A stretch of 64,000 bases of DNA, taken from Candidatus Sulfurimonas baltica. Lineage in GTDB: Bacteria > Campylobacterota > Campylobacteria > Campylobacterales > Sulfurimonadaceae. Where the stretch lies: assembly GCF_015265455.1 (NCBI RefSeq), contig NZ_CP054492.1:1922001-1986000 (forward strand). Reading direction: 5' to 3'. Made by a program: the position numbers and the translations under genes. Below are positions 1-64,000 of this stretch, one piece after another. The notes under the pieces were generated by a model. It did no database searches, was not told the DNA's origin, and was given only the letters and a program-made list of their open reading frames with translations. Every line of letters begins with the position of its first letter. The stretch's first letter is position 1.

Positions 1-1943
1 CTTTCCCTCTTATATATCTGGATAAGCTCTACGGCGTTGTAGAGCTTGGTTCAAACGAGCAGTTTAATGAAAAAGAGATAGAGTTTTTCAACGCTTCAAA
101 CAGGGTTATAACAACTGCACTCTCAACTGCTATTCAAAACCAAAAAGTAAAAGATTTGCTAAAAGAGACTCAGTTAATAAATACTCAGATGCAAGAGCAA
201 CAGCAAAAGCTTGAAGAGGCTAATGCCAATATGGAAGAGCAGCAGCAACAGCTAGAAGAGGCTAATGCCCAGATGGAAGAGCAACACCAACAGCTCGAAG
301 CTCAAAACGACTCCCTCCTTAAATCACAAAACGAGCTGGAGAAAAAAGCAAGAGATTTAACTGCATCTACTAAATATAAATCTGAGTTCTTGGCAAATAT
401 GTCTCATGAGCTTAGAACTCCATTAAACTCAATTATTCTACTCTCTGACATGCTTCAAGAAAATAACGCAAATCACCTTGATGAGAACGAAGTTAAAAAA
501 GCACATGTCATAAACAGCAGTGGGAATGACTTACTAAAACTTATAGGTGATGTGCTTGATCTCTCTAAAATCGAAGCGGGTATGATGGAGTTGATTATAG
601 ATGAGTTTAATTCAACCGAATTGTGTGACGGATTTCAAGTACAGTTTGAAGAGATAGCAAAACAAAAAAATCTTACCTTTAAAGCCATAGATGATTACAA
701 AGGTCTCATCAAAAATGACAGAGACAGACTGGGACAGGTTCTAAGAAATCTAATCTCAAACTCTCTTAAGTTCACAAAAAAGGGAACGATAACGCTACAT
801 GTAGAGAGTGCAGCAGATGAGAAAATAAAGATATCGGTAAGCGATACGGGGATAGGAATACCCAAAGATAAACAGGAGTCTATATTTGAAGCATTCCAAC
901 AAGCCGATGGCGGAACAAGTAGAGAGTATGGCGGAACTGGACTTGGACTCTCGATAAGTTTGGAACTTATAAAGATGATGCACGGGGAGATAGTTCTTGA
1001 TTCCAAAGAGAATGAGGGGAGCACTTTTAGCATTATCATTCCAAATCTTGATAAAAAAGAGAGCGAAAAACCTAAAGAGAAGATAGAGGCAACAGCTTTA
1101 CATGTAGAGGTAAAAGACGACAGGTCTGCATTGCAAGCAAAAGACAGAGCTTTTCTGATAATAGAGGATGATGAAAACTTTGCTGATATACTAAAAGAGA
1201 AGGTAAATTCTCAAGGTGAGTATGCACTCATCGCCCATACGGGAACTAGCGGATTAACTTTGGCAAGGTCATACAATATAAAAGGCATATTGCTGGATTT
1301 AGGGCTTCCGGATATAGACGGGATAGACCTTTTAAAAGAGTTTAAAACAGATCCATCTTTAAGAAAAATACCAGTGTTTGTAATCTCGGGTGATCATAGA
1401 GTTAAACTCACAAAAGAGTATGGGGCGGAGGGTTATATTCAAAAGCCTATAACCGAGAGTGAAATCACTAGTGTAATACAAGAGATAAAAAACAGTGATG
1501 ATGAGATTCATGAGTTTATGAGCAGAGTAAATGTTAAGAGTACAACAAACATCAAAGAGAGTATAGACTTAAGTGGCAAAAAAGTGTTGGTAGTTGATGA
1601 TGACATACGAAACATTTATGTGCTTCTTGAGGCTCTCAGCTCTAAGGGCGCAGATGTTATTACTGCCAATGACGGACAAGAAGCTATAAATACACTCTCA
1701 AATAATCTTGATGTTGATATAATTTTGATGGATGTAATGATGCCTGTTATGGATGGGTATGAAGCTGCCAAAGTTATAAAAGAGAATACAAAAACAAAAC
1801 ATATACCTGTGATAGCCGTAACTGCAAAAGCGCTAAGCGAAGATAGACAAAATGCACTTGATGCAGGGTATGACGACTATATAACCAAACCTCTTCAGAT
1901 GAAAATGTTGATGGAAATTATCAGTGCTTGGGTTGAGAAATAA
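1..1943 (+). CDS. Hybrid sensor histidine kinase, two receiver domains (5' end outside window)
   Basis: The reading frame is open from the first bases, so the gene starts upstream. The first ~50 codons look like the end of a GAF sensor domain. A glutamine/glutamate-rich coiled coil with a repeated EEQQQQLEEANA-like unit follows (nt 180-370), then a HisKA dimerisation domain with the phospho-accepting His in NMSHELRTPLN (about nt 404). The HATPase has its N box near nt 735-780 and G boxes DTGIGI and GTGLGLS. Two receiver domains follow, with acceptor Asp in LLDLGLPD (about nt 1300) and LMDVMMPVMDG (about nt 1730). The stop overlaps the ATG of the CheB-CheR gene (TAATG), so the two are probably co-translated. 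It is probably a cytoplasmic phosphorelay hub; its signal is not visible here. Confidence 0.93.
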   Translation, partial: FPLIYLDKLYGVVELGSNEQFNEKEIEFFNASNRVITTALSTAIQNQKVKDLLKETQLINTQMQEQQQKLEEANANMEEQQQQLEEANAQMEEQHQQLEAQNDSLLKSQNELEKKARDLTASTKYKSEFLANMSHELRTPLNSIILLSDMLQENNANHLDENEVKKAHVINSSGNDLLKLIGDVLDLSKIEAGMMELIIDEFNSTELCDGFQVQFEEIAKQKNLTFKAIDDYKGLIKNDRDRLGQVLRNLISNSLKFTKKGTITLHVESAADEKIKISVSDTGIGIPKDKQESIFEAFQQADGGTSREYGGTGLGLSISLELIKMMHGEIVLDSKENEGSTFSIIIPNLDKKESEKPKEKIEATALHVEVKDDRSALQAKDRAFLIIEDDENFADILKEKVNSQGEYALIAHTGTSGLTLARSYNIKGILLDLGLPDIDGIDLLKEFKTDPSLRKIPVFVISGDHRVKLTKEYGAEGYIQKPITESEITSVIQEIKNSDDEIHEFMSRVNVKSTTNIKESIDLSGKKVLVVDDDIRNIYVLLEALSSKGADVITANDGQEAINTLSNNLDVDIILMDVMMPVMDGYEAAKVIKENTKTKHIPVIAVTAKALSEDRQNALDAGYDDYITKPLQMKMLMEIISAWVEK

Positions 1944-3613
1944 TGATTCATATTTCGCACAGTCAAAATATAAAAAAAATACTTATAGAAAACAGCATAA
2001 GTCACCATAATGACATTGTTGAGTTGCATAAAGAGTTGAATAACGAGGATAAAAAGACACTGTTTGAAGTTACTTTTATTGATATTCAATCTATCCCGAC
2101 TTTAGTCATAAAAGAGTTGTTCAAACTAAAAAATAGAGTTACTATTACAACTACCCAAAGAAGTTTATGGAGCTATCTATCCAAATTTGGTTTAAAAAAC
2201 AGATGCATAGACTCTATCCAAGATAAAAGATATAAACACTCTAGAGAAAAAATCAAATCTATCGCAATTGGTGGCAGTGCGGGGAGTCTTGAAAAAGTTA
2301 TGTCCATCATAGAGTCCTTGCCTTATGTTGACATCTCTGTTTTTATTGTTATTCATATTTTACCAAATGAGAAAAGCCACCTTAGCGATATCTTGCAAAA
2401 CATAACTAAATATAGAGTCTGCGAAGCCACCTCAAACATGCATGTAGAAAAAAACACTATATATATTGCACCTCCTAACAACAACCTGCTTGTAGTGGAT
2501 GGTTTTATATATCTTGATGATAAGGAAAAACTAAACTTTGCAAGACCCTCCATTGATATAACTTTTAAATCTTTGGTATATGAGTATAAAAGCGCACTTT
2601 TGGCAATACTTTTGTGCGGTTACGGAAAAGACGGCAGCTCATCGCTTAAAGAGCTGCATGAAAACAATTCTAAAATTATTATAGAAGACCCAAAAGAGTG
2701 TCAAGCAAAAGATATGCTGTTAAATGCTATACAAACAAAAGAGTACACAAAAATATTGCCGCTAAAACATATCAACAATTACCTTAATTCACTTTTGTCA
2801 GCAAGCATTGATATTGATGATGAGATTGAACATTTTTTAGAAAATATATTTATTATCTACGGTTATGACTTTAGATATTACGACAGAAAATCATTGGCTA
2901 GAAGAATAGAACTGATAATGAGCAACTATTCAATAACTAACTTTAAAGAGTTTGAGTCGTTAGTGCTTGATGACAACAATGTATTTACTAAACTGCTGCA
3001 AGCATTTTCAATAAATGTAACAACATTTTTTAGAAACCCTGAAGTGTTTAAACAAATCAGAAAAGATATACTGCCAAATATAGAAGATTTATCATCAATT
3101 AGAATTTGGTGTGCCGGATGTTCAAGAGGAGATGAACCATATAGCATTGCAATTATGCTTGATGAGGCAGGACTACTCGACAAAAGCCAAATATATGCAA
3201 CAGACTTTAATGGCACTATTTTAAATGAAGCTAAAAATGCCCTATTTGCAAAAAGTGAGTTAGACGAATTTACACAAAACTACATTGAGAGTGGTGGCAA
3301 AAAGAAGCTCGAAAACTGGTTTAACATAAAAGATGAGTATATAGAGATAAAAGAGCATATAAGAGAGAAGGTTCTCTTTTTCAAACATAATTTAGTATCG
3401 GATTCTTCTATTAATGAATTTCATATAATCTTTTGCAGAAATGTTCTTATCTATTTTGACAACAAACTCCAAGAGAGTGTTTTTGACACTATATATGAAT
3501 CTTTGTATAAAAATGGATATTTAATATTAGGCGAGAGCGAAGTCATTCCTAAAAAACATGACTATACAGCTCTTGCAAATAAAAAAAATAAAGTCTATAA
3601 AAGGGGACTTTGA
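1943..3613 (+). CDS. CheB-CheR fusion protein (methylesterase plus methyltransferase)
   Basis: Residues ~105-275 match the CheB methylesterase domain. The serine motif is IGGSAGS (~109-114), the His lies in VIHILP, and the Asp is in GYGKDGSS. Residues ~290-555 match CheR, with NVTTFFRNPEVF, a SAM-binding stretch IWCAGCSRGDEPYSIA and IIFCRNVLIYF. The first ~90 residues are not a receiver domain and I do not recognise them; they may be a STAS-like partner-binding region. CheB and CheR normally remove and add methyl groups on chemoreceptor glutamates. Fused versions beside hybrid kinases usually serve non-chemotaxis pathways. It overlaps the gene before (1 nt) and after (4 nt), which supports one operon. 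No PAS linker is visible between the domains. Confidence 0.92.
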   Translation: MIHISHSQNIKKILIENSISHHNDIVELHKELNNEDKKTLFEVTFIDIQSIPTLVIKELFKLKNRVTITTTQRSLWSYLSKFGLKNRCIDSIQDKRYKHSREKIKSIAIGGSAGSLEKVMSIIESLPYVDISVFIVIHILPNEKSHLSDILQNITKYRVCEATSNMHVEKNTIYIAPPNNNLLVVDGFIYLDDKEKLNFARPSIDITFKSLVYEYKSALLAILLCGYGKDGSSSLKELHENNSKIIIEDPKECQAKDMLLNAIQTKEYTKILPLKHINNYLNSLLSASIDIDDEIEHFLENIFIIYGYDFRYYDRKSLARRIELIMSNYSITNFKEFESLVLDDNNVFTKLLQAFSINVTTFFRNPEVFKQIRKDILPNIEDLSSIRIWCAGCSRGDEPYSIAIMLDEAGLLDKSQIYATDFNGTILNEAKNALFAKSELDEFTQNYIESGGKKKLENWFNIKDEYIEIKEHIREKVLFFKHNLVSDSSINEFHIIFCRNVLIYFDNKLQESVFDTIYESLYKNGYLILGESEVIPKKHDYTALANKKNKVYKRGL

Positions 3614-4803
3614 TGGTTATTAATATTTTAGCAGTAGATGACATAGAGGCAAATTTGTATTCTCTAGAGAGTCTGTTAACAGAAAACAAACTACATACAA
3701 AAAAAATTAATGTCATAAAAGCTTTAAGCGGAGAAGAGGCTTTAAAAATTGTTTTAGTTCAAGATATTGATTTGATTCTTTTAGATATACAAATGCCGGG
3801 AATGAACGGATTTGAAACTGCCAAATTTTTAAAGCTAAATCCAAAGACCAAAGATATACCAATTGTATTCTTGACTGCTGCATTTAAATCAGATGAATTT
3901 ATAAAACAGGGTTACGAAGTTGGAGCAATTGACTACTTTACTAAACCCATTGAGAAGTATCAGTTTTTAAACAGAATAAATTTATATATCAACCTTTTTG
4001 AAAAAACAAAAAACTTAGAACAAGCAATTGAATCTATAAAAGAGGAGACTGAAAAAAGCAGGAAGCAGGAAAAACAGCTTATTGAACAGTCACGTCTTGC
4101 GAGAATGGGTGAGATGATAAGCATGATAGCTCACCAATGGAGACAGCCACTATCTGCAATCTCCACAACAGCACTGGACATTGAGATGAAAATAGAGCTT
4201 GGTATATATGACTTAGAAACGAAAGAAGGAAAAGAAGATTTTATAAACTACTTATTTTTAAAACTTGGTGATATAAGTGATTTTGTACAAAATTTAACAT
4301 CGACAATAAACGACTTTAGAAACTTCTATAAAACAAATAAACTATCAGTTTCAATAGAGTTGTCAGTAGTTATAGAAAAGGCATTAAATATAATTAAAGC
4401 GCTATTAGAGAATGCAAATGTAGAGATAATACAAGAGCATAACTCTAAAGAAAAAATAGAGTTATACGATAGTGAAATGATGCAGGTTATTATAAACATA
4501 CTGCAAAATGCTCAAGATAATTTTAAAGAAAAACAGATTAAAAATCCTCAAATAAAAATCACGACTAATAAAAACATTATCACAATTGAAGATAACGGTG
4601 GCGGGGTACCAGAAGATGTAATTGAAAGAATATTTGACCCATATTTTTCAACTAAAGATGAAAGAAACGGTACAGGGCTTGGTCTTTATATGTCTAAAAC
4701 AATTGTTGAAAATCACCACAATGGAAAACTACAAGTAGCCAATATAGATGGTGGTGCTTGTTTTACAATTGAGTTGAATTCATGTGTTACAAATATAGAT
4801 TAA
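3610..4803 (+). CDS. Receiver-domain histidine kinase
   Basis: The N-terminal receiver domain (residues ~4-125) has its phospho-acceptor Asp in LILLDIQMPGMNG (~57) and the conserved Lys in DYFTKPI. A short coiled coil links it to a kinase core with the H-box IAHQWRQPLSA (His ~174), a form very common in Campylobacterota. The HATPase carries NILQNAQDN, EDNGGGVP and GTGLGLYMS (~354). There are no membrane segments, so the protein is cytoplasmic. The start overlaps the stop of the CheB-CheR gene (ATGATGG context), making it the third gene of the signalling operon. It likely receives phosphate from the upstream hybrid kinase or acts in parallel with it; that is inference. Its 3' end meets the convergent gene at 4800. 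Confidence 0.93.
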   Translation: MMVINILAVDDIEANLYSLESLLTENKLHTKKINVIKALSGEEALKIVLVQDIDLILLDIQMPGMNGFETAKFLKLNPKTKDIPIVFLTAAFKSDEFIKQGYEVGAIDYFTKPIEKYQFLNRINLYINLFEKTKNLEQAIESIKEETEKSRKQEKQLIEQSRLARMGEMISMIAHQWRQPLSAISTTALDIEMKIELGIYDLETKEGKEDFINYLFLKLGDISDFVQNLTSTINDFRNFYKTNKLSVSIELSVVIEKALNIIKALLENANVEIIQEHNSKEKIELYDSEMMQVIINILQNAQDNFKEKQIKNPQIKITTNKNIITIEDNGGGVPEDVIERIFDPYFSTKDERNGTGLGLYMSKTIVENHHNGKLQVANIDGGACFTIELNSCVTNID

Positions 4804-5372
4804 TTTTTTTTTCCACTGAAGTGAAATATTATTTTTGAATTGGCAATACTTTTATATAGTAGAGTCTTTTTTTTGTGTGGTCTCCACTTAATTAGAAAAG
4901 TAGCTAAAGACTCCCAAAGTGAAACCCACGCTGCAACAGTCAATCCTTCAGCAATAACTGCTGCAACGACACTAGTTTCAACTAATTGACTTTTACTTAT
5001 CACGACAGAGAACGTTGCGAGTACAAGCCCGATAGAAAACAAAATCATTGATGTTCTAACCATATCATTCATATTTCTTGACTCTAACTCCTGCATATAT
5101 ACAAAAAATTTATTTATGCTGTTTTTGACTCTGAATATAGACTCATCATCTGTCTCCTTTTCAAGGCTGAATTGAATAATAAATTTCTCTTTTTCAATCT
5201 CTGTGACACAATCTATAATATAATCAACTAAATCCTGATTTAAATCTTTTTTTAAAAAATGAGCCCTCTTATCAAAATCGTTATATAAATATTCTACTTT
5301 TTCCGTAGATACATCGATTAAAATTTCTCCACTCTCAGCACGCTCATAACGTTCAAGAATTTCTTTTTTCAT
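4800..5372 (-). CDS. Small membrane protein of unknown function
   Basis: This 190-residue protein is not recognised. The first ~100 residues are charged and soluble. Two hydrophobic stretches follow, about residues 108-130 (SMILFSIGLVLATFSVVIS) and 137-165, and then a short basic tail. It is most simply an inner-membrane protein with a cytoplasmic N-terminal domain. Its stop overlaps the stop of the histidine kinase by 4 nt in convergent orientation, and it is transcribed divergently from the cupin gene. Nothing in the sequence links it to the signalling genes beyond position. Confidence 0.75.
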   Translation of the reverse strand: MKKEILERYERAESGEILIDVSTEKVEYLYNDFDKRAHFLKKDLNQDLVDYIIDCVTEIEKEKFIIQFSLEKETDDESIFRVKNSINKFFVYMQELESRNMNDMVRTSMILFSIGLVLATFSVVISKSQLVETSVVAAVIAEGLTVAAWVSLWESLATFLIKWRPHKKKTLLYKSIANSKIIFHFSGKKN

Positions 5373-5485
5373 AATGTCACCATAATTTATTTTATATTGA
5401 ATTATACTTCGTATTGTTTGTTTTTTACTTTACATTTTTATGTTATGCTACTGAAAATTTTATTTCTTACTCAAAGAGGCTATAC

Positions 5486-5839
5486 ATGTACTTACACAAA
5501 AAGATTAATACGGTTGAGGCAATACCTCAAAAAGCTGGCAAAGGAGTAAGTATGAAAATGCTTCTCTCTTCTGATGAATCACCAAACTTTGCAATGCGTA
5601 ATTTTACAATCGAAGCTGGCGGTCATATGCCTATGCATACAAATATAATTGAGCATGAACAGTATGTATTGGGTGGACGAGCACTTGTAAAGATTGATGA
5701 TGAAACATTTGAGGCTGAAGCTGGAGATATTCTGCTAATCCCTGCTGGAGCAGCGCATAGTTATGAGACAATCGGAGATGAAACATACAGTTTTTTATGT
5801 CTTGTTCCCAATGGTGAAGATTGTATAAAGATTATTTAG
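5486..5839 (+). CDS. Cupin-domain protein
   Basis: This single-domain cupin has 117 residues. The first cupin motif contains GGHMPMHTN and EHEQYVL, giving His, His and Glu metal ligands. The second contains PAGAAHSYE, giving the last His. The fold usually holds a metal and acts as a small enzyme or sensor; the substrate cannot be told. The frame is open from 5414, but I place the start at 5486 because AAAGAGG lies 6 nt before this ATG and the extra N-terminal residues are unlike the family. It has its own short transcription unit, followed by the repeat-rich spacer that separates it from groEL. Confidence 0.85.
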   Translation: MYLHKKINTVEAIPQKAGKGVSMKMLLSSDESPNFAMRNFTIEAGGHMPMHTNIIEHEQYVLGGRALVKIDDETFEAEAGDILLIPAGAAHSYETIGDETYSFLCLVPNGEDCIKII

Positions 5840-5861
5840 ACTTTAGTTTAAAAGTTGCAAA

Positions 5862-5937
5862 AAAGCGATAAACGACAAGAAATTGTCGTTGTAGTTTAGT
5901 CCTCGTCGGTCACTGCGTGACATCGACTGTGGTTCCG
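5862..5937. repeat. 76-bp direct repeat, copy 1
   Basis: A 76-bp unit beginning AAAGCGATAAACGACAAG recurs at 5994-6069 with a single base change (GTTGTAG here, GTTATAG there). It starts with a perfect hairpin, AACGACAA-gaaa-TTGTCGTT, and contains a second one, GTCAC-tgc-GTGAC. The copies start 132 bp apart. No reading frame is apparent. It may be a REP-like or boundary element between the cupin and groEL genes. Confidence 0.9.
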
Positions 5938-5993
5938 CTATTTGTCCTTCGCGAGCTGGTTCTCACTTCGTTCAAACATCAGCTCTTGATTCG

Positions 5994-6069
5994 AAAGCGA
6001 TAAACGACAAGAAATTGTCGTTATAGTTTAGTCCTCGTCGGTCACTGCGTGACATCGACTGTGGTTCCG
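5994..6069. repeat. 76-bp direct repeat, copy 2
   Basis: This is the second copy of the unit at 5862-5937, one mismatch in 76 bp by eye. It keeps both hairpins and runs directly into the terminator-like hairpin that follows groEL. The spacer between copies (5938-5993) does not share the sequence. Confidence 0.9.
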
Positions 6070-6110
6070 ACCCTAAAAACGAGAAGAAATTCTCGTTTTC
6101 TTTACGGGTC
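6069..6110 (-). terminator. Probable groEL terminator
   Basis: Read on the minus strand, immediately after the groEL stop, there is a 10-bp perfect stem AAAACGAGAA-tttc-TTCTCGTTTT (6076-6099) followed by T. It is enclosed by a GACCC/GGGTC outer stem (6069-6073 with 6106-6110). The T-run is short, so termination strength is uncertain. Confidence 0.65.
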
Positions 6111-7745
6111 TCACATCATACCTGGCATTCCCATTTGTGGAGGCATTCCGCCGTTTGTATCTGCTTGGGTCTCTTCTGGAATATCATAAATAGCAGCTTC
6201 CGTAGTTAAAAGAAGACTTGAAACTGAAGTAGCATTTATAAGAGCAACACGAGCAACTTTTAGAGGGTCAATAATCCCTGCTTCAAACATATCAACATAC
6301 TCACCAGTTGCAGCATTGAAACCTATGTTCTCATTCTCTGCACCCTCTACGGCATTAACAACAACACCTGTATCGTAACCTGCATTTTGAGCTATTTGTT
6401 TCATTGGAGCTTTTACAGCACGAAGGATAATCTCACAACCAATTTTTTGATCACCTGTTAAATCAAGCTTAACTTTTGCTGCAGCACGAACTAATGCAGC
6501 TCCGCCACCTATGATAATACCCTCTTCAACAGCAGCTTTTGTTGCAGAAAGTGCATCGTCAACACGGTCTTTTTTCTCTTTCATTTCAGTTTCAGTTGCA
6601 GCACCAACTTTAATAACAGCTACGCCGCCACTGAGTTTTGCTAAACGCTCTTGAAGTTTCTCTTTATCATACTCAGAAGTTGTAGCGTCAAGCTGAACTT
6701 TAATTTCAGCTATTCTTGATTTAACAGCCTCTTCAGTTCCTGCACCATTTACGATAACTGTATTGTCTTTGTCTATAATAACACGAGATGCCTGACCTAG
6801 AAGTTGAATAGTAGCACTCTCTAGTTTGTGTCCTGTCTCTTCAGCTATTACAACACCGCCTGTAAGAGTTGCAATATCTTGAAGCATTGCTTTTCTTCTG
6901 TCGCCAAAACCTGGAGCTTTAACAGCAGAGATATTTAAAACACCACGAAGCTTGTTTACAACTAACGTTGAAAGTGCTTCACCCTCTACATCTTCAGCGA
7001 TGATTAAAAGTGGACGAGAAGTTTTTTGAACCTGCTCTAAAACTGGAAGCAAATCTTTAAGTGAATTGATTTTGCTATCACAAAGTAGTACCCAAGGATT
7101 TTCAATCTCAGCTATCATCTTTTCAGTATTTGTTATAAAGTATGGACTTAAATAACCACGGTCAAACTGCATACCTTCAACTACTTCTAATTCATCAGAG
7201 ATACCTTTAGCCTCTTCAACAGTGATTACACCATCTTGACCAACTCTATCCATTGCTTCAGCTATCATATCGCCGATTGCACTGTCAGAATTAGCAGAAA
7301 TAGTTGCAACCTGTGCAATATCTTTTTTTCCATTTACAGTTTTAGATGCTGCTTTTAGGTGTTTAAGAATCTCTTCACAAGCTTTGTCCATACCACGTTT
7401 TACTTCAATAGGATTAGCTCCGGCAGTAATATTTCTAAGACCTTCAGAAAAAATTGCATTTGCTAAAACAGTTGCGGTTGTAGTACCATCACCAGCTTCA
7501 TCAGCAGTATTTGACGCCACTTGTTTTACAAGTTGAGCACCCATGTCTTCAAGTTTATCTTTAAGTTCAATCTCGCGAGCAACTGAAACACCATCTTTAG
7601 TGATTATTGGTGCACCGTAACTCTTTTGAATCAAAACATTACGACCACGAGGCCCCATTGTCACCTTTACTGCGTCTGTTAATTTTGCAACACCACGAGC
7701 CAATGCATTACGTGCGTTATCTGAAAAAATTATTTCTTTTGCCAT
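6111..7745 (-). CDS. groEL: Chaperonin GroEL (Hsp60)
   Basis: This is a full-length GroEL of 544 residues. It opens with [18 protein letters not shown] and carries the ATP-binding TMGPRGRNV and [14 protein letters not shown] motifs, the equatorial-domain [10 protein letters not shown] and the flexible glycine/methionine-rich tail ending PQMGMPGMM. With GroES it forms the double-ring folding chamber in the cytoplasm. It lies downstream of groES on the same strand with a ~150-bp gap that holds hairpins, so the two are likely one transcript with possible processing between them. I see no CIRCE operator (TTAGCACTC inverted repeat) upstream of groES, so HrcA control is not supported here. Confidence 0.99.
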
Positions 7746-7893
7746 TTAATTATTCCTTAATTTTATTTTATAAAATGAAGGGAACCCTTCATTGATTTAT
7801 AACGGTATCGGAAGCAATTCCGCTACCTACGCTACCGCTTTGGTTTCTTCGGCAGAAGACCCAATATAGTAGTATCTTTTTTAATTTACTTAA

Positions 7894-8154
7894 TTAACCA
7901 ATTATTCCAAAAATATCTTCTAAATTTAAAACTAAAAACTTATCTGCGCCAAGTGAAACTTCGCTTCCTGCATATTTAGCAAATAAAACAAGATCTCCAC
8001 ACGCTAAGTTAGTAACTTCTTTGCTAACTGCTACAACTTCACCACGAGATGGTTTCTCTTGTGCGTTATCAGGAATAATAATTCCACTCATTGTAGTATT
8101 TGCTTCTTCTACTCTTTTTACTAAGACTCTCTCGCCTAATGGTTGAAAATTCAT
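7894..8154 (-). CDS. groES: Co-chaperonin GroES (Hsp10)
   Basis: The 86-residue protein begins [17 protein letters not shown] and contains the mobile-loop region [15 protein letters not shown] and the C-terminal [13 protein letters not shown]. It forms the heptameric lid of the GroEL chamber. The frame also has an ATG two codons earlier (8160), but AAGGA sits directly against that codon and ~6 nt from the ATG at 8154, so I choose the latter. It is the first gene of groES-groEL, with a ~60-bp AT-rich upstream region. Confidence 0.97.
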
Positions 8155-8217
8155 ATACATCCTTATATACTTTTTATAAGTGGAATTTTACTTAAATTTT
8201 AGTTAATTACCGGTAAA

Positions 8218-9357
8218 TTAGAATGAAAGTGAATAATTAAAATAGTAACTGTTGTGGTTCGCTCCAAATTCGCTATTACTAGCTCCGTTTTGAATTAAAG
8301 CACCTATTTTAAATGAGTTGAAATCGTTTAGAGTATATGTAAGACTCGGCGAAATAAAACGTGAGTTTTTCTCATTGAAACTCTCAACATAAGTTAGCGA
8401 GGCATCCATGAAAAGTGTAAAACTGTATGCCAGAGAAGTTCCAATGTAAAAGTTTGAATATAGCAAAGTTGAGAGAGCCTCGGAATCAATATTTAGCAAA
8501 ATTTCTTCATAACTGAATTTTTTAGAACTATATAGAGCTTCAACCACAAGAGTCACCCCATTTTCAAAGCCATAATCTGCCCCGATAATCCCCTCAAACA
8601 GCTCCTCTTCCCTCTCTTTTAAGTCTACATGTAGAAGTTTGTTTTTCATATAAGCACCCTCACTTCTAACCTCAACACCCGTATCACCCAAATTTGCCTC
8701 TATCTCATAACCTGCCATCTTAATCTTATCGGAGCTAATTAGATTAACCGCTACATCCCCGAACCCTAAAAATGCTTTATATCTTGCCAGATATTTAAGG
8801 CTATTATCCTCTTTTTGGCTGATAACAAAGCTTACATGTGACATGTCGCTTATGTGCCTTGTATAGGAGAGTGCCGCCACACCAAAAACCTCATCAGGTT
8901 CAAGAGCATACGAGTTTTTAGGGTTAAACAGATTTGTAGGTGTCCATATTCGCCCTACTCCCATAGATATATTTTGCAGACCGACTACCACTCTGTTTTT
9001 ATTATCTTCATAGCCGCCATACAACCTGTACACCTTTGCATAAAGTGAACCCTCATTTGTCTTTGTTTTAAGCGGAGTATCTGATTTAACATGCTTTATA
9101 TATTCAAATGTGTTGGAGTTAATAAACTCATCTCCAAGGTAGTTAACCCCATCAGCAATGAGAGTACTAAAAAAGCCACTCTCTATATAATCACCTCGAA
9201 ACCGCAACCTGTTATAGTTGTACATGTAGGTTTCATCTTCATTTGCAAATATAGAGCCCTGAGAGATTGTAAAGTTACTATTGCTAATCTTATACTCAAA
9301 ATCTGCGTATGCTACATGTAGCAGCAAAACTACAATTAACAAAAGTTTTTTAGCCAT
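8218..9357 (-). CDS. Beta-barrel-like outer membrane protein of an export operon
   Basis: A clear signal peptide (AKKLLLIVVLLLHVAYA) is followed by ~360 residues of alternating polar/aromatic strands. It ends in an aromatic C-terminal strand (NSYYFNYSLSF) as in outer-membrane barrels. I do not recognise a named family; it could be a DUF1302-like or porin-like protein. It is the last gene of the 15.5-8.2 kb operon, overlapping the ATPase gene by 8 nt. That suggests it is the outer-membrane partner or substrate of the ABC system encoded just upstream. Confidence 0.75.
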   Translation of the reverse strand: MAKKLLLIVVLLLHVAYADFEYKISNSNFTISQGSIFANEDETYMYNYNRLRFRGDYIESGFFSTLIADGVNYLGDEFINSNTFEYIKHVKSDTPLKTKTNEGSLYAKVYRLYGGYEDNKNRVVVGLQNISMGVGRIWTPTNLFNPKNSYALEPDEVFGVAALSYTRHISDMSHVSFVISQKEDNSLKYLARYKAFLGFGDVAVNLISSDKIKMAGYEIEANLGDTGVEVRSEGAYMKNKLLHVDLKEREEELFEGIIGADYGFENGVTLVVEALYSSKKFSYEEILLNIDSEALSTLLYSNFYIGTSLAYSFTLFMDASLTYVESFNEKNSRFISPSLTYTLNDFNSFKIGALIQNGASNSEFGANHNSYYFNYSLSF

Positions 9358-10021
9358 CTACAATCGCACCATCATTTAGTTTTATAACTCGTCGCACTCT
9401 CTCGAGTATAAGCTCATCATGTGAGGCAAAAAGTATGCTCACACCCTCTTTTTCATTAAGCTCTTTCATCATATCCATAAGTTTTTGCGAGTTTTTAGAG
9501 TCAAGGTTTGCGGTCGGCTCATCTGCCAAAATAATCTTAGGTTTTGCTGCCACCGCCCTAGCAACTGCAACTCTTTGTTGTTGTCCTCCGCTTAGTGCAT
9601 TTGGAAGTGATTTAAGCTTATTATCTATCTCTAACATTGTGGCAACTTCGATTACTCTTCTTTTTATCTCCTCATCGCTGAAACCGCGAAGCTTCATAAC
9701 AAAACCTATATTTTGCTCAACATTTAGAACCGGCACTAGATTGTACGCTTGAAACACGAAACCGAGTTCATTTAGTCTTAGTGTTGTTCTATCTTCTTCA
9801 TTAAGTGAACCTATCTCTTTGTCATCAAGATATATCTCTCCACTATCAATACTGTCAAGAGCCCCTATTGCATTTAAAAGTGTTGTTTTTCCACAACCTG
9901 ACGGACCACTAAAAAGAGTAAACTCCCCATCTTCTATAGTTAGGTTTATATCACTAAGTGCATGAACTTCTCTCTCTTCACCCTTATAAAAATACTTATT
10001 TACATTTTGCAGTTTAATCAT
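9350..10021 (-). CDS. ABC transporter ATPase, LolD/MacB type
   Basis: The 223-residue ATPase has Walker A GPSGCGKTTL, signature LSGGQQQRVAVARA, Walker B IILADEPTANLD and the switch His in FASHDE. The LolD/MacB/FtsE branch is indicated by its length and by the two FtsX-like permeases directly upstream. It energises movement of a lipoprotein or envelope molecule without being an importer (no binding protein is present). The start overlaps the permease stop by 4 nt. Confidence 0.93.
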   Translation of the reverse strand: MIKLQNVNKYFYKGEEREVHALSDINLTIEDGEFTLFSGPSGCGKTTLLNAIGALDSIDSGEIYLDDKEIGSLNEEDRTTLRLNELGFVFQAYNLVPVLNVEQNIGFVMKLRGFSDEEIKRRVIEVATMLEIDNKLKSLPNALSGGQQQRVAVARAVAAKPKIILADEPTANLDSKNSQKLMDMMKELNEKEGVSILFASHDELILERVRRVIKLNDGAIVDG

Positions 10022-11253
10022 ATCTGAGCCTTTATAACTTCGATTGGATTTAGTTTTTTTATTTTTCTCAGCGGAATAAGTACACTTAAGAGTGATGCTG
10101 CTATTATCGCCCCAAAGGTTGTAGTGAAATATGAGAGTTTTATTGTTCCGAGTATTACCGCTTCATAACCCCACATCTCTAAAGCATCCGAAAAAGAGCT
10201 TAAGTCCAGTCCGTAATCTCTTAAATAGATAAGCAATATTGCGCCTAAAAAAGCACCTCCCAAATACCCAAGAAGTCCGACCACTATAGCCTCTAAAAAT
10301 ATCTGCAGTCGTATATATTTGTAATGCATCCCTATCCCCATCATAATGCCAAACTCACGAATCCTGTCTAAGACAGATACATACATAACACCAAAAATCC
10401 CGATAAATACAACACTCATGACAATTGAAAAAGTTATGGAGTTAAATATAACCATCATATCCTCCATCTGTTTTATCATCGGTTGGAGTTCTAAAAAACT
10501 TTTAACATCCAAGTGTGAATATTTTTCTTTTAAAGTGCCGTAGAGTTTTTTATTTTTACTTTTAACAGAAATCTGAGTAGCCTCTTTTGAAGTTGTTCCT
10601 AAAAATTTATAGAGTTGCTTTATATCTATGAAAATACCGCTACTGTCAATTGAAATATTTGTTGTCTGAACAATCGCTCTAACATAAAGTGCTATGTAAT
10701 TTATCTCCCCAGAGCTATCTTGCGTTGAGAAGATGACTTTTGAACCAATACTGACTTTTAATATTTTTGCCAGCTCTATTCCTATCACTGCGCCACGTTT
10801 TTGCAGATTAATATTGCCCTCTTTTAAAAACTCACTAAACGCTCCGAATTTCTCCTCTTCTTCCAAATCTATGCCTATAACAGAGGCAAAGGATGATTTT
10901 CTGGCCGTTGAGAGAAGCCCATCTGCTCTAAGCCTAAGAACTACCGCCTCAACACCATCTATCTTTTGAATATCCTCTTTTATCTTATCTGCATTTTCAA
11001 CTCTGTATTTTATATCTTTTTCGATTCTGTAATCTTTTGCATAGATGCTTACATCTCCGCTCTCGCTTCTTTTGTTCTTATCTATCATGCTGACAACCAT
11101 TCCGTCATAGAGACCTTGAATACCAAGCATCATACTCATGCTGATGGCAATCATAATTATTACAAGAAGCGTTCTAGCCGGTCTCAAAAATGAGTTTTTC
11201 CAAGCCATTTTAAGGATTAGTTTATACATGTCTTGTCGCCTCAATCGGTTCAA
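10018..11253 (-). CDS. ABC permease, FtsX/LolC-E-like (second copy)
   Basis: The 411-residue protein has one N-terminal membrane helix (about residues 25-45), a ~220-residue periplasmic domain, then three C-terminal helices (~270-300, ~315-340, ~375-395). This is the MacB/LolC/LolE layout. The FtsX-domain hallmark VSVLDRIREFGIMMGIG is present. It pairs with the permease encoded at 11222-12442 (32-nt overlap) and the ATPase downstream. The start may be a few codons further in (MYKLILKMAWKN), which would remove the overlap. Confidence 0.9.
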   Translation of the reverse strand: MNRLRRQDMYKLILKMAWKNSFLRPARTLLVIIMIAISMSMMLGIQGLYDGMVVSMIDKNKRSESGDVSIYAKDYRIEKDIKYRVENADKIKEDIQKIDGVEAVVLRLRADGLLSTARKSSFASVIGIDLEEEEKFGAFSEFLKEGNINLQKRGAVIGIELAKILKVSIGSKVIFSTQDSSGEINYIALYVRAIVQTTNISIDSSGIFIDIKQLYKFLGTTSKEATQISVKSKNKKLYGTLKEKYSHLDVKSFLELQPMIKQMEDMMVIFNSITFSIVMSVVFIGIFGVMYVSVLDRIREFGIMMGIGMHYKYIRLQIFLEAIVVGLLGYLGGAFLGAILLIYLRDYGLDLSSFSDALEMWGYEAVILGTIKLSYFTTTFGAIIAASLLSVLIPLRKIKKLNPIEVIKAQI

Positions 11254-12442
11254 ATGAGTTTATGTACATGTAGGGGTATAAAATGCTCAAAAAGTTAAGT
11301 ATATATATGACTCCTATATTCCAAGATATAGTAAACATATTGAAGTCAAACGGTATCTCATCTGAAACTATCCCGTAATCCTTGTACATCTCGGCAATCC
11401 CCTCGATAACAACAGGGTTTAATTCAAAATAGTAGCAGATATAACCAGCTATGGGTACGGCTAGGATGATGGCAACGCTGGAAAGTATTAATATCTCATA
11501 AAAGAGCAATAAAAATATATTTGATTTTGATAACCCTATGCATCTAAGAACCCCAAACTCTTTTATGCGCGAACTAACATTTACAAAGCCGTAAATCATA
11601 ATCACAAAAAATATTACGACAAGAAAAAGTGACAAAGAGATATACCCAAAGACACTGTCAACTTCCATAGCCTCAACCATTGTCTTCATAAGAGTTTTCC
11701 ATGTAAGAGACTCAAGGTTTTCATCATTTAAAACATTTAATATCTCACTGTTTACAGCATCTATATCATCAAGATTTTTCAACTTAATTGTTATATATGA
11801 AGCTTTGTTCTGCGCATACATAAGCTTGTCAAAATAGCTTCTGGCTATAAAAGAAGAACTCCCGTCAAACTCAAATGAACCTGTTTTAAAAACCCCGCAG
11901 AGTTTAAAGATATCTGCAGCAAAGGAATCATCACTTGCACCCCCGATAAAGCTAACTTCATCACCTACATGTAGGCGAAGTTTTTTAACCAACTCTGTAC
12001 CCATATATAGACAGTTTCCTGAGTTTTCACTCAAAAACTCACCCTCTCTTAGAGCTGAGTATAATGAACTTAAGACTATCTCTTTTGATGGTTCCACACC
12101 CCCTATCATAGAAGCTGCCGAGTACTCTTTGCTTGATAGCAGACCGTAAGTCTCATATCTCGTACTAAATATCTCAATGGCCTCTATTTTTGAGAGTTTG
12201 TCGGTGATGTTTTTGGCATCTTGTATAAGATACTCATTACCACCGATATCTCGATAATCTTTATGGTATATCTCAATTGCACCAGTATATATTTTAAGTG
12301 AGTTTTCAAGCATAGAGTTGTGGGAGCCATCTTGCCATGATACAAAGACTACAAAAAGCATAGCAGATACAAAAGTCAAAACGGCTGTCGTTATGGAACG
12401 ACCCTTGTAAAAAATAATATTTTTGAGCGCTAAGTTAAACAT
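11222..12442 (-). CDS. ABC permease, FtsX/LolC-E-like (first copy)
   Basis: This 406-residue protein has the same four-helix plus periplasmic-domain layout as its neighbour. One helix lies near the N-terminus and three follow ~275, with the motif SSRIKEFGVLRCIGLS. The two permeases are paralogues but clearly diverged, suggesting a heterodimer as in LolCE. The first codon overlaps the stop of the LolA-like gene at 12442, so translation is coupled. Confidence 0.9.
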   Translation of the reverse strand: MFNLALKNIIFYKGRSITTAVLTFVSAMLFVVFVSWQDGSHNSMLENSLKIYTGAIEIYHKDYRDIGGNEYLIQDAKNITDKLSKIEAIEIFSTRYETYGLLSSKEYSAASMIGGVEPSKEIVLSSLYSALREGEFLSENSGNCLYMGTELVKKLRLHVGDEVSFIGGASDDSFAADIFKLCGVFKTGSFEFDGSSSFIARSYFDKLMYAQNKASYITIKLKNLDDIDAVNSEILNVLNDENLESLTWKTLMKTMVEAMEVDSVFGYISLSLFLVVIFFVIMIYGFVNVSSRIKEFGVLRCIGLSKSNIFLLLFYEILILSSVAIILAVPIAGYICYYFELNPVVIEGIAEMYKDYGIVSDEIPFDFNMFTISWNIGVIYILNFLSILYPYMYINSFEPIEATRHV

Positions 12443-13170
12443 TACCTAGAGAATCTCTTCAACGCACTTTTTTTAAAATACTGCTCAGAAATATCCATAT
12501 CATATTTTACATTATCAAGAGTTATCTCTGTATAGTTGTCTGTTTTATCTACTGATTGAACGCGCCAATATGTAGGGAGATAATACTCTCCATACTTTTT
12601 AATATCCTTATAAATAAATACTCTTACTTCTTCTATATTCTCATCATAAAATATATCTTTTTTAGAGGTATAGGTTGAAGTGTCTATCTGAGATACAATC
12701 TTTCCCCATACTACTGCAGCATCTTCTTTTGGTATAAGTTCCATAGTCACGATATTGCCATCTTTTTTAATTATCTTAGGGTTATAATCATCTACAATAG
12801 AGCTTTGCTTAACCATATCATCGTTAGTTATATCGCTTCCCATCCACTTTTGAAGCATCATGGATGGTGGAATTTTTATAGTTCTCTCTATTTTAGGAAC
12901 ATACTGCCACATCTGATTGTCAAGACTTAAAAAAGTAATCCCTTTGTCTTTTGGCGGATACAAAACTTTAACAAAACTTTTTTTACTACCCTGCGACCAA
13001 GTCTCCATCTGCATATTTCTCTCATGTAATAAAGAGACCACTTTCATGTTTATTTTCATATAAATATTTTTACCGCGAATATTATTGTCAACCTTTTGCA
13101 TAATCTCATGTGCTTCATCAGCAACTAACAAAATAGCAAAAGCAAAGAATAGTAAAAATGTTTTTTTCAT
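12442..13170 (-). CDS. LolA-like outer-membrane lipoprotein-sorting protein
   Basis: The 242-residue protein has a signal peptide (KKTFLLFFAFAILLVADEA) and the pattern of the periplasmic LolA/LolB-fold family. Recognisable stretches are SFVKVLYPPKDKGITFLSL, MWQYVPKIERTIKIP, MLQKWMGSDITNDD and a late YWRVQSVDK. Members bind lipoprotein acyl chains or other hydrophobic cargo and are typically encoded beside MacB/LolCE-type transporters, as here. It likely passes cargo between the permease pair and the outer membrane. The coupling to the next gene is 1 nt. Confidence 0.85.
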   Translation of the reverse strand: MKKTFLLFFAFAILLVADEAHEIMQKVDNNIRGKNIYMKINMKVVSLLHERNMQMETWSQGSKKSFVKVLYPPKDKGITFLSLDNQMWQYVPKIERTIKIPPSMMLQKWMGSDITNDDMVKQSSIVDDYNPKIIKKDGNIVTMELIPKEDAAVVWGKIVSQIDTSTYTSKKDIFYDENIEEVRVFIYKDIKKYGEYYLPTYWRVQSVDKTDNYTEITLDNVKYDMDISEQYFKKSALKRFSR

Positions 13171-13176
13171 TCTGTC

Positions 13177-13866
13177 TTACCTATATCCTCTCTGGTTGCC
13201 CAACTCAACACCTTGATCTTTTAGATACATTTCATGATATGGTCCAACAGGTATCGTAGAAAGCAATCTATAGTTTGCGACATGTGCATACTTAACATAA
13301 TCTGCGGAAGCGGTATTTACAGCTGCAATCACTACCTTTGCGATTAGGCCTGCAAGTCCATTTCCTGTATCTCCTCCGCCTAGGTCAACTGTTACTGTTC
13401 CAGTATGTTTCCATAATTGCTGTGATGTTTTTGTTGATACAATTTCTGCTTCAATGCTAACTGTCAGGCTTGAAGCAAGCACCATATATGAGACATCCCA
13501 TTTTTTTATACGTGTATATAAAACTGCATCAGCACCAAAATATTCATAGAACTTGCCAAGAGGCATCTTGTAAAGTTCCTCTGTATCATAAACTCCCTCT
13601 TGCTTCATAATATCGCTAACCATTTCTACTGGAAATACATAATATCCTGAGAGAGCCAAAGGAACCTCAACGGTTGTCATATAATAGTCTTTTGCCTGAG
13701 CATCACTACTTTCATTCATTGGAGGAAGCGCTAAAATAGAGCGCGGTAACTCCTCATACATATTCGGATATGCATTCGCCTTTGTTATCTGTTTTTGTGC
13801 ACAACCTGAAATCAACAATGTGATTAAAACAAATATTGCCATCTTAAAAAATTTCATGCTACTCAT
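13177..13866 (-). CDS. DUF799-like lipoprotein
   Basis: The lipobox LLISGC gives a lipidated Cys at ~22. The body matches the DUF799 (GNA1162-type) pattern: ILALPPMNESSDAQAKDYYMTT, LALSGYYVFPVEMVSD and a C-terminal ALAKVV-like alanine-rich stretch. Such proteins occur with a CsgG-like protein and a DUF4810 lipoprotein, and the same trio is present here. A role in an outer-membrane complex is inferred. ATGA overlap with the upstream gene (13863-13866) supports this start. Confidence 0.85.
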   Translation of the reverse strand: MSSMKFFKMAIFVLITLLISGCAQKQITKANAYPNMYEELPRSILALPPMNESSDAQAKDYYMTTVEVPLALSGYYVFPVEMVSDIMKQEGVYDTEELYKMPLGKFYEYFGADAVLYTRIKKWDVSYMVLASSLTVSIEAEIVSTKTSQQLWKHTGTVTVDLGGGDTGNGLAGLIAKVVIAAVNTASADYVKYAHVANYRLLSTIPVGPYHEMYLKDQGVELGNQRGYR

Positions 13867-14243
13867 TTTAATTTACCCTCCACAAGTTCGACTTTTTTAA
13901 TCATACGGTCCATAAAACGTGCTGATTCAGGGTAAACTGACTTCTCTTTTTTAAAATTTGAAATTGCTCCATTGGGATTGCCGCTCTTTAGATACATGTA
14001 GCCTAAATTGGCATACATCCCTGGAGGTACACGGCCAGATATACTCTCACCGGCTTTTTCTATTGCTTGTTCCATAGACTGCTGAAGCTTCAATGTTGAT
14101 TCATCGCTCATATTTTTTTTGTTTGCATAATAGCTGTCGCTGTAGTCCCCATAATTGTAAAGAACTTTTGGCTGAGCACAACCAACCATGCTAAAAGCTA
14201 CAGCTATTGAAAACAATACTTTTATCTTATTTGAGATTCTCAT
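13863..14243 (-). CDS. DUF4810-like lipoprotein
   Basis: The 126-residue lipoprotein has the lipobox FSMVGC. It then carries LYNYGDYSDSYYANKK, typical of DUF4810, and a TPR-like helical pair GMYANLGYMYLKSGNPNGAISNFKKE. It sits between a small lipoprotein (1-nt overlap at 14243) and the DUF799-like gene (4-nt overlap), so the three are translated together. The partner function is not established. Confidence 0.83.
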   Translation of the reverse strand: MRISNKIKVLFSIAVAFSMVGCAQPKVLYNYGDYSDSYYANKKNMSDESTLKLQQSMEQAIEKAGESISGRVPPGMYANLGYMYLKSGNPNGAISNFKKEKSVYPESARFMDRMIKKVELVEGKLK

Positions 14244-14542
14244 TACTCTATTCCAATCTCTTTGGCAATGTTGTCACCAACATATATTTCACGATTAACA
14301 ATAAGATTGCCATCTCTATATATCCGCACGGTGTGTTTGCCCGGTTTTATCTTGTATTGATTATCTCTACCAGATTTCACTATAAAGCCTTTTGAATCAT
14401 CCACAAATACTGTTACCCCTGAAGTATCACCAGAAAAATACAAAAATGATTTTTTATCACCCGCTGAAACGCCCTCTTTGTAGCCACATCCCGAAAAATA
14501 CAAGCTTAACAACAGTACAAGACTAATTAAAAAATATCGCAT
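14243..14542 (-). CDS. Small lipoprotein of the CsgG cluster
   Basis: The 99-residue protein has the lipobox LYFSGC (Cys ~19). Behind it comes a short beta-rich domain, KIKPGKHTVRIYRDGNLIVNR, that looks like a PEGA-type carbohydrate- or peptidoglycan-facing module. I do not recognise it further. It is tightly packed between the CsgG-like and DUF4810-like genes, so it is probably part of the same envelope complex. Confidence 0.75.
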   Translation of the reverse strand: MRYFLISLVLLLSLYFSGCGYKEGVSAGDKKSFLYFSGDTSGVTVFVDDSKGFIVKSGRDNQYKIKPGKHTVRIYRDGNLIVNREIYVGDNIAKEIGIE

Positions 14543-15525
14543 TATTTATCCTTTTTAACTTCAATATAAAGTCCCGAGAACTCTTTTTTTACAGTATATT
14601 CATTCAGATTGCCACTCGTTACGGTTGCCAATGAAACTTCTGTATCTGGAGTGTCACCAATAGTATTTATAATTTCAATTGTTGCTATGTTTTTTCCTGG
14701 AAGTGTAACCATTGTGTTTGTCTGAGGATTTTTGATTTTTTTGCCCTCTTTGATTACATTAAAATTATCTCCGACTTTAATATTTTGACTTTTCCCGCCG
14801 GAAGTTATTAGGTTACCATCTTCATACCCAAGAATATACCCGCGCCATGGTTTGTCTAACATGTTCTCTATAATGTTGGATGCCAAGTTTGAGATAGCAG
14901 CATCTATAGCCTTGTCATTTAACTGACCATCGTATGCACTCTTTGCACCAACACCCATTATACTTCCGGCTTCACTATATGCGCTTCCTTTTCCTTCCTC
15001 GGAATAGATAATTTGTCCAGTACTAACATCTACAATACGGATATGAACTTTGGCAAAAGCTTCTTGTTTTTTTACTCTGCTGAAAATGCCGACATCACTC
15101 ACCTCTTTTCTGCCAAATTCAGTAATAGAGCCTAAAATGAGATAATCAGCAGAATTTTTTAATGAAGAAGATCCCTCCATTTCAAGCTCTTTTTGAATTT
15201 TCGATAAATCTGCACGTTCAAGCATAATAAATTTACCTGTTTCAAAAAGCTTTGAAGATAAAATATCCATAGCCTGCTTTCCTATACGATCGTTATTTTC
15301 ATCAATAAAAAAACTTTGTCCATACCTCGTTTCATTCGAAAAGCGCCCTATGGCTACTTTTCTCTTTAAACCACTTGGCTCATCCGCTTTTTTCTCCTTA
15401 ATACTCTTGCTAACCTCAGGTATCTCACTAGTGGGTGTTTCATGTGTTTTTGTATGTTGCATAGTTGCACAGCCAGTGAATATAAGCGTTAGACCAAAGA
15501 AAATAAACAGTTTTTTGAAAGTCAT
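14542..15525 (-). CDS. CsgG/HfaB-like outer membrane lipoprotein
   Basis: The 327-residue lipoprotein has the lipobox IFTGC (Cys ~19). It then carries a CsgG-type core: RKVAIGRFSNETRYGQSFF, KLFETGKFIMLERADL, DYLILGSITEFGRKEV and VHIRIVDVSTGQIIYSEEGKG. CsgG proteins form outer-membrane secretion pores for curli or anchor adhesins (HfaB). No CsgA/B-like subunit or CsgE/F is present here, so a curli role is not supported. It is the first gene of a nine-gene operon; the promoter should lie in 15526-15650. Confidence 0.88.
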   Translation of the reverse strand: MTFKKLFIFFGLTLIFTGCATMQHTKTHETPTSEIPEVSKSIKEKKADEPSGLKRKVAIGRFSNETRYGQSFFIDENNDRIGKQAMDILSSKLFETGKFIMLERADLSKIQKELEMEGSSSLKNSADYLILGSITEFGRKEVSDVGIFSRVKKQEAFAKVHIRIVDVSTGQIIYSEEGKGSAYSEAGSIMGVGAKSAYDGQLNDKAIDAAISNLASNIIENMLDKPWRGYILGYEDGNLITSGGKSQNIKVGDNFNVIKEGKKIKNPQTNTMVTLPGKNIATIEIINTIGDTPDTEVSLATVTSGNLNEYTVKKEFSGLYIEVKKDK

Positions 15526-15655
15526 ATAAACTCCTTTTAAAATAATTATATAAACATAATATAATAATTAAACTTAAATCACACATGACATCTCACTTCA
15601 TAATAAAAAACTATAGTTATCAACCAATAAAAGGAAAGTAAAAGCTTTGGATGGT

Positions 15656-15661
15656 TATAAT
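15656..15661 (+). promoter_or_regulatory. Probable -10 element of the tRNA-Met/tRNA-Asn transcript
   Basis: A TATAAT hexamer lies 17 nt before the mature tRNA-Met 5' end. There is no good TTGACA at the usual distance, which is common in Campylobacterota promoters. Confidence 0.5.
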
Positions 15662-15678
15662 TCCATCCTCTTAAAGAT

Positions 15679-15755
15679 GTCAGGGTAGCTCAGCTGGTTA
15701 GAGCACTGGTCTCATAAGCCGGGGGTCGGGGGTTCGAGTCCCCCCTCTGACACCA
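15679..15755 (+). tRNA. tRNA-Met (CAT), elongator type
   Basis: The 77-nt cloverleaf ends in an encoded CCA. The acceptor stem GTCAGGG pairs with CTCTGAC, the D arm is GCTC...GAGC, the anticodon loop is CTCATAA, and the T arm is GGGGG-TTCGAGT-CCCCC. A paired G1-C72 argues against an initiator tRNA. A tRNA-Ile with lysidine-modified CAT cannot be fully excluded, but the body resembles elongator Met. Confidence 0.93.
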
Positions 15756-15778
15756 TTTTTTAAGAGAACTTTTTACAT

Positions 15779-15853
15779 TCCGGATTAGCTCAGCGGTAGA
15801 GTAGGTGACTGTTAATCACTTGGTCACTGGTTCGAATCCAGTATCCGGAGCCA
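15779..15853 (+). tRNA. tRNA-Asn (GTT); integration target
   Basis: The 75-nt cloverleaf has acceptor TCCGGAT/ATCCGGA, anticodon loop CTGTTAA, T arm ACTGG-TTCGAAT-CCAGT and an encoded CCA. Its last 17 nt form part of the attL core of the integrated element, so the element replaced and regenerated the tRNA 3' end. Confidence 0.96.
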
Positions 15854-15854
15854 T
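15837..15854. other. attL core of the integrated element
   Basis: The 18-bp sequence TCCAGTATCCGGAGCCAT spans the tRNA-Asn 3' end and recurs exactly at 22828-22845. The flanking bases differ, so these are the core attachment sites. Confidence 0.9.
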
Positions 15855-15905
15855 TACTTTTTAAACCCCTAAATACCGTACTTTCCAACTGAATTATTTA
15901 CTTAC

Positions 15906-15924
15906 TGTGCCCATAATGTGCCCA
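15906..15924. other. Arm-type integrase repeats, left end
   Basis: Two direct copies of TGTGCCCA (15906-15913 and 15917-15924) lie 11 bp apart, 69 bp from the start of the attL core. The same pair with the same spacing occurs at the right end (22713) and, as TGTGTCCA, in the remnant element (22897). The helical-turn spacing suits integrase arm-binding sites. Confidence 0.65.
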
Positions 15925-15934
15925 AACGTTCCCA

Positions 15935-16999
15935 CTATATATTTCCTAAAAAAGAAGCTCTTGTAATATTCTCTCTTTTTCTATATTTAGCATACATTTG
16001 CAGAGTCATTGAAGCATCAGCGTGACCAAGCATATTACTAACCCAAAGTATATCTTCACTATTTTCTATCATTACAGTAGCAAACGTGTGTCTCATCTGA
16101 TATATTGTTCTATATTCAATGTTACATTCCTTGAGTAAGTTCTTCCACTTTGAATCTCTAATGCGTTTGATGTCATAATAATGTTCATCATACTTATTTA
16201 AAAATACATAGCTTTTATGTTTTGAAGTCAAGTTATACTGCTCTTGTAGATATGGAAGTAAATTGTCTAATATGTCTATAGTTCTGATTGAGTTCTTAGT
16301 CTTAGGAGTAGATATCTCTCCCATCTTAATAGCTCTCTTAATATGAATCTCTTTGTTTAGCAAATCCACATCATCCCATTTTAGACCTATCATCTCTCCA
16401 CTTCTTAAACCAGTAAAGAAACCAAGAGCAGTAAAAGCTTTCATCTCATCTTTTGCAGTTGAGATAATTAACTTCATTTCCTCTAATGAGAATGACTTAA
16501 CATCTATCTTGTCTAGCTTAGGAGTTTTAATTCTAGATATTGGATTTTTATCTATTATCTCATCTCTCATAGCATCTTCAAATATAGTGTTAAATGTAGC
16601 TCTTATGTTTCTTACTCGTCTAGGCTTTAAAGTATCAAGTAACTTGTTCTGCCATAGCTGTATATCTGAGGGTTTTATAATATTTAATCTTTTATTACCA
16701 AATGTCGGATAGATATGAAGTCTAAGAGAAGTCTCATAGTCATAGGTAGTTGTAGGCTTTCTCGTTTTAGAGTGAAGCTCTAAACTAATCTTTGCATATT
16801 CATTAACAGTTGGTATTTTAGATTTTTCAGTTTCAAAGAACTTTCCTGAGTTTAGCTTATAGATAAGCTCAGGAATTATATTGTTAGTAGCAAGTTTACG
16901 GTTAGCCTTAGTATCATCAAGATTTAGAGTTCTTTTATATCTAGTTGATTGATGATAAAACGTTATCCACAATTTGCCGTTGCGATTGAACAGTTTCAT
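15935..16999 (-). CDS. Tyrosine recombinase (integrase)
   Basis: The 354-residue protein has a short N-terminal arm-binding region, a core-binding domain (KPTTTYDYETSLRLHIYPTFG) and a catalytic domain. It carries GFFTGLRSGEMIGLKW (Arg I), YQMRHTFATVM (His/Arg box), LGHADASMT and the nucleophile in MTLQMYAKYRK (Tyr ~335). AAGGAA lies 4 nt before the ATG. Its 3' end is ~80 bp from attL, the usual place for an integrase. It probably inserts and excises the element at tRNA-Asn. Its start overlaps the end of the HTH gene by 59 nt, unusually long, so it is likely expressed with it. Confidence 0.96.
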   Translation of the reverse strand: MKLFNRNGKLWITFYHQSTRYKRTLNLDDTKANRKLATNNIIPELIYKLNSGKFFETEKSKIPTVNEYAKISLELHSKTRKPTTTYDYETSLRLHIYPTFGNKRLNIIKPSDIQLWQNKLLDTLKPRRVRNIRATFNTIFEDAMRDEIIDKNPISRIKTPKLDKIDVKSFSLEEMKLIISTAKDEMKAFTALGFFTGLRSGEMIGLKWDDVDLLNKEIHIKRAIKMGEISTPKTKNSIRTIDILDNLLPYLQEQYNLTSKHKSYVFLNKYDEHYYDIKRIRDSKWKNLLKECNIEYRTIYQMRHTFATVMIENSEDILWVSNMLGHADASMTLQMYAKYRKRENITRASFLGNI

Positions 17000-17261
17000 T
17001 GGATTCCTTTTCGACCATCCAAGAATCTATTGCAACTCTATCAAACAGTATTTTACCACTCTTTTTAAAAAAGTGTATGCCCTCTATAAAATACTCATCT
17101 TTTAACTTATAGATTCTATCGTTTGAATAACTGAGATATTCAGCCAACTCACGTACACTTAACCATCTTTTTGTGAAGCTGTTCTCTAGATTAGAATTTA
17201 GCTTTTGGATTAACTCAAACATTTTAGGAAGTAGTTTTAAACTTTCAAATTCTATGTTCAT
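16941..17261 (-). CDS. Excisionase/AlpA-like HTH protein
   Basis: The 106-residue protein contains a MerR/AlpA-type helix-turn-helix: RWLSVRELAEYLSYSNDRIY, then a wing-like KSGKILFDRVAIDSWM. This is the usual form of excisionases and small element regulators. The frame is open to 17324, but I start at 17261 because AGGAG sits 7 nt before this ATG and the gene then follows the Rep stop (17272) without overlap. It probably directs excision or controls Rep/int transcription. Confidence 0.85.
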   Translation of the reverse strand: MNIEFESLKLLPKMFELIQKLNSNLENSFTKRWLSVRELAEYLSYSNDRIYKLKDEYFIEGIHFFKKSGKILFDRVAIDSWMVEKESNETVQSQRQIVDNVLSSIN

Positions 17262-17271
17262 CGCCCTACTC

Positions 17272-18585
17272 CTAAAACGGCATCTTAAAGAGTCCACGCT
17301 TAGTAAGCTCATCAAGTAGTTCATGATATTTAGTCAGTAGTTCATCATATTGAGAATCGTTTGGCATAACGCCTTGCATCTCTTTTGAGAGTCTCTTTTC
17401 AAACGCAATCAGTCCATCATTAGAGTATGTTTTTAAATCCTCTTCAAATGTCTGTTTCTCTTTTACATAGACATCATGTACTTTTATGATGTCTTTTCTT
17501 AGTTGGTAAGTTTCTTTTGCATCTTGGAGTAGCTCATAAAAATATAAAAGAGTTGGAGAGTTATCATGAATTAAAAGTCTCATTATTTGTCTCTTGATTG
17601 GTTTACGAGCATCTTCAAGAGAGTATCTGTAAGATATCTTTTCAATCTTCTCCATAGGCGTAGTTATCTGCATAAACTCTTTATTATCATAGTGAGTTGA
17701 GATATATTCCCATACTGGTAGTATCTCTGCTCTGTTACGATTGGATGAATTAATTTGAGCATCTGTAAGTGATGATATATTTATGAGTTTTATAAACTTA
17801 CATCCAAGCTCAAACAAGCTCTGTGAACGATTCAATGCGTCTTCTATAGTATCTATCCCATACTCTTTTAAAAACTCTCTGTGCATCTCAAACTCAACGT
17901 TAAATATAGGTTTGTTTATATCCAATCCATTAACTCCAAAGTAGTTATGCATAATCTCTTTTTTTATCTCTGATGCATTTTCTAGTTCTTTTAGTTTGTT
18001 GTAGATTCTAAGCAAAAAAGGTTTTTTACCAACATAGTACGTCTCTAACTCATATCCAGTTGAACGCTCCCCAATATTTGCAGAGTGATTTTTCTTTTTA
18101 GATAGTATCATCTCTTTTTTTAGATAGTTGAAATTATGTTGCAGGAACATATTTACATCTATCCTTGTTACTGGAAAATAGTTAGGTTTTAATAGAGCAC
18201 CTTTTAACAGTTGAGTGTTTATGTATTCAACAAGTGACTTTAAACCCAATGTATATATTCCAATGGCATTTAATTGAACTCTGATGTTGTGAATGTTCTG
18301 AGCTTTTTCTGAGTCTTTAAATCCAACTCTAAAGAATTCATGGTTAAACCATAAAAAGCCATCTCTACCCATTCCACTATATTTTACATCTATGTTGTTG
18401 ATAGTAATGATTATGTCATTATCTGCATAAGCATAGTTAAGAGCTGTGAATTCTGTTTTTTTATCTTCTATTTGCTCTATGATATTTTCATAAAACGCAT
18501 CATATTTGCCACCGCTTTGAGCGAAATAATACAGAGCATCTGTACCGCTGATATGAGGTATATTTTTTATCTTATTATTTTCCAT
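17272..18585 (-). CDS. Rolling-circle replication initiator, RstA/Rep_trans-like
   Basis: The 437-residue protein shows three blocks that I associate with the Rep_trans/RstA family of filamentous phages and small rolling-circle plasmids. They are FPVTRIDVNMF, then ETYYVGKKPFLLRIYNKLKE (with the candidate nicking Tyr of the IYNK motif), then IFNVEFEMHREFLKEYGI. The last ~150 residues are helical and charged. AGGAA lies 7 nt before the ATG. Such proteins nick a double-strand origin and start rolling-circle copying. The 75-bp-upstream hairpin at 18659-18681 is a candidate origin or attenuator. Confidence 0.8.
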   Translation of the reverse strand: MENNKIKNIPHISGTDALYYFAQSGGKYDAFYENIIEQIEDKKTEFTALNYAYADNDIIITINNIDVKYSGMGRDGFLWFNHEFFRVGFKDSEKAQNIHNIRVQLNAIGIYTLGLKSLVEYINTQLLKGALLKPNYFPVTRIDVNMFLQHNFNYLKKEMILSKKKNHSANIGERSTGYELETYYVGKKPFLLRIYNKLKELENASEIKKEIMHNYFGVNGLDINKPIFNVEFEMHREFLKEYGIDTIEDALNRSQSLFELGCKFIKLINISSLTDAQINSSNRNRAEILPVWEYISTHYDNKEFMQITTPMEKIEKISYRYSLEDARKPIKRQIMRLLIHDNSPTLLYFYELLQDAKETYQLRKDIIKVHDVYVKEKQTFEEDLKTYSNDGLIAFEKRLSKEMQGVMPNDSQYDELLTKYHELLDELTKRGLFKMPF

Positions 18586-18658
18586 TGTATATTTCCTATC
18601 AAGTGCCTTGCACTCTTACTTTGAAGAACATTTGTATATATTCTTTATGACTTACGTC

Positions 18659-18681
18659 AGGGGGTGTTACTAGAACCCCCT
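18659..18681. other. G/C-rich hairpin upstream of rep (candidate origin or attenuator)
   Basis: A perfect 7-bp stem AGGGGGT/ACCCCCT closes a 9-nt loop (GTTACTAGA), 75 bp from the Rep start. It stands out in an AT-rich region. A weaker palindromic structure, AGGC-ATAGCTAT-A-GCCT, follows at 18706-18722. Rolling-circle double-strand origins are often exposed loops of this kind, but an attenuator of rep is equally possible. Confidence 0.5.
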
Positions 18682-18838
18682 TTGCAATTAGAATTGATAT
18701 ATTTTAGGCATAGCTATAGCCTTGTAGTTTTATCAATCAACAGTATTCTTAGTGTTTGTGTGATTGGTAACGGCTTTTAATCTCTGTCTCTAGATGCTCA
18801 GGCGCTTCTAGCCGACATAGATTACAGCTCGTTACAAA

Positions 18839-18863
18839 CTCAGACTCTTTCAAAGACTCTGAG
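18839..18863 (-). terminator. Near-perfect palindrome after the ssDNA-binding-like gene
   Basis: The 25-bp sequence CTCAGA...TCTGAG is palindromic apart from three C/C positions. It lies 11 nt after the stop at 18874 and is followed on the minus strand by TTTGT. It may terminate that transcript or serve as a single-strand origin; the sequence alone does not decide. Confidence 0.5.
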
Positions 18864-18873
18864 CTTTATTGTG

Positions 18874-19134
18874 TTAGATTCCGAAGAAAGTTATGTTTTG
18901 TCCAAAGTATCCAACATCTACTTCAATAGTTTTACCTATTGAGTCTTTGTGTTTTAGAAATACTTCATCTTTGACACTTATGTCGATAAGCTCTTGCTTT
19001 ACAGAACCATTTTTAGTTGGCTTTTTTATTAAAAGCTGTAGCTTTGAGCGTGAAGGAGTTGTTGCTCCAGTCTCTTTGTTTGTGTACTCGTCTGTTTTGA
19101 ATGTGTTCAGTAACACAGCACTTAGTTTTAACAT
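18874..19134 (-). CDS. Small protein, probable ssDNA-binding partner of Rep
   Basis: The 86-residue protein has a beta-rich pattern: KLSAVLLNTFKTDEY, SRSKLQLLIKKP, KQELIDISVKD, GKTIEVDVGYFG. Its size and its position just upstream of rep match the ssDNA-binding (gpV/RstB-type) gene of filamentous-phage-like modules. The assignment rests on context more than on motifs. AGGAG lies 8 nt before the ATG, and a good promoter lies at 19209-19236. Confidence 0.55.
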   Translation of the reverse strand: MLKLSAVLLNTFKTDEYTNKETGATTPSRSKLQLLIKKPTKNGSVKQELIDISVKDEVFLKHKDSIGKTIEVDVGYFGQNITFFGI

Positions 19135-19165
19135 TTTTTTGTCTCCTATGACATTTGTTTTTGGA

Positions 19166-19177
19166 GACTAGCTAGTC
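19166..19177. promoter_or_regulatory. Perfect 12-bp palindrome, candidate operator
   Basis: GACTAGCTAGTC lies between the -10 element (19209-19214) and the start of the ssDNA-binding-like gene, about 25-35 nt into the predicted leader. This is a suitable place for a repressor of the replication genes. Confidence 0.5.
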
Positions 19178-19208
19178 ATTTTTGGTTATTCGTAATTACA
19201 AGGCGTAG

Positions 19209-19236
19209 TTTATAGGAATGCCATTTTTTTTGTCAG
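19209..19236 (-). promoter_or_regulatory. Predicted promoter of the replication-integration operon
   Basis: On the minus strand, CTGACA (19231-19236) and TATAAA (19209-19214) are separated by 16 nt. Transcription would start near 19202 and cover the ssDNA-binding-like, rep, HTH and int genes. Confidence 0.6.
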
Positions 19237-19269
19237 TTATTAACGGGGAGATAAGGAAGTTTGTAAAGT

Positions 19270-20364
19270 TTAACTTTTACTTAAAGATTTTAAAGCGTTT
19301 GTAAATGACTTTAAGAAGTGTTCTGTAAATTCTATTTCTTCTTCGGAACGGTTTATTTTCAATCTTTTATCAGTAAACTCATGGAGTCTAAATCCATTAA
19401 AAATTGACCGTTCTCTTATTGGTTGTTTAGCTTTTTCTAATGGAACTATAGGTTCTTTTATATGTCTTAAACTTGGAAATAAATAATATGAAGATAATCT
19501 AGCCACTTCTAAAGCTTTCTCTATTGGTACACTTTGATGTGATGAATGCTTATATATGCCAATTACATATGCGTACCAGCTATTATAAATATCAGCTTTT
19601 GATATGTACATATCACTGTTAACATATGGTTTCATTTTGCCAATTGCATTTATTTCAAAATGTTTGTCTTCATGTTTTGAAATTTCTGCACAATAATGTA
19701 TGCTTCTCGCCATCATTCTAGTATTATCACAATATTCTTTTACAACTTCCATTTGAAGTTCGGACTCTTTGCTATCAATACTTGGGTGCATCATATCAAC
19801 TTCAAATTTAGGTTTTAAAAATTTAACTCTATCATTTACGGTTTTTCCACGATTAGTAGCTATATCAATATTTTTATCACCACTCTTTGCTTTCTCTATT
19901 GCTACACGAGTTTCAAAGAGTTCATAATGTTGCCAACCGAAATGAGATAAATTTATATATGAAGAAAGATATTTTTCGTCATCAATTACAGTCACTTGGT
20001 CATATTTCAACATATCATATATATAATAAATCAAATCTAAATGTAGTTTGTCTTCTATATCATTACTAGTTGATAATTCTTCTATCATCTCATCATAAGT
20101 ATTGTGCCAAACTTCAATAGCTTCCTCTTCATTAATAAAACCACGAGTGTGTATATTGTGTTTTTTTCGTTGATGTATAGATTGAAATATCTTTTCCATA
20201 TAACTTTGCAACAGATAAAATGGCATGGTGGGGTGAAGGTTGTGTATAGTAGTTTTAAGTGCAACTAGGATTAAAGCATCCCAATTTTTCTTTGGAAGAG
20301 TTAGAGCGATAGTCTTAAAAAAGTCAGTTGTTAATTTTTGATTAACATCTAATAGTTCATACAA
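19270..20364 (-). CDS. Uncharacterised 364-aa element cargo protein
   Basis: I do not recognise this protein. It appears soluble and mostly helical. It has many His and Tyr residues (HYELFETRVAIEKAK, HYCAEISKHEDKHF) and a basic middle region, IATNRGKTVNDRVKFLKPK. No Walker, nuclease PD-D/ExK or HNH motif is obvious. The region before the ATG lacks a clear Shine-Dalgarno sequence, so the start is uncertain. It is 28 nt downstream of the four-TM gene on the same strand, so it may be co-transcribed with that gene and the 311-aa gene. Confidence 0.75.
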   Translation of the reverse strand: MYELLDVNQKLTTDFFKTIALTLPKKNWDALILVALKTTIHNLHPTMPFYLLQSYMEKIFQSIHQRKKHNIHTRGFINEEEAIEVWHNTYDEMIEELSTSNDIEDKLHLDLIYYIYDMLKYDQVTVIDDEKYLSSYINLSHFGWQHYELFETRVAIEKAKSGDKNIDIATNRGKTVNDRVKFLKPKFEVDMMHPSIDSKESELQMEVVKEYCDNTRMMARSIHYCAEISKHEDKHFEINAIGKMKPYVNSDMYISKADIYNSWYAYVIGIYKHSSHQSVPIEKALEVARLSSYYLFPSLRHIKEPIVPLEKAKQPIRERSIFNGFRLHEFTDKRLKINRSEEEIEFTEHFLKSFTNALKSLSKS

Positions 20365-20391
20365 AAGCGTTATAGGTCTTATTAATAATGA

Positions 20392-20940
20392 CTATATTTC
20401 ATTGGACAATAAAATATCAATTCGTTTTAGAACCATTAAAAATGACATACTAAACATTGTTATCAGATAAATAACAATAAGAGAAACTATTCCATTTAAT
20501 GTAATTTTATATTGAAGAATATCAAATAATTCCATATCTTTATGATCTATAAAAATAACAAAGAACAGTAAACTAATTACAATTCCAACAGAAAGGAGTA
20601 CGGTAAAAGATATATTAGTGAATGTCTCTTTAAGTAATTTAACTTTAAGTCTTCTTGTTTCTGTAGATTGATCATTTTCTTTAACTGTTTTACTTATAAT
20701 GTCGAACAAAATAAACAGCATATTGAATAATAATGCAGAAAAAATTGAGAATGCTGTTAGAAAAATATTTGAATTCTCCTTGCCGAGAGAAAAACCACTA
20801 TACAACACCAAAATACTAATAATCAATGGAATTATTATAAAAACTGTAATATCTTTTTTTATAATTTTTCCACTTCTAGCATCAACAAAGGTCTTAAAAT
20901 TATTTTTTACAATATCTAAAATATTCATTTTTACAAACAT
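20392..20940 (-). CDS. Four-helix membrane protein, element cargo
   Basis: The 182-residue protein has four strong hydrophobic segments: about 32-51 (ITVFIIIPLIISILVLYSGF), 60-85, 110-132 and 148-170. The ~30-residue N-terminal tail is basic, and a charged loop, KTVKENDQSTETRRLKVK, lies between helices 2 and 3. The start is at 20940 or the ATG at 20928. It begins 4 nt after the stop of the 311-aa gene, so the two are translationally linked. Small multi-TM partners next to a soluble protein are common in phage-defence and toxin systems, for example Kiwa, but I see no sequence match to a named system. Confidence 0.78.
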   Translation of the reverse strand: MFVKMNILDIVKNNFKTFVDARSGKIIKKDITVFIIIPLIISILVLYSGFSLGKENSNIFLTAFSIFSALLFNMLFILFDIISKTVKENDQSTETRRLKVKLLKETFTNISFTVLLSVGIVISLLFFVIFIDHKDMELFDILQYKITLNGIVSLIVIYLITMFSMSFLMVLKRIDILLSNEI

Positions 20941-20944
20941 TTAA

Positions 20945-21880
20945 TTAATCCCAAATCATATCAGATAAATTAGTAGATATACTTGCTGATACCAATCTTA
21001 AACTATCAATAGTTGGATGACCATTTGCACCAAGCACAACATCATTAGTAACATCGTAACTATGTCTAACTTTTCTTGCATTAACTAAATCAACCGTTTT
21101 TGTTTTGCCATCTCTACGTAGTTCCACCTTAACATTATCATAGTTAACTGTAGGAGCTCCTACAAGAGTAGATAATTGAGTAATCATAGTTGGATAATCA
21201 CTTGGGTCAGTTGTGGAAAATAAATCACTTACTGGTCTTTGTAATTGTTGGGCAAAGGTTCTGTTCCTTTTAATAGCAACACTAAATTCAGCGTCATATG
21301 CATGTATATTATCTTGACTATACATATCCGCTATATCTGAGTATGTACTTTTAATAAATCTTATACGCTTTACTTCACTAGTTGCGAAGTAACTCCCTAT
21401 TATCTCTGGAAACACTAAAGGGTCTATATGTAACATGTACTTATCTCGTGGAAATATAGTATTAATATGTTCCTGTAAATAAGTTTCTAGTATCGTACGA
21501 ATACCAAAAATTTTAAATCTTTGTAAAAAAAGCAATGCATTCTCACTACCAGTGCCAGTTTGTAGGTAAAAATAAAAGGGTAATAATTCTGCTTCTTGAA
21601 TTGTACGCGTAGTAGAACTACTACTAACAGTATGATGTAGTTCGCTTTCATAACCATATTCACCAACTTTAAAAATACCATCAATCGAATTTGTCATAAT
21701 ATTTTTAGAACCAGCCTTGATTGCTTTCTTCTCATCAACGTCTACATTTGCATTAACTAGAATTTCATCATGAAATGTCTCAAATATTGACACTAAAGAA
21801 AAAAGACCAGTATTTACATTTTCATACCGACGAATTTCGGTGTTAAAAAGCTTTATTATATATGGAGAAAGTGTAATCAT
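20945..21880 (-). CDS. Uncharacterised 311-aa element cargo protein
   Basis: This is a soluble protein with no signal peptide. Features I can see are a hydrophobic strand-turn motif LPFYFYLQTG, then ALLFLQRFKIFGIRTILETYL, a VKRIRFIKS strand, and a C-terminal part with VKVELRRDGKTKTVDLVNARK and ASISTNLSDMI. The Q-x-x-x-x-x-GIRT strand reminds me of uncharacterised domains found near abortive-infection genes, but I cannot verify that. It is the lead gene of the 311-aa / four-TM pair (4-nt gap), which suggests that the two products act together. Confidence 0.75.
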   Translation of the reverse strand: MITLSPYIIKLFNTEIRRYENVNTGLFSLVSIFETFHDEILVNANVDVDEKKAIKAGSKNIMTNSIDGIFKVGEYGYESELHHTVSSSSTTRTIQEAELLPFYFYLQTGTGSENALLFLQRFKIFGIRTILETYLQEHINTIFPRDKYMLHIDPLVFPEIIGSYFATSEVKRIRFIKSTYSDIADMYSQDNIHAYDAEFSVAIKRNRTFAQQLQRPVSDLFSTTDPSDYPTMITQLSTLVGAPTVNYDNVKVELRRDGKTKTVDLVNARKVRHSYDVTNDVVLGANGHPTIDSLRLVSASISTNLSDMIWD

Positions 21881-21932
21881 AAATTATATATCCATTTTTT
21901 TAAAATTATTTGTTTCTAAAACTATCTTTATA

Positions 21933-22271
21933 TTATGGTAATTCTGCTAGTTTTGTAAACTTAACCGCAATCTGACGAGATGTATCTTCCTGAAGGTGTC
22001 CAATTAGAATAGTGTTACCAAAACCATTACTTATATCCTGTTCTTGAAATAAAATTGTAATATTAGTTAATGGGTGAAAAATATTTGGAAGACTACTATT
22101 ATGCTTATTAACATCAATTTTTGCTGTAAATTTATGATGCACACTACTATACTCACCTAAATAATAATAAGCACTATCCCCACCAAATATACGCCCTGTT
22201 TCAAACACTACAACACCAGAACCCGCATTTTGAACATTCTGAAACTCCACTAACCATAAACCCTCTATCAT
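21933..22271 (-). CDS. GrlR-like small protein
   Basis: The 112-residue protein begins MIEGLWLVEFQNVQNAGSGV and continues VVFETGRIFGGDSAYYYLGEY, a pattern I associate with the GrlR family of small lipocalin-like beta-barrel proteins. GrlR itself binds and inhibits the regulator GrlA in enteropathogens. Most other members are uncharacterised. The frame extends to a GTG at 22280, but AAGGTG is spaced ~6 nt from the ATG at 22271, so I use that start. It lies upstream of the 311-aa gene and could sense or regulate that set; this is inference. Confidence 0.78.
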   Translation of the reverse strand: MIEGLWLVEFQNVQNAGSGVVVFETGRIFGGDSAYYYLGEYSSVHHKFTAKIDVNKHNSSLPNIFHPLTNITILFQEQDISNGFGNTILIGHLQEDTSRQIAVKFTKLAELP

Positions 22272-22345
22272 AAATAACACCTTTATTTAATATAAGTCAT
22301 TATACAACAAATTTTAATTTAATATACTTTTTTCAAATAAAGATG

Positions 22346-22360
22346 TTAGTATCATACTAA
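22346..22360. promoter_or_regulatory. Palindrome in the divergent promoter region, candidate operator
   Basis: TTAGTAT-c-ATACTAA is a perfect 7-bp inverted repeat around one base. It lies between the GrlR-like gene (minus) and the 90-aa gene (plus), the right place for a shared operator. Confidence 0.5.
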
Positions 22361-22419
22361 TAAAAGTGGACGTAGTCTTTTGTGTATTTAAAAATGTAGC
22401 AAAAAAAAGGAATTCCTAA

Positions 22420-22692
22420 ATGATTGAAATCATAGAATATAATAAAGAACTTTTTTTTCTAAACATCAAGTTTAATGACAAAAAATATGATATAAAAGGT
22501 CTAACATCAATTAAAAAACTTTTCATTAAAGAGTCATATATAGATATTAAAAAAGTTAGAGTATATAATGAAGATAGAACGAGATTAACACCTACAGAAG
22601 TAACTGCTTTACAATTTCTCATCTATATGGATAACACACATGATGAAGCATATGATATTATAATTAAGCCATATTTAGCACATTGGATTTAA
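22420..22692 (+). CDS. Uncharacterised 90-aa protein, divergent in the element
   Basis: This is the only plus-strand gene of the element. It has 90 residues and is lysine-, isoleucine- and tyrosine-rich with no recognised motif. RLTPTEVTALQFLIYMDNTHDEAYDII could be a short helical hairpin. AAGG lies ~8 nt before the ATG. A regulator or antitoxin-like role is possible from size and divergent position, but nothing in the sequence proves it. Confidence 0.6.
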   Translation: MIEIIEYNKELFFLNIKFNDKKYDIKGLTSIKKLFIKESYIDIKKVRVYNEDRTRLTPTEVTALQFLIYMDNTHDEAYDIIIKPYLAHWI

Positions 22693-22712
22693 CATTATAT
22701 ATCTTAAATTTT

Positions 22713-22731
22713 TGTGCCCAAACTGTGCCTA
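22713..22731. other. Arm-type integrase repeats, right end
   Basis: TGTGCCCA (22713-22720) and TGTGCCTA (22724-22731) are spaced 11 bp, as at the left end, and lie ~100 bp before the attR core. Confidence 0.6.
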
Positions 22732-22827
22732 AGAATGACTAATTATAAAGAAGATGTAAGATTTTGATAGAGCTACAAAGTCCTTGTTTATAGTCTTTTG
22801 TAGTTTTTATTATGTTGATTTAGAATT

Positions 22828-22845
22828 TCCAGTATCCGGAGCCAT
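22828..22845. other. attR core
   Basis: This is an exact copy of the 18-bp attL core (the tRNA-Asn 3' end without the rest of the tRNA), marking the far end of the element. The sequence to its right is the left end of a related, decayed element. Confidence 0.88.
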
Positions 22846-22896
22846 ACTTCTTATAACCCATTATACACGGACTCTCCAACTGATTTATTTACTTAC

Positions 22897-22915
22897 TGTG
22901 TCCATATTGTGTCCA
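22897..22915. other. Arm-type repeats of the remnant element
   Basis: Two copies of TGTGTCCA (22897-22904 and 22908-22915) sit 69 bp from the start of the attR core. This is the same geometry as the TGTGCCCA pair beside attL. Confidence 0.55.
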
Positions 22916-22988
22916 CTATATTTCACCTAAAAAAGCTCTTTTAATATTCTCTCTTTTTCTGTATTTATCGTACATTTGCAGAGTCATT
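22916..22988 (-). pseudogene. C-terminal stub of a second tyrosine integrase
   Basis: The minus-strand translation MTLQMYDKYRKRENIKRA, then FLGEI and a stop, matches the last ~23 residues of the intact integrase with several substitutions. Similarity to the intact gene stops abruptly at 22988. The stub retains the catalytic Tyr region but nothing else. It shows that a related element was inserted at the same tRNA site and then largely lost. Confidence 0.85.
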
Positions 22989-23031
22989 CGCCAATTCAAG
23001 TAGTAAGTGCAACACCTAGTTAAAATAAAAG
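22989..23031. mobile_element. Possible IS30-family end
   Basis: The break in the integrase stub is followed by AATTCAAGTAGTAAGTGCAA and then CACC. Its reverse has the GGTGTTGCACTT...TTGAATT look that I associate with IS30-family termini. No transposase gene is present. The rest of 23032-23106 shows no gene. Confidence 0.3.
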
Positions 23032-23106
23032 AAAAAATTATCATCCCCTGAAAACGGCACTTTAGCAGTTGTTTTTGGAATACGCATAGACAAAAACACA
23101 TATTTG

Positions 23107-23136
23107 TTGACATATTGTTTATTATTCAGATAGAAT
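23107..23136 (+). promoter_or_regulatory. Predicted promoter of the cold-shock gene
   Basis: TTGACA (23107-23112) and TAGAAT (23131-23136) are separated by 18 nt. A start near 23143 would give a ~144-nt leader, as long as those of known cold-shock mRNAs. The leader contains a small hairpin, CACCAT/ATGGTG, shortly before the gene. Confidence 0.55.
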
Positions 23137-23286
23137 GTCGGCAATGAAAGATGATTTCAGTTACATCTTTAGATTGCTTTATATTGATGACTCCTAGTTA
23201 ACAGTAAAATTCACCTAAAAAGAAACTTTATATTAGATTTTCAACCACCATAGAAATATGGTGTATTAAAACACAAAGGATTTACA

Positions 23287-23505
23287 ATGGCAGCATTAGT
23301 AGATGGTACAGTTAAATGGTTCAATAGTGACAAAGGTTTCGGATTTATAGAGCAAGCAAATGGTGGTAAAGATGTATTCGTACACTTCCGTCAAATTAAC
23401 AACACTGGTCACGGTCGTGTTTCACTAAACGAAGGTCAACAAGTTACTTTCGAAATTGGTGAAGGCGAAAAAGGCCCTCAAGCAGAAAACGTTACAGGTC
23501 TGTAA
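23287..23505 (+). CDS. Cold-shock protein (CspA family)
   Basis: The 72-residue single cold-shock domain has RNP1 KGFGFIEQ and RNP2 VFVHFRQI. It binds single-stranded RNA/DNA and loosens mRNA structure. AAGGA lies 6-7 nt before the ATG, and a strong hairpin terminator follows the gene, so it is monocistronic. Confidence 0.97.
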
Positions 23506-23514
23506 TCTTTCTTC

Positions 23515-23537
23515 TTTGAGCGGTTTTTCCGCTCAAA
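23515..23537 (+). terminator. Terminator-like hairpin after the cold-shock gene
   Basis: A 9-bp perfect stem TTTGAGCGG/CCGCTCAAA closes a T5 loop 9 nt after the stop. A T-run is weak on the plus strand, but the stem is strong. Confidence 0.7.
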
Positions 23538-23655
23538 ACAACATAAACATCACTTCTTAAAACCCCTAAAAAAATCAACTTTAAAACTACTTTTTTTTTA
23601 TATGAAATAATTTAGCATATTAAGCTACAATTTTATTTTACTAAAGGAAATAATA

Positions 23656-24243
23656 ATGAAAACAACAAAACATGCTCTTTTTTTATCTCTATTTTTTCTA
23701 TATTCTGTTGGTTTACACGCACAATCAGATTCACAAAACGTAGAATACTTAGGTTTATTTACTCCAGAACAAACAACCTTTATAGTCGGTAGTGGTGCTA
23801 ATGCTCTTGAAATAAAAAGAACAATGACATCCTGCGGAAAGAACAAAGGGTTTTTTCAACCATATGTTCCAGCTAAGGGTATAAACCCCGTTACTGAAGC
23901 AGAGATGTTAAATGCGCTAAATGACAAAGAAGCGGTTATTGTCGATATGCGTATGGAAAATTGGTATGAAGATGAAACTATACCAACAGCTATCAACATA
24001 CCTTATTCGGAGATAGAAGTTCGACTAGATGAATTAGGATGTAAGCAAAAAGGGGATAATTGGGACTGCTCCAAAGCTATGAAAGTATATGGTTTTTGCA
24101 ATGGCCCGGTATGTGCACAATCGCCTACTGGAATGAGGGCTATGATTAGAAATGGTTTCCCTGCGGAAAAAATTTATTATTACCGTGGAGGGATGCTTGA
24201 CTGGGCCGCACTTGGATTAACTACAGTTAAAGGTAAATTTTAA
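23656..24243 (+). CDS. Periplasmic rhodanese-domain protein
   Basis: The 195-residue protein has a signal peptide (KTTKHALFLSLFFLYSVGLHA). Its rhodanese domain carries EAVIVDMRMENWYEDETIP, AINIPYSEI, an active-site loop VCAQSPTGMRAM and YYYRGGMLDWAALGL. The Cys-containing loop is intact, so sulfur transfer or redox activity is possible. It acts in the periplasm. It is convergent with the cytochrome P460 gene, with only 5 nt between the stops. Confidence 0.88.
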   Translation: MKTTKHALFLSLFFLYSVGLHAQSDSQNVEYLGLFTPEQTTFIVGSGANALEIKRTMTSCGKNKGFFQPYVPAKGINPVTEAEMLNALNDKEAVIVDMRMENWYEDETIPTAINIPYSEIEVRLDELGCKQKGDNWDCSKAMKVYGFCNGPVCAQSPTGMRAMIRNGFPAEKIYYYRGGMLDWAALGLTTVKGKF

Positions 24244-24248
24244 CTAAG

Positions 24249-24746
24249 TTACTTAGGAAACTTTGCCGGATGAGTATAAACCCAGTCCATATTTTCAACA
24301 GGGGTATGACATGATATGCACACTTGCATCCCTTTTTCAAAAGGTTTCTGTTCCAACCCAACCCATCTCGCCCAGCCCCAACCATAACTTTCTTTAAATT
24401 TTTCAGAATTCTTAAACATAAACTCTGCGTGTACAAATTCATCTGGCACAGTTGCGCTCTTCCAATCTTTGAGCTCAGTATCTTTCCATACAACTTTTCC
24501 AAGAATCGCACCATTTGGCCATGGATTTGTTTTACCGCTTCTTGCAGCTTCAACTGCAATGTTGTTGCCTAAAATTACACGAGAAGTATTATTGTCAGTC
24601 CTGTGAGACACAGCTATAGTTGACCAGTTTTGCCAACCCATTGGATAGTCAATTCCATGTGATGAAGCTACTTTTTTGTCTGTAGCATAACTGTTTGTTG
24701 CAACTGCAATAAGTATTATAGAAATAAATTTGGATGATACCTTCAT
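24249..24746 (-). CDS. Cytochrome P460-family protein
   Basis: The 165-residue protein has a signal peptide (KVSSKFISIILIAVATNSYA) and the P460 pattern: YPMGWQNWSTIAVSHRTDN, VILGNNIAVEAARSGKTNPWPNGAILGKVVWK and a C-terminal heme site CISCH with CHTPVENMDWVYTH. Cytochromes P460 oxidise hydroxylamine or handle NO. The lysine cross-link residue cannot be assigned by eye. It may protect against reactive nitrogen in a denitrifier-like host, which is inference. Confidence 0.92.
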   Translation of the reverse strand: MKVSSKFISIILIAVATNSYATDKKVASSHGIDYPMGWQNWSTIAVSHRTDNNTSRVILGNNIAVEAARSGKTNPWPNGAILGKVVWKDTELKDWKSATVPDEFVHAEFMFKNSEKFKESYGWGWARWVGLEQKPFEKGMQVCISCHTPVENMDWVYTHPAKFPK

Positions 24747-24765
24747 TGTTTACCTTTTTTTGTGA

Positions 24766-25392
24766 TTAAATCAATTTATTACTTTTGAGAATCTTTATTA
24801 AAGAATCGGCTATCATCTCGTAGCCCTTTTCATTTGGATGTATGTTATCACTTTTCAAAGATGCTTTTGATTCAATGTAAGAGATCATATTCTCTTCATA
24901 CATAACACCTGTTTGTTCAGCTACATCATTATACACTGAAAGTGTTTTAAATCCTAGCAGACCAAAGTCAGCTACTCCAACCAATAAAACCTCAGAACCA
25001 CTCTCTTTAATAAGATTTATCATTTTCAGTAGATTCATCTTAAGTTGCTCATGTGAACGTTTTCGTAAAATATCATTACCTCCATGACAAAGAATCACTA
25101 AATTAGGTTTTAGCTTTAAAAGAGAAGGGAGGCGAAGTAAACCCTCTGACGACTCTTCGCCGGAAACACCGGCATTTATTACATGTAAGCCTGTTTTATT
25201 CTCTAATTGCGATGGGTAACTGAACTTTTTATCCACACCATAACCATATGTGAGGCTGTCTCCAAATGCAATGACAACAGCATCATCTTTTAATGTCTGA
25301 TAAGATATGTTATTTGCACTCTCTTTAAAAACTATTGATATTGATAAAGAAATTAGAATTACTAAGGTTGCAAGAAATTTAATTTTACTCAT
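24766..25392 (-). CDS. GDSL-type esterase/lysophospholipase (TesA/arylesterase-like)
   Basis: The 208-residue protein has an N-terminal signal or anchor (IKFLATLVILISLSISIVF). SGNH hydrolase blocks are I: FGDSLTYGYG (Ser), II: NAGVSGEES (Gly), III: CHGGNDILR (Asn), V: DNIHPNEKGY (Asp, His). It is likely periplasmic and acts on acyl esters; the substrate is unknown. It lies between the P460 gene and the small membrane protein gene on the same strand, with 19-nt gaps. Confidence 0.9.
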   Translation of the reverse strand: MSKIKFLATLVILISLSISIVFKESANNISYQTLKDDAVVIAFGDSLTYGYGVDKKFSYPSQLENKTGLHVINAGVSGEESSEGLLRLPSLLKLKPNLVILCHGGNDILRKRSHEQLKMNLLKMINLIKESGSEVLLVGVADFGLLGFKTLSVYNDVAEQTGVMYEENMISYIESKASLKSDNIHPNEKGYEMIADSLIKILKSNKLI

Positions 25393-25411
25393 TTTTATAA
25401 TAGTTTAACTC

Positions 25412-25855
25412 CTAAACTATAAACATCCATTTTGCAATGATAACTATAAAAAATCCTAAGACTAAAACTAGTTTATGAAAGTGCTTCTGCATAAAAGCAG
25501 GTTTTTTTCGTCCTGTAAATTTTGTAAAAAGGTTATAAAGTACACCGGCGACAATAATTGACGCTAAAGCTATTTTAATAACAAACAGCTTTTGTAAGTC
25601 TGTCTCAAAAAAACCTGCATTCGAGTTTATGTATTTTGACATCATCATACCTCCCGTTAAAACAAGGAACAATAGGGTTATAGGAAATATTTTAAAACTT
25701 TTTGCACCTAATGTGTCGTTTATCCTTTTGTCTGTATCAGCTCTAAATTTATTTTTTAAAGCTGAAATAATTGCTACATCAGTGAATACATATCCTAAAA
25801 AAATAATTGCTAAAATCAGATGTATTATATTTGCGTATGGGTAGATTGCTTCCAC
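25412..25855 (-). CDS. Four-helix membrane protein, CopD-like
   Basis: The 147-residue protein has four hydrophobic helices: ~9-30, ~53-70, ~88-108 and ~126-145. It carries a His in IIHLILAIIFLGYVFTD and a later HFHKLVLVLGF, in the manner of CopD/cytochrome-b-like small proteins. The function is not certain; copper handling or heme binding is possible. It shares a strand with the esterase gene. Confidence 0.65.
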   Translation of the reverse strand: MEAIYPYANIIHLILAIIFLGYVFTDVAIISALKNKFRADTDKRINDTLGAKSFKIFPITLLFLVLTGGMMMSKYINSNAGFFETDLQKLFVIKIALASIIVAGVLYNLFTKFTGRKKPAFMQKHFHKLVLVLGFFIVIIAKWMFIV

Positions 25856-25904
25856 GAAGACTCCTGAGTAAATTTAGAATGATTATACATCAATAGTATA
25901 AAGC

Positions 25905-26630
25905 TTATATAAGTATTTCACTCCATCCAAAAGAGTTAAATATAGATTTACATGTAGAGTCCAGCGGCGCTTTAATAGTTAAGAGTTCATTTGTGTACGG
26001 ATGTTTTATTTTCAGCTCACTTGCATGAAGCAGAAGTCTATGACAATCATAGGTTTCTCGTATAAAAATGTTATGCTCGCCTCTTCCATACTTCGTATCT
26101 CCTAAAATATGATGAGAGATATGCTTCATGTGGCGGCGAAGCTGATGCTTTCTGCCTGTTTTAGGGAGAAGTTTTACAAGAGAGTAGCGAGTTTTGTCAT
26201 ATATGCCGACCGAAAACGGAACTTCAACAGTTGCTAATCTAATGTACTCTGTTTGTGCCTCTTGAGCTTCTTTATCTTTGTTGGCATTTTTATCTGCTAT
26301 TTTGTCAAGTTTCTCCACTAAAGCGTGATCTATAAAACCGCTTTGTTCTGTATAGCCACGGACAACTGCTAAATAAGTTTTTTCAGTCTCTCTTTGTCTA
26401 AACTGCTCACTCATAAGTTTTGCACTCTCCTTATCAAGCGTAAAAAGCAAGACTCCGGAGGTTGGTTTGTCTAAACGGTGAACAGGATAGACATATTGAC
26501 CTATCTGGTCACGAAGTTGCTGGATAGCAAATTCAGTCTCATGTCTGTCAATCGGAGAACGATGAACTAAAAGCCCTGATGGCTTGTTTATAGCCACCAA
26601 GTATTCATCTTTGTAAAGAATCTCTAACAA
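25905..26630 (-). CDS. RluA-family RNA pseudouridine synthase (TruC-like)
   Basis: The 241-residue protein starts directly with the catalytic domain and no S4 domain. It has INKPSGLLVHRSP, the catalytic Asp in VYPVHRLDKPTSGVLLF, KTYLAVVRGY, and KLLPKTGRKHQLRRHMKHISH. This size and start resemble TruC, which modifies U65 of tRNA. Other RluA subtypes cannot be excluded. It is 6 nt downstream of the helicase gene, so RNA-related genes share a transcript. Confidence 0.92.
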   Translation of the reverse strand: MLEILYKDEYLVAINKPSGLLVHRSPIDRHETEFAIQQLRDQIGQYVYPVHRLDKPTSGVLLFTLDKESAKLMSEQFRQRETEKTYLAVVRGYTEQSGFIDHALVEKLDKIADKNANKDKEAQEAQTEYIRLATVEVPFSVGIYDKTRYSLVKLLPKTGRKHQLRRHMKHISHHILGDTKYGRGEHNIFIRETYDCHRLLLHASELKIKHPYTNELLTIKAPLDSTCKSIFNSFGWSEILI

Positions 26631-26636
26631 AATTTA

Positions 26637-27938
26637 TTAATCACGCTTAGTTGTTTTTCTTTTTTTATTGGTTGTTTTTACAACTTTTGCAGTTTTTACT
26701 GATTTGGCAGTAACTTTTTGAGCAACTTTTTTAGTTGGTCTTTTTTTCTCTGCTTTTTTATGCTCACTCTTTAGCTTTATCTCATCTTCATCTTTTCTTC
26801 TTATTGTAGGGTCTGGCTCAAAACCCTCAACAGTCCCTTGAGGAATCTTTATCCCGATAAGTCTCTCTATCTCTTTTATATCATATTTCTCATAGATATC
26901 TATTAGTGATATTGCCTCACCGTCACGCCCCGCACGACCTGTACGCCCTACTCTGTGAATATAATCTTCAGGAACCGATGGCAGTTCGTAATTAATAACA
27001 TAAGGTAGGTGTTCAATATCTAAACCACGTGAAGCGATATCAGTTGCCACAAGTACTTTAATATTCCCCTCTTTGAAATCGTTTAGTGTTTTAACGCGGT
27101 TAGCTTGTGTTTTGTCACCATGGATTACTCCGCACTTTAAGCCATCTTTTTTAAGCTCAAGAACAAGTTCATCCGCACTCGCTTTGGTTCTAGTAAATAC
27201 TAAAACTTGTCTGAAATTTCTTGAACCAATTATATAAGCCAATAGTTCCGCTTTTCTCTCACGGTCTACTAGATAAACTTTTTGGTTAATCGTATCAACA
27301 GTTGAGTTCTTTTTAGATGCTTCTATAAATGCCGGTTTGGTTAAAAGAAGCTTTGATAGTTTTCTAACTTTTTCGCTATATGTTGCTGAAAAAAGAAGAC
27401 TCTGATGTCTTTTTGGGAGCATTGGGTGTATTTTTCTTATCTCTTTTACAAACCCCATATCTAACATTCTATCTGCTTCATCTAGGACAAAAATTTCCAC
27501 ACCCTTAAGGCTTAATCCACCCTCTGCATGTTCGAGCATTCTCCCCGGAGTTGCTATAACAATGTCAACACCCTTTTTAAGGATTTTTTGCTGAGCCTCT
27601 ATATCTTTTCCTCCAACTAAAAGAGCGATGCTAAGATCCATATACTTTGCAAAACTTTTCATATCTTCATGTATTTGAATTGATAGTTCACGAGTCGGAG
27701 ATAGTATAACACCTCTTATCGCCCTATTTGCATCATTAGAGTTGGCACGAAGACGTTGAATCATCGGAAGCCCGAATGCAGCAGTTTTACCTGTTCCAGT
27801 CTGAGCTGTCGCGAACACATCGCTTTTAGCTAATACCAAAGGTATAGCTCTTGTTTGAACAGTAGTAGGATTTTTATAGCCTAAATCGTTTATCGCGCCA
27901 AGAAGTTGTTTCATAACGCCTAGTTTTTCGAATGACAT
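26637..27938 (-). CDS. DEAD-box RNA helicase (RhlE-like)
   Basis: The 433-residue helicase has a Q motif (FEKLGV...PTTVQTRAIP), motif I AQTGTGKTAAFGLP, motif II LDEADRMLD, SAT in LLFSATYSEK, and C-terminal HRVGRTGRAGRDGEAI. A ~70-residue Lys-rich tail follows (KKVAQKVTAKSVKTAKVVK) that probably binds RNA. It remodels structured RNA, likely rRNA. It is divergent from the DUF2062 gene. Confidence 0.96.
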   Translation of the reverse strand: MSFEKLGVMKQLLGAINDLGYKNPTTVQTRAIPLVLAKSDVFATAQTGTGKTAAFGLPMIQRLRANSNDANRAIRGVILSPTRELSIQIHEDMKSFAKYMDLSIALLVGGKDIEAQQKILKKGVDIVIATPGRMLEHAEGGLSLKGVEIFVLDEADRMLDMGFVKEIRKIHPMLPKRHQSLLFSATYSEKVRKLSKLLLTKPAFIEASKKNSTVDTINQKVYLVDRERKAELLAYIIGSRNFRQVLVFTRTKASADELVLELKKDGLKCGVIHGDKTQANRVKTLNDFKEGNIKVLVATDIASRGLDIEHLPYVINYELPSVPEDYIHRVGRTGRAGRDGEAISLIDIYEKYDIKEIERLIGIKIPQGTVEGFEPDPTIRRKDEDEIKLKSEHKKAEKKRPTKKVAQKVTAKSVKTAKVVKTTNKKRKTTKRD

Positions 27939-28114
27939 GTATATCCCTCTTATTAAATCTCATAAAATATGAAATAGTCCATATTTTATTCAGCCACTAA
28001 AGCTTCACCTCTGGTGAGAGATTTTTATTTTTAATTAATGGAATTTTAACATATTATTAAAGATATAAGTTCTTTATAGATATAATCTTCGCACTTTTAA
28101 GAATGGCATGACTA

Positions 28115-28606
28115 ATGATAAGAAAAACACTCAAAAACACAAGCAAAAGTGAAAAACTAAAATCTTTTATAAAAAAATACAAAATCCCTCAAGAATATCT
28201 ATCTACAAATAGAAAAATGGTCTCAAGAGGTGTTTTTATCGGTCTATTTATAGCCTTTATTCCTATGCCTATGCAGATGTTAGCGGTAGTTGCATTGATG
28301 CCGTTTTTCCGATTTAATGTGGCTATTGGAATTGCTATGTGTTGGCTTAGTAACCCAATAACAATGCCTGCAATGTACTATATAGAATATATGACTGGGA
28401 GTTTTTTCTTAGGCATGGAAGTGGCACCTGTTGAGATGACATTAGATTGGTTTAGCTCAAACATAGGGAAAATTTTCATACCTCTGTATGTTGGAACAGC
28501 TTTTTACTCTATTGTTGGTTCAACTTTTGGATATTATCTTGTAAACTATTTTTGGAGATCTTCAGTAGAGAGAGACAAAAAACTTCATCGCAATGACAGA
28601 AAGTAA
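28115..28606 (+). CDS. DUF2062 membrane protein
   Basis: The 163-residue protein has a basic N-terminus and then the DUF2062 pattern: RGVFIGLFIAFIPMPMQMLAVVALMPFFRFNVAIGIAMCWLSNPITMPAMYY. Two to three helices follow. Members are inner-membrane proteins of unknown function. It has its own promoter region opposite the helicase gene, and its stop abuts the convergent lgt stop. Confidence 0.88.
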   Translation: MIRKTLKNTSKSEKLKSFIKKYKIPQEYLSTNRKMVSRGVFIGLFIAFIPMPMQMLAVVALMPFFRFNVAIGIAMCWLSNPITMPAMYYIEYMTGSFFLGMEVAPVEMTLDWFSSNIGKIFIPLYVGTAFYSIVGSTFGYYLVNYFWRSSVERDKKLHRNDRK

Positions 28607-29431
28607 CTAAGCTTTTACTTTTTTACTTTTTTCATTAAAATAAAACCAGGCAATAATCCCGACTAAGCTCATTGCCAAACTTAAGACCTGCCCAAAAGTT
28701 ACAGCATTGCAACATACATAACCTATCTGAATATCAGGCGCTCTATAGATCTCCGCTATCGCTCTAAATATTCCATAACTGATGGCATATACTAAAATCA
28801 GCTCACCGCTGAATTTCTTGTAATTTCTGTACATGTAGACAACAACAAAGACACCGAAACCCTCTAAAATTGCTTCATAAAGTTGCGATGGATGACGAAG
28901 AATACCATCAACCATTATCCCCCATGGGACGTCTGTCTCACGCCCAATTAACTCTTGATTTAAAAAGTTTCCTATTCTACCAAAAACAAATGCGAGAGGA
29001 ACACTAAGAGCTACTAAATCCATAATTTTGCCAAACTCTATCTTGTGCTTTTTAGAGTACATGTAAGTAGCTATCAAGAAACCCAAAACAGCGCCGTGAT
29101 AACTCATGCCGCGGATACCAACAAATTCACCGTTTACAAAAGGGTTGAAGATTTGCCATGGATGAGAGAGATAATAAAAAGTTTGAGTATCATAAAAAAG
29201 TATGTAACCGAGTCTTGCACCGAGAATAACACCGATTTCTACATATAGAAAATAGTTATCTATCTCTTTACCTTTGAAATCTAGCTTATCTCTTTTAATG
29301 AAATATTTTCCAATATAAAGGGCACTAAGGAGTGCCAAAACATACATAATTCCATACCAGTGAACCGGTAAAGAAAATATAGTAAAAGCTACTGGATCAA
29401 AAGTGTCATATATATTGTTCCATGCTGTCAT
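28607..29431 (-). CDS. lgt: Prolipoprotein diacylglyceryl transferase
   Basis: The 274-residue multi-pass inner-membrane enzyme has Lgt motifs: FSLPVHWYGIMY, GVILGARLGYILFY, GMSYHGAVLGFLIA, the signature FGRIGNFLNQELIGRETDVPWG and HPSQLYEAILEG. It attaches diacylglycerol to the lipobox cysteine of prolipoproteins, such as the four encoded at 13-15.5 kb. It is the last gene of the hemN / Fe-S protein / lgt run, 6 nt after the Fe-S gene. Confidence 0.97.
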   Translation of the reverse strand: MTAWNNIYDTFDPVAFTIFSLPVHWYGIMYVLALLSALYIGKYFIKRDKLDFKGKEIDNYFLYVEIGVILGARLGYILFYDTQTFYYLSHPWQIFNPFVNGEFVGIRGMSYHGAVLGFLIATYMYSKKHKIEFGKIMDLVALSVPLAFVFGRIGNFLNQELIGRETDVPWGIMVDGILRHPSQLYEAILEGFGVFVVVYMYRNYKKFSGELILVYAISYGIFRAIAEIYRAPDIQIGYVCCNAVTFGQVLSLAMSLVGIIAWFYFNEKSKKVKA

Positions 29432-29437
29432 ATATGG

Positions 29438-30721
29438 CTATTTTCTCAAAGCTTCAGCAATTAGTTCTATAGGGTTTTTAAAGACAGTTTGCACTCCGGC
29501 ATAGCTCATAGATGAATTTATCTGCATTCTACATGCGCTGCACTCTGCACTGACAACATCAGCCTTAGTCTTTTCAATCATTGAGGCTTTTGGAATACCG
29601 GCAGCTTTTGCAAAATGAAACTTCTCACTCTGCATAGTTACACCCCCAAATCCACAACAAGCATTTGGATCACTCATCTCAACAATATTATAGTTTTTGC
29701 GTATTAGATTTCTAGGCTCTTGATGAATTCCCTGCATCTTTTTAGCGTGACAAGGGTCATGGTAAGTTACAATTTTTGTGCTTTTTTTCTTTGAAGCCAA
29801 AAGTTGCTCCAAATGTGTATGGTGCTGAAGCCACTCAGTAGCCATAAAAATTTTATCCCTTAAAGCTTTCGCTCTGGCTTTCCACTCCGGTTGGTCGTGA
29901 AAGTAGTGCTCATAGTCTATTTTTATCATAGCGCTACATGTAGCCTCTGGGATGATGATAGCCTCAACATCTTTAGAAAAACTCTCAAAATATTCAATGT
30001 TATACTTGGCATTATTATCTACAGTGTCAAAATCACCCGTGAAATAAGCCGGTGCCGAACAGCACTTTTGATCTTTTGCCAAAAATACATCAATCTCCAA
30101 ATGTCCTAAAATCTCTAAAAGACCATTTCCAACCTCTTTGTAGTTGTAGTTACCCAAACACCCTATAAAAATAGCCACTTTTCTTTTTCCGCCATTATCT
30201 ATATTCTCTTTATGGGAGTTTAGAAATGATGTTTTTGTTAAACTAGGAAGAAGTCTGTCTGTTTTTAACATTGGAAGATTAAAGCGAGAATTCATTGAGT
30301 TAATATCTGCTTTAATTTTAAATCCGCATGTCTGAAAAGTCCAGCCAAGTTTAAAAGCTATATCATTAAGCCAGCGGTGACGAAGAAGTAAAAAGAAAGC
30401 TTTTTTATACCAGGCTATTCCAAACTTTTTGCCTATGTCTGAACGTACTTGTTCTATAACCATATCCGTAGGGATAGATTTTGGACAGACATCAACACAG
30501 TTAGTACATAAAAAACAGCTCTCAAAGATACTTTTTACATTTTCATCTAACTCTAAATTTCCTCTTTGGTATGCACCAAGAAGGTCTAAAAAACCACGTG
30601 GGGAAGTAACCTCATCGGCATTTACATTGTGTATTGTACAAACCGGTATACACTTTCCACACTTTATACAATCATCCGTAGTATTAGCGTAATCAAAAAT
30701 ATCTTGTGCTGTTTTACTCAA
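29438..30721 (-). CDS. Fe-S oxidoreductase, GlpC/GlcF/LutA-like
   Basis: The 427-residue protein has two ferredoxin-type 4Fe-4S sites near the N-terminus: CIKCGKCIPVCTIHN and CFLCTNCVDVCPKS. Two cysteine-rich CCG domains follow: CLGNYNYKE...KCCSAPAYF, and DPCHAKKMQG...CCGFGGV. This is the electron-transfer subunit type found with glycolate, lactate or glycerol-3-phosphate dehydrogenases and heterodisulfide reductase-like systems. No flavin dehydrogenase is adjacent, so the partner is unknown. It starts 3 nt after the hemN stop. Confidence 0.9.
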   Translation of the reverse strand: MSKTAQDIFDYANTTDDCIKCGKCIPVCTIHNVNADEVTSPRGFLDLLGAYQRGNLELDENVKSIFESCFLCTNCVDVCPKSIPTDMVIEQVRSDIGKKFGIAWYKKAFFLLLRHRWLNDIAFKLGWTFQTCGFKIKADINSMNSRFNLPMLKTDRLLPSLTKTSFLNSHKENIDNGGKRKVAIFIGCLGNYNYKEVGNGLLEILGHLEIDVFLAKDQKCCSAPAYFTGDFDTVDNNAKYNIEYFESFSKDVEAIIIPEATCSAMIKIDYEHYFHDQPEWKARAKALRDKIFMATEWLQHHTHLEQLLASKKKSTKIVTYHDPCHAKKMQGIHQEPRNLIRKNYNIVEMSDPNACCGFGGVTMQSEKFHFAKAAGIPKASMIEKTKADVVSAECSACRMQINSSMSYAGVQTVFKNPIELIAEALRK

Positions 30722-30724
30722 TTT

Positions 30725-32092
30725 TTATACCGTTTTAGAGAATGCTTTAGAGCTTGATGTATGTTTTTTCATATAAGCGTCAAACGGCATACAAATATTT
30801 CTAATGAGCAGAGTTCCTGTATGACTACACTCTATTTTGCTGTCATCCATAGTTAAAAGTTCGTCCTCTGCAAAAGGTTTAAGAGCCTCAATTGCATCTG
30901 AAAAATAAGTTTTAAATTCAACATCAAATTTTTCATTAAACCTATTTATATCAAGTTTAAAATTACTCATAAGTTCCATTATTACATATTGACGAATCAA
31001 ATCATCTTCATTTAAAACAACACCACGCTCAAAAGGGAGTTTTCCAGCATCAATAGCCGCTTCATACTCTTTCATATCTTTAAAGTTTTGGTTGTAACTA
31101 TCTATACCCTCACCAATGGAAGTTAGCCCTACACCAATTAAATCAGCTCCACCTTTTGTGGTATAACCTTGGAAGTTTCTATGAAGTTCACCTTTTTCTA
31201 TAGCTTTAAATAGTTCGTCCTCAGGCTTAGCAAAGTGATCCATTCCAACCATTTTATAACCTTTTGAAGTTAAAAAATCGATTGTGTACTGCATAATCTG
31301 AAGCTTCTCATCAGGAAGAGGAAGAGTTGTTTCGTCTATCTTTCTCATAGTCTTTTTAAGCCAAGGAACGTGTGCGTAGTTAAATACTGCAAATCTATCT
31401 GGATCTAAGGTCAGTGAAAGAGCGAGGGTCTCTTTAAAAGTCTCTAATGATTGAAAAGGAAGCCCATAAATAAGGTCCACATTTACAGAAACCATATTAT
31501 ACTTTCTGGCTAAGTCCATAGCAGCTTTACTCATATCATAAGGCTGAATTCTGTGAACTGCCGTTTGCACTTTTTCATTAAAATCTTGTAAACCAAAACT
31601 TACACGATTAAAACCCTCTTCATGCATAACACGCATTTGATCTTCATCTATATGACGAGGGTCAATCTCACAGCTAATCTCTGCGTCATCTCTAAAATTT
31701 GGAAATGTTTTTTTAATCTCTTGAATAATCTCTTTAAGTTGAGAAGCACTAAAAAAGGTAGGTGTACCTCCGCCAAAGTGCATTTGCAATACTTCACGGT
31801 TACAATCAACATGTGAAGATAGTATTTTCAATTCTCTTTTTAAGTAATCAATATAACGTGTCATCTTGTCTTCTCTAGATGTAAAAACAACATTACAACC
31901 GCAAAAATAACATGCATTTCTACAAAAAGGCAAATGGAAGTAAAGACTAATCGGACGTGATGAATCCTGAGACTCTAACTTGTTTATATACTCATCATAA
32001 CCATATGCATCGCTAAATTCCAATGCTGTTGGATAACTCGTATAGCGTGGACCCGGTTTTGAGTACTTTGTAAATTTTGCAAAATCTAACAT
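30725..32092 (-). CDS. hemN: Oxygen-independent coproporphyrinogen III oxidase
   Basis: The 455-residue radical-SAM enzyme has the cluster motif CRNACYFCGCNV, the glycine-rich MHFGGGTPTFF, EIDPRHID, and GLPFQSLETFKETL. It decarboxylates coproporphyrinogen III in anaerobic heme synthesis. The frame is open to 32155, but AAGGA lies 5 nt before the ATG at 32092 (MLDFAKFTKYS), which is the family start. It heads an operon with the Fe-S protein and lgt. Confidence 0.96.
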   Translation of the reverse strand: MLDFAKFTKYSKPGPRYTSYPTALEFSDAYGYDEYINKLESQDSSRPISLYFHLPFCRNACYFCGCNVVFTSREDKMTRYIDYLKRELKILSSHVDCNREVLQMHFGGGTPTFFSASQLKEIIQEIKKTFPNFRDDAEISCEIDPRHIDEDQMRVMHEEGFNRVSFGLQDFNEKVQTAVHRIQPYDMSKAAMDLARKYNMVSVNVDLIYGLPFQSLETFKETLALSLTLDPDRFAVFNYAHVPWLKKTMRKIDETTLPLPDEKLQIMQYTIDFLTSKGYKMVGMDHFAKPEDELFKAIEKGELHRNFQGYTTKGGADLIGVGLTSIGEGIDSYNQNFKDMKEYEAAIDAGKLPFERGVVLNEDDLIRQYVIMELMSNFKLDINRFNEKFDVEFKTYFSDAIEALKPFAEDELLTMDDSKIECSHTGTLLIRNICMPFDAYMKKHTSSSKAFSKTV

Positions 32093-32218
32093 TTTAATCC
32101 TTATGTCTTCTAAAGCAGAGCTTTTAAGGCTTCGCTTGGACCACTTTGGCCACAAAACTTTTAGTTTTTTATATTATTACTGCGATTATCTCTAAAAAGT
32201 GTTGAAATACTGATTAAT

Positions 32219-33943
32219 TTAATTTTTAAACTTTCCTGCTAATTTTTGATAAATTTCTGATTCTTGCAGAAGTTGCTTATGTGTCCCGCTTGCAACTATT
32301 CTACCCTTTTGCATAACTAAAATTTTATCGGCATGCTCGATGGTACTTAATCTATGCGCAATAGTTACGGTAATTTTATCTTTGGTATATTCATTCAAAG
32401 CCTCTTGTATTCTTTTTTCACTCTCATTATCCAGTGCTGACGTTGCCTCATCAAAAAGAAGCAGTGATGAGTGCTTGTAAATTGCTCTGGCAATTGCAAC
32501 ACGTTGACGCTGTCCACCTGAGAGATTGGCGCCAAACTCTTCCATTTTTGTATAAATCCCATTTTCAAGAGATGAAACAAAACTAGAGGCATCTGCCAAC
32601 TCCAAAGCTTGCAGAACCTTTTGTTCATCTATATTTTCTTCACCATAGGCAACATTTGCCGCCAATGTATCTTGAAATATATATATTCTCTGCGTCACTA
32701 AAGATATATGATGTTTTAGCGAATTTTGTTTGTACTCTTTTATGTTCTTGCCATTTATTAAAACCTCTCCCTCATCAGGGTCATAAAAGCGTATAAGCAT
32801 GTTGATAAAGGTAGATTTTCCGCCACCGCTATCCCCGACAAGAGCTATGTTTTCACCCTGCTTTATATCTATGTTTATATTGTTTAGAGCGTAAGCATTT
32901 TCGTACTTCAGTTTTACATTTTTAAACTCTACATGTACAATATCTTCTTTAAGAAGTTTCTCTCCATCTTGAATTTTACTTTTTGTATCTATTACTTCAA
33001 AAACTCTCTCACTCGCAGCAACAGCATCTTGAATTTTCGAGTATATTGAGCCAATACGGCGTACAGGCTGAAAAACAAGCCCAACAGCTGTTAAAAATGC
33101 CGTAAATTCGCCTACTGTCATATTGTTGTTATAGACTTCTCTTCCACCTATGAAAATAACTGCAGCAAGACCTACTGCACCAATTATCTCTAGCATTGGA
33201 GAAACAATTTCCCCTACATAAACTGCTTTCATGTTTATTTTGAAAAATTGCCAGTTTTGAACGCTAAAACGGTTTAGTTCATACTTTTCAGTTGCATTTG
33301 CTTTAATGATTTCACTGTTGTTGAAAACTTCCGTCAGCCTTGTTACTACATCAGCATTTTTATCCTGTGAACGGTGTGAATATTTTTTCAACTTTCTTGC
33401 TATTAAAATTAGAGGATAAATAACTACAGGTAAAACCACCAAAGAGTAAAATGCCAAATGTGGATTTAAATATATAACATACCCAATAAGAGCAACTACT
33501 GTTAAACTCTCACGAAACAGCTCGGGAAGCATACTTGCCACAAAGTACTGGATTCTCCCAATATCATTGGTTACACGGGAAATCAACTCACCGCTTCGAT
33601 TTAGGTATAAAAATCCCATATCTAGATTTATCATTTTTTCGAGCAAAATTTCTCTGAATCTGGTTACTATATGTTGACCTATATAGCTCATATAAACGGA
33701 CTGTATATAGCGACCAATTGCCTTTAAAAAATAAATTGCTATCAGTCCGAGAGGGATAAAAAACAACATCTCCTCTTTACGGTTTATAAACATATCATCC
33801 ATCAATGGTTTCATAATATGCGCTGTTGCTGCTGTTGCACTAACTGTTAATATTATCCCTATTAAAACTAAAAAATATTGTAATTTGTACTCTTTTATGT
33901 ATGGTAAAAATCTTTTTAAAACTTTTTTCAAATATATCTCCAA
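32219..33943 (-). CDS. MsbA-like lipid/LPS flippase ABC exporter
   Basis: The 574-residue half-transporter has six N-terminal helices and a C-terminal ATPase. The ATPase shows Walker A ALVGDSGGGKSTF, Q-loop LVTQRIYIFQDT, signature LSGGQRQRVAIARA, Walker B LLLFDEATSALD and H-loop IAHRLSTIEHAD. It resembles MsbA or PglK-type flippases. Its place directly beside the O-antigen/LPS glycosyltransferases, transcribed divergently from them, favours LPS or lipid-linked oligosaccharide export. Which cargo it moves cannot be decided from sequence. Confidence 0.9.
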   Translation of the reverse strand: MEIYLKKVLKRFLPYIKEYKLQYFLVLIGIILTVSATAATAHIMKPLMDDMFINRKEEMLFFIPLGLIAIYFLKAIGRYIQSVYMSYIGQHIVTRFREILLEKMINLDMGFLYLNRSGELISRVTNDIGRIQYFVASMLPELFRESLTVVALIGYVIYLNPHLAFYSLVVLPVVIYPLILIARKLKKYSHRSQDKNADVVTRLTEVFNNSEIIKANATEKYELNRFSVQNWQFFKINMKAVYVGEIVSPMLEIIGAVGLAAVIFIGGREVYNNNMTVGEFTAFLTAVGLVFQPVRRIGSIYSKIQDAVAASERVFEVIDTKSKIQDGEKLLKEDIVHVEFKNVKLKYENAYALNNINIDIKQGENIALVGDSGGGKSTFINMLIRFYDPDEGEVLINGKNIKEYKQNSLKHHISLVTQRIYIFQDTLAANVAYGEENIDEQKVLQALELADASSFVSSLENGIYTKMEEFGANLSGGQRQRVAIARAIYKHSSLLLFDEATSALDNESEKRIQEALNEYTKDKITVTIAHRLSTIEHADKILVMQKGRIVASGTHKQLLQESEIYQKLAGKFKN

Positions 33944-34101
33944 GAAACTAATAAACGTATATTACATTAATTATAATAACAAATAAAATAGATTGACCTT
34001 CTGAGAAAGAACAATTTCAAGTAAATCAAAACATATTTTTGCTATTATTCTTTTACAAATTTGGAAACATTTTTTGTAATTTAAATCTCTATGGGGCGAA
34101 A

Positions 34102-34875
34102 ATGTCATTTCCAATTCTAGTATCAAACCGTTTAATTAAAATTTTAGGAACTATTACCAAAACTTTATGTTATCCGTTTCATTATATTTTTCCAAAAAAG
34201 CGTTTTAAAATTCCTGAAATCAGCAAACCTATTTTTACGTCAAAAACTGCAAGTAAGATTCCAAAAATTATTTGGCAAACAAACTACACGAACAATGTAA
34301 GCTTGCCTGTATATTTAAACTACTTGTTTAATCGTCTTATGTCTTTGGATCATGAGTATCGTTATGTAAGCACAGAGGCAAGACTAGAGTATATGAAAAC
34401 CAATGCTCCAAAAGAGATAAGCGAGGCATTTGAACAACTGACAGACGGTGCTTCACAGGCTGATTTTTGGAGAGTGTTTGTGCTTAACCATATTGGCGGA
34501 ACATACATGGATATCGATGCTCATCTTGTATGGCCACTATCTAAAATAATCAAACCTGATGATACAGAGGTTTTTTTACTGACAAAGCAGCACTACAGTA
34601 ACTACTTTATAGCTAGCCAAAAAAATAATCCCGTTTTAGAAAAAAGCCTCAACATTATTGTAGACAACATAGTAAATAAAAATCTAGATGGTGGAATATA
34701 TAACCTAACAGGTCCTAATGTATTAAACATTGCTATTGGAGACAAAAAGGTAAATCACAGATTTTACCGTATTACATGTGTGCAAGGGAGTTTTACAAAC
34801 GAGTATTTTCAATATATTGATAAGCCAAGAGGCAAATGGATTCATGCAAAAAAAGAAGATCTAATAAAAGGCTAA
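34102..34875 (+). CDS. Glycosyltransferase with DXD sugar-binding motif (GT32-like)
   Basis: The ~257-residue protein contains KIPKIIWQTNYT, DGASQADFWRVFVLNHIGGTYMDIDAHLVWPL (read as two blocks) and TGPNVLNIA, the pattern of Gly_transf_sug/GT32 mannosyl- or galactosyltransferases. The DID motif binds the metal and nucleotide sugar. The frame is open from 34039, but I start at 34102 (ATGTCATTT), which follows GGGG by 5 nt and begins a more typical sequence. First gene of the LPS/O-antigen cluster on the plus strand. Confidence 0.85.
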   Translation: MSFPILVSNRLIKILGTITKTLCYPFHYIFPKKRFKIPEISKPIFTSKTASKIPKIIWQTNYTNNVSLPVYLNYLFNRLMSLDHEYRYVSTEARLEYMKTNAPKEISEAFEQLTDGASQADFWRVFVLNHIGGTYMDIDAHLVWPLSKIIKPDDTEVFLLTKQHYSNYFIASQKNNPVLEKSLNIIVDNIVNKNLDGGIYNLTGPNVLNIAIGDKKVNHRFYRITCVQGSFTNEYFQYIDKPRGKWIHAKKEDLIKG

Positions 34876-34881
34876 ACAAAT

Positions 34882-35748
34882 ATGAAGATTAAAGATGGAA
34901 AAAACAATTATATGACAACAACCATAATAATTTCAGTTTATAAAAATGTAAAAGCACTTAAGCTTGTTTTGGACTCTATTTTAAATCAAACTATAAATGT
35001 AAATGAGATAATTGTTTCAGAAGATGGTCAATCTCCTGAGATGAAAGAGTTTATAGATAGTTTAACAATCCCACACCTTATACATTTAAACCAAGAAGAT
35101 TTAAAATGGAGAAAAAACATAGCCTTAAACAAATCTATAAAAAAAGCAAGTGGTGATTATCTTATATTTATAGATGGTGATGTTGTCCTGCACAAACGAT
35201 TTGTGGAGGGGCATATTTATTGCTCAAAACCAAAAAGAGTTTGCTCAGGTAAAAGAGTAGAACTTGGTCCCAACTACACTCAAAAACTTTTAGCACATGA
35301 ATTAACCATAGATGAATTATCAGATAGCTTTATAAGAAGAATTATATCTTTACATAAAGACAATGTAAGGCATTATGAAGATGGAATATATATTAATCCA
35401 AAAGGCTTTTTATATAATAAAATCATTCAAAAAAAACACATCAATTATCTAATAGGCTGTAATTTTTCATGTTATAAAGAAGATATGGAGTCAATAAATG
35501 GGTTCAATGAAGACTTTAAACTACCATCTGTTGGTGAAGATGTTGATATCAACTGGCGCTTCAGAGCAAGCGGTATTGAAGTAATATCTTGTAGAAATAT
35601 TGCTAATGTATATCATCTTTATCACAAAAAAGGTTTTAATAATGTGGACCTTGGAATAAATGATAAAATTCTAAAAGAGGCTTTTGACAAAAATCGCTAT
35701 ATTTGTTTAAATGGATTAAATAAGCTAAAAGAAGGAGAGTCTTTATGA
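34882..35748 (+). CDS. GT2-family glycosyltransferase
   Basis: The 288-residue protein has a GT-A fold: [36 protein letters not shown], then a DXD-like [15 protein letters not shown] and [21 protein letters not shown]. It has a clear paralogue at 43095-43913 in the same cluster. The donor is unknown. Its TGA overlaps the rfbA ATG (ATGA). The start could also be the ATG at 34912 (MTTTIIIS). Confidence 0.9.
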
Positions 35749-36635
35749 AAGGAATAATTTTAGCAGGAGGGTCTGGTACAAGACTTTACCCTATAACTAA
35801 AGGCGTCTCCAAGCAGTTAATGCCTATCTATGATAAACCAATGATATACTATCCGCTTTCTGTACTAATGCTTTCTGGTATAACTGAAGTTTTAATAATT
35901 TCCACTCCAAAAGACCTACCAAGATTTGAAGAATTATTAGGTGATGGGTCTGATATTGGTATGAAATTCTCTTATGTGGTTCAACCAAGTCCAGATGGTC
36001 TTGCTCAGGCATTTATTTTAGGAGAAGAGTTTATTGGCAATGATGATGTATGTTTAGTACTCGGTGATAATATATTTTATGGTCATGGATTAACAAATCT
36101 TCTATCAACAAGCGTAAAAAATGCATCTGAGGAAAATAAAGCCACCGTGTTTGGATACTACGTAAGTGACCCGGAGCGTTATGGTGTTGCTGAGTTTGAT
36201 AAAGCTGGTAATGTAACTTCTATTGAAGAAAAACCTACTGAGCCAAAGTCAAACTATGCAGTAATCGGTCTTTACTTTTACCCTAACGATGTGGTAAAAA
36301 AAGCGAAAAATGTTAAACCTAGTGACAGAGGTGAATTAGAAATCACAACTCTAAACCAAGACTACTTAAATGAGAATAGGCTCAAAGTTGAACTTATGGG
36401 AAGAGGTTATGCTTGGCTTGATACTGGAACTCATGAGTCTTTGCTGGAGGCTTCTCAGTTTATACAAACTATTGAAAATCGTCAGTCACTAAAAGTTGCC
36501 TGTATAGAAGAAATAGCCTATGAGATGGGATACATCTCAAAAGAAAAACTTTTGGAATTGGCAGAACCACTCAAGAAAAATCAGTATGGACAATACCTTA
36601 TAAGAAGAGCATCACAGCCAAGAGGTTTAAGATAA
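35745..36635 (+). CDS. rfbA: Glucose-1-phosphate thymidylyltransferase
   Basis: The 296-residue enzyme has the nucleotidyltransferase motif [28 protein letters not shown], seen in two blocks, [12 protein letters not shown], and [18 protein letters not shown]. It makes dTDP-glucose, the first step of dTDP-L-rhamnose. It is the first of rfbA-rfbC-rfbD-rfbB, all overlapping or nearly so. The conserved [12 protein letters not shown] is intact. Confidence 0.98.
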
Positions 36636-36636
36636 T

Positions 36637-37215
36637 TTGAATTTTATAAGAACAGATATCCCAGATGTTGTTATCATAGAACCAAAAGTTCATGGAGATG
36701 AGAGAGGTTATTTCGTAGAAACTTTTCGTGCTGACAAGCTTCAAGAGTTTTTAGGATATACAATCAACTTTTGCCAAGACAATGAATCAAAAAGCTCAAG
36801 AGGAGTTTTAAGAGGTCTTCACTATCAACTTCATCCTGCTGCTCAGACTAAACTAGTGCGTGTAATACAAGGTCGTGTTTTAGATGTTGCAGTAGATATA
36901 AGAAAAGATTCTCCAACATTTGGTCAACATGTAGCAGTTGAGTTAAGTTCTGAAAATAAAAAACAACTGCTAGTTCCAAGAGGCTTTGCTCATGGCTTCG
37001 TTGTTTTAGAAGATGATACTGTATTTGCTTATAAAGTAGACAACTATTACTCGCCTGAAAATGATAGAGGGATTGCCTTTGATGATAAAGAACTAAAAAT
37101 AGATTGGCAAGTTCCACATGCCGAGTTAAATCTATCTGCAAAAGACAAGATACAGCCTAAACTACATGATACTAATGACTTATTTGAATATGGAGTAAAT
37201 TACTATAATGACTAA
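36637..37215 (+). CDS. rfbC: dTDP-4-dehydrorhamnose 3,5-epimerase
   Basis: The 192-residue cupin-fold epimerase has VIIEPKVHGDERGYFVETF, LRGLHYQLHPAAQTKLVRV (His/Lys), and VPRGFAHGFVVLEDDTVFAYK with the active-site Tyr region downstream. It acts on dTDP-4-keto-6-deoxyglucose. The start is a TTG at 36637, 1 nt after the rfbA stop, with AGAGG ~11 nt before; no nearer ATG preserves the family N-terminus. It overlaps rfbD by 8 nt. Confidence 0.96.
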   Translation: MNFIRTDIPDVVIIEPKVHGDERGYFVETFRADKLQEFLGYTINFCQDNESKSSRGVLRGLHYQLHPAAQTKLVRVIQGRVLDVAVDIRKDSPTFGQHVAVELSSENKKQLLVPRGFAHGFVVLEDDTVFAYKVDNYYSPENDRGIAFDDKELKIDWQVPHAELNLSAKDKIQPKLHDTNDLFEYGVNYYND

Positions 37216-38095
37216 TATTTTAGTAACAGGAAGCAAAGGTCAGCTTGGCTCAGAGATAAAAGAACTATCACATGAGATTCCCAGTCAAGCTGAGAATGAC
37301 GGTTATCACTTTTTCTTTACAGACAGAAGTGAACTTGACATTACAGATGAACAATCAATAAAAAACTTTATAGATATTAATAATATAAATATAATTATAA
37401 ACTGTGCGGCATACACTGCTGTAGACAAAGCAGAAGACGATAAAGATTTAGCAGATAAAATTAATTATCAAGCTGTTAGGCACTTGGCACAAATATCAAA
37501 ATATAAAAATATAAAACTTATTCATGTCTCAACCGACTATGTATTTGATGGTAAACACTTTATGCCATATATTGAGACAGATACAACAAATCCAAATGGC
37601 ATATATGGAAAAACTAAACTTGATGGTGAACTTGCAATGCAAGAGGTAAATCCTTTAAACTCTATTATCATTAGAACTTCTTGGGTTTACTCGTCATTTG
37701 GAGCTAACTTTGTAAAAACAATGCTTCGCTTAGGCAAAGAAAAAGAACAACTAGGTGTTATTTACGATCAAGTAGGAACACCTACTTATGCAAGAGATCT
37801 GGCAAAAGCTATTTTAGAAATACTTCCAAATATAAAAAATGAAAAAGTGCAAATTTACAACTACTCAAATGAAGGGGTACTAAGCTGGTACGACTTTGCT
37901 AAAGAGATTATGCTTATGGCAAAACTTACATGTGAAATAAATCCAATTGAAACAAAAGAGTATCCGACACCGGCACTAAGACCACATTACAGCCTACTAA
38001 ACAAATCAAAAATCAAAAAAGAATTCAACTTAACTATCCCATATTGGAAAGATAGTTTAAAAGAGTGCCTAAAAACTATGGGAGAAATAGAATGA
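37208..38095 (+). CDS. rfbD: dTDP-4-dehydrorhamnose reductase
   Basis: The 295-residue SDR-type enzyme has ILVTGSKGQLGSEI, STDYVFDG, YGKTKLDGE (YxxxK) and RTSWVYSSFG. It makes dTDP-L-rhamnose with NAD(P)H. Residues ~23-32 (HEIPSQAENDGY) come from an inserted 26-bp palindromic repeat (37275-37300), which adds several residues in the N-terminal part where homologues that I remember are shorter. The remaining sequence appears intact, so the enzyme is probably functional. Its TGA overlaps the rfbB ATG. Confidence 0.96.
   Translation: MTNILVTGSKGQLGSEIKELSHEIPSQAENDGYHFFFTDRSELDITDEQSIKNFIDINNINIIINCAAYTAVDKAEDDKDLADKINYQAVRHLAQISKYKNIKLIHVSTDYVFDGKHFMPYIETDTTNPNGIYGKTKLDGELAMQEVNPLNSIIIRTSWVYSSFGANFVKTMLRLGKEKEQLGVIYDQVGTPTYARDLAKAILEILPNIKNEKVQIYNYSNEGVLSWYDFAKEIMLMAKLTCEINPIETKEYPTPALRPHYSLLNKSKIKKEFNLTIPYWKDSLKECLKTMGEIE
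37275..37300 (+). repeat. 26-bp imperfect palindrome inside rfbD
   Basis: The unit is AGATTCCCAGTCAAGCTGAG then AATGAC. ATTCCCA and TGAGAAT are inverted with one mismatch around GTCAAGC. The exact reverse complement lies at 38933-38958 in rfbB. It is read through in frame. Confidence 0.92.
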
Positions 38096-39165
38096 ATAAC
38101 ATATTAGTAACAGGGTGTGCAGGATTTATAGGAAGCAACTTTGTCCCTTATTTTTTAGATAAATATCCAAACTACAATTTAATAAATTTAGACCTTCTCA
38201 CATATGCTGGAAACTTAGAAAATCTCAAAGAGTGTGAAGGTAATCCACGATACAAGTTCATAAAGGGTGATATCTGTAATCGTGAACTTGTTGAGTTCAT
38301 ATTTAATGAGTATGACATAAACGGTGTCATTCACTTTGCAGCAGAGTCACATGTAGATAACTCCATCAAAAACCCTGGTGTATTTGTGCAAACAAATGTA
38401 AACGGAACTTTCACACTATTGGATGTAGCTAAACACTACTGGATGAATAAACCATTTGAATATAAAGAAAACTATAAAGGTTGTAGATTTCACCATATAT
38501 CAACAGATGAAGTATATGGAACTCTAAATGAGACAGACCTCTTTACAGAAGAGACACCATATGCTCCAAATTCCCCTTACTCAGCATCTAAAGCAAGTTC
38601 AGATATGATAGTAAGAAGCTACCAAGAGACATATGGAATGAACACAGTCATTACAAACTGCTCAAATAATTATGGTCCAAAACAACATGATGAAAAACTC
38701 ATTCCTACTATTATCAGAAAAGCACTGGCAGGTGAGAGTATTCCAATCTACGGAGATGGTAAGAACATAAGAGACTGGTTATATGTGCTTGACCACTGCA
38801 AAGGTATAGATTTGGTTTATCACACAGGTAAGGAAGCTAATGTTTACAATATCGGCGGAAGAAATGAGAGAACTAATTTACAGATAGTTGATGCTATTTG
38901 TTTAATTCTTGATGAAAAAGTTCCCTTACCTAGTCATTCTCAGCTTGACTGGGAATCTAACAAAAGCATAAAGAACTACAAAGAACTTATTACTTTTGTA
39001 GAAGATAGAGCTGGACATGATAGAAGATATGCCATAGATGCAACAAAACTTGAAAATGAACTTGGCTGGAGAGCTGATGAAGACTTTGATAGTGGAATTG
39101 TAAAGACTGTTGAGTGGTATTTACTTAAATATACAAAACAAGGTGTATATAACAATGTTAATTAA
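38092..39165 (+). CDS. rfbB: dTDP-glucose 4,6-dehydratase
   Basis: The 357-residue SDR enzyme has ILVTGCAGFIGSNFVPYFL, HFAAESHVDNSI, HISTDEVYGTL, YSASKASSD (YxxxK), NYGPKQHDEKLIP and the C-terminal DRAGHDRRYAIDATKLE. It makes dTDP-4-keto-6-deoxyglucose. I start at 38092, where the ATG overlaps the rfbD stop (ATGA), rather than at 38065. A second copy of the 26-bp repeat (38933-38958) adds PSHSQLDWESN between LDEKVPL and the ELITFVEDR block, in a surface loop region by inference. Confidence 0.97.
   Translation: MNNILVTGCAGFIGSNFVPYFLDKYPNYNLINLDLLTYAGNLENLKECEGNPRYKFIKGDICNRELVEFIFNEYDINGVIHFAAESHVDNSIKNPGVFVQTNVNGTFTLLDVAKHYWMNKPFEYKENYKGCRFHHISTDEVYGTLNETDLFTEETPYAPNSPYSASKASSDMIVRSYQETYGMNTVITNCSNNYGPKQHDEKLIPTIIRKALAGESIPIYGDGKNIRDWLYVLDHCKGIDLVYHTGKEANVYNIGGRNERTNLQIVDAICLILDEKVPLPSHSQLDWESNKSIKNYKELITFVEDRAGHDRRYAIDATKLENELGWRADEDFDSGIVKTVEWYLLKYTKQGVYNNVN
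38933..38958 (-). repeat. 26-bp imperfect palindrome inside rfbB (inverted copy)
   Basis: Exact reverse complement of the repeat at 37275-37300, 1.66 kb away. It is read in frame in the opposite orientation, giving different residues (SHSQLDWES). Confidence 0.92.
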
Positions 39166-39409
39166 TACAAGTTCAAGTACCGACAGAAATGAAATACTTA
39201 GATTTTATATAAAAAGAAGTTTGAAAAAATTATTAAGTGATTGTGGATATGAAATCTTAAAAATGAAAAATATTGTTGATTATAAGAACAAACCTATTAA
39301 AGAATTTCTAAAAAAAACAAGATATCTTATAATTCCAAAGATATTCAGAACAATTAATACATTACAATTTTGGATAACTGCAAAAAAGAATGATAACAGT
39401 GACACATAA
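39155..39409 (+). pseudogene. Short gene or remnant resembling a methyltransferase C-terminus
   Basis: The 84-residue frame contains LKKLLSDCGYEILKMKN and RTINTLQFWITAKKNDN, which resemble the last part of class I SAM-dependent methyltransferases. No SAM-binding part precedes it; the upstream DNA is rfbB. It is most likely the remains of a cargo gene lost during O-antigen cluster shuffling, or a small free-standing protein. The start is taken at 39155 near the end of rfbB. Confidence 0.45.
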
Positions 39410-39410
39410 T

Positions 39411-40289
39411 ATGTTTAAAATAGCCGCTTCAGTAGTATTATATAACCCTGAGGATAAAATATTTAATAATATCAAATCATATGCTAATAAGGTTGATAAA
39501 TTAATAGTAATTGATAATTCAACAACACATAATCTGGATTTAATTAAAAATATTAATCAATCTTTTGATAATTTAATTTATATCAATAATAATACAAACA
39601 TTGGAATAGCGACAGCGTTAAATATAGCTTGTGATAAAGCAATTGAGCTAGGCTACGACTGGATTCTTACTATGGACCAAGATAGTGAATTTATCAATTT
39701 TAATCACTATAAAACTTGTTTGCTTAATTTTAACAATACAGACAACATTGCATTATTCGCTGCAAATACATTATATAATGCCAAAGAGCATCTTCCATCA
39801 AATCCAACTTGCAATTATGAAGAAAAATTCATAGTAATTACTTCTGGTAATTTTTTGAATCTAAAACTATTTAATCAAATTGGTCGATTTGAAGATAAAC
39901 TTTTTATTGACTTAGTAGATTATGACTACTGCTTTAAAGCTCAAGAAAAAAATTATAAAATTTTATATTTTAAAGATGTTTTAGTGGAACATAATTTAGG
40001 AAGCTTATTTGAAAGAAGAAATTTAATTACTAAAAAAATAAAAATAAAAACAGAACACAATCCTCAAAGAATATATTACTTTGCAAGGAATTATTTATAT
40101 ATAGCATCTAAGTATGGCAAAAAATTTTCAAAAGAGGCTAGTATATTTAAAATTATAAATATCTTATTTATTCATGAAGTAACAAAAATAATTTTCTATG
40201 AAGACAATAAATTTAAAAAAATATATGCTAAATTTTTGGGCTTATATCATTTTTTAGTAGGTAAATATGGTAAACATAATATATATTAA
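39411..40289 (+). CDS. GT2-family glycosyltransferase, rhamnosyltransferase-like
   Basis: The ~292-residue protein has FKIAASVVLYNPEDKIFNNI, KLIVIDNSTTHNL, NIGIATALNIACDKA, the DXD-like WILTMDQDSEF and VDYDYCFKAQEKNYKI. The pattern matches rhamnosyltransferases of the RfbN/WbbL type, and dTDP-rhamnose genes are directly upstream. The start at 39411 fits the family; an earlier ATG at 39390 would add 7 residues. The gene is very AT-rich. Confidence 0.88.
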   Translation: MFKIAASVVLYNPEDKIFNNIKSYANKVDKLIVIDNSTTHNLDLIKNINQSFDNLIYINNNTNIGIATALNIACDKAIELGYDWILTMDQDSEFINFNHYKTCLLNFNNTDNIALFAANTLYNAKEHLPSNPTCNYEEKFIVITSGNFLNLKLFNQIGRFEDKLFIDLVDYDYCFKAQEKNYKILYFKDVLVEHNLGSLFERRNLITKKIKIKTEHNPQRIYYFARNYLYIASKYGKKFSKEASIFKIINILFIHEVTKIIFYEDNKFKKIYAKFLGLYHFLVGKYGKHNIY

Positions 40290-41574
40290 GATAAATCAAC
40301 TTAATAATTTTAGAATTAGTAAACAAAATGAATTTACACTGTATGCAAATTATTTACTGGTTGCATACGCATTCTTTTTACCTATTTATGCATCTACTAC
40401 CAGGACTATTTTTAGCGTGATTGTAGTCCTATTCTTATTGTCAGGTAATATTAAAGAGAAATTCTTATTTGCTATCAAAGATAAAGTCGTGCTAGCATTT
40501 GTCTTATTTTATTTTATGCATTTAGTTTGGATGCTAGGAAGTCAACACATTGATATAGCATCTTATAAATTGGCAAACTTTAGATATATTTTATATATTA
40601 TATTATTTGTCGCAATTATAAGAGAGGACTTCATATATAAAATTTTAGCTGGATTTATTTTAGGAATATTCTTCAGTGAAATAATAAGCTATCTCATGTT
40701 AATGGGTATACATATACCATATTTGCAATATTCTGGTGGGGGAACAAATGTTCCTTTTATGTCATCATACACTCAGTATAGTACAGTTCTATCTATCTCT
40801 ATGGGTATTTTACTTTATGGTATTATCACAATTAGACAACATATATCACTAAAATTACTTTATGTATTCTTTTTTATAAGTGCTTCAAGTAATATATTTA
40901 TCATTCAGTCCAAACTAGGATATGGGCTATATGCTATATCTATTCTAGTTGTAACAGCTATGATAACCATAAAGCATAAAAAGTACTGGATGATTCCCAT
41001 ATCAATTGTGCTCATTATAGGAGGTTATATACTTGCCTATAGTCTAAGTAATACTTTTCATCAAAGAGTAAACAGCTTTTTTAATGAAACAGCTGCAGCT
41101 GTAGAAAAAGAAAACTATCATACTTCTACTGGTACGAGAATTGGCTTTCATAAATATGGCTATGATTTACTACAAGAAAGTTTGCTATTTGGATTTGGTA
41201 CAGGAGATCATCAATATGAGTTCTTAGAATACATTAAAGTAGTTGAAAATGATAAATCAAATTATAACTCCATGAAAAATAATTTAGACAGTGGTAGTGG
41301 AGGGAGTTTGCATAGTGAATTTTTAGATAACTCTTTGCAGTTTGGAATCATAGGATTGGTAATATTTCTTAATATATTTTATCAGCTTTTAAAATATCAA
41401 GTTAATGATTACTATTTGAAAATTGTCCAAGTAATCTTTGTTGTGATTTTACTTGCAACTGCAAGTGTTAATATGATTTTTCTATTCTCTAAAATAGGTA
41501 AAATTTTCACTTTATTATCCGCTCTTACATTAAAACTTTATTACAATAAAGAAAAACTTAAAAAACTCACCTAG
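40267..41574 (+). CDS. O-antigen ligase/polymerase-like membrane protein
   Basis: The 435-residue protein is highly hydrophobic, with about 10-12 helices. A large periplasmic loop (about residues 260-360) contains the Wzy_C-type stretch LLQESLLFGFGTGDHQYEF and GSLHSEFLDNSLQFGIIGL. This fits WaaL ligases or Wzy polymerases, which cannot be told apart here. It joins or polymerises O-chain on the periplasmic side. It overlaps the preceding glycosyltransferase by 23 nt and meets the convergent GT2 gene over 4 nt. Confidence 0.85.
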   Translation: MVNIIYIKINQLNNFRISKQNEFTLYANYLLVAYAFFLPIYASTTRTIFSVIVVLFLLSGNIKEKFLFAIKDKVVLAFVLFYFMHLVWMLGSQHIDIASYKLANFRYILYIILFVAIIREDFIYKILAGFILGIFFSEIISYLMLMGIHIPYLQYSGGGTNVPFMSSYTQYSTVLSISMGILLYGIITIRQHISLKLLYVFFFISASSNIFIIQSKLGYGLYAISILVVTAMITIKHKKYWMIPISIVLIIGGYILAYSLSNTFHQRVNSFFNETAAAVEKENYHTSTGTRIGFHKYGYDLLQESLLFGFGTGDHQYEFLEYIKVVENDKSNYNSMKNNLDSGSGGSLHSEFLDNSLQFGIIGLVIFLNIFYQLLKYQVNDYYLKIVQVIFVVILLATASVNMIFLFSKIGKIFTLLSALTLKLYYNKEKLKKLT

Positions 41575-42473
41575 TGTTGCAACGTTCTTAGGCTTAAATT
41601 TTTTGTACATCCATTCAATACGCATAAAAAAAGTTTTAACCCATTTTTTCTTTTAAAGCTTCTTCTAAAAAGCTTTAAAATCAATAATAACTTTAATATA
41701 AAAACACTGGGTTTATTGAAATGTTTATTTATTAAAATATTATATGAAATGTAGTATTCTCTTTCTATTTCAAAGCTTTTTGTTGTACTTCCTCCACTAT
41801 GGTGAAATATTTGAGCTTCTGGCAAAAACACAACTTCTTTACCGTAATCCCAGACTCTTTTAGATAAATCTTCCTCCTCACAATACAAGAAAAATTCTTT
41901 ATCAAATCCACCAATTTCAACAAAATCTCTAGCTCTAAAAAACATGCAAGAACCACTTACTACTTCTACTAATGTTGGTACATCTAGTTTTATTTTATTG
42001 CTTGGAAAATTATGCTTAGAAAAAGTCCTTGCAATTGAATTTCCAAATAACTCTTTTACTACACTTGGAAATAGTTTATATGAAGAAGAGAAATTTCCAT
42101 TCTCATCGTTAACTTTGGCGGTAGCTAGAGCAATATGCAAGTTGCTATGCAAATAGTTAGTCATAACTAAAGTAGCATCATTTAAGAGTTGTGTATCATT
42201 ATTTATAAAGAAAAAGTACTCTCCTCTAGCATATTGTACACCGAGCATATTTCCAGAGGAAAAGCCTTCATTTATAGTATTTCTTATTAATTGTATTTTT
42301 TGATTGGAATTGATATATTTTTTCAAATTAGAATAATCTTCTTCTCTGGAATCATTATCAACTATAACTATTTCATATTCTAACGTAGTATATTTTTCTA
42401 TACTTTCAATTAGTTTAATAGTATAATTTGAAGAGTTATAGTTAATTGTAATAAATGACACTTTTAAACTCAT
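41571..42473 (-). CDS. GT2-family glycosyltransferase
   Basis: The 300-residue protein has VSFITINYNSSNYTIKLIESIE, YEIVIVDNDSREED, NTINEGFSSGNMLGVQYARGEYFFFINNDTQ (two blocks) and LYCEEEDLSKRVWDYG. It is of the rhamnosyltransferase/GT2 type. I start at 42473 because the ATG overlaps the stop of the upstream acyltransferase gene (ATGA). The donor is unknown, though rhamnose is available. Confidence 0.9.
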   Translation of the reverse strand: MSLKVSFITINYNSSNYTIKLIESIEKYTTLEYEIVIVDNDSREEDYSNLKKYINSNQKIQLIRNTINEGFSSGNMLGVQYARGEYFFFINNDTQLLNDATLVMTNYLHSNLHIALATAKVNDENGNFSSSYKLFPSVVKELFGNSIARTFSKHNFPSNKIKLDVPTLVEVVSGSCMFFRARDFVEIGGFDKEFFLYCEEEDLSKRVWDYGKEVVFLPEAQIFHHSGGSTTKSFEIEREYYISYNILINKHFNKPSVFILKLLLILKLFRRSFKRKNGLKLFLCVLNGCTKNLSLRTLQH

Positions 42474-43105
42474 AATGTTCTCTCTTTCCCCCATGTTATA
42501 TTTCTTTTAATTACTTTAGCAGGAACTCCAGCTATAACAACATTGGACTCAAATATATTTGAAGTCAGTAAACTATTTATACCTATAACTGAATTATTGC
42601 CAATAGTGACTCCCTTTAAAATATTAACATGTTGGGCAATCCAAACATTATTATTTATAATAATATCTTTGCTATTGTTAATTACTTCATTATTTTTATA
42701 AATAGAATGCCCATCACAAGATTTTATATCTATATTTGATGCCAATAAACAATCATCCCCTATCAATATTCTACTATTTTCTCCACAGCAAACTATAGTT
42801 GCTCCACCTATTTCTGTTCTTTGACCTATACAAAGTGTATGGTTACTACCTTGCATTATTATCTCTAAATTTCTAATATAGGTGTCTTTTTTTATAGTAA
42901 TCTTATTATTATTTCCATCTATACCTATTTTAACTCTTTTAAAATTCCCATCACATAATTCTACAGAATTATCAATACCACTTACTCGTATTTTACTATG
43001 TCTCAATATGGACATTATATGTAATCTATTATATTTAGAAGAACGAAAAGAATTTTTAACAAGTAAATATTTTTGTAAAATTAGCAATATTGTTTTATAC
43101 GTCAT
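42470..43105 (-). CDS. Hexapeptide-repeat acyltransferase (WbbJ-like)
   Basis: The 211-residue left-handed beta-helix protein has repeats such as KRVKIGIDGNNNKITIKKD, ENSRILIGDDCLLASNIDIKSCDGHSIY and NNVWIAQHVNILKGVTIGNNSVIG, ending AGVPAKVIKRNI. The catalytic His is probably in CDGHSIY. It likely acetylates a sugar of the O-chain. It overlaps the upstream GT2 gene by 11 nt. Confidence 0.9.
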   Translation of the reverse strand: MTYKTILLILQKYLLVKNSFRSSKYNRLHIMSILRHSKIRVSGIDNSVELCDGNFKRVKIGIDGNNNKITIKKDTYIRNLEIIMQGSNHTLCIGQRTEIGGATIVCCGENSRILIGDDCLLASNIDIKSCDGHSIYKNNEVINNSKDIIINNNVWIAQHVNILKGVTIGNNSVIGINSLLTSNIFESNVVIAGVPAKVIKRNITWGKERTL

Positions 43106-43913
43106 GAGTATTTAATCCTTCTTCACAGATATATTTACCAGATTTTTTTCTCTCATACATTATTTTCAAATAAGGTATAGCATCTCCTCTATCGTGTATA
43201 TTATGATCTAAATGAAACATGTTAGCCACATTTTTACATGATTTAAGCTTAAGGCCAAAAGCTTTAAAGCGCCACTCCCAGTCCATATCATCAGGGATAG
43301 CTGTCTCTCCATAACTTTCATCAAAGCCATTTATATCAATCATGTCTTTCTTAAAACATGAAAAATTACACCCCAATATAGAAGCACTTATATCTCTTTT
43401 TGAGATAAGTTTATATATCCACCCTCTAGGATTTAGAAATATTCCCTGTCTAAATCTAACCTGCTTGTTAAAAATAAGTAAGCTATACTTCCAAAGATTA
43501 TTTTCTATATCATTTATATCAATTAAACCTTCACGTATTTTTTTTACTAGTGCAACAGGTATATTCATTCTCCTGCCACTAAGTGCTGTCTTGTTTTCTG
43601 ATAAGAAGACATGCCCCTCTACAAAATTACTATAAGGTATACAGTCACCATCTATAAAAATCAAATACTCCCCACTAGAAGCTAAAAGTCCATTATTTTG
43701 AGACCTTGCTTTCCTAACACCAATATCCTCTTGTGCGGTGTGTATTACTTCTAAATTCTCAATTGTTTTAATATACTCTTGCATCTGAGGTGAATTACCA
43801 TCTTCAGCTATTACAACTTCAAAATTTTTATATGTTTGATTATGCAATGCTTTTATGATTAAAGCTAAGGATTCTACATCTTTATATACAGCAACTATAA
43901 TACTAACTTTCAT
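43095..43913 (-). CDS. GT2-family glycosyltransferase (paralogue of the 34.9-kb gene)
   Basis: The 272-residue protein has [57 protein letters not shown] and ILGCNFSCFKKDMIDINGFDESYG. These blocks align closely with the protein encoded at 34882-35748, so the two are paralogues transcribed in opposite directions. The start overlaps the upstream GT4 gene by 11 nt. Confidence 0.9.
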   Translation of the reverse strand: MKVSIIVAVYKDVESLALIIKALHNQTYKNFEVVIAEDGNSPQMQEYIKTIENLEVIHTAQEDIGVRKARSQNNGLLASSGEYLIFIDGDCIPYSNFVEGHVFLSENKTALSGRRMNIPVALVKKIREGLIDINDIENNLWKYSLLIFNKQVRFRQGIFLNPRGWIYKLISKRDISASILGCNFSCFKKDMIDINGFDESYGETAIPDDMDWEWRFKAFGLKLKSCKNVANMFHLDHNIHDRGDAIPYLKIMYERKKSGKYICEEGLNTHDV

Positions 43914-44985
43914 CTATCACCTCATACATTTTTTGCATTTGTGTATTTTTATCAAACACTTCTTTTACTTTTTTGTATCCATTAAGCGCTAACTTATTTT
44001 TAAGCTCTGTATTTATAAATAATAACTCAATTTTTTCAACTAAGTTTTCAGTGGTTCTGTCAAATAAAAGTCCATCTTCTTCATTATCAATTATTTCAAG
44101 TGGGCCACCATTTGCAGTAGCTATCACTGGTACTTTATTTATCATTGACTCTATAACAACTAGCCCAAAAGTCTCCTTAGGTGTTGCTAATACTGTTACA
44201 TCACATAGTTTTATATGCTCATTGACATCTTTTGTAAAACCAGTAAAAATAATTTTATCTTCAATCTCTAATTCTTTTATTTTTAGTTTCAACTCTGCCA
44301 TATAAGATTCATCCATAGCATGACCGACTATTAAAGCTTTTATATTTAATTTTTTTAGTTTAGCAATGGCTTCTATTACTAAGTATTGTCCCTTACTCTC
44401 TTCAATTCTACCTACAATTCCAACTATAAACTCATCTTTTATGTTGTATTGTTCTTTTAGATTAATAATTTTTTCATCATTAACAAGAATCTCATTAACT
44501 CCTAAATAAACCATCTCTAACTTAGGTCTTATTTCTGATGGTATAAATTGTTCAAGTTGCCCTTTTACTTGATATGTAACTGCATGTATTGTATCTATAT
44601 TTTTATAAAGCCACTTGTGGTAAAAATCATTTTTAAACCTGGTCATAGTCATGTGTCTCGTTTGGATAATCTTAGGCTTCCTTTTACTAAGTACTTTTCC
44701 TAGTACAACAGTGGCTATATCTTTAGTCCAATGAAAATGAACTACGTCTATGTCATTCTTATCTATAAATTTTGCTAACTTAAAAGCTGGGAGTATTGGA
44801 AATAACTTATTTCTTTTTAGTGTGAACTTATTTTCATCTTCTAAATAGATATCAAGTTTTTTATTGGGGGCTACGCATAGATAAGAATAAGTTTGTGTTT
44901 TAAAATACTTAAAATACTCAATAGCACAAAGCTCTAATCCACCTAAATCAGGAGATAAACAAAATTCTAAAATATTTTTTGACAC
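43903..44985 (-). CDS. GT4-family (GT-B fold) glycosyltransferase
   Basis: The 360-residue protein has an N-terminal SPDLGGLELCAIEYFKYF, VDVVHFHWTKD-type HFHW, then the nucleotide-sugar domain FIVGIVGRIEESKGQYLVIEA, and the C-terminal E-x7-E block KETFGLVVIESMINKVPVIA. It is the first gene of the minus-strand arm of the cluster. The sugar is unknown. The 275-bp spacer upstream (44986-45260) contains no gene and must hold divergent promoters. Confidence 0.93.
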   Translation of the reverse strand: MSKNILEFCLSPDLGGLELCAIEYFKYFKTQTYSYLCVAPNKKLDIYLEDENKFTLKRNKLFPILPAFKLAKFIDKNDIDVVHFHWTKDIATVVLGKVLSKRKPKIIQTRHMTMTRFKNDFYHKWLYKNIDTIHAVTYQVKGQLEQFIPSEIRPKLEMVYLGVNEILVNDEKIINLKEQYNIKDEFIVGIVGRIEESKGQYLVIEAIAKLKKLNIKALIVGHAMDESYMAELKLKIKELEIEDKIIFTGFTKDVNEHIKLCDVTVLATPKETFGLVVIESMINKVPVIATANGGPLEIIDNEEDGLLFDRTTENLVEKIELLFINTELKNKLALNGYKKVKEVFDKNTQMQKMYEVIDES

Positions 44986-45260
44986 TAATTAATCCTATTA
45001 ATCTTTTTGTAAATTATTGACAATATAATCCAAACTTTTTATATATAAAAGTTCCCCAACAGTTATTAGAAACAATGGTAAAGCCATCCTGATTTTTCCT
45101 TAAACGATTTATTTTACCTTTTAAAAATTTTTCAATATTTCTACGTATCTCTATTCTCACCAAGCATTCTCATCGTTTTAATTCATAAGGTATCTTACGA
45201 TATAATTAGCCTTATTTTATCCAAAAACTTATAAATAACTATTTAATTTAGGCATACTTA

Positions 45261-46004
45261 ATGAACTACAAATATCAGCTTAATAAAGAATATAAAGTAT
45301 TTAAAGACTTTTTACTAAATATAAAGTCTTACTTTAATGCAAATGAAAACACTATCCATAAAGCTAGAAATGAATTAAAAACAATTGACAACAAAGAGGT
45401 GGCTACTGTTGTAAAATCGTTTAGAATTCCAAACATAGTAAATCAAATTGCTTACTCTTTTTTTAGAGATTCAAAAGCAAAAAAATCTTATGAATACTCA
45501 CTAAAAATTGGAGATTTTACTCCGACTCCTATTGGCTATATTGAGTTTTACAGACTTGGTCTCTTAAAAGAGAGTTACTTTATAAGTGAAAAGTTTGACT
45601 ATGACTTTACTATACGAGAACCCCTGCTAGATTCTAATTTTCATGATAAAAAAGAAGTATTTAGAGCATTTTCAAGATTTACATTAGAACTTCACAATAA
45701 GAATATATTTCATGATGACTACTCCCCTGGAAATATTTTAATTAAAAAAATTGAAAGTGATTACATCTTTAAAATTGTAGATATTAATAGGATGAAATTC
45801 TTTGAATTCAACCAAGACCAAAGAGCACAAAACTTCTCTAAACTATGGGCAAGTGATGAGATATTAACCATTATGGCAACCGAGTATAAAAAGCATTATC
45901 AATGTGATGATAAATTTGTTGAACAAGTATTGTTCTTTTCAAATAAAAACAAAAAGATTAAAAATCTAAAAAAAAGATTAAAAGGGCAAGAGGTAAATGA
46001 CTAA
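45261..46004 (+). CDS. LPS sugar kinase (InaA/RfaP/Kdo-kinase-like)
   Basis: The 247-residue kinase-like protein has the catalytic loop NIFHDDYSPGNILIKK and a DFG-equivalent KIVDINRMKF. The N-terminal lobe is short. It probably phosphorylates heptose or Kdo of the LPS inner core in the cytoplasm. The next gene overlaps it by 8 nt with a GAGG Shine-Dalgarno sequence. Confidence 0.85.
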   Translation: MNYKYQLNKEYKVFKDFLLNIKSYFNANENTIHKARNELKTIDNKEVATVVKSFRIPNIVNQIAYSFFRDSKAKKSYEYSLKIGDFTPTPIGYIEFYRLGLLKESYFISEKFDYDFTIREPLLDSNFHDKKEVFRAFSRFTLELHNKNIFHDDYSPGNILIKKIESDYIFKIVDINRMKFFEFNQDQRAQNFSKLWASDEILTIMATEYKKHYQCDDKFVEQVLFFSNKNKKIKNLKKRLKGQEVND

Positions 46005-46761
46005 ACAACGCATTAAAAATATCTCTTGTGTTATGATAGCTAAAGATGCTCAGGCGACAATAAAGAGTGTTCTTGACTCTTTAATTGAGTTTGATGATGT
46101 AGTTGTATACAGTAATAATTCAACTGATAAAACTGATGAAATTGCAAAAACTTACACAAATGCAAATCTAATACAGGGTGAGTTTTTAGGATTTGGTCCT
46201 ACTAAAAACAGAGCCGCAACTTTTGCAAAGAATGATTGGATACTGTCTTTAGACGCAGATGAAGTGTTATCACAAGAGTTTGTAACTAATCTAAAAACTA
46301 CTAAATTAGATGAGAAGAGTTTATATACAATATTAAGAACTAACTACTACAAAACTACTCAAATTAAACACTGCTGGGGGAATGATATAATAACAAGAGT
46401 TTATAATCGCTCAAAAACTTCATTTACGGACAAAAAGGTACATGAGAAAATCATCGAAGATGGCTTTAAGATTGAGTCAATCAATGGGGCTATAAAACAT
46501 TATCCATATTCAAATATTACAGATTTTATCGTAAAGCTAGACCGTTACTCAACTATATTCGCGAATGATAATGTTGGTAAAAAAAGTTCATCTCCACTAA
46601 AAGCATTTTTAAATGGTGGGTTTTCCTTTTTCAAAACTTATTTTCTAAAAGGTGGATTTTTAGATGGTTACCCAGGTTTAGTTATAGCTTTTTCCCACAT
46701 GGCTACAAACTTTTATAAATATATAAAACTCTATGAATTAAATAGAGAATTAAAGCAATAG
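45997..46761 (+). CDS. GT2 LPS core glycosyltransferase (WaaE/KdtX-like)
   Basis: The 254-residue protein has ISCVMIAKDAQATIKSVLDSL, FDDVVVYSNNSTDKTDEIA, GPTKNRAATFAKNDWILSLDADEVLS and HCWGNDIITRVYNRSKTSFTDKKVHEK. This matches the WaaE/LgtF beta-glucosyltransferase family that decorates the heptose region. Its end overlaps the convergent heptosyltransferase by 12 nt. Confidence 0.9.
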   Translation: MTKQRIKNISCVMIAKDAQATIKSVLDSLIEFDDVVVYSNNSTDKTDEIAKTYTNANLIQGEFLGFGPTKNRAATFAKNDWILSLDADEVLSQEFVTNLKTTKLDEKSLYTILRTNYYKTTQIKHCWGNDIITRVYNRSKTSFTDKKVHEKIIEDGFKIESINGAIKHYPYSNITDFIVKLDRYSTIFANDNVGKKSSSPLKAFLNGGFSFFKTYFLKGGFLDGYPGLVIAFSHMATNFYKYIKLYELNRELKQ

Positions 46762-47709
46762 CTTTTTTTTAACTTCTTCAAATATTTTATCTCTCTTGGT
46801 TTTATCCTGAGGTAGCATAAAATGCTGTTGAAGCTTTTCTTCACCTAAGCTTTTCCACCTTTTAGAACTTGCAAATAAACTATCACCAAAAAAGGTCATA
46901 GTTGGACAACCAACAAGTGAGGCGAGATGATAAGTGCCTGTTGAAGTACTGACAAAAAGTTTAAAACTGCTTATAAGCTTTGCAAAGTATATCAAACCAT
47001 CAAGAGAGAGATAAAAGACGACCCCTTCATCTATAAATCTACTTTGCATCTCTTCATACAGTTCTTTTTCATCAGGTCCAAAAGTAAGAACTACCTGATA
47101 TCTTTTCTGTCTTAAAACCTCACGAATCAGTATCTCATACTCGTCTAGGTTCCAGTTGGCATCTGATGAGCCGCCAAAACCTACATGAAATGCTATAACC
47201 TCTTTTTCAATGTCATTATTTATACGAAAGATATCATATACAGTTTTAGAATCGGTAAACTCTAAAAGTGGTTTTTTGTACTCTAAATTTATGTGAGAAA
47301 ACAGTGCTTTTGTGAGTTCTAGATTATACTCAAACTCTGCCATCTTAACTTCGCTTCTTCTTTGTAAAACTCTTTGTGTATAAAAAATCTGGGCTATTTT
47401 TGTTGCAGGAGCAATTCGTTTTGAGATACCTGCTAAAAGCAAAGTAATAGCTATACGAGTATTTGAAAAAAGAGCTATTGAAGCATCTATCTTACATGTA
47501 CGAATAGCTGAAGCCAAATTCCATAGACTCTGCCCACTATCGACAACAACCTCATCTATAAAATCACAAGACTCTGCCAATGCTCTGTTAAGTGGGGCGA
47601 CACAAACTATAATCTTATTTTGAGTATTATAATGTTTTAATACATAGATTGCTGGGAGAGCAGTTATAAAGTCTCCAAGCTTATCTGTGCGACAGATTAA
47701 AATATTCAA
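46750..47709 (-). CDS. GT9 heptosyltransferase-like protein
   Basis: The 319-residue protein has ILICRTDKLGDFITALPAIYVLK, VAFHVGFGGSSDANWNLDEY, and SFKLFVSTSTGTYHLASLVGCPTMTFFGD, the ADP-heptose-binding end. It is the third GT9 member in the window besides WaaC and WaaF, so it may add a third heptose (WaaQ-like) or another sugar. It is transcribed away from waaC, with 138 bp between them. Confidence 0.88.
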   Translation of the reverse strand: MNILICRTDKLGDFITALPAIYVLKHYNTQNKIIVCVAPLNRALAESCDFIDEVVVDSGQSLWNLASAIRTCKIDASIALFSNTRIAITLLLAGISKRIAPATKIAQIFYTQRVLQRRSEVKMAEFEYNLELTKALFSHINLEYKKPLLEFTDSKTVYDIFRINNDIEKEVIAFHVGFGGSSDANWNLDEYEILIREVLRQKRYQVVLTFGPDEKELYEEMQSRFIDEGVVFYLSLDGLIYFAKLISSFKLFVSTSTGTYHLASLVGCPTMTFFGDSLFASSKRWKSLGEEKLQQHFMLPQDKTKRDKIFEEVKKKLLL

Positions 47710-47847
47710 AGACTAGTTCACACCGATTTGAATATATTTAAAACAATGTTCTCTCATTTTTCAAAACCTTATAAATCATAATGGCGGATTTTACCCTAAA
47801 AAGGATATAATTCGCCTTATTTCAATAATAAAAAAAGGGTAAACAGC

Positions 47848-48840
47848 ATGAGAATATGTATCGTAAAACTCTCTGCTATGGGAGATATTATCCATGCTAT
47901 GGTTGCTTTACAATTTATAAAAAAACATATACCTTCGGCTCAAATTGACTGGGTGGTCGAGAGTGGATTTAAAGGTGTGCTTGAGAACAATCCTCACATA
48001 GATAATATTTTAAATGTCAATCTGAAGTCTATAAAAAAGAACAAACTTGACATATTTACTCAGTACAGACTTCTAAAAACATATTCAAAAAACAACTATG
48101 ACATTATTATTGATGCACAAGGGTTGTTAAAGTCGGCTCTTGTTTCTAGAATTATCGGAGCAAAAACCATTGCCGGATTTGACAAAAACTCCATAAGAGA
48201 GAGTGTAGCTTCATTTTTTTATAATAAAAAAATTCATATTGCTTATAAAGAAAATGCGATTGATAGAAACATGGCGGTTATATGTCAGTCGCTGGATATA
48301 CAATATACAAAAAACGACATTTTAGAGAAAGATAAATTTTTATTTTTCTCTAAAACGGAGCAAAAAGCTACTGAGCCATATATAGTTCTAGTAGTTGGCG
48401 CTTCTAAAGAGAATAAAATATACCCGAAAGAAAAATTTGCAGACCTTGTAAACAAACTTGGAAAAAAAACAATTATAGTCTGGGGCAATGAAGAGGAGCA
48501 TAAAACAGCAATCTGGATAGTTAAAAACAGTGATTTTGCTATTATTGCACCTAAAGGAAATCTGGATGCACTTAAATCTATTGTAGCCGGTGCGAAAATT
48601 GCAATAGGCGGAGATACAGGTCCCACGCACATGGCTTGGGGATTAAATATTCCTTCCGTTACAATATTTGGCAATACCCCAGAGTACAGAAATACTTATA
48701 TAACAAATATAAATAAAGTTGTAAAGTCAAGCTCTAAAGTTGACCCTTTAAAACTTGATCCTAGCGATTTTTCTATTAGAGATATTGACGTTAACGAGAT
48801 AACTCAATGCATTTCTCAACATCAGCTGTTGAGTTATTAA
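47848..48840 (+). CDS. waaC: LPS heptosyltransferase I
   Basis: The 330-residue GT9 enzyme has the WaaC N-terminus RICIVKLSAMGDIIHAMVAL and IDWVVESGFKGVL, then IIIDAQGLLKSALVSRII and GGDTGPTHMAWGLNIPSVTIFGNTP. It adds the first heptose to Kdo2-lipid A. AGGG precedes the ATG by ~8 nt. Its last 50 nt overlap the convergent phosphoethanolamine-transferase-like gene. Confidence 0.95.
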   Translation: MRICIVKLSAMGDIIHAMVALQFIKKHIPSAQIDWVVESGFKGVLENNPHIDNILNVNLKSIKKNKLDIFTQYRLLKTYSKNNYDIIIDAQGLLKSALVSRIIGAKTIAGFDKNSIRESVASFFYNKKIHIAYKENAIDRNMAVICQSLDIQYTKNDILEKDKFLFFSKTEQKATEPYIVLVVGASKENKIYPKEKFADLVNKLGKKTIIVWGNEEEHKTAIWIVKNSDFAIIAPKGNLDALKSIVAGAKIAIGGDTGPTHMAWGLNIPSVTIFGNTPEYRNTYITNINKVVKSSSKVDPLKLDPSDFSIRDIDVNEITQCISQHQLLSY

Positions 48841-50833
48841 ACCTTACATATCTTGTAGATTCAAAAATACCTCTACATGCATTTTCCATCTTTTTCGCAA
48901 CTTCAGGATATGCAGATATTAGATTCTCATCTTTTTTGTCATAGTAATATTTATATAGTCTTTTATTAGTCCCGTCTGCTTGAGTTTTAAAAATAAACTC
49001 ATCACCTATTAAACTCAAAGTTGGATTATTCCCATGATCCATATAGTATGCATAATGTGGTTTTTCATCAAAATTTCTATCAAGCAAATCTCTCCCCATT
49101 GTTGAGTTTATATATTGCTGACCACTAAGACCTCCAATGGTAGCCATAATATCAACAGCACTTACAGGATAGGTAATCTCTTGATGTTTTATAAGCTTTG
49201 GTGCATAAATAATTAAAGGGGTATGCAAAGTGGCAGTAGAAAACACTTGCTCGGCCTGATGCATGTGGTCACCTCTTTTAGCAAGTCCGTGGTCTCCTAC
49301 GAAAATAAAAATAGTATTCTCAAAATATTTCTCTTTTTTTGCAAGGGTTATAAACCTCTCAACACTGTGATCAAGAAATTTTTGCCCTTTAAAGTCATCC
49401 TCCCCGCCGCTAAAACTGTATTTTTTCATATCCTCTTGAGAGAGATTTTTTGGATATTCAAAACCAAAGTTTTCATCCGGAATAGTATTTGGAGAGTGGT
49501 TCCCAGAGAGCTGAACAAAGGCAAAAAAAGGCTTCTTAACATTTTTAATGACATTGTTTACCTCGCTTACAAGATGAACATCGCTTATTCCCCATGCTGC
49601 ATCATTGCTAGGAGAGTCTTTGTAGTTTGGTTCCTCATAGATGTGAATATCATTGACATTAGAAATAACACCTCTGATATTTCCCCAACTAAGGCTTCCT
49701 CCAATAAAATAAAATTTCTCATAACCCTCTAACGAATTTAAAATCATATTTTGATTTACAACCATAGGGTTTCTAGTGCTTGTTTTCATCCTCTCAACAT
49801 CAGCCAGTCCGGTCATAGATGTCCAGACACTTCTGGCAGTTCCGGCATGAGGAGTGTAATAACGGCTATATAATATTCCGCTATCACTCATCTCTTTTAA
49901 AAATGGAGTCGGATTTAAAGGATTTCCAGACATACTTGTTCTTGCATAGGATGTTGACTCACCCAAGATATATACAATATTTGGCTTATCAAACTTATAC
50001 TCTTCTTTATGCTCTGGCTTAACTACCCTTGCTAAACTAAGCTTTTTCGGGTCTTTGTCTTTTATGTTTAAAAGTTCTGCCACATAATCATAATACTCTT
50101 TAGTTTTTTCTTCATCATATTTTATATCTTTATTTTTTAACGTATTGGAAAAATATGTCACAGGGTTAGAAGCCAGGTATGATAAAAAATTATTTGATGA
50201 ATAAAAGGCTTCACTCCATCTCCAAGGGTACCATTCAAATTTTCCATAACCAGAAAAAATATAAACGATACTAAACAGAGCATAAATATAGAATTTTTTC
50301 TTTCCGACAATCAGTTTGCTTTCTTGGTTATCAACTTTTTTGTACATTTTAATAAAAATAAAAAACATAAGTACTAAAAACAGAACTACTCCGGCAGATG
50401 TTGAAAAAATTGGGTATCCATCAATAAGCATTGACATAGCTGTTTTAATATTGTAAAAGTACCTTATGATGGTAGAGTCTACGAGTTTTTGGAAAAAATC
50501 ATAGTATGCAAAGTTGATGACATACAGGTTTATAATTACAATGTTTGTAAGCATAATATAATTCATCCAAAAGTATTTCGCTCTTGTATGCTCAAATATT
50601 CCGATTTTTTTTATACCGCCAAAAAGTAATATAGGCAAATTTACAATTGCTATTAGTTGGATATCAAATCTTAGCCCCAACCAAAAAGAGTATGCCACTT
50701 CAGAAGATGAGTATTCTAGACCATTATCCCAAAATGCTATAAAAAACGCCACTCTTAAAATAGTAAGAACAATAACTTCTATGAAAAATACAAAAAGTAA
50801 AAACCTTAAATGTTTTGGTAAATTTAAATACAT
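48791..50833 (-). CDS. Membrane sulfatase-fold transferase (phosphoethanolamine/LtaS-like)
   Basis: The 680-residue protein has five N-terminal helices (to ~residue 200) and a periplasmic alkaline-phosphatase-fold domain. Motifs are NIVYILGESTSYARTSMSG (nucleophile region), GTARSVWTSMTG, HSPNTIPDENFG and IFVGDHGLAKRGDHMHQ (metal site). EptA/CptA-type enzymes move phosphoethanolamine to lipid A or core sugars; LtaS makes glycerophosphate polymers. The LPS setting favours the former. The gene overlaps the end of waaC by 50 nt, an unusually long antisense overlap. Confidence 0.88.
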   Translation of the reverse strand: MYLNLPKHLRFLLFVFFIEVIVLTILRVAFFIAFWDNGLEYSSSEVAYSFWLGLRFDIQLIAIVNLPILLFGGIKKIGIFEHTRAKYFWMNYIMLTNIVIINLYVINFAYYDFFQKLVDSTIIRYFYNIKTAMSMLIDGYPIFSTSAGVVLFLVLMFFIFIKMYKKVDNQESKLIVGKKKFYIYALFSIVYIFSGYGKFEWYPWRWSEAFYSSNNFLSYLASNPVTYFSNTLKNKDIKYDEEKTKEYYDYVAELLNIKDKDPKKLSLARVVKPEHKEEYKFDKPNIVYILGESTSYARTSMSGNPLNPTPFLKEMSDSGILYSRYYTPHAGTARSVWTSMTGLADVERMKTSTRNPMVVNQNMILNSLEGYEKFYFIGGSLSWGNIRGVISNVNDIHIYEEPNYKDSPSNDAAWGISDVHLVSEVNNVIKNVKKPFFAFVQLSGNHSPNTIPDENFGFEYPKNLSQEDMKKYSFSGGEDDFKGQKFLDHSVERFITLAKKEKYFENTIFIFVGDHGLAKRGDHMHQAEQVFSTATLHTPLIIYAPKLIKHQEITYPVSAVDIMATIGGLSGQQYINSTMGRDLLDRNFDEKPHYAYYMDHGNNPTLSLIGDEFIFKTQADGTNKRLYKYYYDKKDENLISAYPEVAKKMENACRGIFESTRYVRFNNSTADVEKCIELSR

Positions 50834-50835
50834 GT

Positions 50836-51453
50836 TTAATCTTTTAGTGCATAAAATGTGCTGTTTTCACCTGCACTTCTTGGTTTATAGTTCATTAAAA
50901 AATCACCTTTTTCTTTGCCGTCGGCAAACGAGCTTTTATATCCGAAACCTTCAACCATAAGTCTAGTCTTATCTCTTGCATCTGCATTATTCCAGTTTTC
51001 ATACTCTATGCGGTATATAGCACTGTATATTTTTGCACGCCCTACTCCATGGTAACAGTGTATAAGAACAGGATAATTCGATTTATCATCTAATATTTCA
51101 AAAAATTTAGTCAATGTTTTTTTTGTTGGGACCTGTCCTGATGGTATATTCACATGTTTAATGTTTAAATTATTTTTTCTATTTACTTCACTAATTGCTT
51201 CATCTTCAGCATCTATATGTTTTTGTTGTGCTGGGTTTTGGCTATCCTGCACACCTGGGTCAAGTAAATCTATCACTGTCTTTATTTTATTGTCTACTAA
51301 AAAACTCTCAATTTTATTTGGATTAATCAATCCAGATTTATAAACTTTATTTTCACTAATTTCTCTAAATTTAAAATTTACATATACATCCCACAAATAA
51401 TAAGTCAACACAATCAGCGCTACAAACGCTATACTTTTCCATACTGTTTTCAA
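50836..51453 (-). CDS. Membrane-anchored dual-specificity phosphatase-like protein
   Basis: The 205-residue protein has one N-terminal membrane anchor (KSIAFVALIVLTYYLWDVYV). Its periplasmic-type phosphatase domain has the P-loop VLIHCYHGVGRAKIY (C-x5-R) and an acid loop VIDLLDPG. It could act on LPS phosphates or phospholipids. It is 2 nt upstream of the transferase-like gene on the same strand, so they are probably translated together. Confidence 0.85.
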   Translation of the reverse strand: MKTVWKSIAFVALIVLTYYLWDVYVNFKFREISENKVYKSGLINPNKIESFLVDNKIKTVIDLLDPGVQDSQNPAQQKHIDAEDEAISEVNRKNNLNIKHVNIPSGQVPTKKTLTKFFEILDDKSNYPVLIHCYHGVGRAKIYSAIYRIEYENWNNADARDKTRLMVEGFGYKSSFADGKEKGDFLMNYKPRSAGENSTFYALKD

Positions 51454-51532
51454 TCGATATCCTCTACTATAATAATTTTGAAATTATATCCAATTGAACT
51501 AAAATTTAAGTAACAGAAGATAAAATACGACA

Positions 51533-52792
51533 ATGAAACAGCCATATAAATGGGATAATTATTCCGATCAGCCTTACCAATTAAAAGACAGAGGCTTTAA
51601 AAAGAAAATGAGAAAAAAAGAGTTTTATTCTCTCTTAAAAACTTTTTTTATTTCTATTGTTTTACTGCCATTATCATTAGTTTTAATGCCTTTTGTAAAA
51701 AGAAAAAAGATAAACTCAAATGATTTCTTCTGCCTAGGTGTAGATTACCAAAGAGAGCCAAAGCTAACTTTAGAACTTGTTGAAGAGCTAGAAGTCAAAA
51801 GGGTTCTAGTCCGCTTGAAACTATGGGAGATGGAGGCATTTCCTGAACTTAAAGAGTTTATAAAAGCTCTTGGAGATAAAAAAATCACATTAAAGATACT
51901 CCAGGACAGAGAGCATGTTGAAGATTTAGTGCTTTTAGAAAAAGATTTAGAGACAATTTTTTCTTCACTTAGCCTACATGTAGATATTTTTGAAATCGGG
52001 TCAACCATTAACAGAGCAAAATGGGGCTTTTTCAGCGTAGATGAATATAACCGTTTTTTTAAAACTGCATATGATTTAAAAACATCAAAATTTCCAGATG
52101 TAAAACTTATCGGCAGCGGTGTTATAGACTTTGAGTATCACTTCACAGCCCATACTCTATTTAACTTATTTAAATATCGCTACGATGGAATTTCCTCGCT
52201 GCTTTACGTAGACAGAAGAGGTGCGCCTGAAAATGGACAATTAGGATTTAATCTATCTGATAAAATAGCACTTCTAAGCACAATGGTATGGATTAGTCCA
52301 AAAGTGGGTCAAGAACTACATGTAACAGAGACAAACTGGCCTATTTCCGGCACTGCACCATATGCCCCTACTAGTGAACATGAGTGTATTGATGAAGAGC
52401 TGTATGCAGATTTTATGCTGCGATACCACCTTTTAGCATTTGCGTCACAACAAGTAGACTCTGTATCTTGGCATCAGCTTATTGCACCTGGTTACGGTCT
52501 TATTGACTCTAGAGATTCTATTAAAAAACGTTCAGCATTTACTACTTATAAATTTATGTTATCTAACTTAAAAAATGCGCAGTTTTTAAGGCTGGATATA
52601 AAAAGGGATTATTACATTCTTCAGTGTTTGGTAAACGGCACTCTTTTACAGATACACTGGAGTCTTAAGCCCACAACGTTAAAAAATGAAGATTTCTTTA
52701 CAGTTTACTCGCGTGATGGGGAGATTATAGAAGACAAAACTTTAAATATAGGCTCGTCTGCGCTATATATTTATATTAAAGATGCGGTATAA
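51533..52792 (+). CDS. Glycosidase-like (TIM-barrel) membrane-anchored protein
   Basis: The 419-residue protein has an N-terminal helix (FYSLLKTFFISIVLLPLSLVLMPF). The barrel-like domain contains VKRVLVRLKLWEM, IFEIGSTINRAKWGFF, VKLIGSGVIDFEYHF and LHVTETNWPISG. The last carries a Glu in the position of a retaining glycosidase nucleophile. I do not know the family by name. It may trim or modify an envelope glycan. It lies between LPS genes and overlaps the waaF frame region by a few bases before the chosen waaF start. Confidence 0.75.
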   Translation: MKQPYKWDNYSDQPYQLKDRGFKKKMRKKEFYSLLKTFFISIVLLPLSLVLMPFVKRKKINSNDFFCLGVDYQREPKLTLELVEELEVKRVLVRLKLWEMEAFPELKEFIKALGDKKITLKILQDREHVEDLVLLEKDLETIFSSLSLHVDIFEIGSTINRAKWGFFSVDEYNRFFKTAYDLKTSKFPDVKLIGSGVIDFEYHFTAHTLFNLFKYRYDGISSLLYVDRRGAPENGQLGFNLSDKIALLSTMVWISPKVGQELHVTETNWPISGTAPYAPTSEHECIDEELYADFMLRYHLLAFASQQVDSVSWHQLIAPGYGLIDSRDSIKKRSAFTTYKFMLSNLKNAQFLRLDIKRDYYILQCLVNGTLLQIHWSLKPTTLKNEDFFTVYSRDGEIIEDKTLNIGSSALYIYIKDAV

Positions 52793-52799
52793 TTTTGGT

Positions 52800-53774
52800 A
52801 TGAAAATTTTAATTATTTTACCAAACTGGCTTGGAGATGCCGTTATGGCAACTCCCGCTATTGAGCTTTTAGCATCACATTACCCAAATGCAGACTTTAC
52901 ATTTGTAGGAAGTTATGCTTCAATAGAAGCAATAAAGTATCACCCACTTTGCAAAAAAGCAATAGTTGATAAAACAAAAAAAGCTTCAAGCAGACTTCTT
53001 GCAACTTTTAAACTTGCCCGTGAATTAGGGGAGTTTAACTTAGCAATTTCTTTTAGAAACCACTTTTACTCATCTTTGCTTCTTAGATTTACAAATACTG
53101 TTGTCTGCATTGCAAAAAAATCTTGGCACTCTATGTTTTTGCTCTCTCATACACCAAGCATATCATCAAATCAGCACCTCTCAAAGCAGTATGCCAAACT
53201 AGCTATGACGGACGTAGACAGCTGGGACAACACTACTCCTGAACTTAAGCTCTACATAGAGGCAGAAATTTTCAAAAAACCCACTTTGGGGATAAATGCT
53301 GGTGCAACTTACGGGAGTGCAAAAAGATGGTATCCGGAGCGATTTGCAGATGTTGCAAAAGAATTTAGCAACAAGTTTGACATAATAATATTCGGCGGTC
53401 CAAATGAAGTTGAAATGGCTAACGAGATTGAGCAAAATTTAAAAGCTTCACATGTAGAAAATTATATAAATTTAGCAGCAAAGACTACAATTAAAGAGCT
53501 CTGTGCTAATATTGCCGGATGTTCACTATTTATTACAAATGACAGCGGTCCTATGCATGTAGCAGCTGCTTATCAAGTACCGACTGTTTCTATTTTTGGA
53601 CCAACAAAGCATAAAGAGACATCACAGTGGATGAATAAAAAAAGCAAAATTGTAAGACATGAGCTGGATTGTGCTCCATGTATGAAAAGAGAGTGTCCTC
53701 TTGGACATCATGACTGCATGAAAGGTATTACAGCTTCTGAAGTTATAGAAGCTGTAAAAGAGCTGGATATTTGA
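52800..53774 (+). CDS. waaF: LPS heptosyltransferase II
   Basis: The 324-residue GT9 enzyme has ILIILPNWLGDAVMATPAIELL, GINAGATYGSAKRWYPERFADVA, and FITNDSGPMHVAAAYQVPTVSIFGPT. It ends in the WaaF-typical cysteine block CAPCMKRECPLGHHDCM. It adds the second heptose to the inner core. I start at 52800 (MKILIIL), 7 nt after the previous stop, rather than at the in-frame ATG at 52782. The stop is next to the convergent YfaZ-like gene. Confidence 0.95.
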   Translation: MKILIILPNWLGDAVMATPAIELLASHYPNADFTFVGSYASIEAIKYHPLCKKAIVDKTKKASSRLLATFKLARELGEFNLAISFRNHFYSSLLLRFTNTVVCIAKKSWHSMFLLSHTPSISSNQHLSKQYAKLAMTDVDSWDNTTPELKLYIEAEIFKKPTLGINAGATYGSAKRWYPERFADVAKEFSNKFDIIIFGGPNEVEMANEIEQNLKASHVENYINLAAKTTIKELCANIAGCSLFITNDSGPMHVAAAYQVPTVSIFGPTKHKETSQWMNKKSKIVRHELDCAPCMKRECPLGHHDCMKGITASEVIEAVKELDI

Positions 53775-54347
53775 CTAAAAAGAGAACTTAAAACCTAGAT
53801 ATACTGACTTGTTGTATTCAACATCTCTTACTTTGTAGTTGGTGTCCAATGATCTATAGCCAAGTGTAACACGGCCGTTTTCTATCACCTCAGCATCTAA
53901 ATTAACACGAAATTCTAAAAAACTATCTCCATCTTCCATACAAAGCACTTCAGAAGCATAGTACAAACTACCACCAAGATAAAATGGAATAACTGTAGCC
54001 AACGGCAATTTATAGCTCACCTCTGCACCTAAAGGGACAGATGTGAAATTTTTAGTGTGATTTAGTTTAAATCCTAACCCTAATTTTAGATTATCACTAA
54101 CATCTTTCATCATCAGAAAATTCAACTCGCCATAATCATCTATACTTCTGGAGTCGCTGTGTCCCTCATCACCATTGAGATATTTTGCACCTAAAAAAAT
54201 TGTAGCCGGTTCTACATTTTCATTAAACTGACCCATATCAAACTTCACATTAAGTTCGAGATCTGAATTGTTTACATTTATCTCTGCACTGTTCATTGCA
54301 AATACAGAAACTGCACCTGCAACTATTAAATTTAATTTTTTAAACAT
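53775..54347 (-). CDS. YfaZ-like outer membrane protein
   Basis: The 190-residue protein has a signal peptide (FKKLNLIVAGAVSVFAMNSA) and beta-strand pattern ending in SVYLGFKFSF, the aromatic end typical of outer-membrane barrels. DSRSIDDYGELNFLMMKDVSD and EVSYKLPLATVIPFYLGGSLYYASE resemble the YfaZ family of small barrel proteins of unknown role. It directly follows the hldE gene on the same strand. Confidence 0.8.
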   Translation of the reverse strand: MFKKLNLIVAGAVSVFAMNSAEINVNNSDLELNVKFDMGQFNENVEPATIFLGAKYLNGDEGHSDSRSIDDYGELNFLMMKDVSDNLKLGLGFKLNHTKNFTSVPLGAEVSYKLPLATVIPFYLGGSLYYASEVLCMEDGDSFLEFRVNLDAEVIENGRVTLGYRSLDTNYKVRDVEYNKSVYLGFKFSF

Positions 54348-55772
54348 TTAATTTCCTTGAATTTTTTGAATTGTTTTTGTTGTACTTTTTCCATCAACAA
54401 AGTCAACTAATCTTAACTCATCAGCAAATTCTGTTCCGATGACATCTTTTCCTTTATAGTCTCCACCCTTTACAAGCACATGCGGTCTAATCATTTCAAT
54501 CAAATTATGCGGTGTATCTTCTTCAAAGGGGACAACAAAATCGACAGCTTCGAGCGCTGCAAGAATATATGCTCTATCTTCTGCAACATTCACAGGGCGG
54601 CTTGGACCTTTTAGTCTTGAAACAGATTCATCTGAATTTAGTCCAACTATCAAAATATCCCCAAAACTTTTAGCAATCTGCAGATACTTTACATGCCCTA
54701 CATGTAGAATATCAAAACAACCGTTTGTAAATACTACTTTTTTGCCATTATCTCTATATCTCTTTACTATTTTATCAATATCTTCAAAACTTTTAATATG
54801 CGCATCAGATCTGCTTTTATGAAGACTTGCCTCGTACTCTTCAATCTCATCAATTGTAACTGTAGCCGAGCCAATTTTTCCTACTACAACACCTGCTGCC
54901 AAATTTGAAAAAGCAGCGGTTTGCTCTATATTTTTCCCAACACTTAAAGCAAAAGCTATAGAGGCTATAACAGTATCTCCGGCACCTGTTACATCAAAAA
55001 CCTCTTTTGCAACAGTTGGAAATATCTTAAGTTCATTTTCATAAGTAGCAATCCCGTCTTCTGAGAGAGTTATAAGTGAGACCTCTAAATTGCACTCTTT
55101 CTTAAGCTTCAACAATGCAGCTTCTAATGATGCGTTGTCTTTGATATTAATATTTGTGGCCAACATAGCCTCTTTCTTATTAGGTGTTAAAAGGTAAGCA
55201 CCGCTATATTTTGAAAAATCACTCCCTTTTGGATCTACTAATACTTTTACACCGGCATCTCTACAAAGTTTTATGATTCCCTTACACAACGCTACAGTTA
55301 AAACACCTTTTCCGTAGTCTGATAAAATCACTGTATCAAACTCTGCAATACTCTTTGATAATGAGTCTAAAATTTCTTTTTCACTTGTGCTTGTTATCTC
55401 TTCTTTACTCTCGTTATCATATCTAAGTATTTGCTGAGAAACCGCAATAACACGACTCTTTTTAGATGTTTTTCTTCCATCTTGAGTTATAATAGATCTA
55501 GTTTCAACACCTATTTCTTTTAACATGTTAAGAAGTTCAGCACCATTATCATCACTCCCTATTACACTGCTAACACTAACTTCTGCACCAAGGGCTTTAA
55601 GATTGTTGATAACATTTCCTGCACCGCCTAGAACAGTTGTCTCCTTTGCTATATCTACGACCTGAACTGGTGCTTCAGGAGAGATTCTCTCACAGCTTCC
55701 CCACAAATAATGGTCTATCATCAAGTCGCCGACTACAAGTATCTTGGGGGTTGAATTTTTTAGTATCTGCAT
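54348..55772 (-). CDS. hldE: Bifunctional heptose kinase/adenylyltransferase
   Basis: The 474-residue enzyme has an N-terminal ribokinase-like domain (ILVVGDLMIDHYLWGSCERI, FDVTGAGDTVIASIAFA, ~1-310). The C-terminal cytidylyltransferase-like domain has KKVVFTNGCFDILHVGHVKYL and MIRPHVLVKGGDYKGKDVIG. It converts heptose-7-phosphate to the bisphosphate and then makes ADP-heptose. Its first codon overlaps the hldD stop. GmhA and GmhB for the other steps are 5-6 kb away. Confidence 0.97.
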   Translation of the reverse strand: MQILKNSTPKILVVGDLMIDHYLWGSCERISPEAPVQVVDIAKETTVLGGAGNVINNLKALGAEVSVSSVIGSDDNGAELLNMLKEIGVETRSIITQDGRKTSKKSRVIAVSQQILRYDNESKEEITSTSEKEILDSLSKSIAEFDTVILSDYGKGVLTVALCKGIIKLCRDAGVKVLVDPKGSDFSKYSGAYLLTPNKKEAMLATNINIKDNASLEAALLKLKKECNLEVSLITLSEDGIATYENELKIFPTVAKEVFDVTGAGDTVIASIAFALSVGKNIEQTAAFSNLAAGVVVGKIGSATVTIDEIEEYEASLHKSRSDAHIKSFEDIDKIVKRYRDNGKKVVFTNGCFDILHVGHVKYLQIAKSFGDILIVGLNSDESVSRLKGPSRPVNVAEDRAYILAALEAVDFVVPFEEDTPHNLIEMIRPHVLVKGGDYKGKDVIGTEFADELRLVDFVDGKSTTKTIQKIQGN

Positions 55773-56779
55773 TATTTAACTTCTTCTTCATATGTTCGTC
55801 TGATTTCACTCACATAAGATTTAATCCCATCTTCTAATTCGTACCTTGGCTCATAACCCAAAACTTCTTTTGTTGAACTTATTTCTGCCTCTGTATGAAA
55901 CTGGTAACTTCCAATAAAAGGGTTGGCAATATATTCACATGTCAAACTTGTTTCAAGCTCTTTTTGCAATATATCAACTATATCTTGAAAACTCCTAGCT
56001 TTAGCTGTTCCAACGTTATAAATTCCACTTTTTTTTGTAACCATTGCTTTTACATTTGCCTGAATAATATCTTCAATATATATAAAATCTCTAAGTATCT
56101 TATTGCTATTTTCAAAAAGTTTAGGATTTTTGCCTGCTAAAATTTGATGTCCAAACTGCAGAACCATTGAAGCTGTTGTGTTTTTAAAGTACTCTCTTGG
56201 ACCATATACATTAAAGTATCTAAGCCCGACAATAGAGATATTAGAAGTTTTTATATACTCGCGGCTTAAATTATCCATGCTAAGTTTTGAGAATCCGTAA
56301 ACATTTTGCGGTGCTTCGCGGCCAACTATTTGCGGCGACTCGGCATTTCCGTAAGTTGCTGCAGATGAGGCATAAATCATATTAGCATTATGTCTCACAG
56401 CGAGATTTAGTAAATCTTTGTAAGCATTTACATTTGTCTTTATCATTAGGTCTTGCTCAAGCGCCGTTGTATCTGATATAGCAGCCTCATGAAAGATGTA
56501 GTCAAATTTATAGTTACTCTCTAATTCAAGCAGTAAATCCTTGTCATTTATATCTCCGCTGATTACTTCTCCGCTAAAGCCGATTAAGTTCTTAAAATGG
56601 CCGAAACTTCTTAAATTGCCATTTGAAAGTGTTTCTCCGCTTCTAAAACTATCAAGGACAACTACTTTAGCGTATGGATGGTTCTTTTGAAAATAAAATG
56701 CCAAATTCGAGCCTACAAAGCCAGCCCCGCCAGTTATTAAAATTGTTTTATCTTTTAAAGTATCTTTTATATATTGCAC
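55772..56779 (-). CDS. hldD: ADP-glyceromanno-heptose 6-epimerase
   Basis: The 335-residue SDR epimerase has KTILITGGAGFVGSNLAFYFQ, IFHEAAISDTTALE, YASSAATYGNAES, YGFSKLSMDNLSRE (YxxxK) and YFNVYGPREYFKNTTASM, the HldD signature. It makes ADP-L-glycero-D-manno-heptose for WaaC/WaaF. It heads the hldD-hldE-yfaZ-like run. The upstream spacer is shared with the divergent cytochrome c gene. Confidence 0.96.
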   Translation of the reverse strand: MQYIKDTLKDKTILITGGAGFVGSNLAFYFQKNHPYAKVVVLDSFRSGETLSNGNLRSFGHFKNLIGFSGEVISGDINDKDLLLELESNYKFDYIFHEAAISDTTALEQDLMIKTNVNAYKDLLNLAVRHNANMIYASSAATYGNAESPQIVGREAPQNVYGFSKLSMDNLSREYIKTSNISIVGLRYFNVYGPREYFKNTTASMVLQFGHQILAGKNPKLFENSNKILRDFIYIEDIIQANVKAMVTKKSGIYNVGTAKARSFQDIVDILQKELETSLTCEYIANPFIGSYQFHTEAEISSTKEVLGYEPRYELEDGIKSYVSEIRRTYEEEVK

Positions 56780-56859
56780 TAACTCTTTCCTTTTTACCCA
56801 ACTTAATTAATAAAATAATAGCAGATTAACTATTAACAAGTATTTAAGAAAAGAATAAC

Positions 56860-56865
56860 TATAAT
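56860..56865 (+). promoter_or_regulatory. -10 element for the cytochrome c gene
   Basis: TATAAT lies 33 nt before the cytochrome c start. No good -35 hexamer is visible. AAGGA precedes the ATG at a usual distance. Confidence 0.4.
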
Positions 56866-56898
56866 TTGTCCGAAATTAAAACCTTAAGGAAATAGAAA

Positions 56899-57183
56899 AT
56901 GAAAAAAATCGTTGCTTCAATTGTTGCTTTAACTGCAACTACAGCTTTAATGGCTGGTGTAAATGCTGGTGCTTGTCAAGGGTGTCACGGTGGAGACTTT
57001 AGCAAAGCTGCTCTAGGTAAATCTAAAAATGTTGCTGAAATGACTCACGCTGATATCGCTACTGCTCTTAAAGGTTACAAAGCTGATACTTACGGTGGAG
57101 CAATGAAAGGTCTTATGAAAGGTCAAGTTGCAAAATACTCTGACGCTGATTTAGACGCATTCGCACTAACAATCGGTAAATAA
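56899..57183 (+). CDS. Small periplasmic cytochrome c (c553-like)
   Basis: The 94-residue protein has a signal peptide (KKIVASIVALTATTALMAGV) and a heme-binding CQGCH soon after, with likely axial Met residues in GAMKGLMKGQ. It is a class I mono-heme electron carrier, probably feeding the cbb3 oxidase whose assembly genes ccoS and ccoI are encoded next to it on the other strand. The A/C/G-balanced codons suggest high expression. Confidence 0.94.
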   Translation: MKKIVASIVALTATTALMAGVNAGACQGCHGGDFSKAALGKSKNVAEMTHADIATALKGYKADTYGGAMKGLMKGQVAKYSDADLDAFALTIGK

Positions 57184-57230
57184 TTTACCTGAGTTGCCTA
57201 TTTTTGGCGACTCAACTTCTACATGTAGGC

Positions 57231-57446
57231 TTATTCTGGTCTATAATTTTTCTTTAATTCCTCCTTTTTACGCTCTTTTCTCACTGCATCGTTTAGTTCA
57301 TCTTCTCCATCAAATTTCGCAGCATTTAAAAACTTCTCTTCATCATCGAATTGCCCACTTTTAATTGCCCATAAAAATGCAAACAGAGCAATTGCGCCCA
57401 AAAACACAGATGCGCCAAGCATCATAGCTATAACCCAGCTGTCCAC
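57231..57446 (-). CDS. ccoS: Cytochrome cbb3 oxidase assembly protein CcoS
   Basis: The 71-residue protein has one N-terminal membrane helix (VIAMMLGASVFLGAIALFAFLWAI) followed by the CcoS-typical SGQFDDEEKF. It helps insert cofactors into the cbb3-type oxidase. It is 2 nt downstream of ccoI on the same strand, the usual pairing. Confidence 0.93.
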   Translation of the reverse strand: MDSWVIAMMLGASVFLGAIALFAFLWAIKSGQFDDEEKFLNAAKFDGEDELNDAVRKERKKEELKKNYRPE

Positions 57447-57448
57447 AA

Positions 57449-59851
57449 TTAACTCCTATTCCATTTATAGCGAATTCTCAGCGAGTTGCCAACAACGAGA
57501 AGTGAACTAACACTCATAGATATTGCGGCAATCAGGGGGATTATATACCCCGCCATTGCCAATGGTATAGTCACGGCATTATACGCAAGTGATATAAATA
57601 GATTTTGCTTTATTAGTCTAAATGTAGTACGACTTATTTTAAACGCATCTTCAAGTGATTTGAGTGAATCATCCAATAGCACTACATCACCAACCTCTAT
57701 AGCTATATCACTGCCACTTCCCATAACTATCCCGATATCTGCTGATGCTAAGGCCAAAATGTCATTAACGCCATCTCCAACCATAACAACAGTTTTACCA
57801 TTTGCATGAAGCTCTTTTATATATTCTGATTTATTTTGAGGTGTCTGTTCATAAAGAACGGTGTTTATTCCAACTTCATTTGCTATATTATAAGCCACCT
57901 TAGCATTATCACCAGTTAGCATTATAATATCAATACCTTTTTGTGTTAAATTTTTTACCAGTTCACATGCTCCAGGTTTTATTTTATCGCTCAATTCAAA
58001 TATGGCCAATACTTTTTTGTCTACTGCAAAATAAAAAATCGTGTTGTCACTTGAAAACTCTACATCTATTTTATTCTCAATTAGCAGTTTTTTGTTGCCG
58101 CCTAGTAATTCAAAGTTTTTATATTTAGCATTAATACCAAGAGAAGATATCTGAGTAAACTCATCAAACACTATATCAATAATATTTTCATCTTCTTTTT
58201 TTAAATACTCAAAAATACCATTTGCTACAGGATGATTAGAAGATTTCACCAATGAGTAGAGAAGTTTTTTATCAAAATCCCCATATACATGCTCCTTTAT
58301 AACTTCTGGCTTTCCAACTGTTATAGTTCCTGTTTTATCTAAAACAAGAGTGTCCGCTTTTGCCATAGTCTCTATCTGAGCAGCCTCTTTAAAAAGTATT
58401 CCTCTTGATGCCCCAAGACTTAAACCAACCAATGTTGCAACTGGTGTGGCCAAAGCCAAAGCACATGGACAAGCGATTATAATCACAGAAATACCTACCA
58501 TAAATGATATCTCAAAGCTGTGCGGCCAAAGCCACCACACAAAAAATGTCAAAAAAGAGAGTGCCAAAATAGCCGACGAAAAATGCTCAGATAATCTGTT
58601 TGCCATCTGCTGAATCTTTGGTTTTTTATTTATTGCAGATTCTAAGAGGGAAACTAATGTAAAAAGTGTAGAGTGCTCAAAATCTTTAGTCGCTTTGAAG
58701 TGAATATCAGCGTCAATACTTGTTGTACCACTAACGACACTCATTCCTACACTTTTATATACAGGCTCACTCTCCCCTGTCAGATTTGATTCATCAAATG
58801 AGCCGTTTCCTTTTATTATCTCGCCATCAAGCAAAACTTTCTCACCGGAAGAGACTATTATAACATCGCCTACATGCACATCATCAAGCTTGCATGTAAC
58901 AATCTTATCATCCTTTACAATATTTACTTCACTTGGAATCTGTTTAGTAATATTATCTAGAGTATCAGCTGCATTTTTTTTGCTCAATACCTCCAAAAAT
59001 TTACCAATTAATACAAATGTAATAATCATACTTACTGAATCAAAGTAAGCCTCACCCTCTTGCAAAACAGTTATATAAATAGAGTAAACGTATGTAAGAG
59101 CTGCCCCTGTTGCAACTAGCAAGTCCATATTTACAACTTTTGTTTTTAAACCGTAATAAGCGCCTCTAAAAAAGACCCATCCGCTATAAAAGAGGACTGG
59201 TGTAGCAAGTAATCCCTCTGCTATATTTAAAATAGTTTTGATATCCTGAGTAATTCCACTAAAATATCCAGCATATTGAGCAACTGCTATCCACATAATA
59301 TTCATAGAAGCAAAAATAGCAACCGCCATTTTTAAATAGTAAGATTTTCTCTCTTTGTTAGCATATGACTCTTGCGTTGATGAATCATAAGCAAATGCGT
59401 TATAACCAATGGATCGTATCATGTCTATAATGGACGAGAGTTTTACAATATCATCTGCCCAAACAATTGTAGCTTTATTGTTTGTGAAGTTAATATTAGC
59501 TTCAACAACTCCATCCATCTTATTCAAAGCTTTTTCATTTAGCCATACGCAAGCTGAGCAGTGAATTCCTTCTATGATTAAAGAGACTTCTCTAAACCCA
59601 TCACTGTTAGTCTTCACAAACCTATCATAAAAAGATGGGCTATTGAAGTTTATTGAGTCTTCAAAATTTTCACGAGGAGGTGTTAGTTTAATATTATTAG
59701 ATTTTTCATAAAAACTATCTAACCCCTCATCACGTAAAAGATGAAAAACTCCCTGACAACCCCTGCAACAGAAGTAGTTATTAGCATCTTTAATCATAAG
59801 AGATTTGTCAAATTCCAAATGACAATGTGAGCAAATAACTTTATTGTACAA
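57449..59851 (-). CDS. ccoI: Copper-exporting P-type ATPase for cbb3 assembly (CcoI/FixI)
   Basis: The ~800-residue protein has an N-terminal cysteine-rich part (VICSHCHLEF, YFCCRGCQGVFHLL) and a metal-binding GIHCSACVWLNEKAL. Eight helices follow, with the CPC ion motif (IIACPCALALATPVA), LTGESEPV, the phosphorylated Asp in LDKTGTITVGKP, and GDGVNDILALASAD. It supplies copper to the cbb3 oxidase. The frame is open to 59911, which would overlap the asparaginase-like gene by 71 nt. A TTG at 59851 (LYNKVICSHC) fits the family N-terminus better; the start remains uncertain. Confidence 0.95.
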   Translation of the reverse strand: MYNKVICSHCHLEFDKSLMIKDANNYFCCRGCQGVFHLLRDEGLDSFYEKSNNIKLTPPRENFEDSINFNSPSFYDRFVKTNSDGFREVSLIIEGIHCSACVWLNEKALNKMDGVVEANINFTNNKATIVWADDIVKLSSIIDMIRSIGYNAFAYDSSTQESYANKERKSYYLKMAVAIFASMNIMWIAVAQYAGYFSGITQDIKTILNIAEGLLATPVLFYSGWVFFRGAYYGLKTKVVNMDLLVATGAALTYVYSIYITVLQEGEAYFDSVSMIITFVLIGKFLEVLSKKNAADTLDNITKQIPSEVNIVKDDKIVTCKLDDVHVGDVIIVSSGEKVLLDGEIIKGNGSFDESNLTGESEPVYKSVGMSVVSGTTSIDADIHFKATKDFEHSTLFTLVSLLESAINKKPKIQQMANRLSEHFSSAILALSFLTFFVWWLWPHSFEISFMVGISVIIIACPCALALATPVATLVGLSLGASRGILFKEAAQIETMAKADTLVLDKTGTITVGKPEVIKEHVYGDFDKKLLYSLVKSSNHPVANGIFEYLKKEDENIIDIVFDEFTQISSLGINAKYKNFELLGGNKKLLIENKIDVEFSSDNTIFYFAVDKKVLAIFELSDKIKPGACELVKNLTQKGIDIIMLTGDNAKVAYNIANEVGINTVLYEQTPQNKSEYIKELHANGKTVVMVGDGVNDILALASADIGIVMGSGSDIAIEVGDVVLLDDSLKSLEDAFKISRTTFRLIKQNLFISLAYNAVTIPLAMAGYIIPLIAAISMSVSSLLVVGNSLRIRYKWNRS

Positions 59852-60326
59852 GTTCAAATTTTCCAAATTTTCTATTTTTTTCCAATTTTTCCCATGGTTC
59901 AACATATCCATTCATGCAGATATAAACTCCATACTCATCTACACCTTTTGCAAATCCAATTGCCATACCAAGATTTAGGCTAGCTTCTACCTGGTCAATT
60001 TCAAATGGCTTCATTGATCCTACTAAGACAATTGCTCTATCATCAAATATAGCACCTAAAAACTGAGCAGTTTCTCTCATAGTGTCTGTTCCATGTACAA
60101 TCACAAAAACATCATCTTTAGATTCCATTATAATATTTGCCAATATTTTTCTGTCATCAATAGTCATATCTAATGAATCTTTATAAACAACACCTGCTAA
60201 GTCGTATGAGGACTCTACACTGATAAGTATTCTGTTTATAGCATCATTATCATATGGAACTTCAAGCTCTCCGGTTAGAGAGTTGTATCTTTTATTAAAA
60301 GTGCCACCGCTATTTAGTATTAGCAT
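59841..60326 (-). CDS. Stand-alone asparaginase N-terminal domain protein
   Basis: The 161-residue protein carries only the first half of a type I/II asparaginase: LNSGGTFNKRYN (first Thr), IVHGTDTMRETAQFL (Thr-Asp pair) and LVGSMKPFEIDQVEASLNL (Lys). The catalytic residues are kept, but the ~150-residue C-terminal domain is absent. The next frame is ccoI. It may act as an oligomer on a small amide, or regulate; this is unproven. GAGGAA lies 7 nt before the ATG, inside gmhB, so translation follows gmhB. Confidence 0.85.
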   Translation of the reverse strand: MLILNSGGTFNKRYNSLTGELEVPYDNDAINRILISVESSYDLAGVVYKDSLDMTIDDRKILANIIMESKDDVFVIVHGTDTMRETAQFLGAIFDDRAIVLVGSMKPFEIDQVEASLNLGMAIGFAKGVDEYGVYICMNGYVEPWEKLEKNRKFGKFELVQ

Positions 60327-60834
60327 TATATATTTCCTCTAGTTTTGAAACTACTTTTGTAGCTTTAGATTTTTTATTAGTAGCTTTCTCATCAAAAAGA
60401 TATGTTTCTAAAAGTCCAGCATTTAGTCCGGCTTCAATATCTCTCTCTTTATCCCCAACTATAATAGAGTTTTTCAAATCAATATTAAACTCTTTACTTG
60501 CATTAAAAAGCATCCCAGGATGTGGTTTTCTGCAACTGCACTCTCCAGAAATAGTAGGGTGATGTGGACAAAAATAAACTTTTTTTATCTCAATTTTGTT
60601 TCTAGCAAACTCTTTAATCATCCATGAAGACAAAATATTAAAATCATCTTCAGTATAATATTTTCTAGCTATCCCAGATTGGTTTGTAACTACTATAATT
60701 ATATATCCTAAATTTTGATAGTATTTACAAAGGTTAAATATACCATCAATAAATACAAAGTCTTCGATTTTATAAAGATAATTTATTTCAACATTAATAA
60801 CACCGTCTCGGTCTAAGAATAGAGCTTTTGTCAT
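60310..60834 (-). CDS. gmhB: D-glycero-D-manno-heptose 1,7-bisphosphate phosphatase
   Basis: The 174-residue HAD phosphatase has the DxD motif LFLDRDGVINVE, VVTNQSGIARKYYTEDDF, the zinc-binding CPHHPTISGECSCRKPHPGM and IVGDKERDIEAGLNAG. It removes the 7-phosphate before HldE adds AMP. It lies 5 nt downstream of gmhA and overlaps the asparaginase-like gene by 17 nt. Confidence 0.95.
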   Translation of the reverse strand: MTKALFLDRDGVINVEINYLYKIEDFVFIDGIFNLCKYYQNLGYIIIVVTNQSGIARKYYTEDDFNILSSWMIKEFARNKIEIKKVYFCPHHPTISGECSCRKPHPGMLFNASKEFNIDLKNSIIVGDKERDIEAGLNAGLLETYLFDEKATNKKSKATKVVSKLEEIYNANTK

Positions 60835-60839
60835 AAAAC

Positions 60840-61427
60840 TCAGCCTACTCCGTTTCCGAAAGTCTCTTTTTCAATAATATCACATATTATATGTCCTATA
60901 AGTATGTGAGCCTCTTGTATTCTTGGGGTAGACTCAGATGGAACAACTAAAGCTATATCAGCAAGTTTTGCCATCTCACCGCCATCTCTGCCAGTTAAAG
61001 CGACAGTTGTAATACCTTTTTCTTTTGCACTAATAAAAGCATTAATGATATTTTTTGAATTTCCAGAAGTAGAGATACCAATAAAAATATCGCCTTTTTG
61101 CCCCATACCTTCCAATTGGCGTGAAAAAACTTTATCATATCCATAATCATTTCCGATAGCCGTAAGATTGGAAGTATCTGTTGTAAGAGCCAAAGAAGGT
61201 ATTGAGGGCCTATCAAAACAATATCTGCCAACTAATTCTGCCGCAATGTGTTGTGCATCTGCTGCACTTCCACCATTACCGGCTAAAATTGTTTTTTTAT
61301 CACCTTTGTATAATTCAACACATAACCTTGAAACCTCTTCAATTTTGTTTAATAAATCTTCATTGTTATAAATATCTTGTTTTGTTTCATAAGATTTTTT
61401 TATTTGATCTTTAATATAATTTTTCAT
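60840..61427 (-). CDS. gmhA: Sedoheptulose 7-phosphate isomerase
   Basis: The 195-residue SIS-domain enzyme has TILAGNGGSAADAQHIAAELVGRY, IPSLALTTDTSNLTAIGND, IFIGISTSGNSKNII and ESTPRIQEAHILIGHIICDIIE. It makes heptose 7-phosphate, the first committed step. AGGAA is 5 nt before the ATG at 61427 (MKNYIKDQI), so I prefer this to the upstream in-frame ATG at 61451. It is the first gene of gmhA-gmhB-asparaginase-like-ccoI-ccoS. Confidence 0.96.
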   Translation of the reverse strand: MKNYIKDQIKKSYETKQDIYNNEDLLNKIEEVSRLCVELYKGDKKTILAGNGGSAADAQHIAAELVGRYCFDRPSIPSLALTTDTSNLTAIGNDYGYDKVFSRQLEGMGQKGDIFIGISTSGNSKNIINAFISAKEKGITTVALTGRDGGEMAKLADIALVVPSESTPRIQEAHILIGHIICDIIEKETFGNGVG

Positions 61428-61648
61428 ACAATTTCCTATTATAATATACAAAATGATAGCACATTATTAATTGTTAAATCGTAAAAGTAATAGTAAAAAT
61501 AGTAAGTTTAAAAAATATAAAATAGTTTTTGCATAATAAATCAGATATATAGATTATTAAGTAAAAAATTTGATTTAATAAAGATAAATTAGTTTGAAAG
61601 TAAGTTAATTAAATGATTGTTAGTAAAGATTAGAAGTAAATTGATCAA

Positions 61649-61763
61649 CTAGGCAGCGACCTACATTTCCACACCTGAAAGATGCAGTATTATCAGCGAT
61701 GAGAGGCTTAGCTTCTGGGTTCGGAATGGAGCCAGGCGTTTCCCTCTCTCTATAGCCACCTAG
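61649..61763 (-). rRNA. rrf: 5S ribosomal RNA
   Basis: The minus strand has the 5S features: TAGGTGGCTATAG at the 5' end, CCATTCCGAACCCAGAAG and a 3' end GGTCGCTGCCTAG that pairs with the 5' end. It lies ~200 nt downstream of 23S in the same orientation. Ends are estimated to within a few bases. Confidence 0.95.
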
Positions 61764-61769
61764 ACAATC

Positions 61770-61801
61770 AAGTGTAAAGACATCTAGATGTTCTTACATT
61801 T
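61770..61801 (-). ncRNA. Long processing stem in the 23S-5S spacer
   Basis: A 32-nt inverted repeat with a central CATCTAGATG folds with one mismatch and two wobble pairs. It lies 6 nt upstream of 5S in the transcript, as expected for an RNase III-type processing signal. A shorter stem TTGACT/AGTCAA follows at about 61800-61816. Confidence 0.5.
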
Positions 61802-61965
61802 GACTGTTAGAGTCAATTAAAGTGAGTGTTTATACTATTTCTAGTATACATTATTGTTTAAGTCAACATTTTTTCTAAATAACTGTATCAGTACACGGTT
61901 CATTAAATAGTGTGTTTACACTAAGTAAGGTAGTGAACGAAGTTGTGTTCTATTCAAAGAACTGT

Positions 61966-64000
<2,035 letters not shown>

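Follow-up and report, generated by a model that had tools for sequence, protein, structure and literature searches.

The window, by which we mean the whole 64,000-nucleotide stretch of the Candidatus Sulfurimonas baltica genome that was analysed, carries an rfb gene cluster on its plus strand. Two ORFs at 35745..36635 and 36637..37215, which we take to be rfbA/rmlA (used below as a control gene) and rfbC/rmlC, are followed in the same cluster by rfbD/rmlD (37208..38095, plus strand), encoding dTDP-4-dehydrorhamnose reductase (PDB 1vl0, E 8.6e-63), and by rfbB/rmlB (38092..39165, plus strand), encoding dTDP-glucose 4,6-dehydratase (PDB 1bxk, E 8.7e-111). RfbD and RfbB are near full-length matches to solved RmlD and RmlB structures, and both match the Epimerase family. 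Each of the two genes also contains one copy of the same palindrome. The window contains a 22-mer, CATTCTCAGCTTGACTGGGAAT, exactly twice (minus strand, 37277-37298; plus strand, 38935-38956), and 100 dinucleotide-preserving shuffles produced no match to it. Read by eye, the identity between the two genes spans 26 bp, AGATTCCCAGTCAAGCTGAGAATGAC, with the copies inverted and 1659 bp apart. The sequence-only reading of this DNA had described a 26-bp imperfect palindrome lying in both genes in opposite orientations and in open frames, and our analysis bears this out; its exact form is a 27-bp unit consisting of a CGTC tag, an 8-bp stem (ATTCTCAG/CTGGGAAT, with a single T.G mismatch), a five-base CTTGA loop, and a terminal CT. 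The copy in rfbD (37275..37301, minus strand) has the tag CGTC and is translated as IPSQAEND, and the copy in rfbB (38932..38958, plus strand) has the tag AGTC and is translated as SHSQLDWES. The arms of the repeat, ATTCCC/GGGAAT, are also those of the dRS3 element of Neisseria.

The first copy falls between EIKEL and FFFTDR of RfbD (RfbD site 1) and the second between LDEKVP and YKELIT of RfbB (RfbB site 2), both in what alignments suggest are loops. The RfbB insert is gapped against all four chains in the printed structure alignments; among the four printed for RfbD, the insert is gapped against 1vl0 and 3sc6, but not against 1kbz. A further position in RfbB, ENYKGC|RFHHIS (RfbB site 1), is empty in the window gene and filled in some other species.

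The palindrome belongs to a large family in this genome, a single contig of 2,737,757 bp (G000). The exact 22-mer is found three times and sequences with up to three mismatches at 26 places, and a pattern for the whole family matches 114 places, compared with none in a reversed control. The many genomic copies that had been proposed as a check were thus found. In the 311,741 bases examined (fetched stretches plus the window), where 113 of the 114 pattern places fall and outside which lies one, a stem-loop finder set to look for 8-bp stems and 5-base loops, dimensions that the window copies show directly, read 113 elements, of which 111 match the family pattern. Since reversed sequence also yields three elements, a few of the weak members could be chance finds. 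The tag is CGTC in 102 of the 113 elements and TGTC in four; the stem starts with AT in 78, including both window copies, and with AC in 33. Stems vary between elements and keep their complementarity. In 108 elements the stem is followed by CT, mostly as CTAG or CTAA, with the next two bases variable, and a CCA tail is present in one (CCAA). Most elements (86 of 113) form 43 inverted pairs with the tags inside and spacers of 5 to 97 bp, two of these pairs lying in priA, and none of the 43 joins two equal stems as a homodimer would. Many pairs are flanked by similar half-sites, ...AATAATTAGCAA before and TTTATGAATTAATCAGAG... after. By the tag-inside rule 27 elements are unpaired; four neighbours are tag-outside and seven tandem. 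In one region (G000:C1:2483700-2488930), two dense clusters of CGTC units include tandem runs with steps of 42 or 50 bp, unlike the pairs elsewhere. The composite pairs also favour the plus strand, 33 versus 10 (P 6e-4, tested after seeing the data). Each half of the chromosome shows the same bias (15:5 and 18:5), and on the assumption that the origin lies close to position 1 it is not accounted for by the direction of replication; the genes flanking the pairs show no matching orientation bias.

Most of the family lies outside genes: 100 of the 113 elements overlap no ORF of at least 90 codons. Six genes whose products can be recognised contain nine elements between them: rfbD, rfbB, two further epimerase-family genes (603116-604180 and 629898-630806), a periplasmic-binding-protein gene (87599-88495), and, with four of the nine, priA; five of the six genes carry their element as a single unit. 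Another element sits near the start of an ORF that has no Pfam match (850298-851827), and three more ORFs are each partly overlapped by one. The Epimerase family accounts for four of the six host genes as against 14 matches in the genome, an excess that persists when rfbB and rfbD are left out (hypergeometric P 1.1e-4, with 2700 genes assumed and the test made after seeing the data). All three exact copies of the window variant lie in genes, compared with 6 of the 110 other elements (P 3.6e-4, a comparison chosen post hoc). In another genome of the genus (G072), the exact window variant stands in frame in a 325-residue ORF (L339:1796-2773), presumably GalU-like, and is followed there by tandem duplications, IPSQAENDDKTQAENDDKTQAENDD... 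As for the earlier suggestion that the unit tolerates translation in several frames, it holds as a description, with a mean of 3.61 of six frames open per unit. Palindrome-preserving shuffles give a mean of 3.38 and a range of 3.10-3.66, and as the observed value falls inside that range, it does not point to the unit being adapted to coding sequence, a possibility that we consequently set aside.

To place the two window copies among relatives, RfbB was queried against 100 genomes of the same genus, and the loci taken gave 49 RfbB and 29 RfbD aligned sequences. The RfbB set comes from 45 genomes, that of the window included, and consists of the full-length sequences among the matches listed plus four split ones, with the split G048 and fragments excluded. 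Protein lengths range from 334 to 422 residues for RfbB and from 288 to 341 for RfbD, and the extra length sits mostly at a few fixed places. Inserts are present at RfbB site 1 in 11 of 49 sequences (that of L096 resembles a local duplication, those of the other 10 do not); at RfbB site 2 in 13 of 49, where two sequences were unreadable in the alignment and were scored by eye (L073 inserted, L083 not); and at RfbD site 1 in 9 of 29, three being unreadable in the alignment. At RfbB site 2 the window protein has 17 residues where 20 of the 46 readable relatives have four, and at RfbD site 1 it has 14 where 17 of 25 readable relatives have seven. Most relatives do without the repeat residues in these alignments, in agreement with the sequence-only reading, which held that homologues have shorter loops at both insertions; relatives free of the repeat that nonetheless carry the same residues, or just two copies sharing descent from a protein motif, were not what we found. 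The excess of the window genes over the commonest length is 21 nt in RfbD and 39 nt in RfbB, neither of which is 27, and the comparisons show neither a target-site duplication nor an exact empty site for the two window copies. At RfbB site 2, the proteins of L093, L095, and L104 exceed the commonest length of four residues by exactly 9, a net gain of 27 nt.

The inserted peptides vary in sequence and length between species, and so does the DNA that encodes them. A scan for CGTC hairpins picked them up in 5 of 11 inserts at the first RfbB site and in 9 of 13 at the second, and the site-2 insert of L093 looks like a decayed one; the types are CTTGA-type units, CGTCATTGCGAG...GCAATC units, and CGTCATCCTGAG...AGGATCT units. 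In RfbD, an IPS-type unit is found in four of the nine inserts (L057, L075, L082 in slightly changed form, and L095 in altered form). No CGTC hairpin was seen in six of the 11 inserts at site 1 of RfbB, in four of the 13 at its site 2, or in five or more of the nine in RfbD, which indicates that these sites accept other inserts too. Among the hairpin-less inserts, those of L090, L092, and L094 (RfbB) and of L067, L086, and L060 (RfbD) have GGTACGGCTAAAGCC-like sequence or a CAACTAT run, and such inserts at or near the RfbB and RfbD sites may represent further repeat families. On trees built without the insert columns, the distribution of inserts takes a minimum of eight state changes at RfbB site 1, nine at RfbB site 2, and five at RfbD site 1, counting gains and losses alike. 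This makes several separate events likely, with the reservation that the trees are only partly supported and many branches weak: in the RfbB tree 11 of 46 inner branches are starred, and in the RfbD tree 8 of 26. The RfbD genes of L057 and L075 offer one case at closer range: they share an identical 23-nt tract, ATTCCCAGTCAAGCTGAGAATGA, and the remaining gene is 73% identical, with 55% identity at third positions. Such a difference makes long unchanged descent of the tract unlikely, and a new insertion event or the transfer of a short stretch would fit the sequences better.

As a control from the same cluster, RfbA is 293-297 residues long in 27 sequences, the window's own included, and has no internal insertion in any of them (3 of 30 loci were not parsed). 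Compared like for like, the difference is modest (P 0.053): among the first 30 RfbB loci, 5 have an insert at either site, and among the 27 RfbA sequences none has an insert. Long RfbB inserts also occur in two Arcobacteraceae records, at both sites in Arcobacter vandammei (L306) and at site 2 in Aliarcobacter vitoriensis (L289), so the pattern reaches beyond the genus. In the named-loci set of RfbB, 8 of 55 loci lacked a full ORF, and of the 47 others, 15 could not be read at site 1 and one could not be read at site 2.

The same phenomenon is seen in PriA, in the linker before the Walker A motif. CGTC units are present there in 8 of 30 loci, 28 of them with readable linkers; these are the best-scoring loci, a ranking that favours insert carriers, and L327 and L330 end before the linker, while a match in L326, whose tag CGTT does not make it a CGTC unit, was left uncounted. 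Across the 100 genomes, CTTGA-type units occur in 34, with up to 249 copies, and the ATTGCGAG type occurs in 15, with up to 40 copies; the window genome has 109 and 0, respectively. In all eight cases the unit type in the PriA linker is also present in the genome concerned (the counts may include the priA copies): CTTGA in G000, G042, G016, and G052; ATTGCGAG in G004, G080, and G097; and both in G039. For example, G080 has three ATTGCGAG copies, one of them in priA. In a similar way, G041 has 22 ATTGCGAG copies, and its rfbB insert (G041:C11:4009-4036) is among them. In G037, whose genome holds 181 CTTGA copies, the linker is occupied by another kind of insert, and the closest PriA, from G032 (96% identical over residues 159-663), has a linker 150 nt shorter.

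We also searched for an enzyme that could move these repeats. One candidate, a Y1/RAYT transposase (PF01797), gave no match in the window genome, although 5 of 14 control genomes gave one. It matches in 46 of the 100 same-genus genomes (43 above the cut-off); its presence does not track copy number consistently, G000 (109 copies) and G066 (49 copies) having no match, and we rejected it as mobiliser. A true CGTC hairpin was found at 1 of 41 Y1 loci (L161, in G072, which has 219 copies) in a scan that needs a perfect stem of at least 7 bp and that the ATTGCGAG type would escape; the 41 loci are L148-L177 plus L213-L223, with some genes in both sets and some loci cut by contig ends, and a match near the Y1 locus of L170 is an unrelated hairpin. 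A second candidate was a protein of about 464 residues in which a Y1_Tnp-like domain is fused to SapC, a family whose name comes from studies of the S-layer. It has a CGTC pair upstream in 3 of 16 stretches and seemed commoner in high-copy genomes, but neither G000 nor G052 (249 copies) has a match, and it was rejected as well. The fusion (L178-L193, e.g., L182:2013-3404) is full-length in 17 of the 100 genomes, one with an internal stop, and is possibly a domesticated transposase. The sequence-only reading had called the repeat mobile; these searches found no mobilising enzyme, and its mobility is thus presumed.

Our preferred reading, to which we assign a probability of roughly 85%, is that the palindromes in rfbD and rfbB are units of a CGTC-tagged REP family of more than 100 copies, which has spread in the genome, survived in frame within genes, and repeatedly occupied the same loops. 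The units, mostly inverted heterodimers outside genes, would have spread like a small non-autonomous element. A few are found within genes, in frame and in loops or linkers of variable length, and selection presumably removed disruptive insertions. Within the genus, a species' own CGTC families, together with some other inserts, have repeatedly filled the same loops of RfbB, RfbD, and PriA, as is shown by position, by the counts of changes on the trees and, for PriA, by the match between unit type and genome. By analogy with TnpA-REP, whose required tetranucleotide occupies the same place as CGTC does here (PMC6006769), movement would most likely proceed through single-stranded DNA, with an enzyme that reads the CGTC tag and the hairpin foot and joins the unit after CT, leaving the target unduplicated. 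It is conceivable, though we regard it as doubtful, that a single enzyme of the group moves all the CGTC families through tag, foot, and CT end, and that the RfbB, RfbD, and PriA loops are preferred landing sites; if so, orthologues would keep gaining loops from whichever repeat is active in a species.

Other explanations must be weighed against this reading. The inserts could travel with rfb clusters that are traded between species, with recombination swapping palindromes at an old insertion and with no recent transposition. The 23-nt identity between L057 and L075 fits short-tract transfer as well as it fits independent insertion. Two further observations fit this reading: in about 9 to 10 of the 11 inserts at RfbB site 1, P is the last residue before RFHH (in L096 it is G), and the NKSIK that follows the repeat in the window resembles the KQSIK tail of another family in L104. 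However, insert-bearing rows are scattered, with the numbers of changes given above at the three sites, RfbA shows nothing in 27 sequences, and the pattern recurs in the replication protein PriA, whose gene is not part of the rfb cluster. We consider this reading possible but unlikely. That the inserts are selected for, as peptides or RNA hairpins that regulate the sugar proteins and PriA or their messages, appears very improbable. The share of the Epimerase family among the host genes, significant even without rfbB and rfbD, is what such selection might produce, but that Pfam test was post hoc, the peptides differ in sequence and length across species, and most relatives do without them. Finally, RfbB and RfbD are related, each matching the Epimerase family, and a conserved motif inherited by both SDR proteins could in principle explain the shared sequence, as could chance. 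Here, one DNA sequence is read on opposite strands and in two frames, it occupies a different part of each protein, it is missing from most relatives, and the shuffles give no match. These results refute both ideas, and we give them practically no weight.

If the preferred reading is right, small and probably selfish palindromes write new loops into conserved enzymes, repeatedly and at the same places, within one genus. This makes repeat capture testable as a regular source of variation in protein length. It also makes testable the identity of the mover of CGTC repeats, for which Di Nocera and colleagues, in the parts of their 2013 paper used here, report that no linked, dedicated transposase was found (PMC3733652).

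The repeat family itself is already known, and recurrent capture at the same sites is the interesting part. Where the following rests on published work, it refers to passages of the papers cited. CGTC-tagged palindromic repeats have been described from five phyla, with a Sulfurovum sp. listed and with units also inside genes (Di Nocera et al. 2013, PMC3733652). The published features are a CGTC tag (or TGTC/CCTC), a stem of 8 or 9 bp whose first two pairs are almost always A-T, a loop of 4 or 5 bases, and CCA as the commonest, though not required, tail (PMC3733652). The family described here shares the CGTC tag, the 8-bp stem, and the 5-base loop, which are the CGTC-2 dimensions given in the text of that paper, as well as high copy number, complementary stem variation, inverted heterodimers, intragenic units, and the lack of a linked transposase (PMC3733652). 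It differs in its tail (CT followed mostly by AG or AA, where theirs is mostly CCA) and in the single units found in five of six host genes, where more than half of the published intragenic inserts are dimers or groups (PMC3733652).

The sequence-only reading had likened the window repeat to the palindromic elements of Rickettsia and to dRS3, and at the level of the family it was right, since dRS3 and RPE-6 are assigned to CGTC-1 and RPE-4 to CGTC-4 (PMC3733652). RPE-4 and RPE-6 are likewise CGTC palindromes in frame in protein genes, in another host group (PMC3733652). With Rickettsia palindromic elements in general, the family shares in-frame insertion and relatives without the residues, a likeness in working and not in descent. 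As a CGTC-1 repeat, dRS3 has a 4-base loop, unlike the 5-base loop here, and most of its Neisseria copies lie in large clusters, unlike ours (PMC3733652). GTAG REPs, mobilised with RAYT/TnpA-REP, resemble our units in the tetranucleotide that the enzyme needs 5' of the hairpin foot (PMC6006769) and in their inverted dimers, but the tag here is CGTC and G000 has no Y1 transposase match. REPs in Sulfurimonas gotlandica have been counted by RepRanger, in passages that do not mention in-frame inserts (PMC12306157), and our literature search, mostly of titles and the openings of abstracts, returned no description of recurrent same-site capture like that found here. The passages used of the 2013 paper note one same-site case, recB of two Xanthomonas, and place the REPs of other genes of one functional category at different sites (PMC3733652). 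Relative to the CGTC repeats so described, what sets the present family apart is the half-sites outside many of its dimers and, above all, the recurrent capture of units at the same sites of orthologues across a genus.
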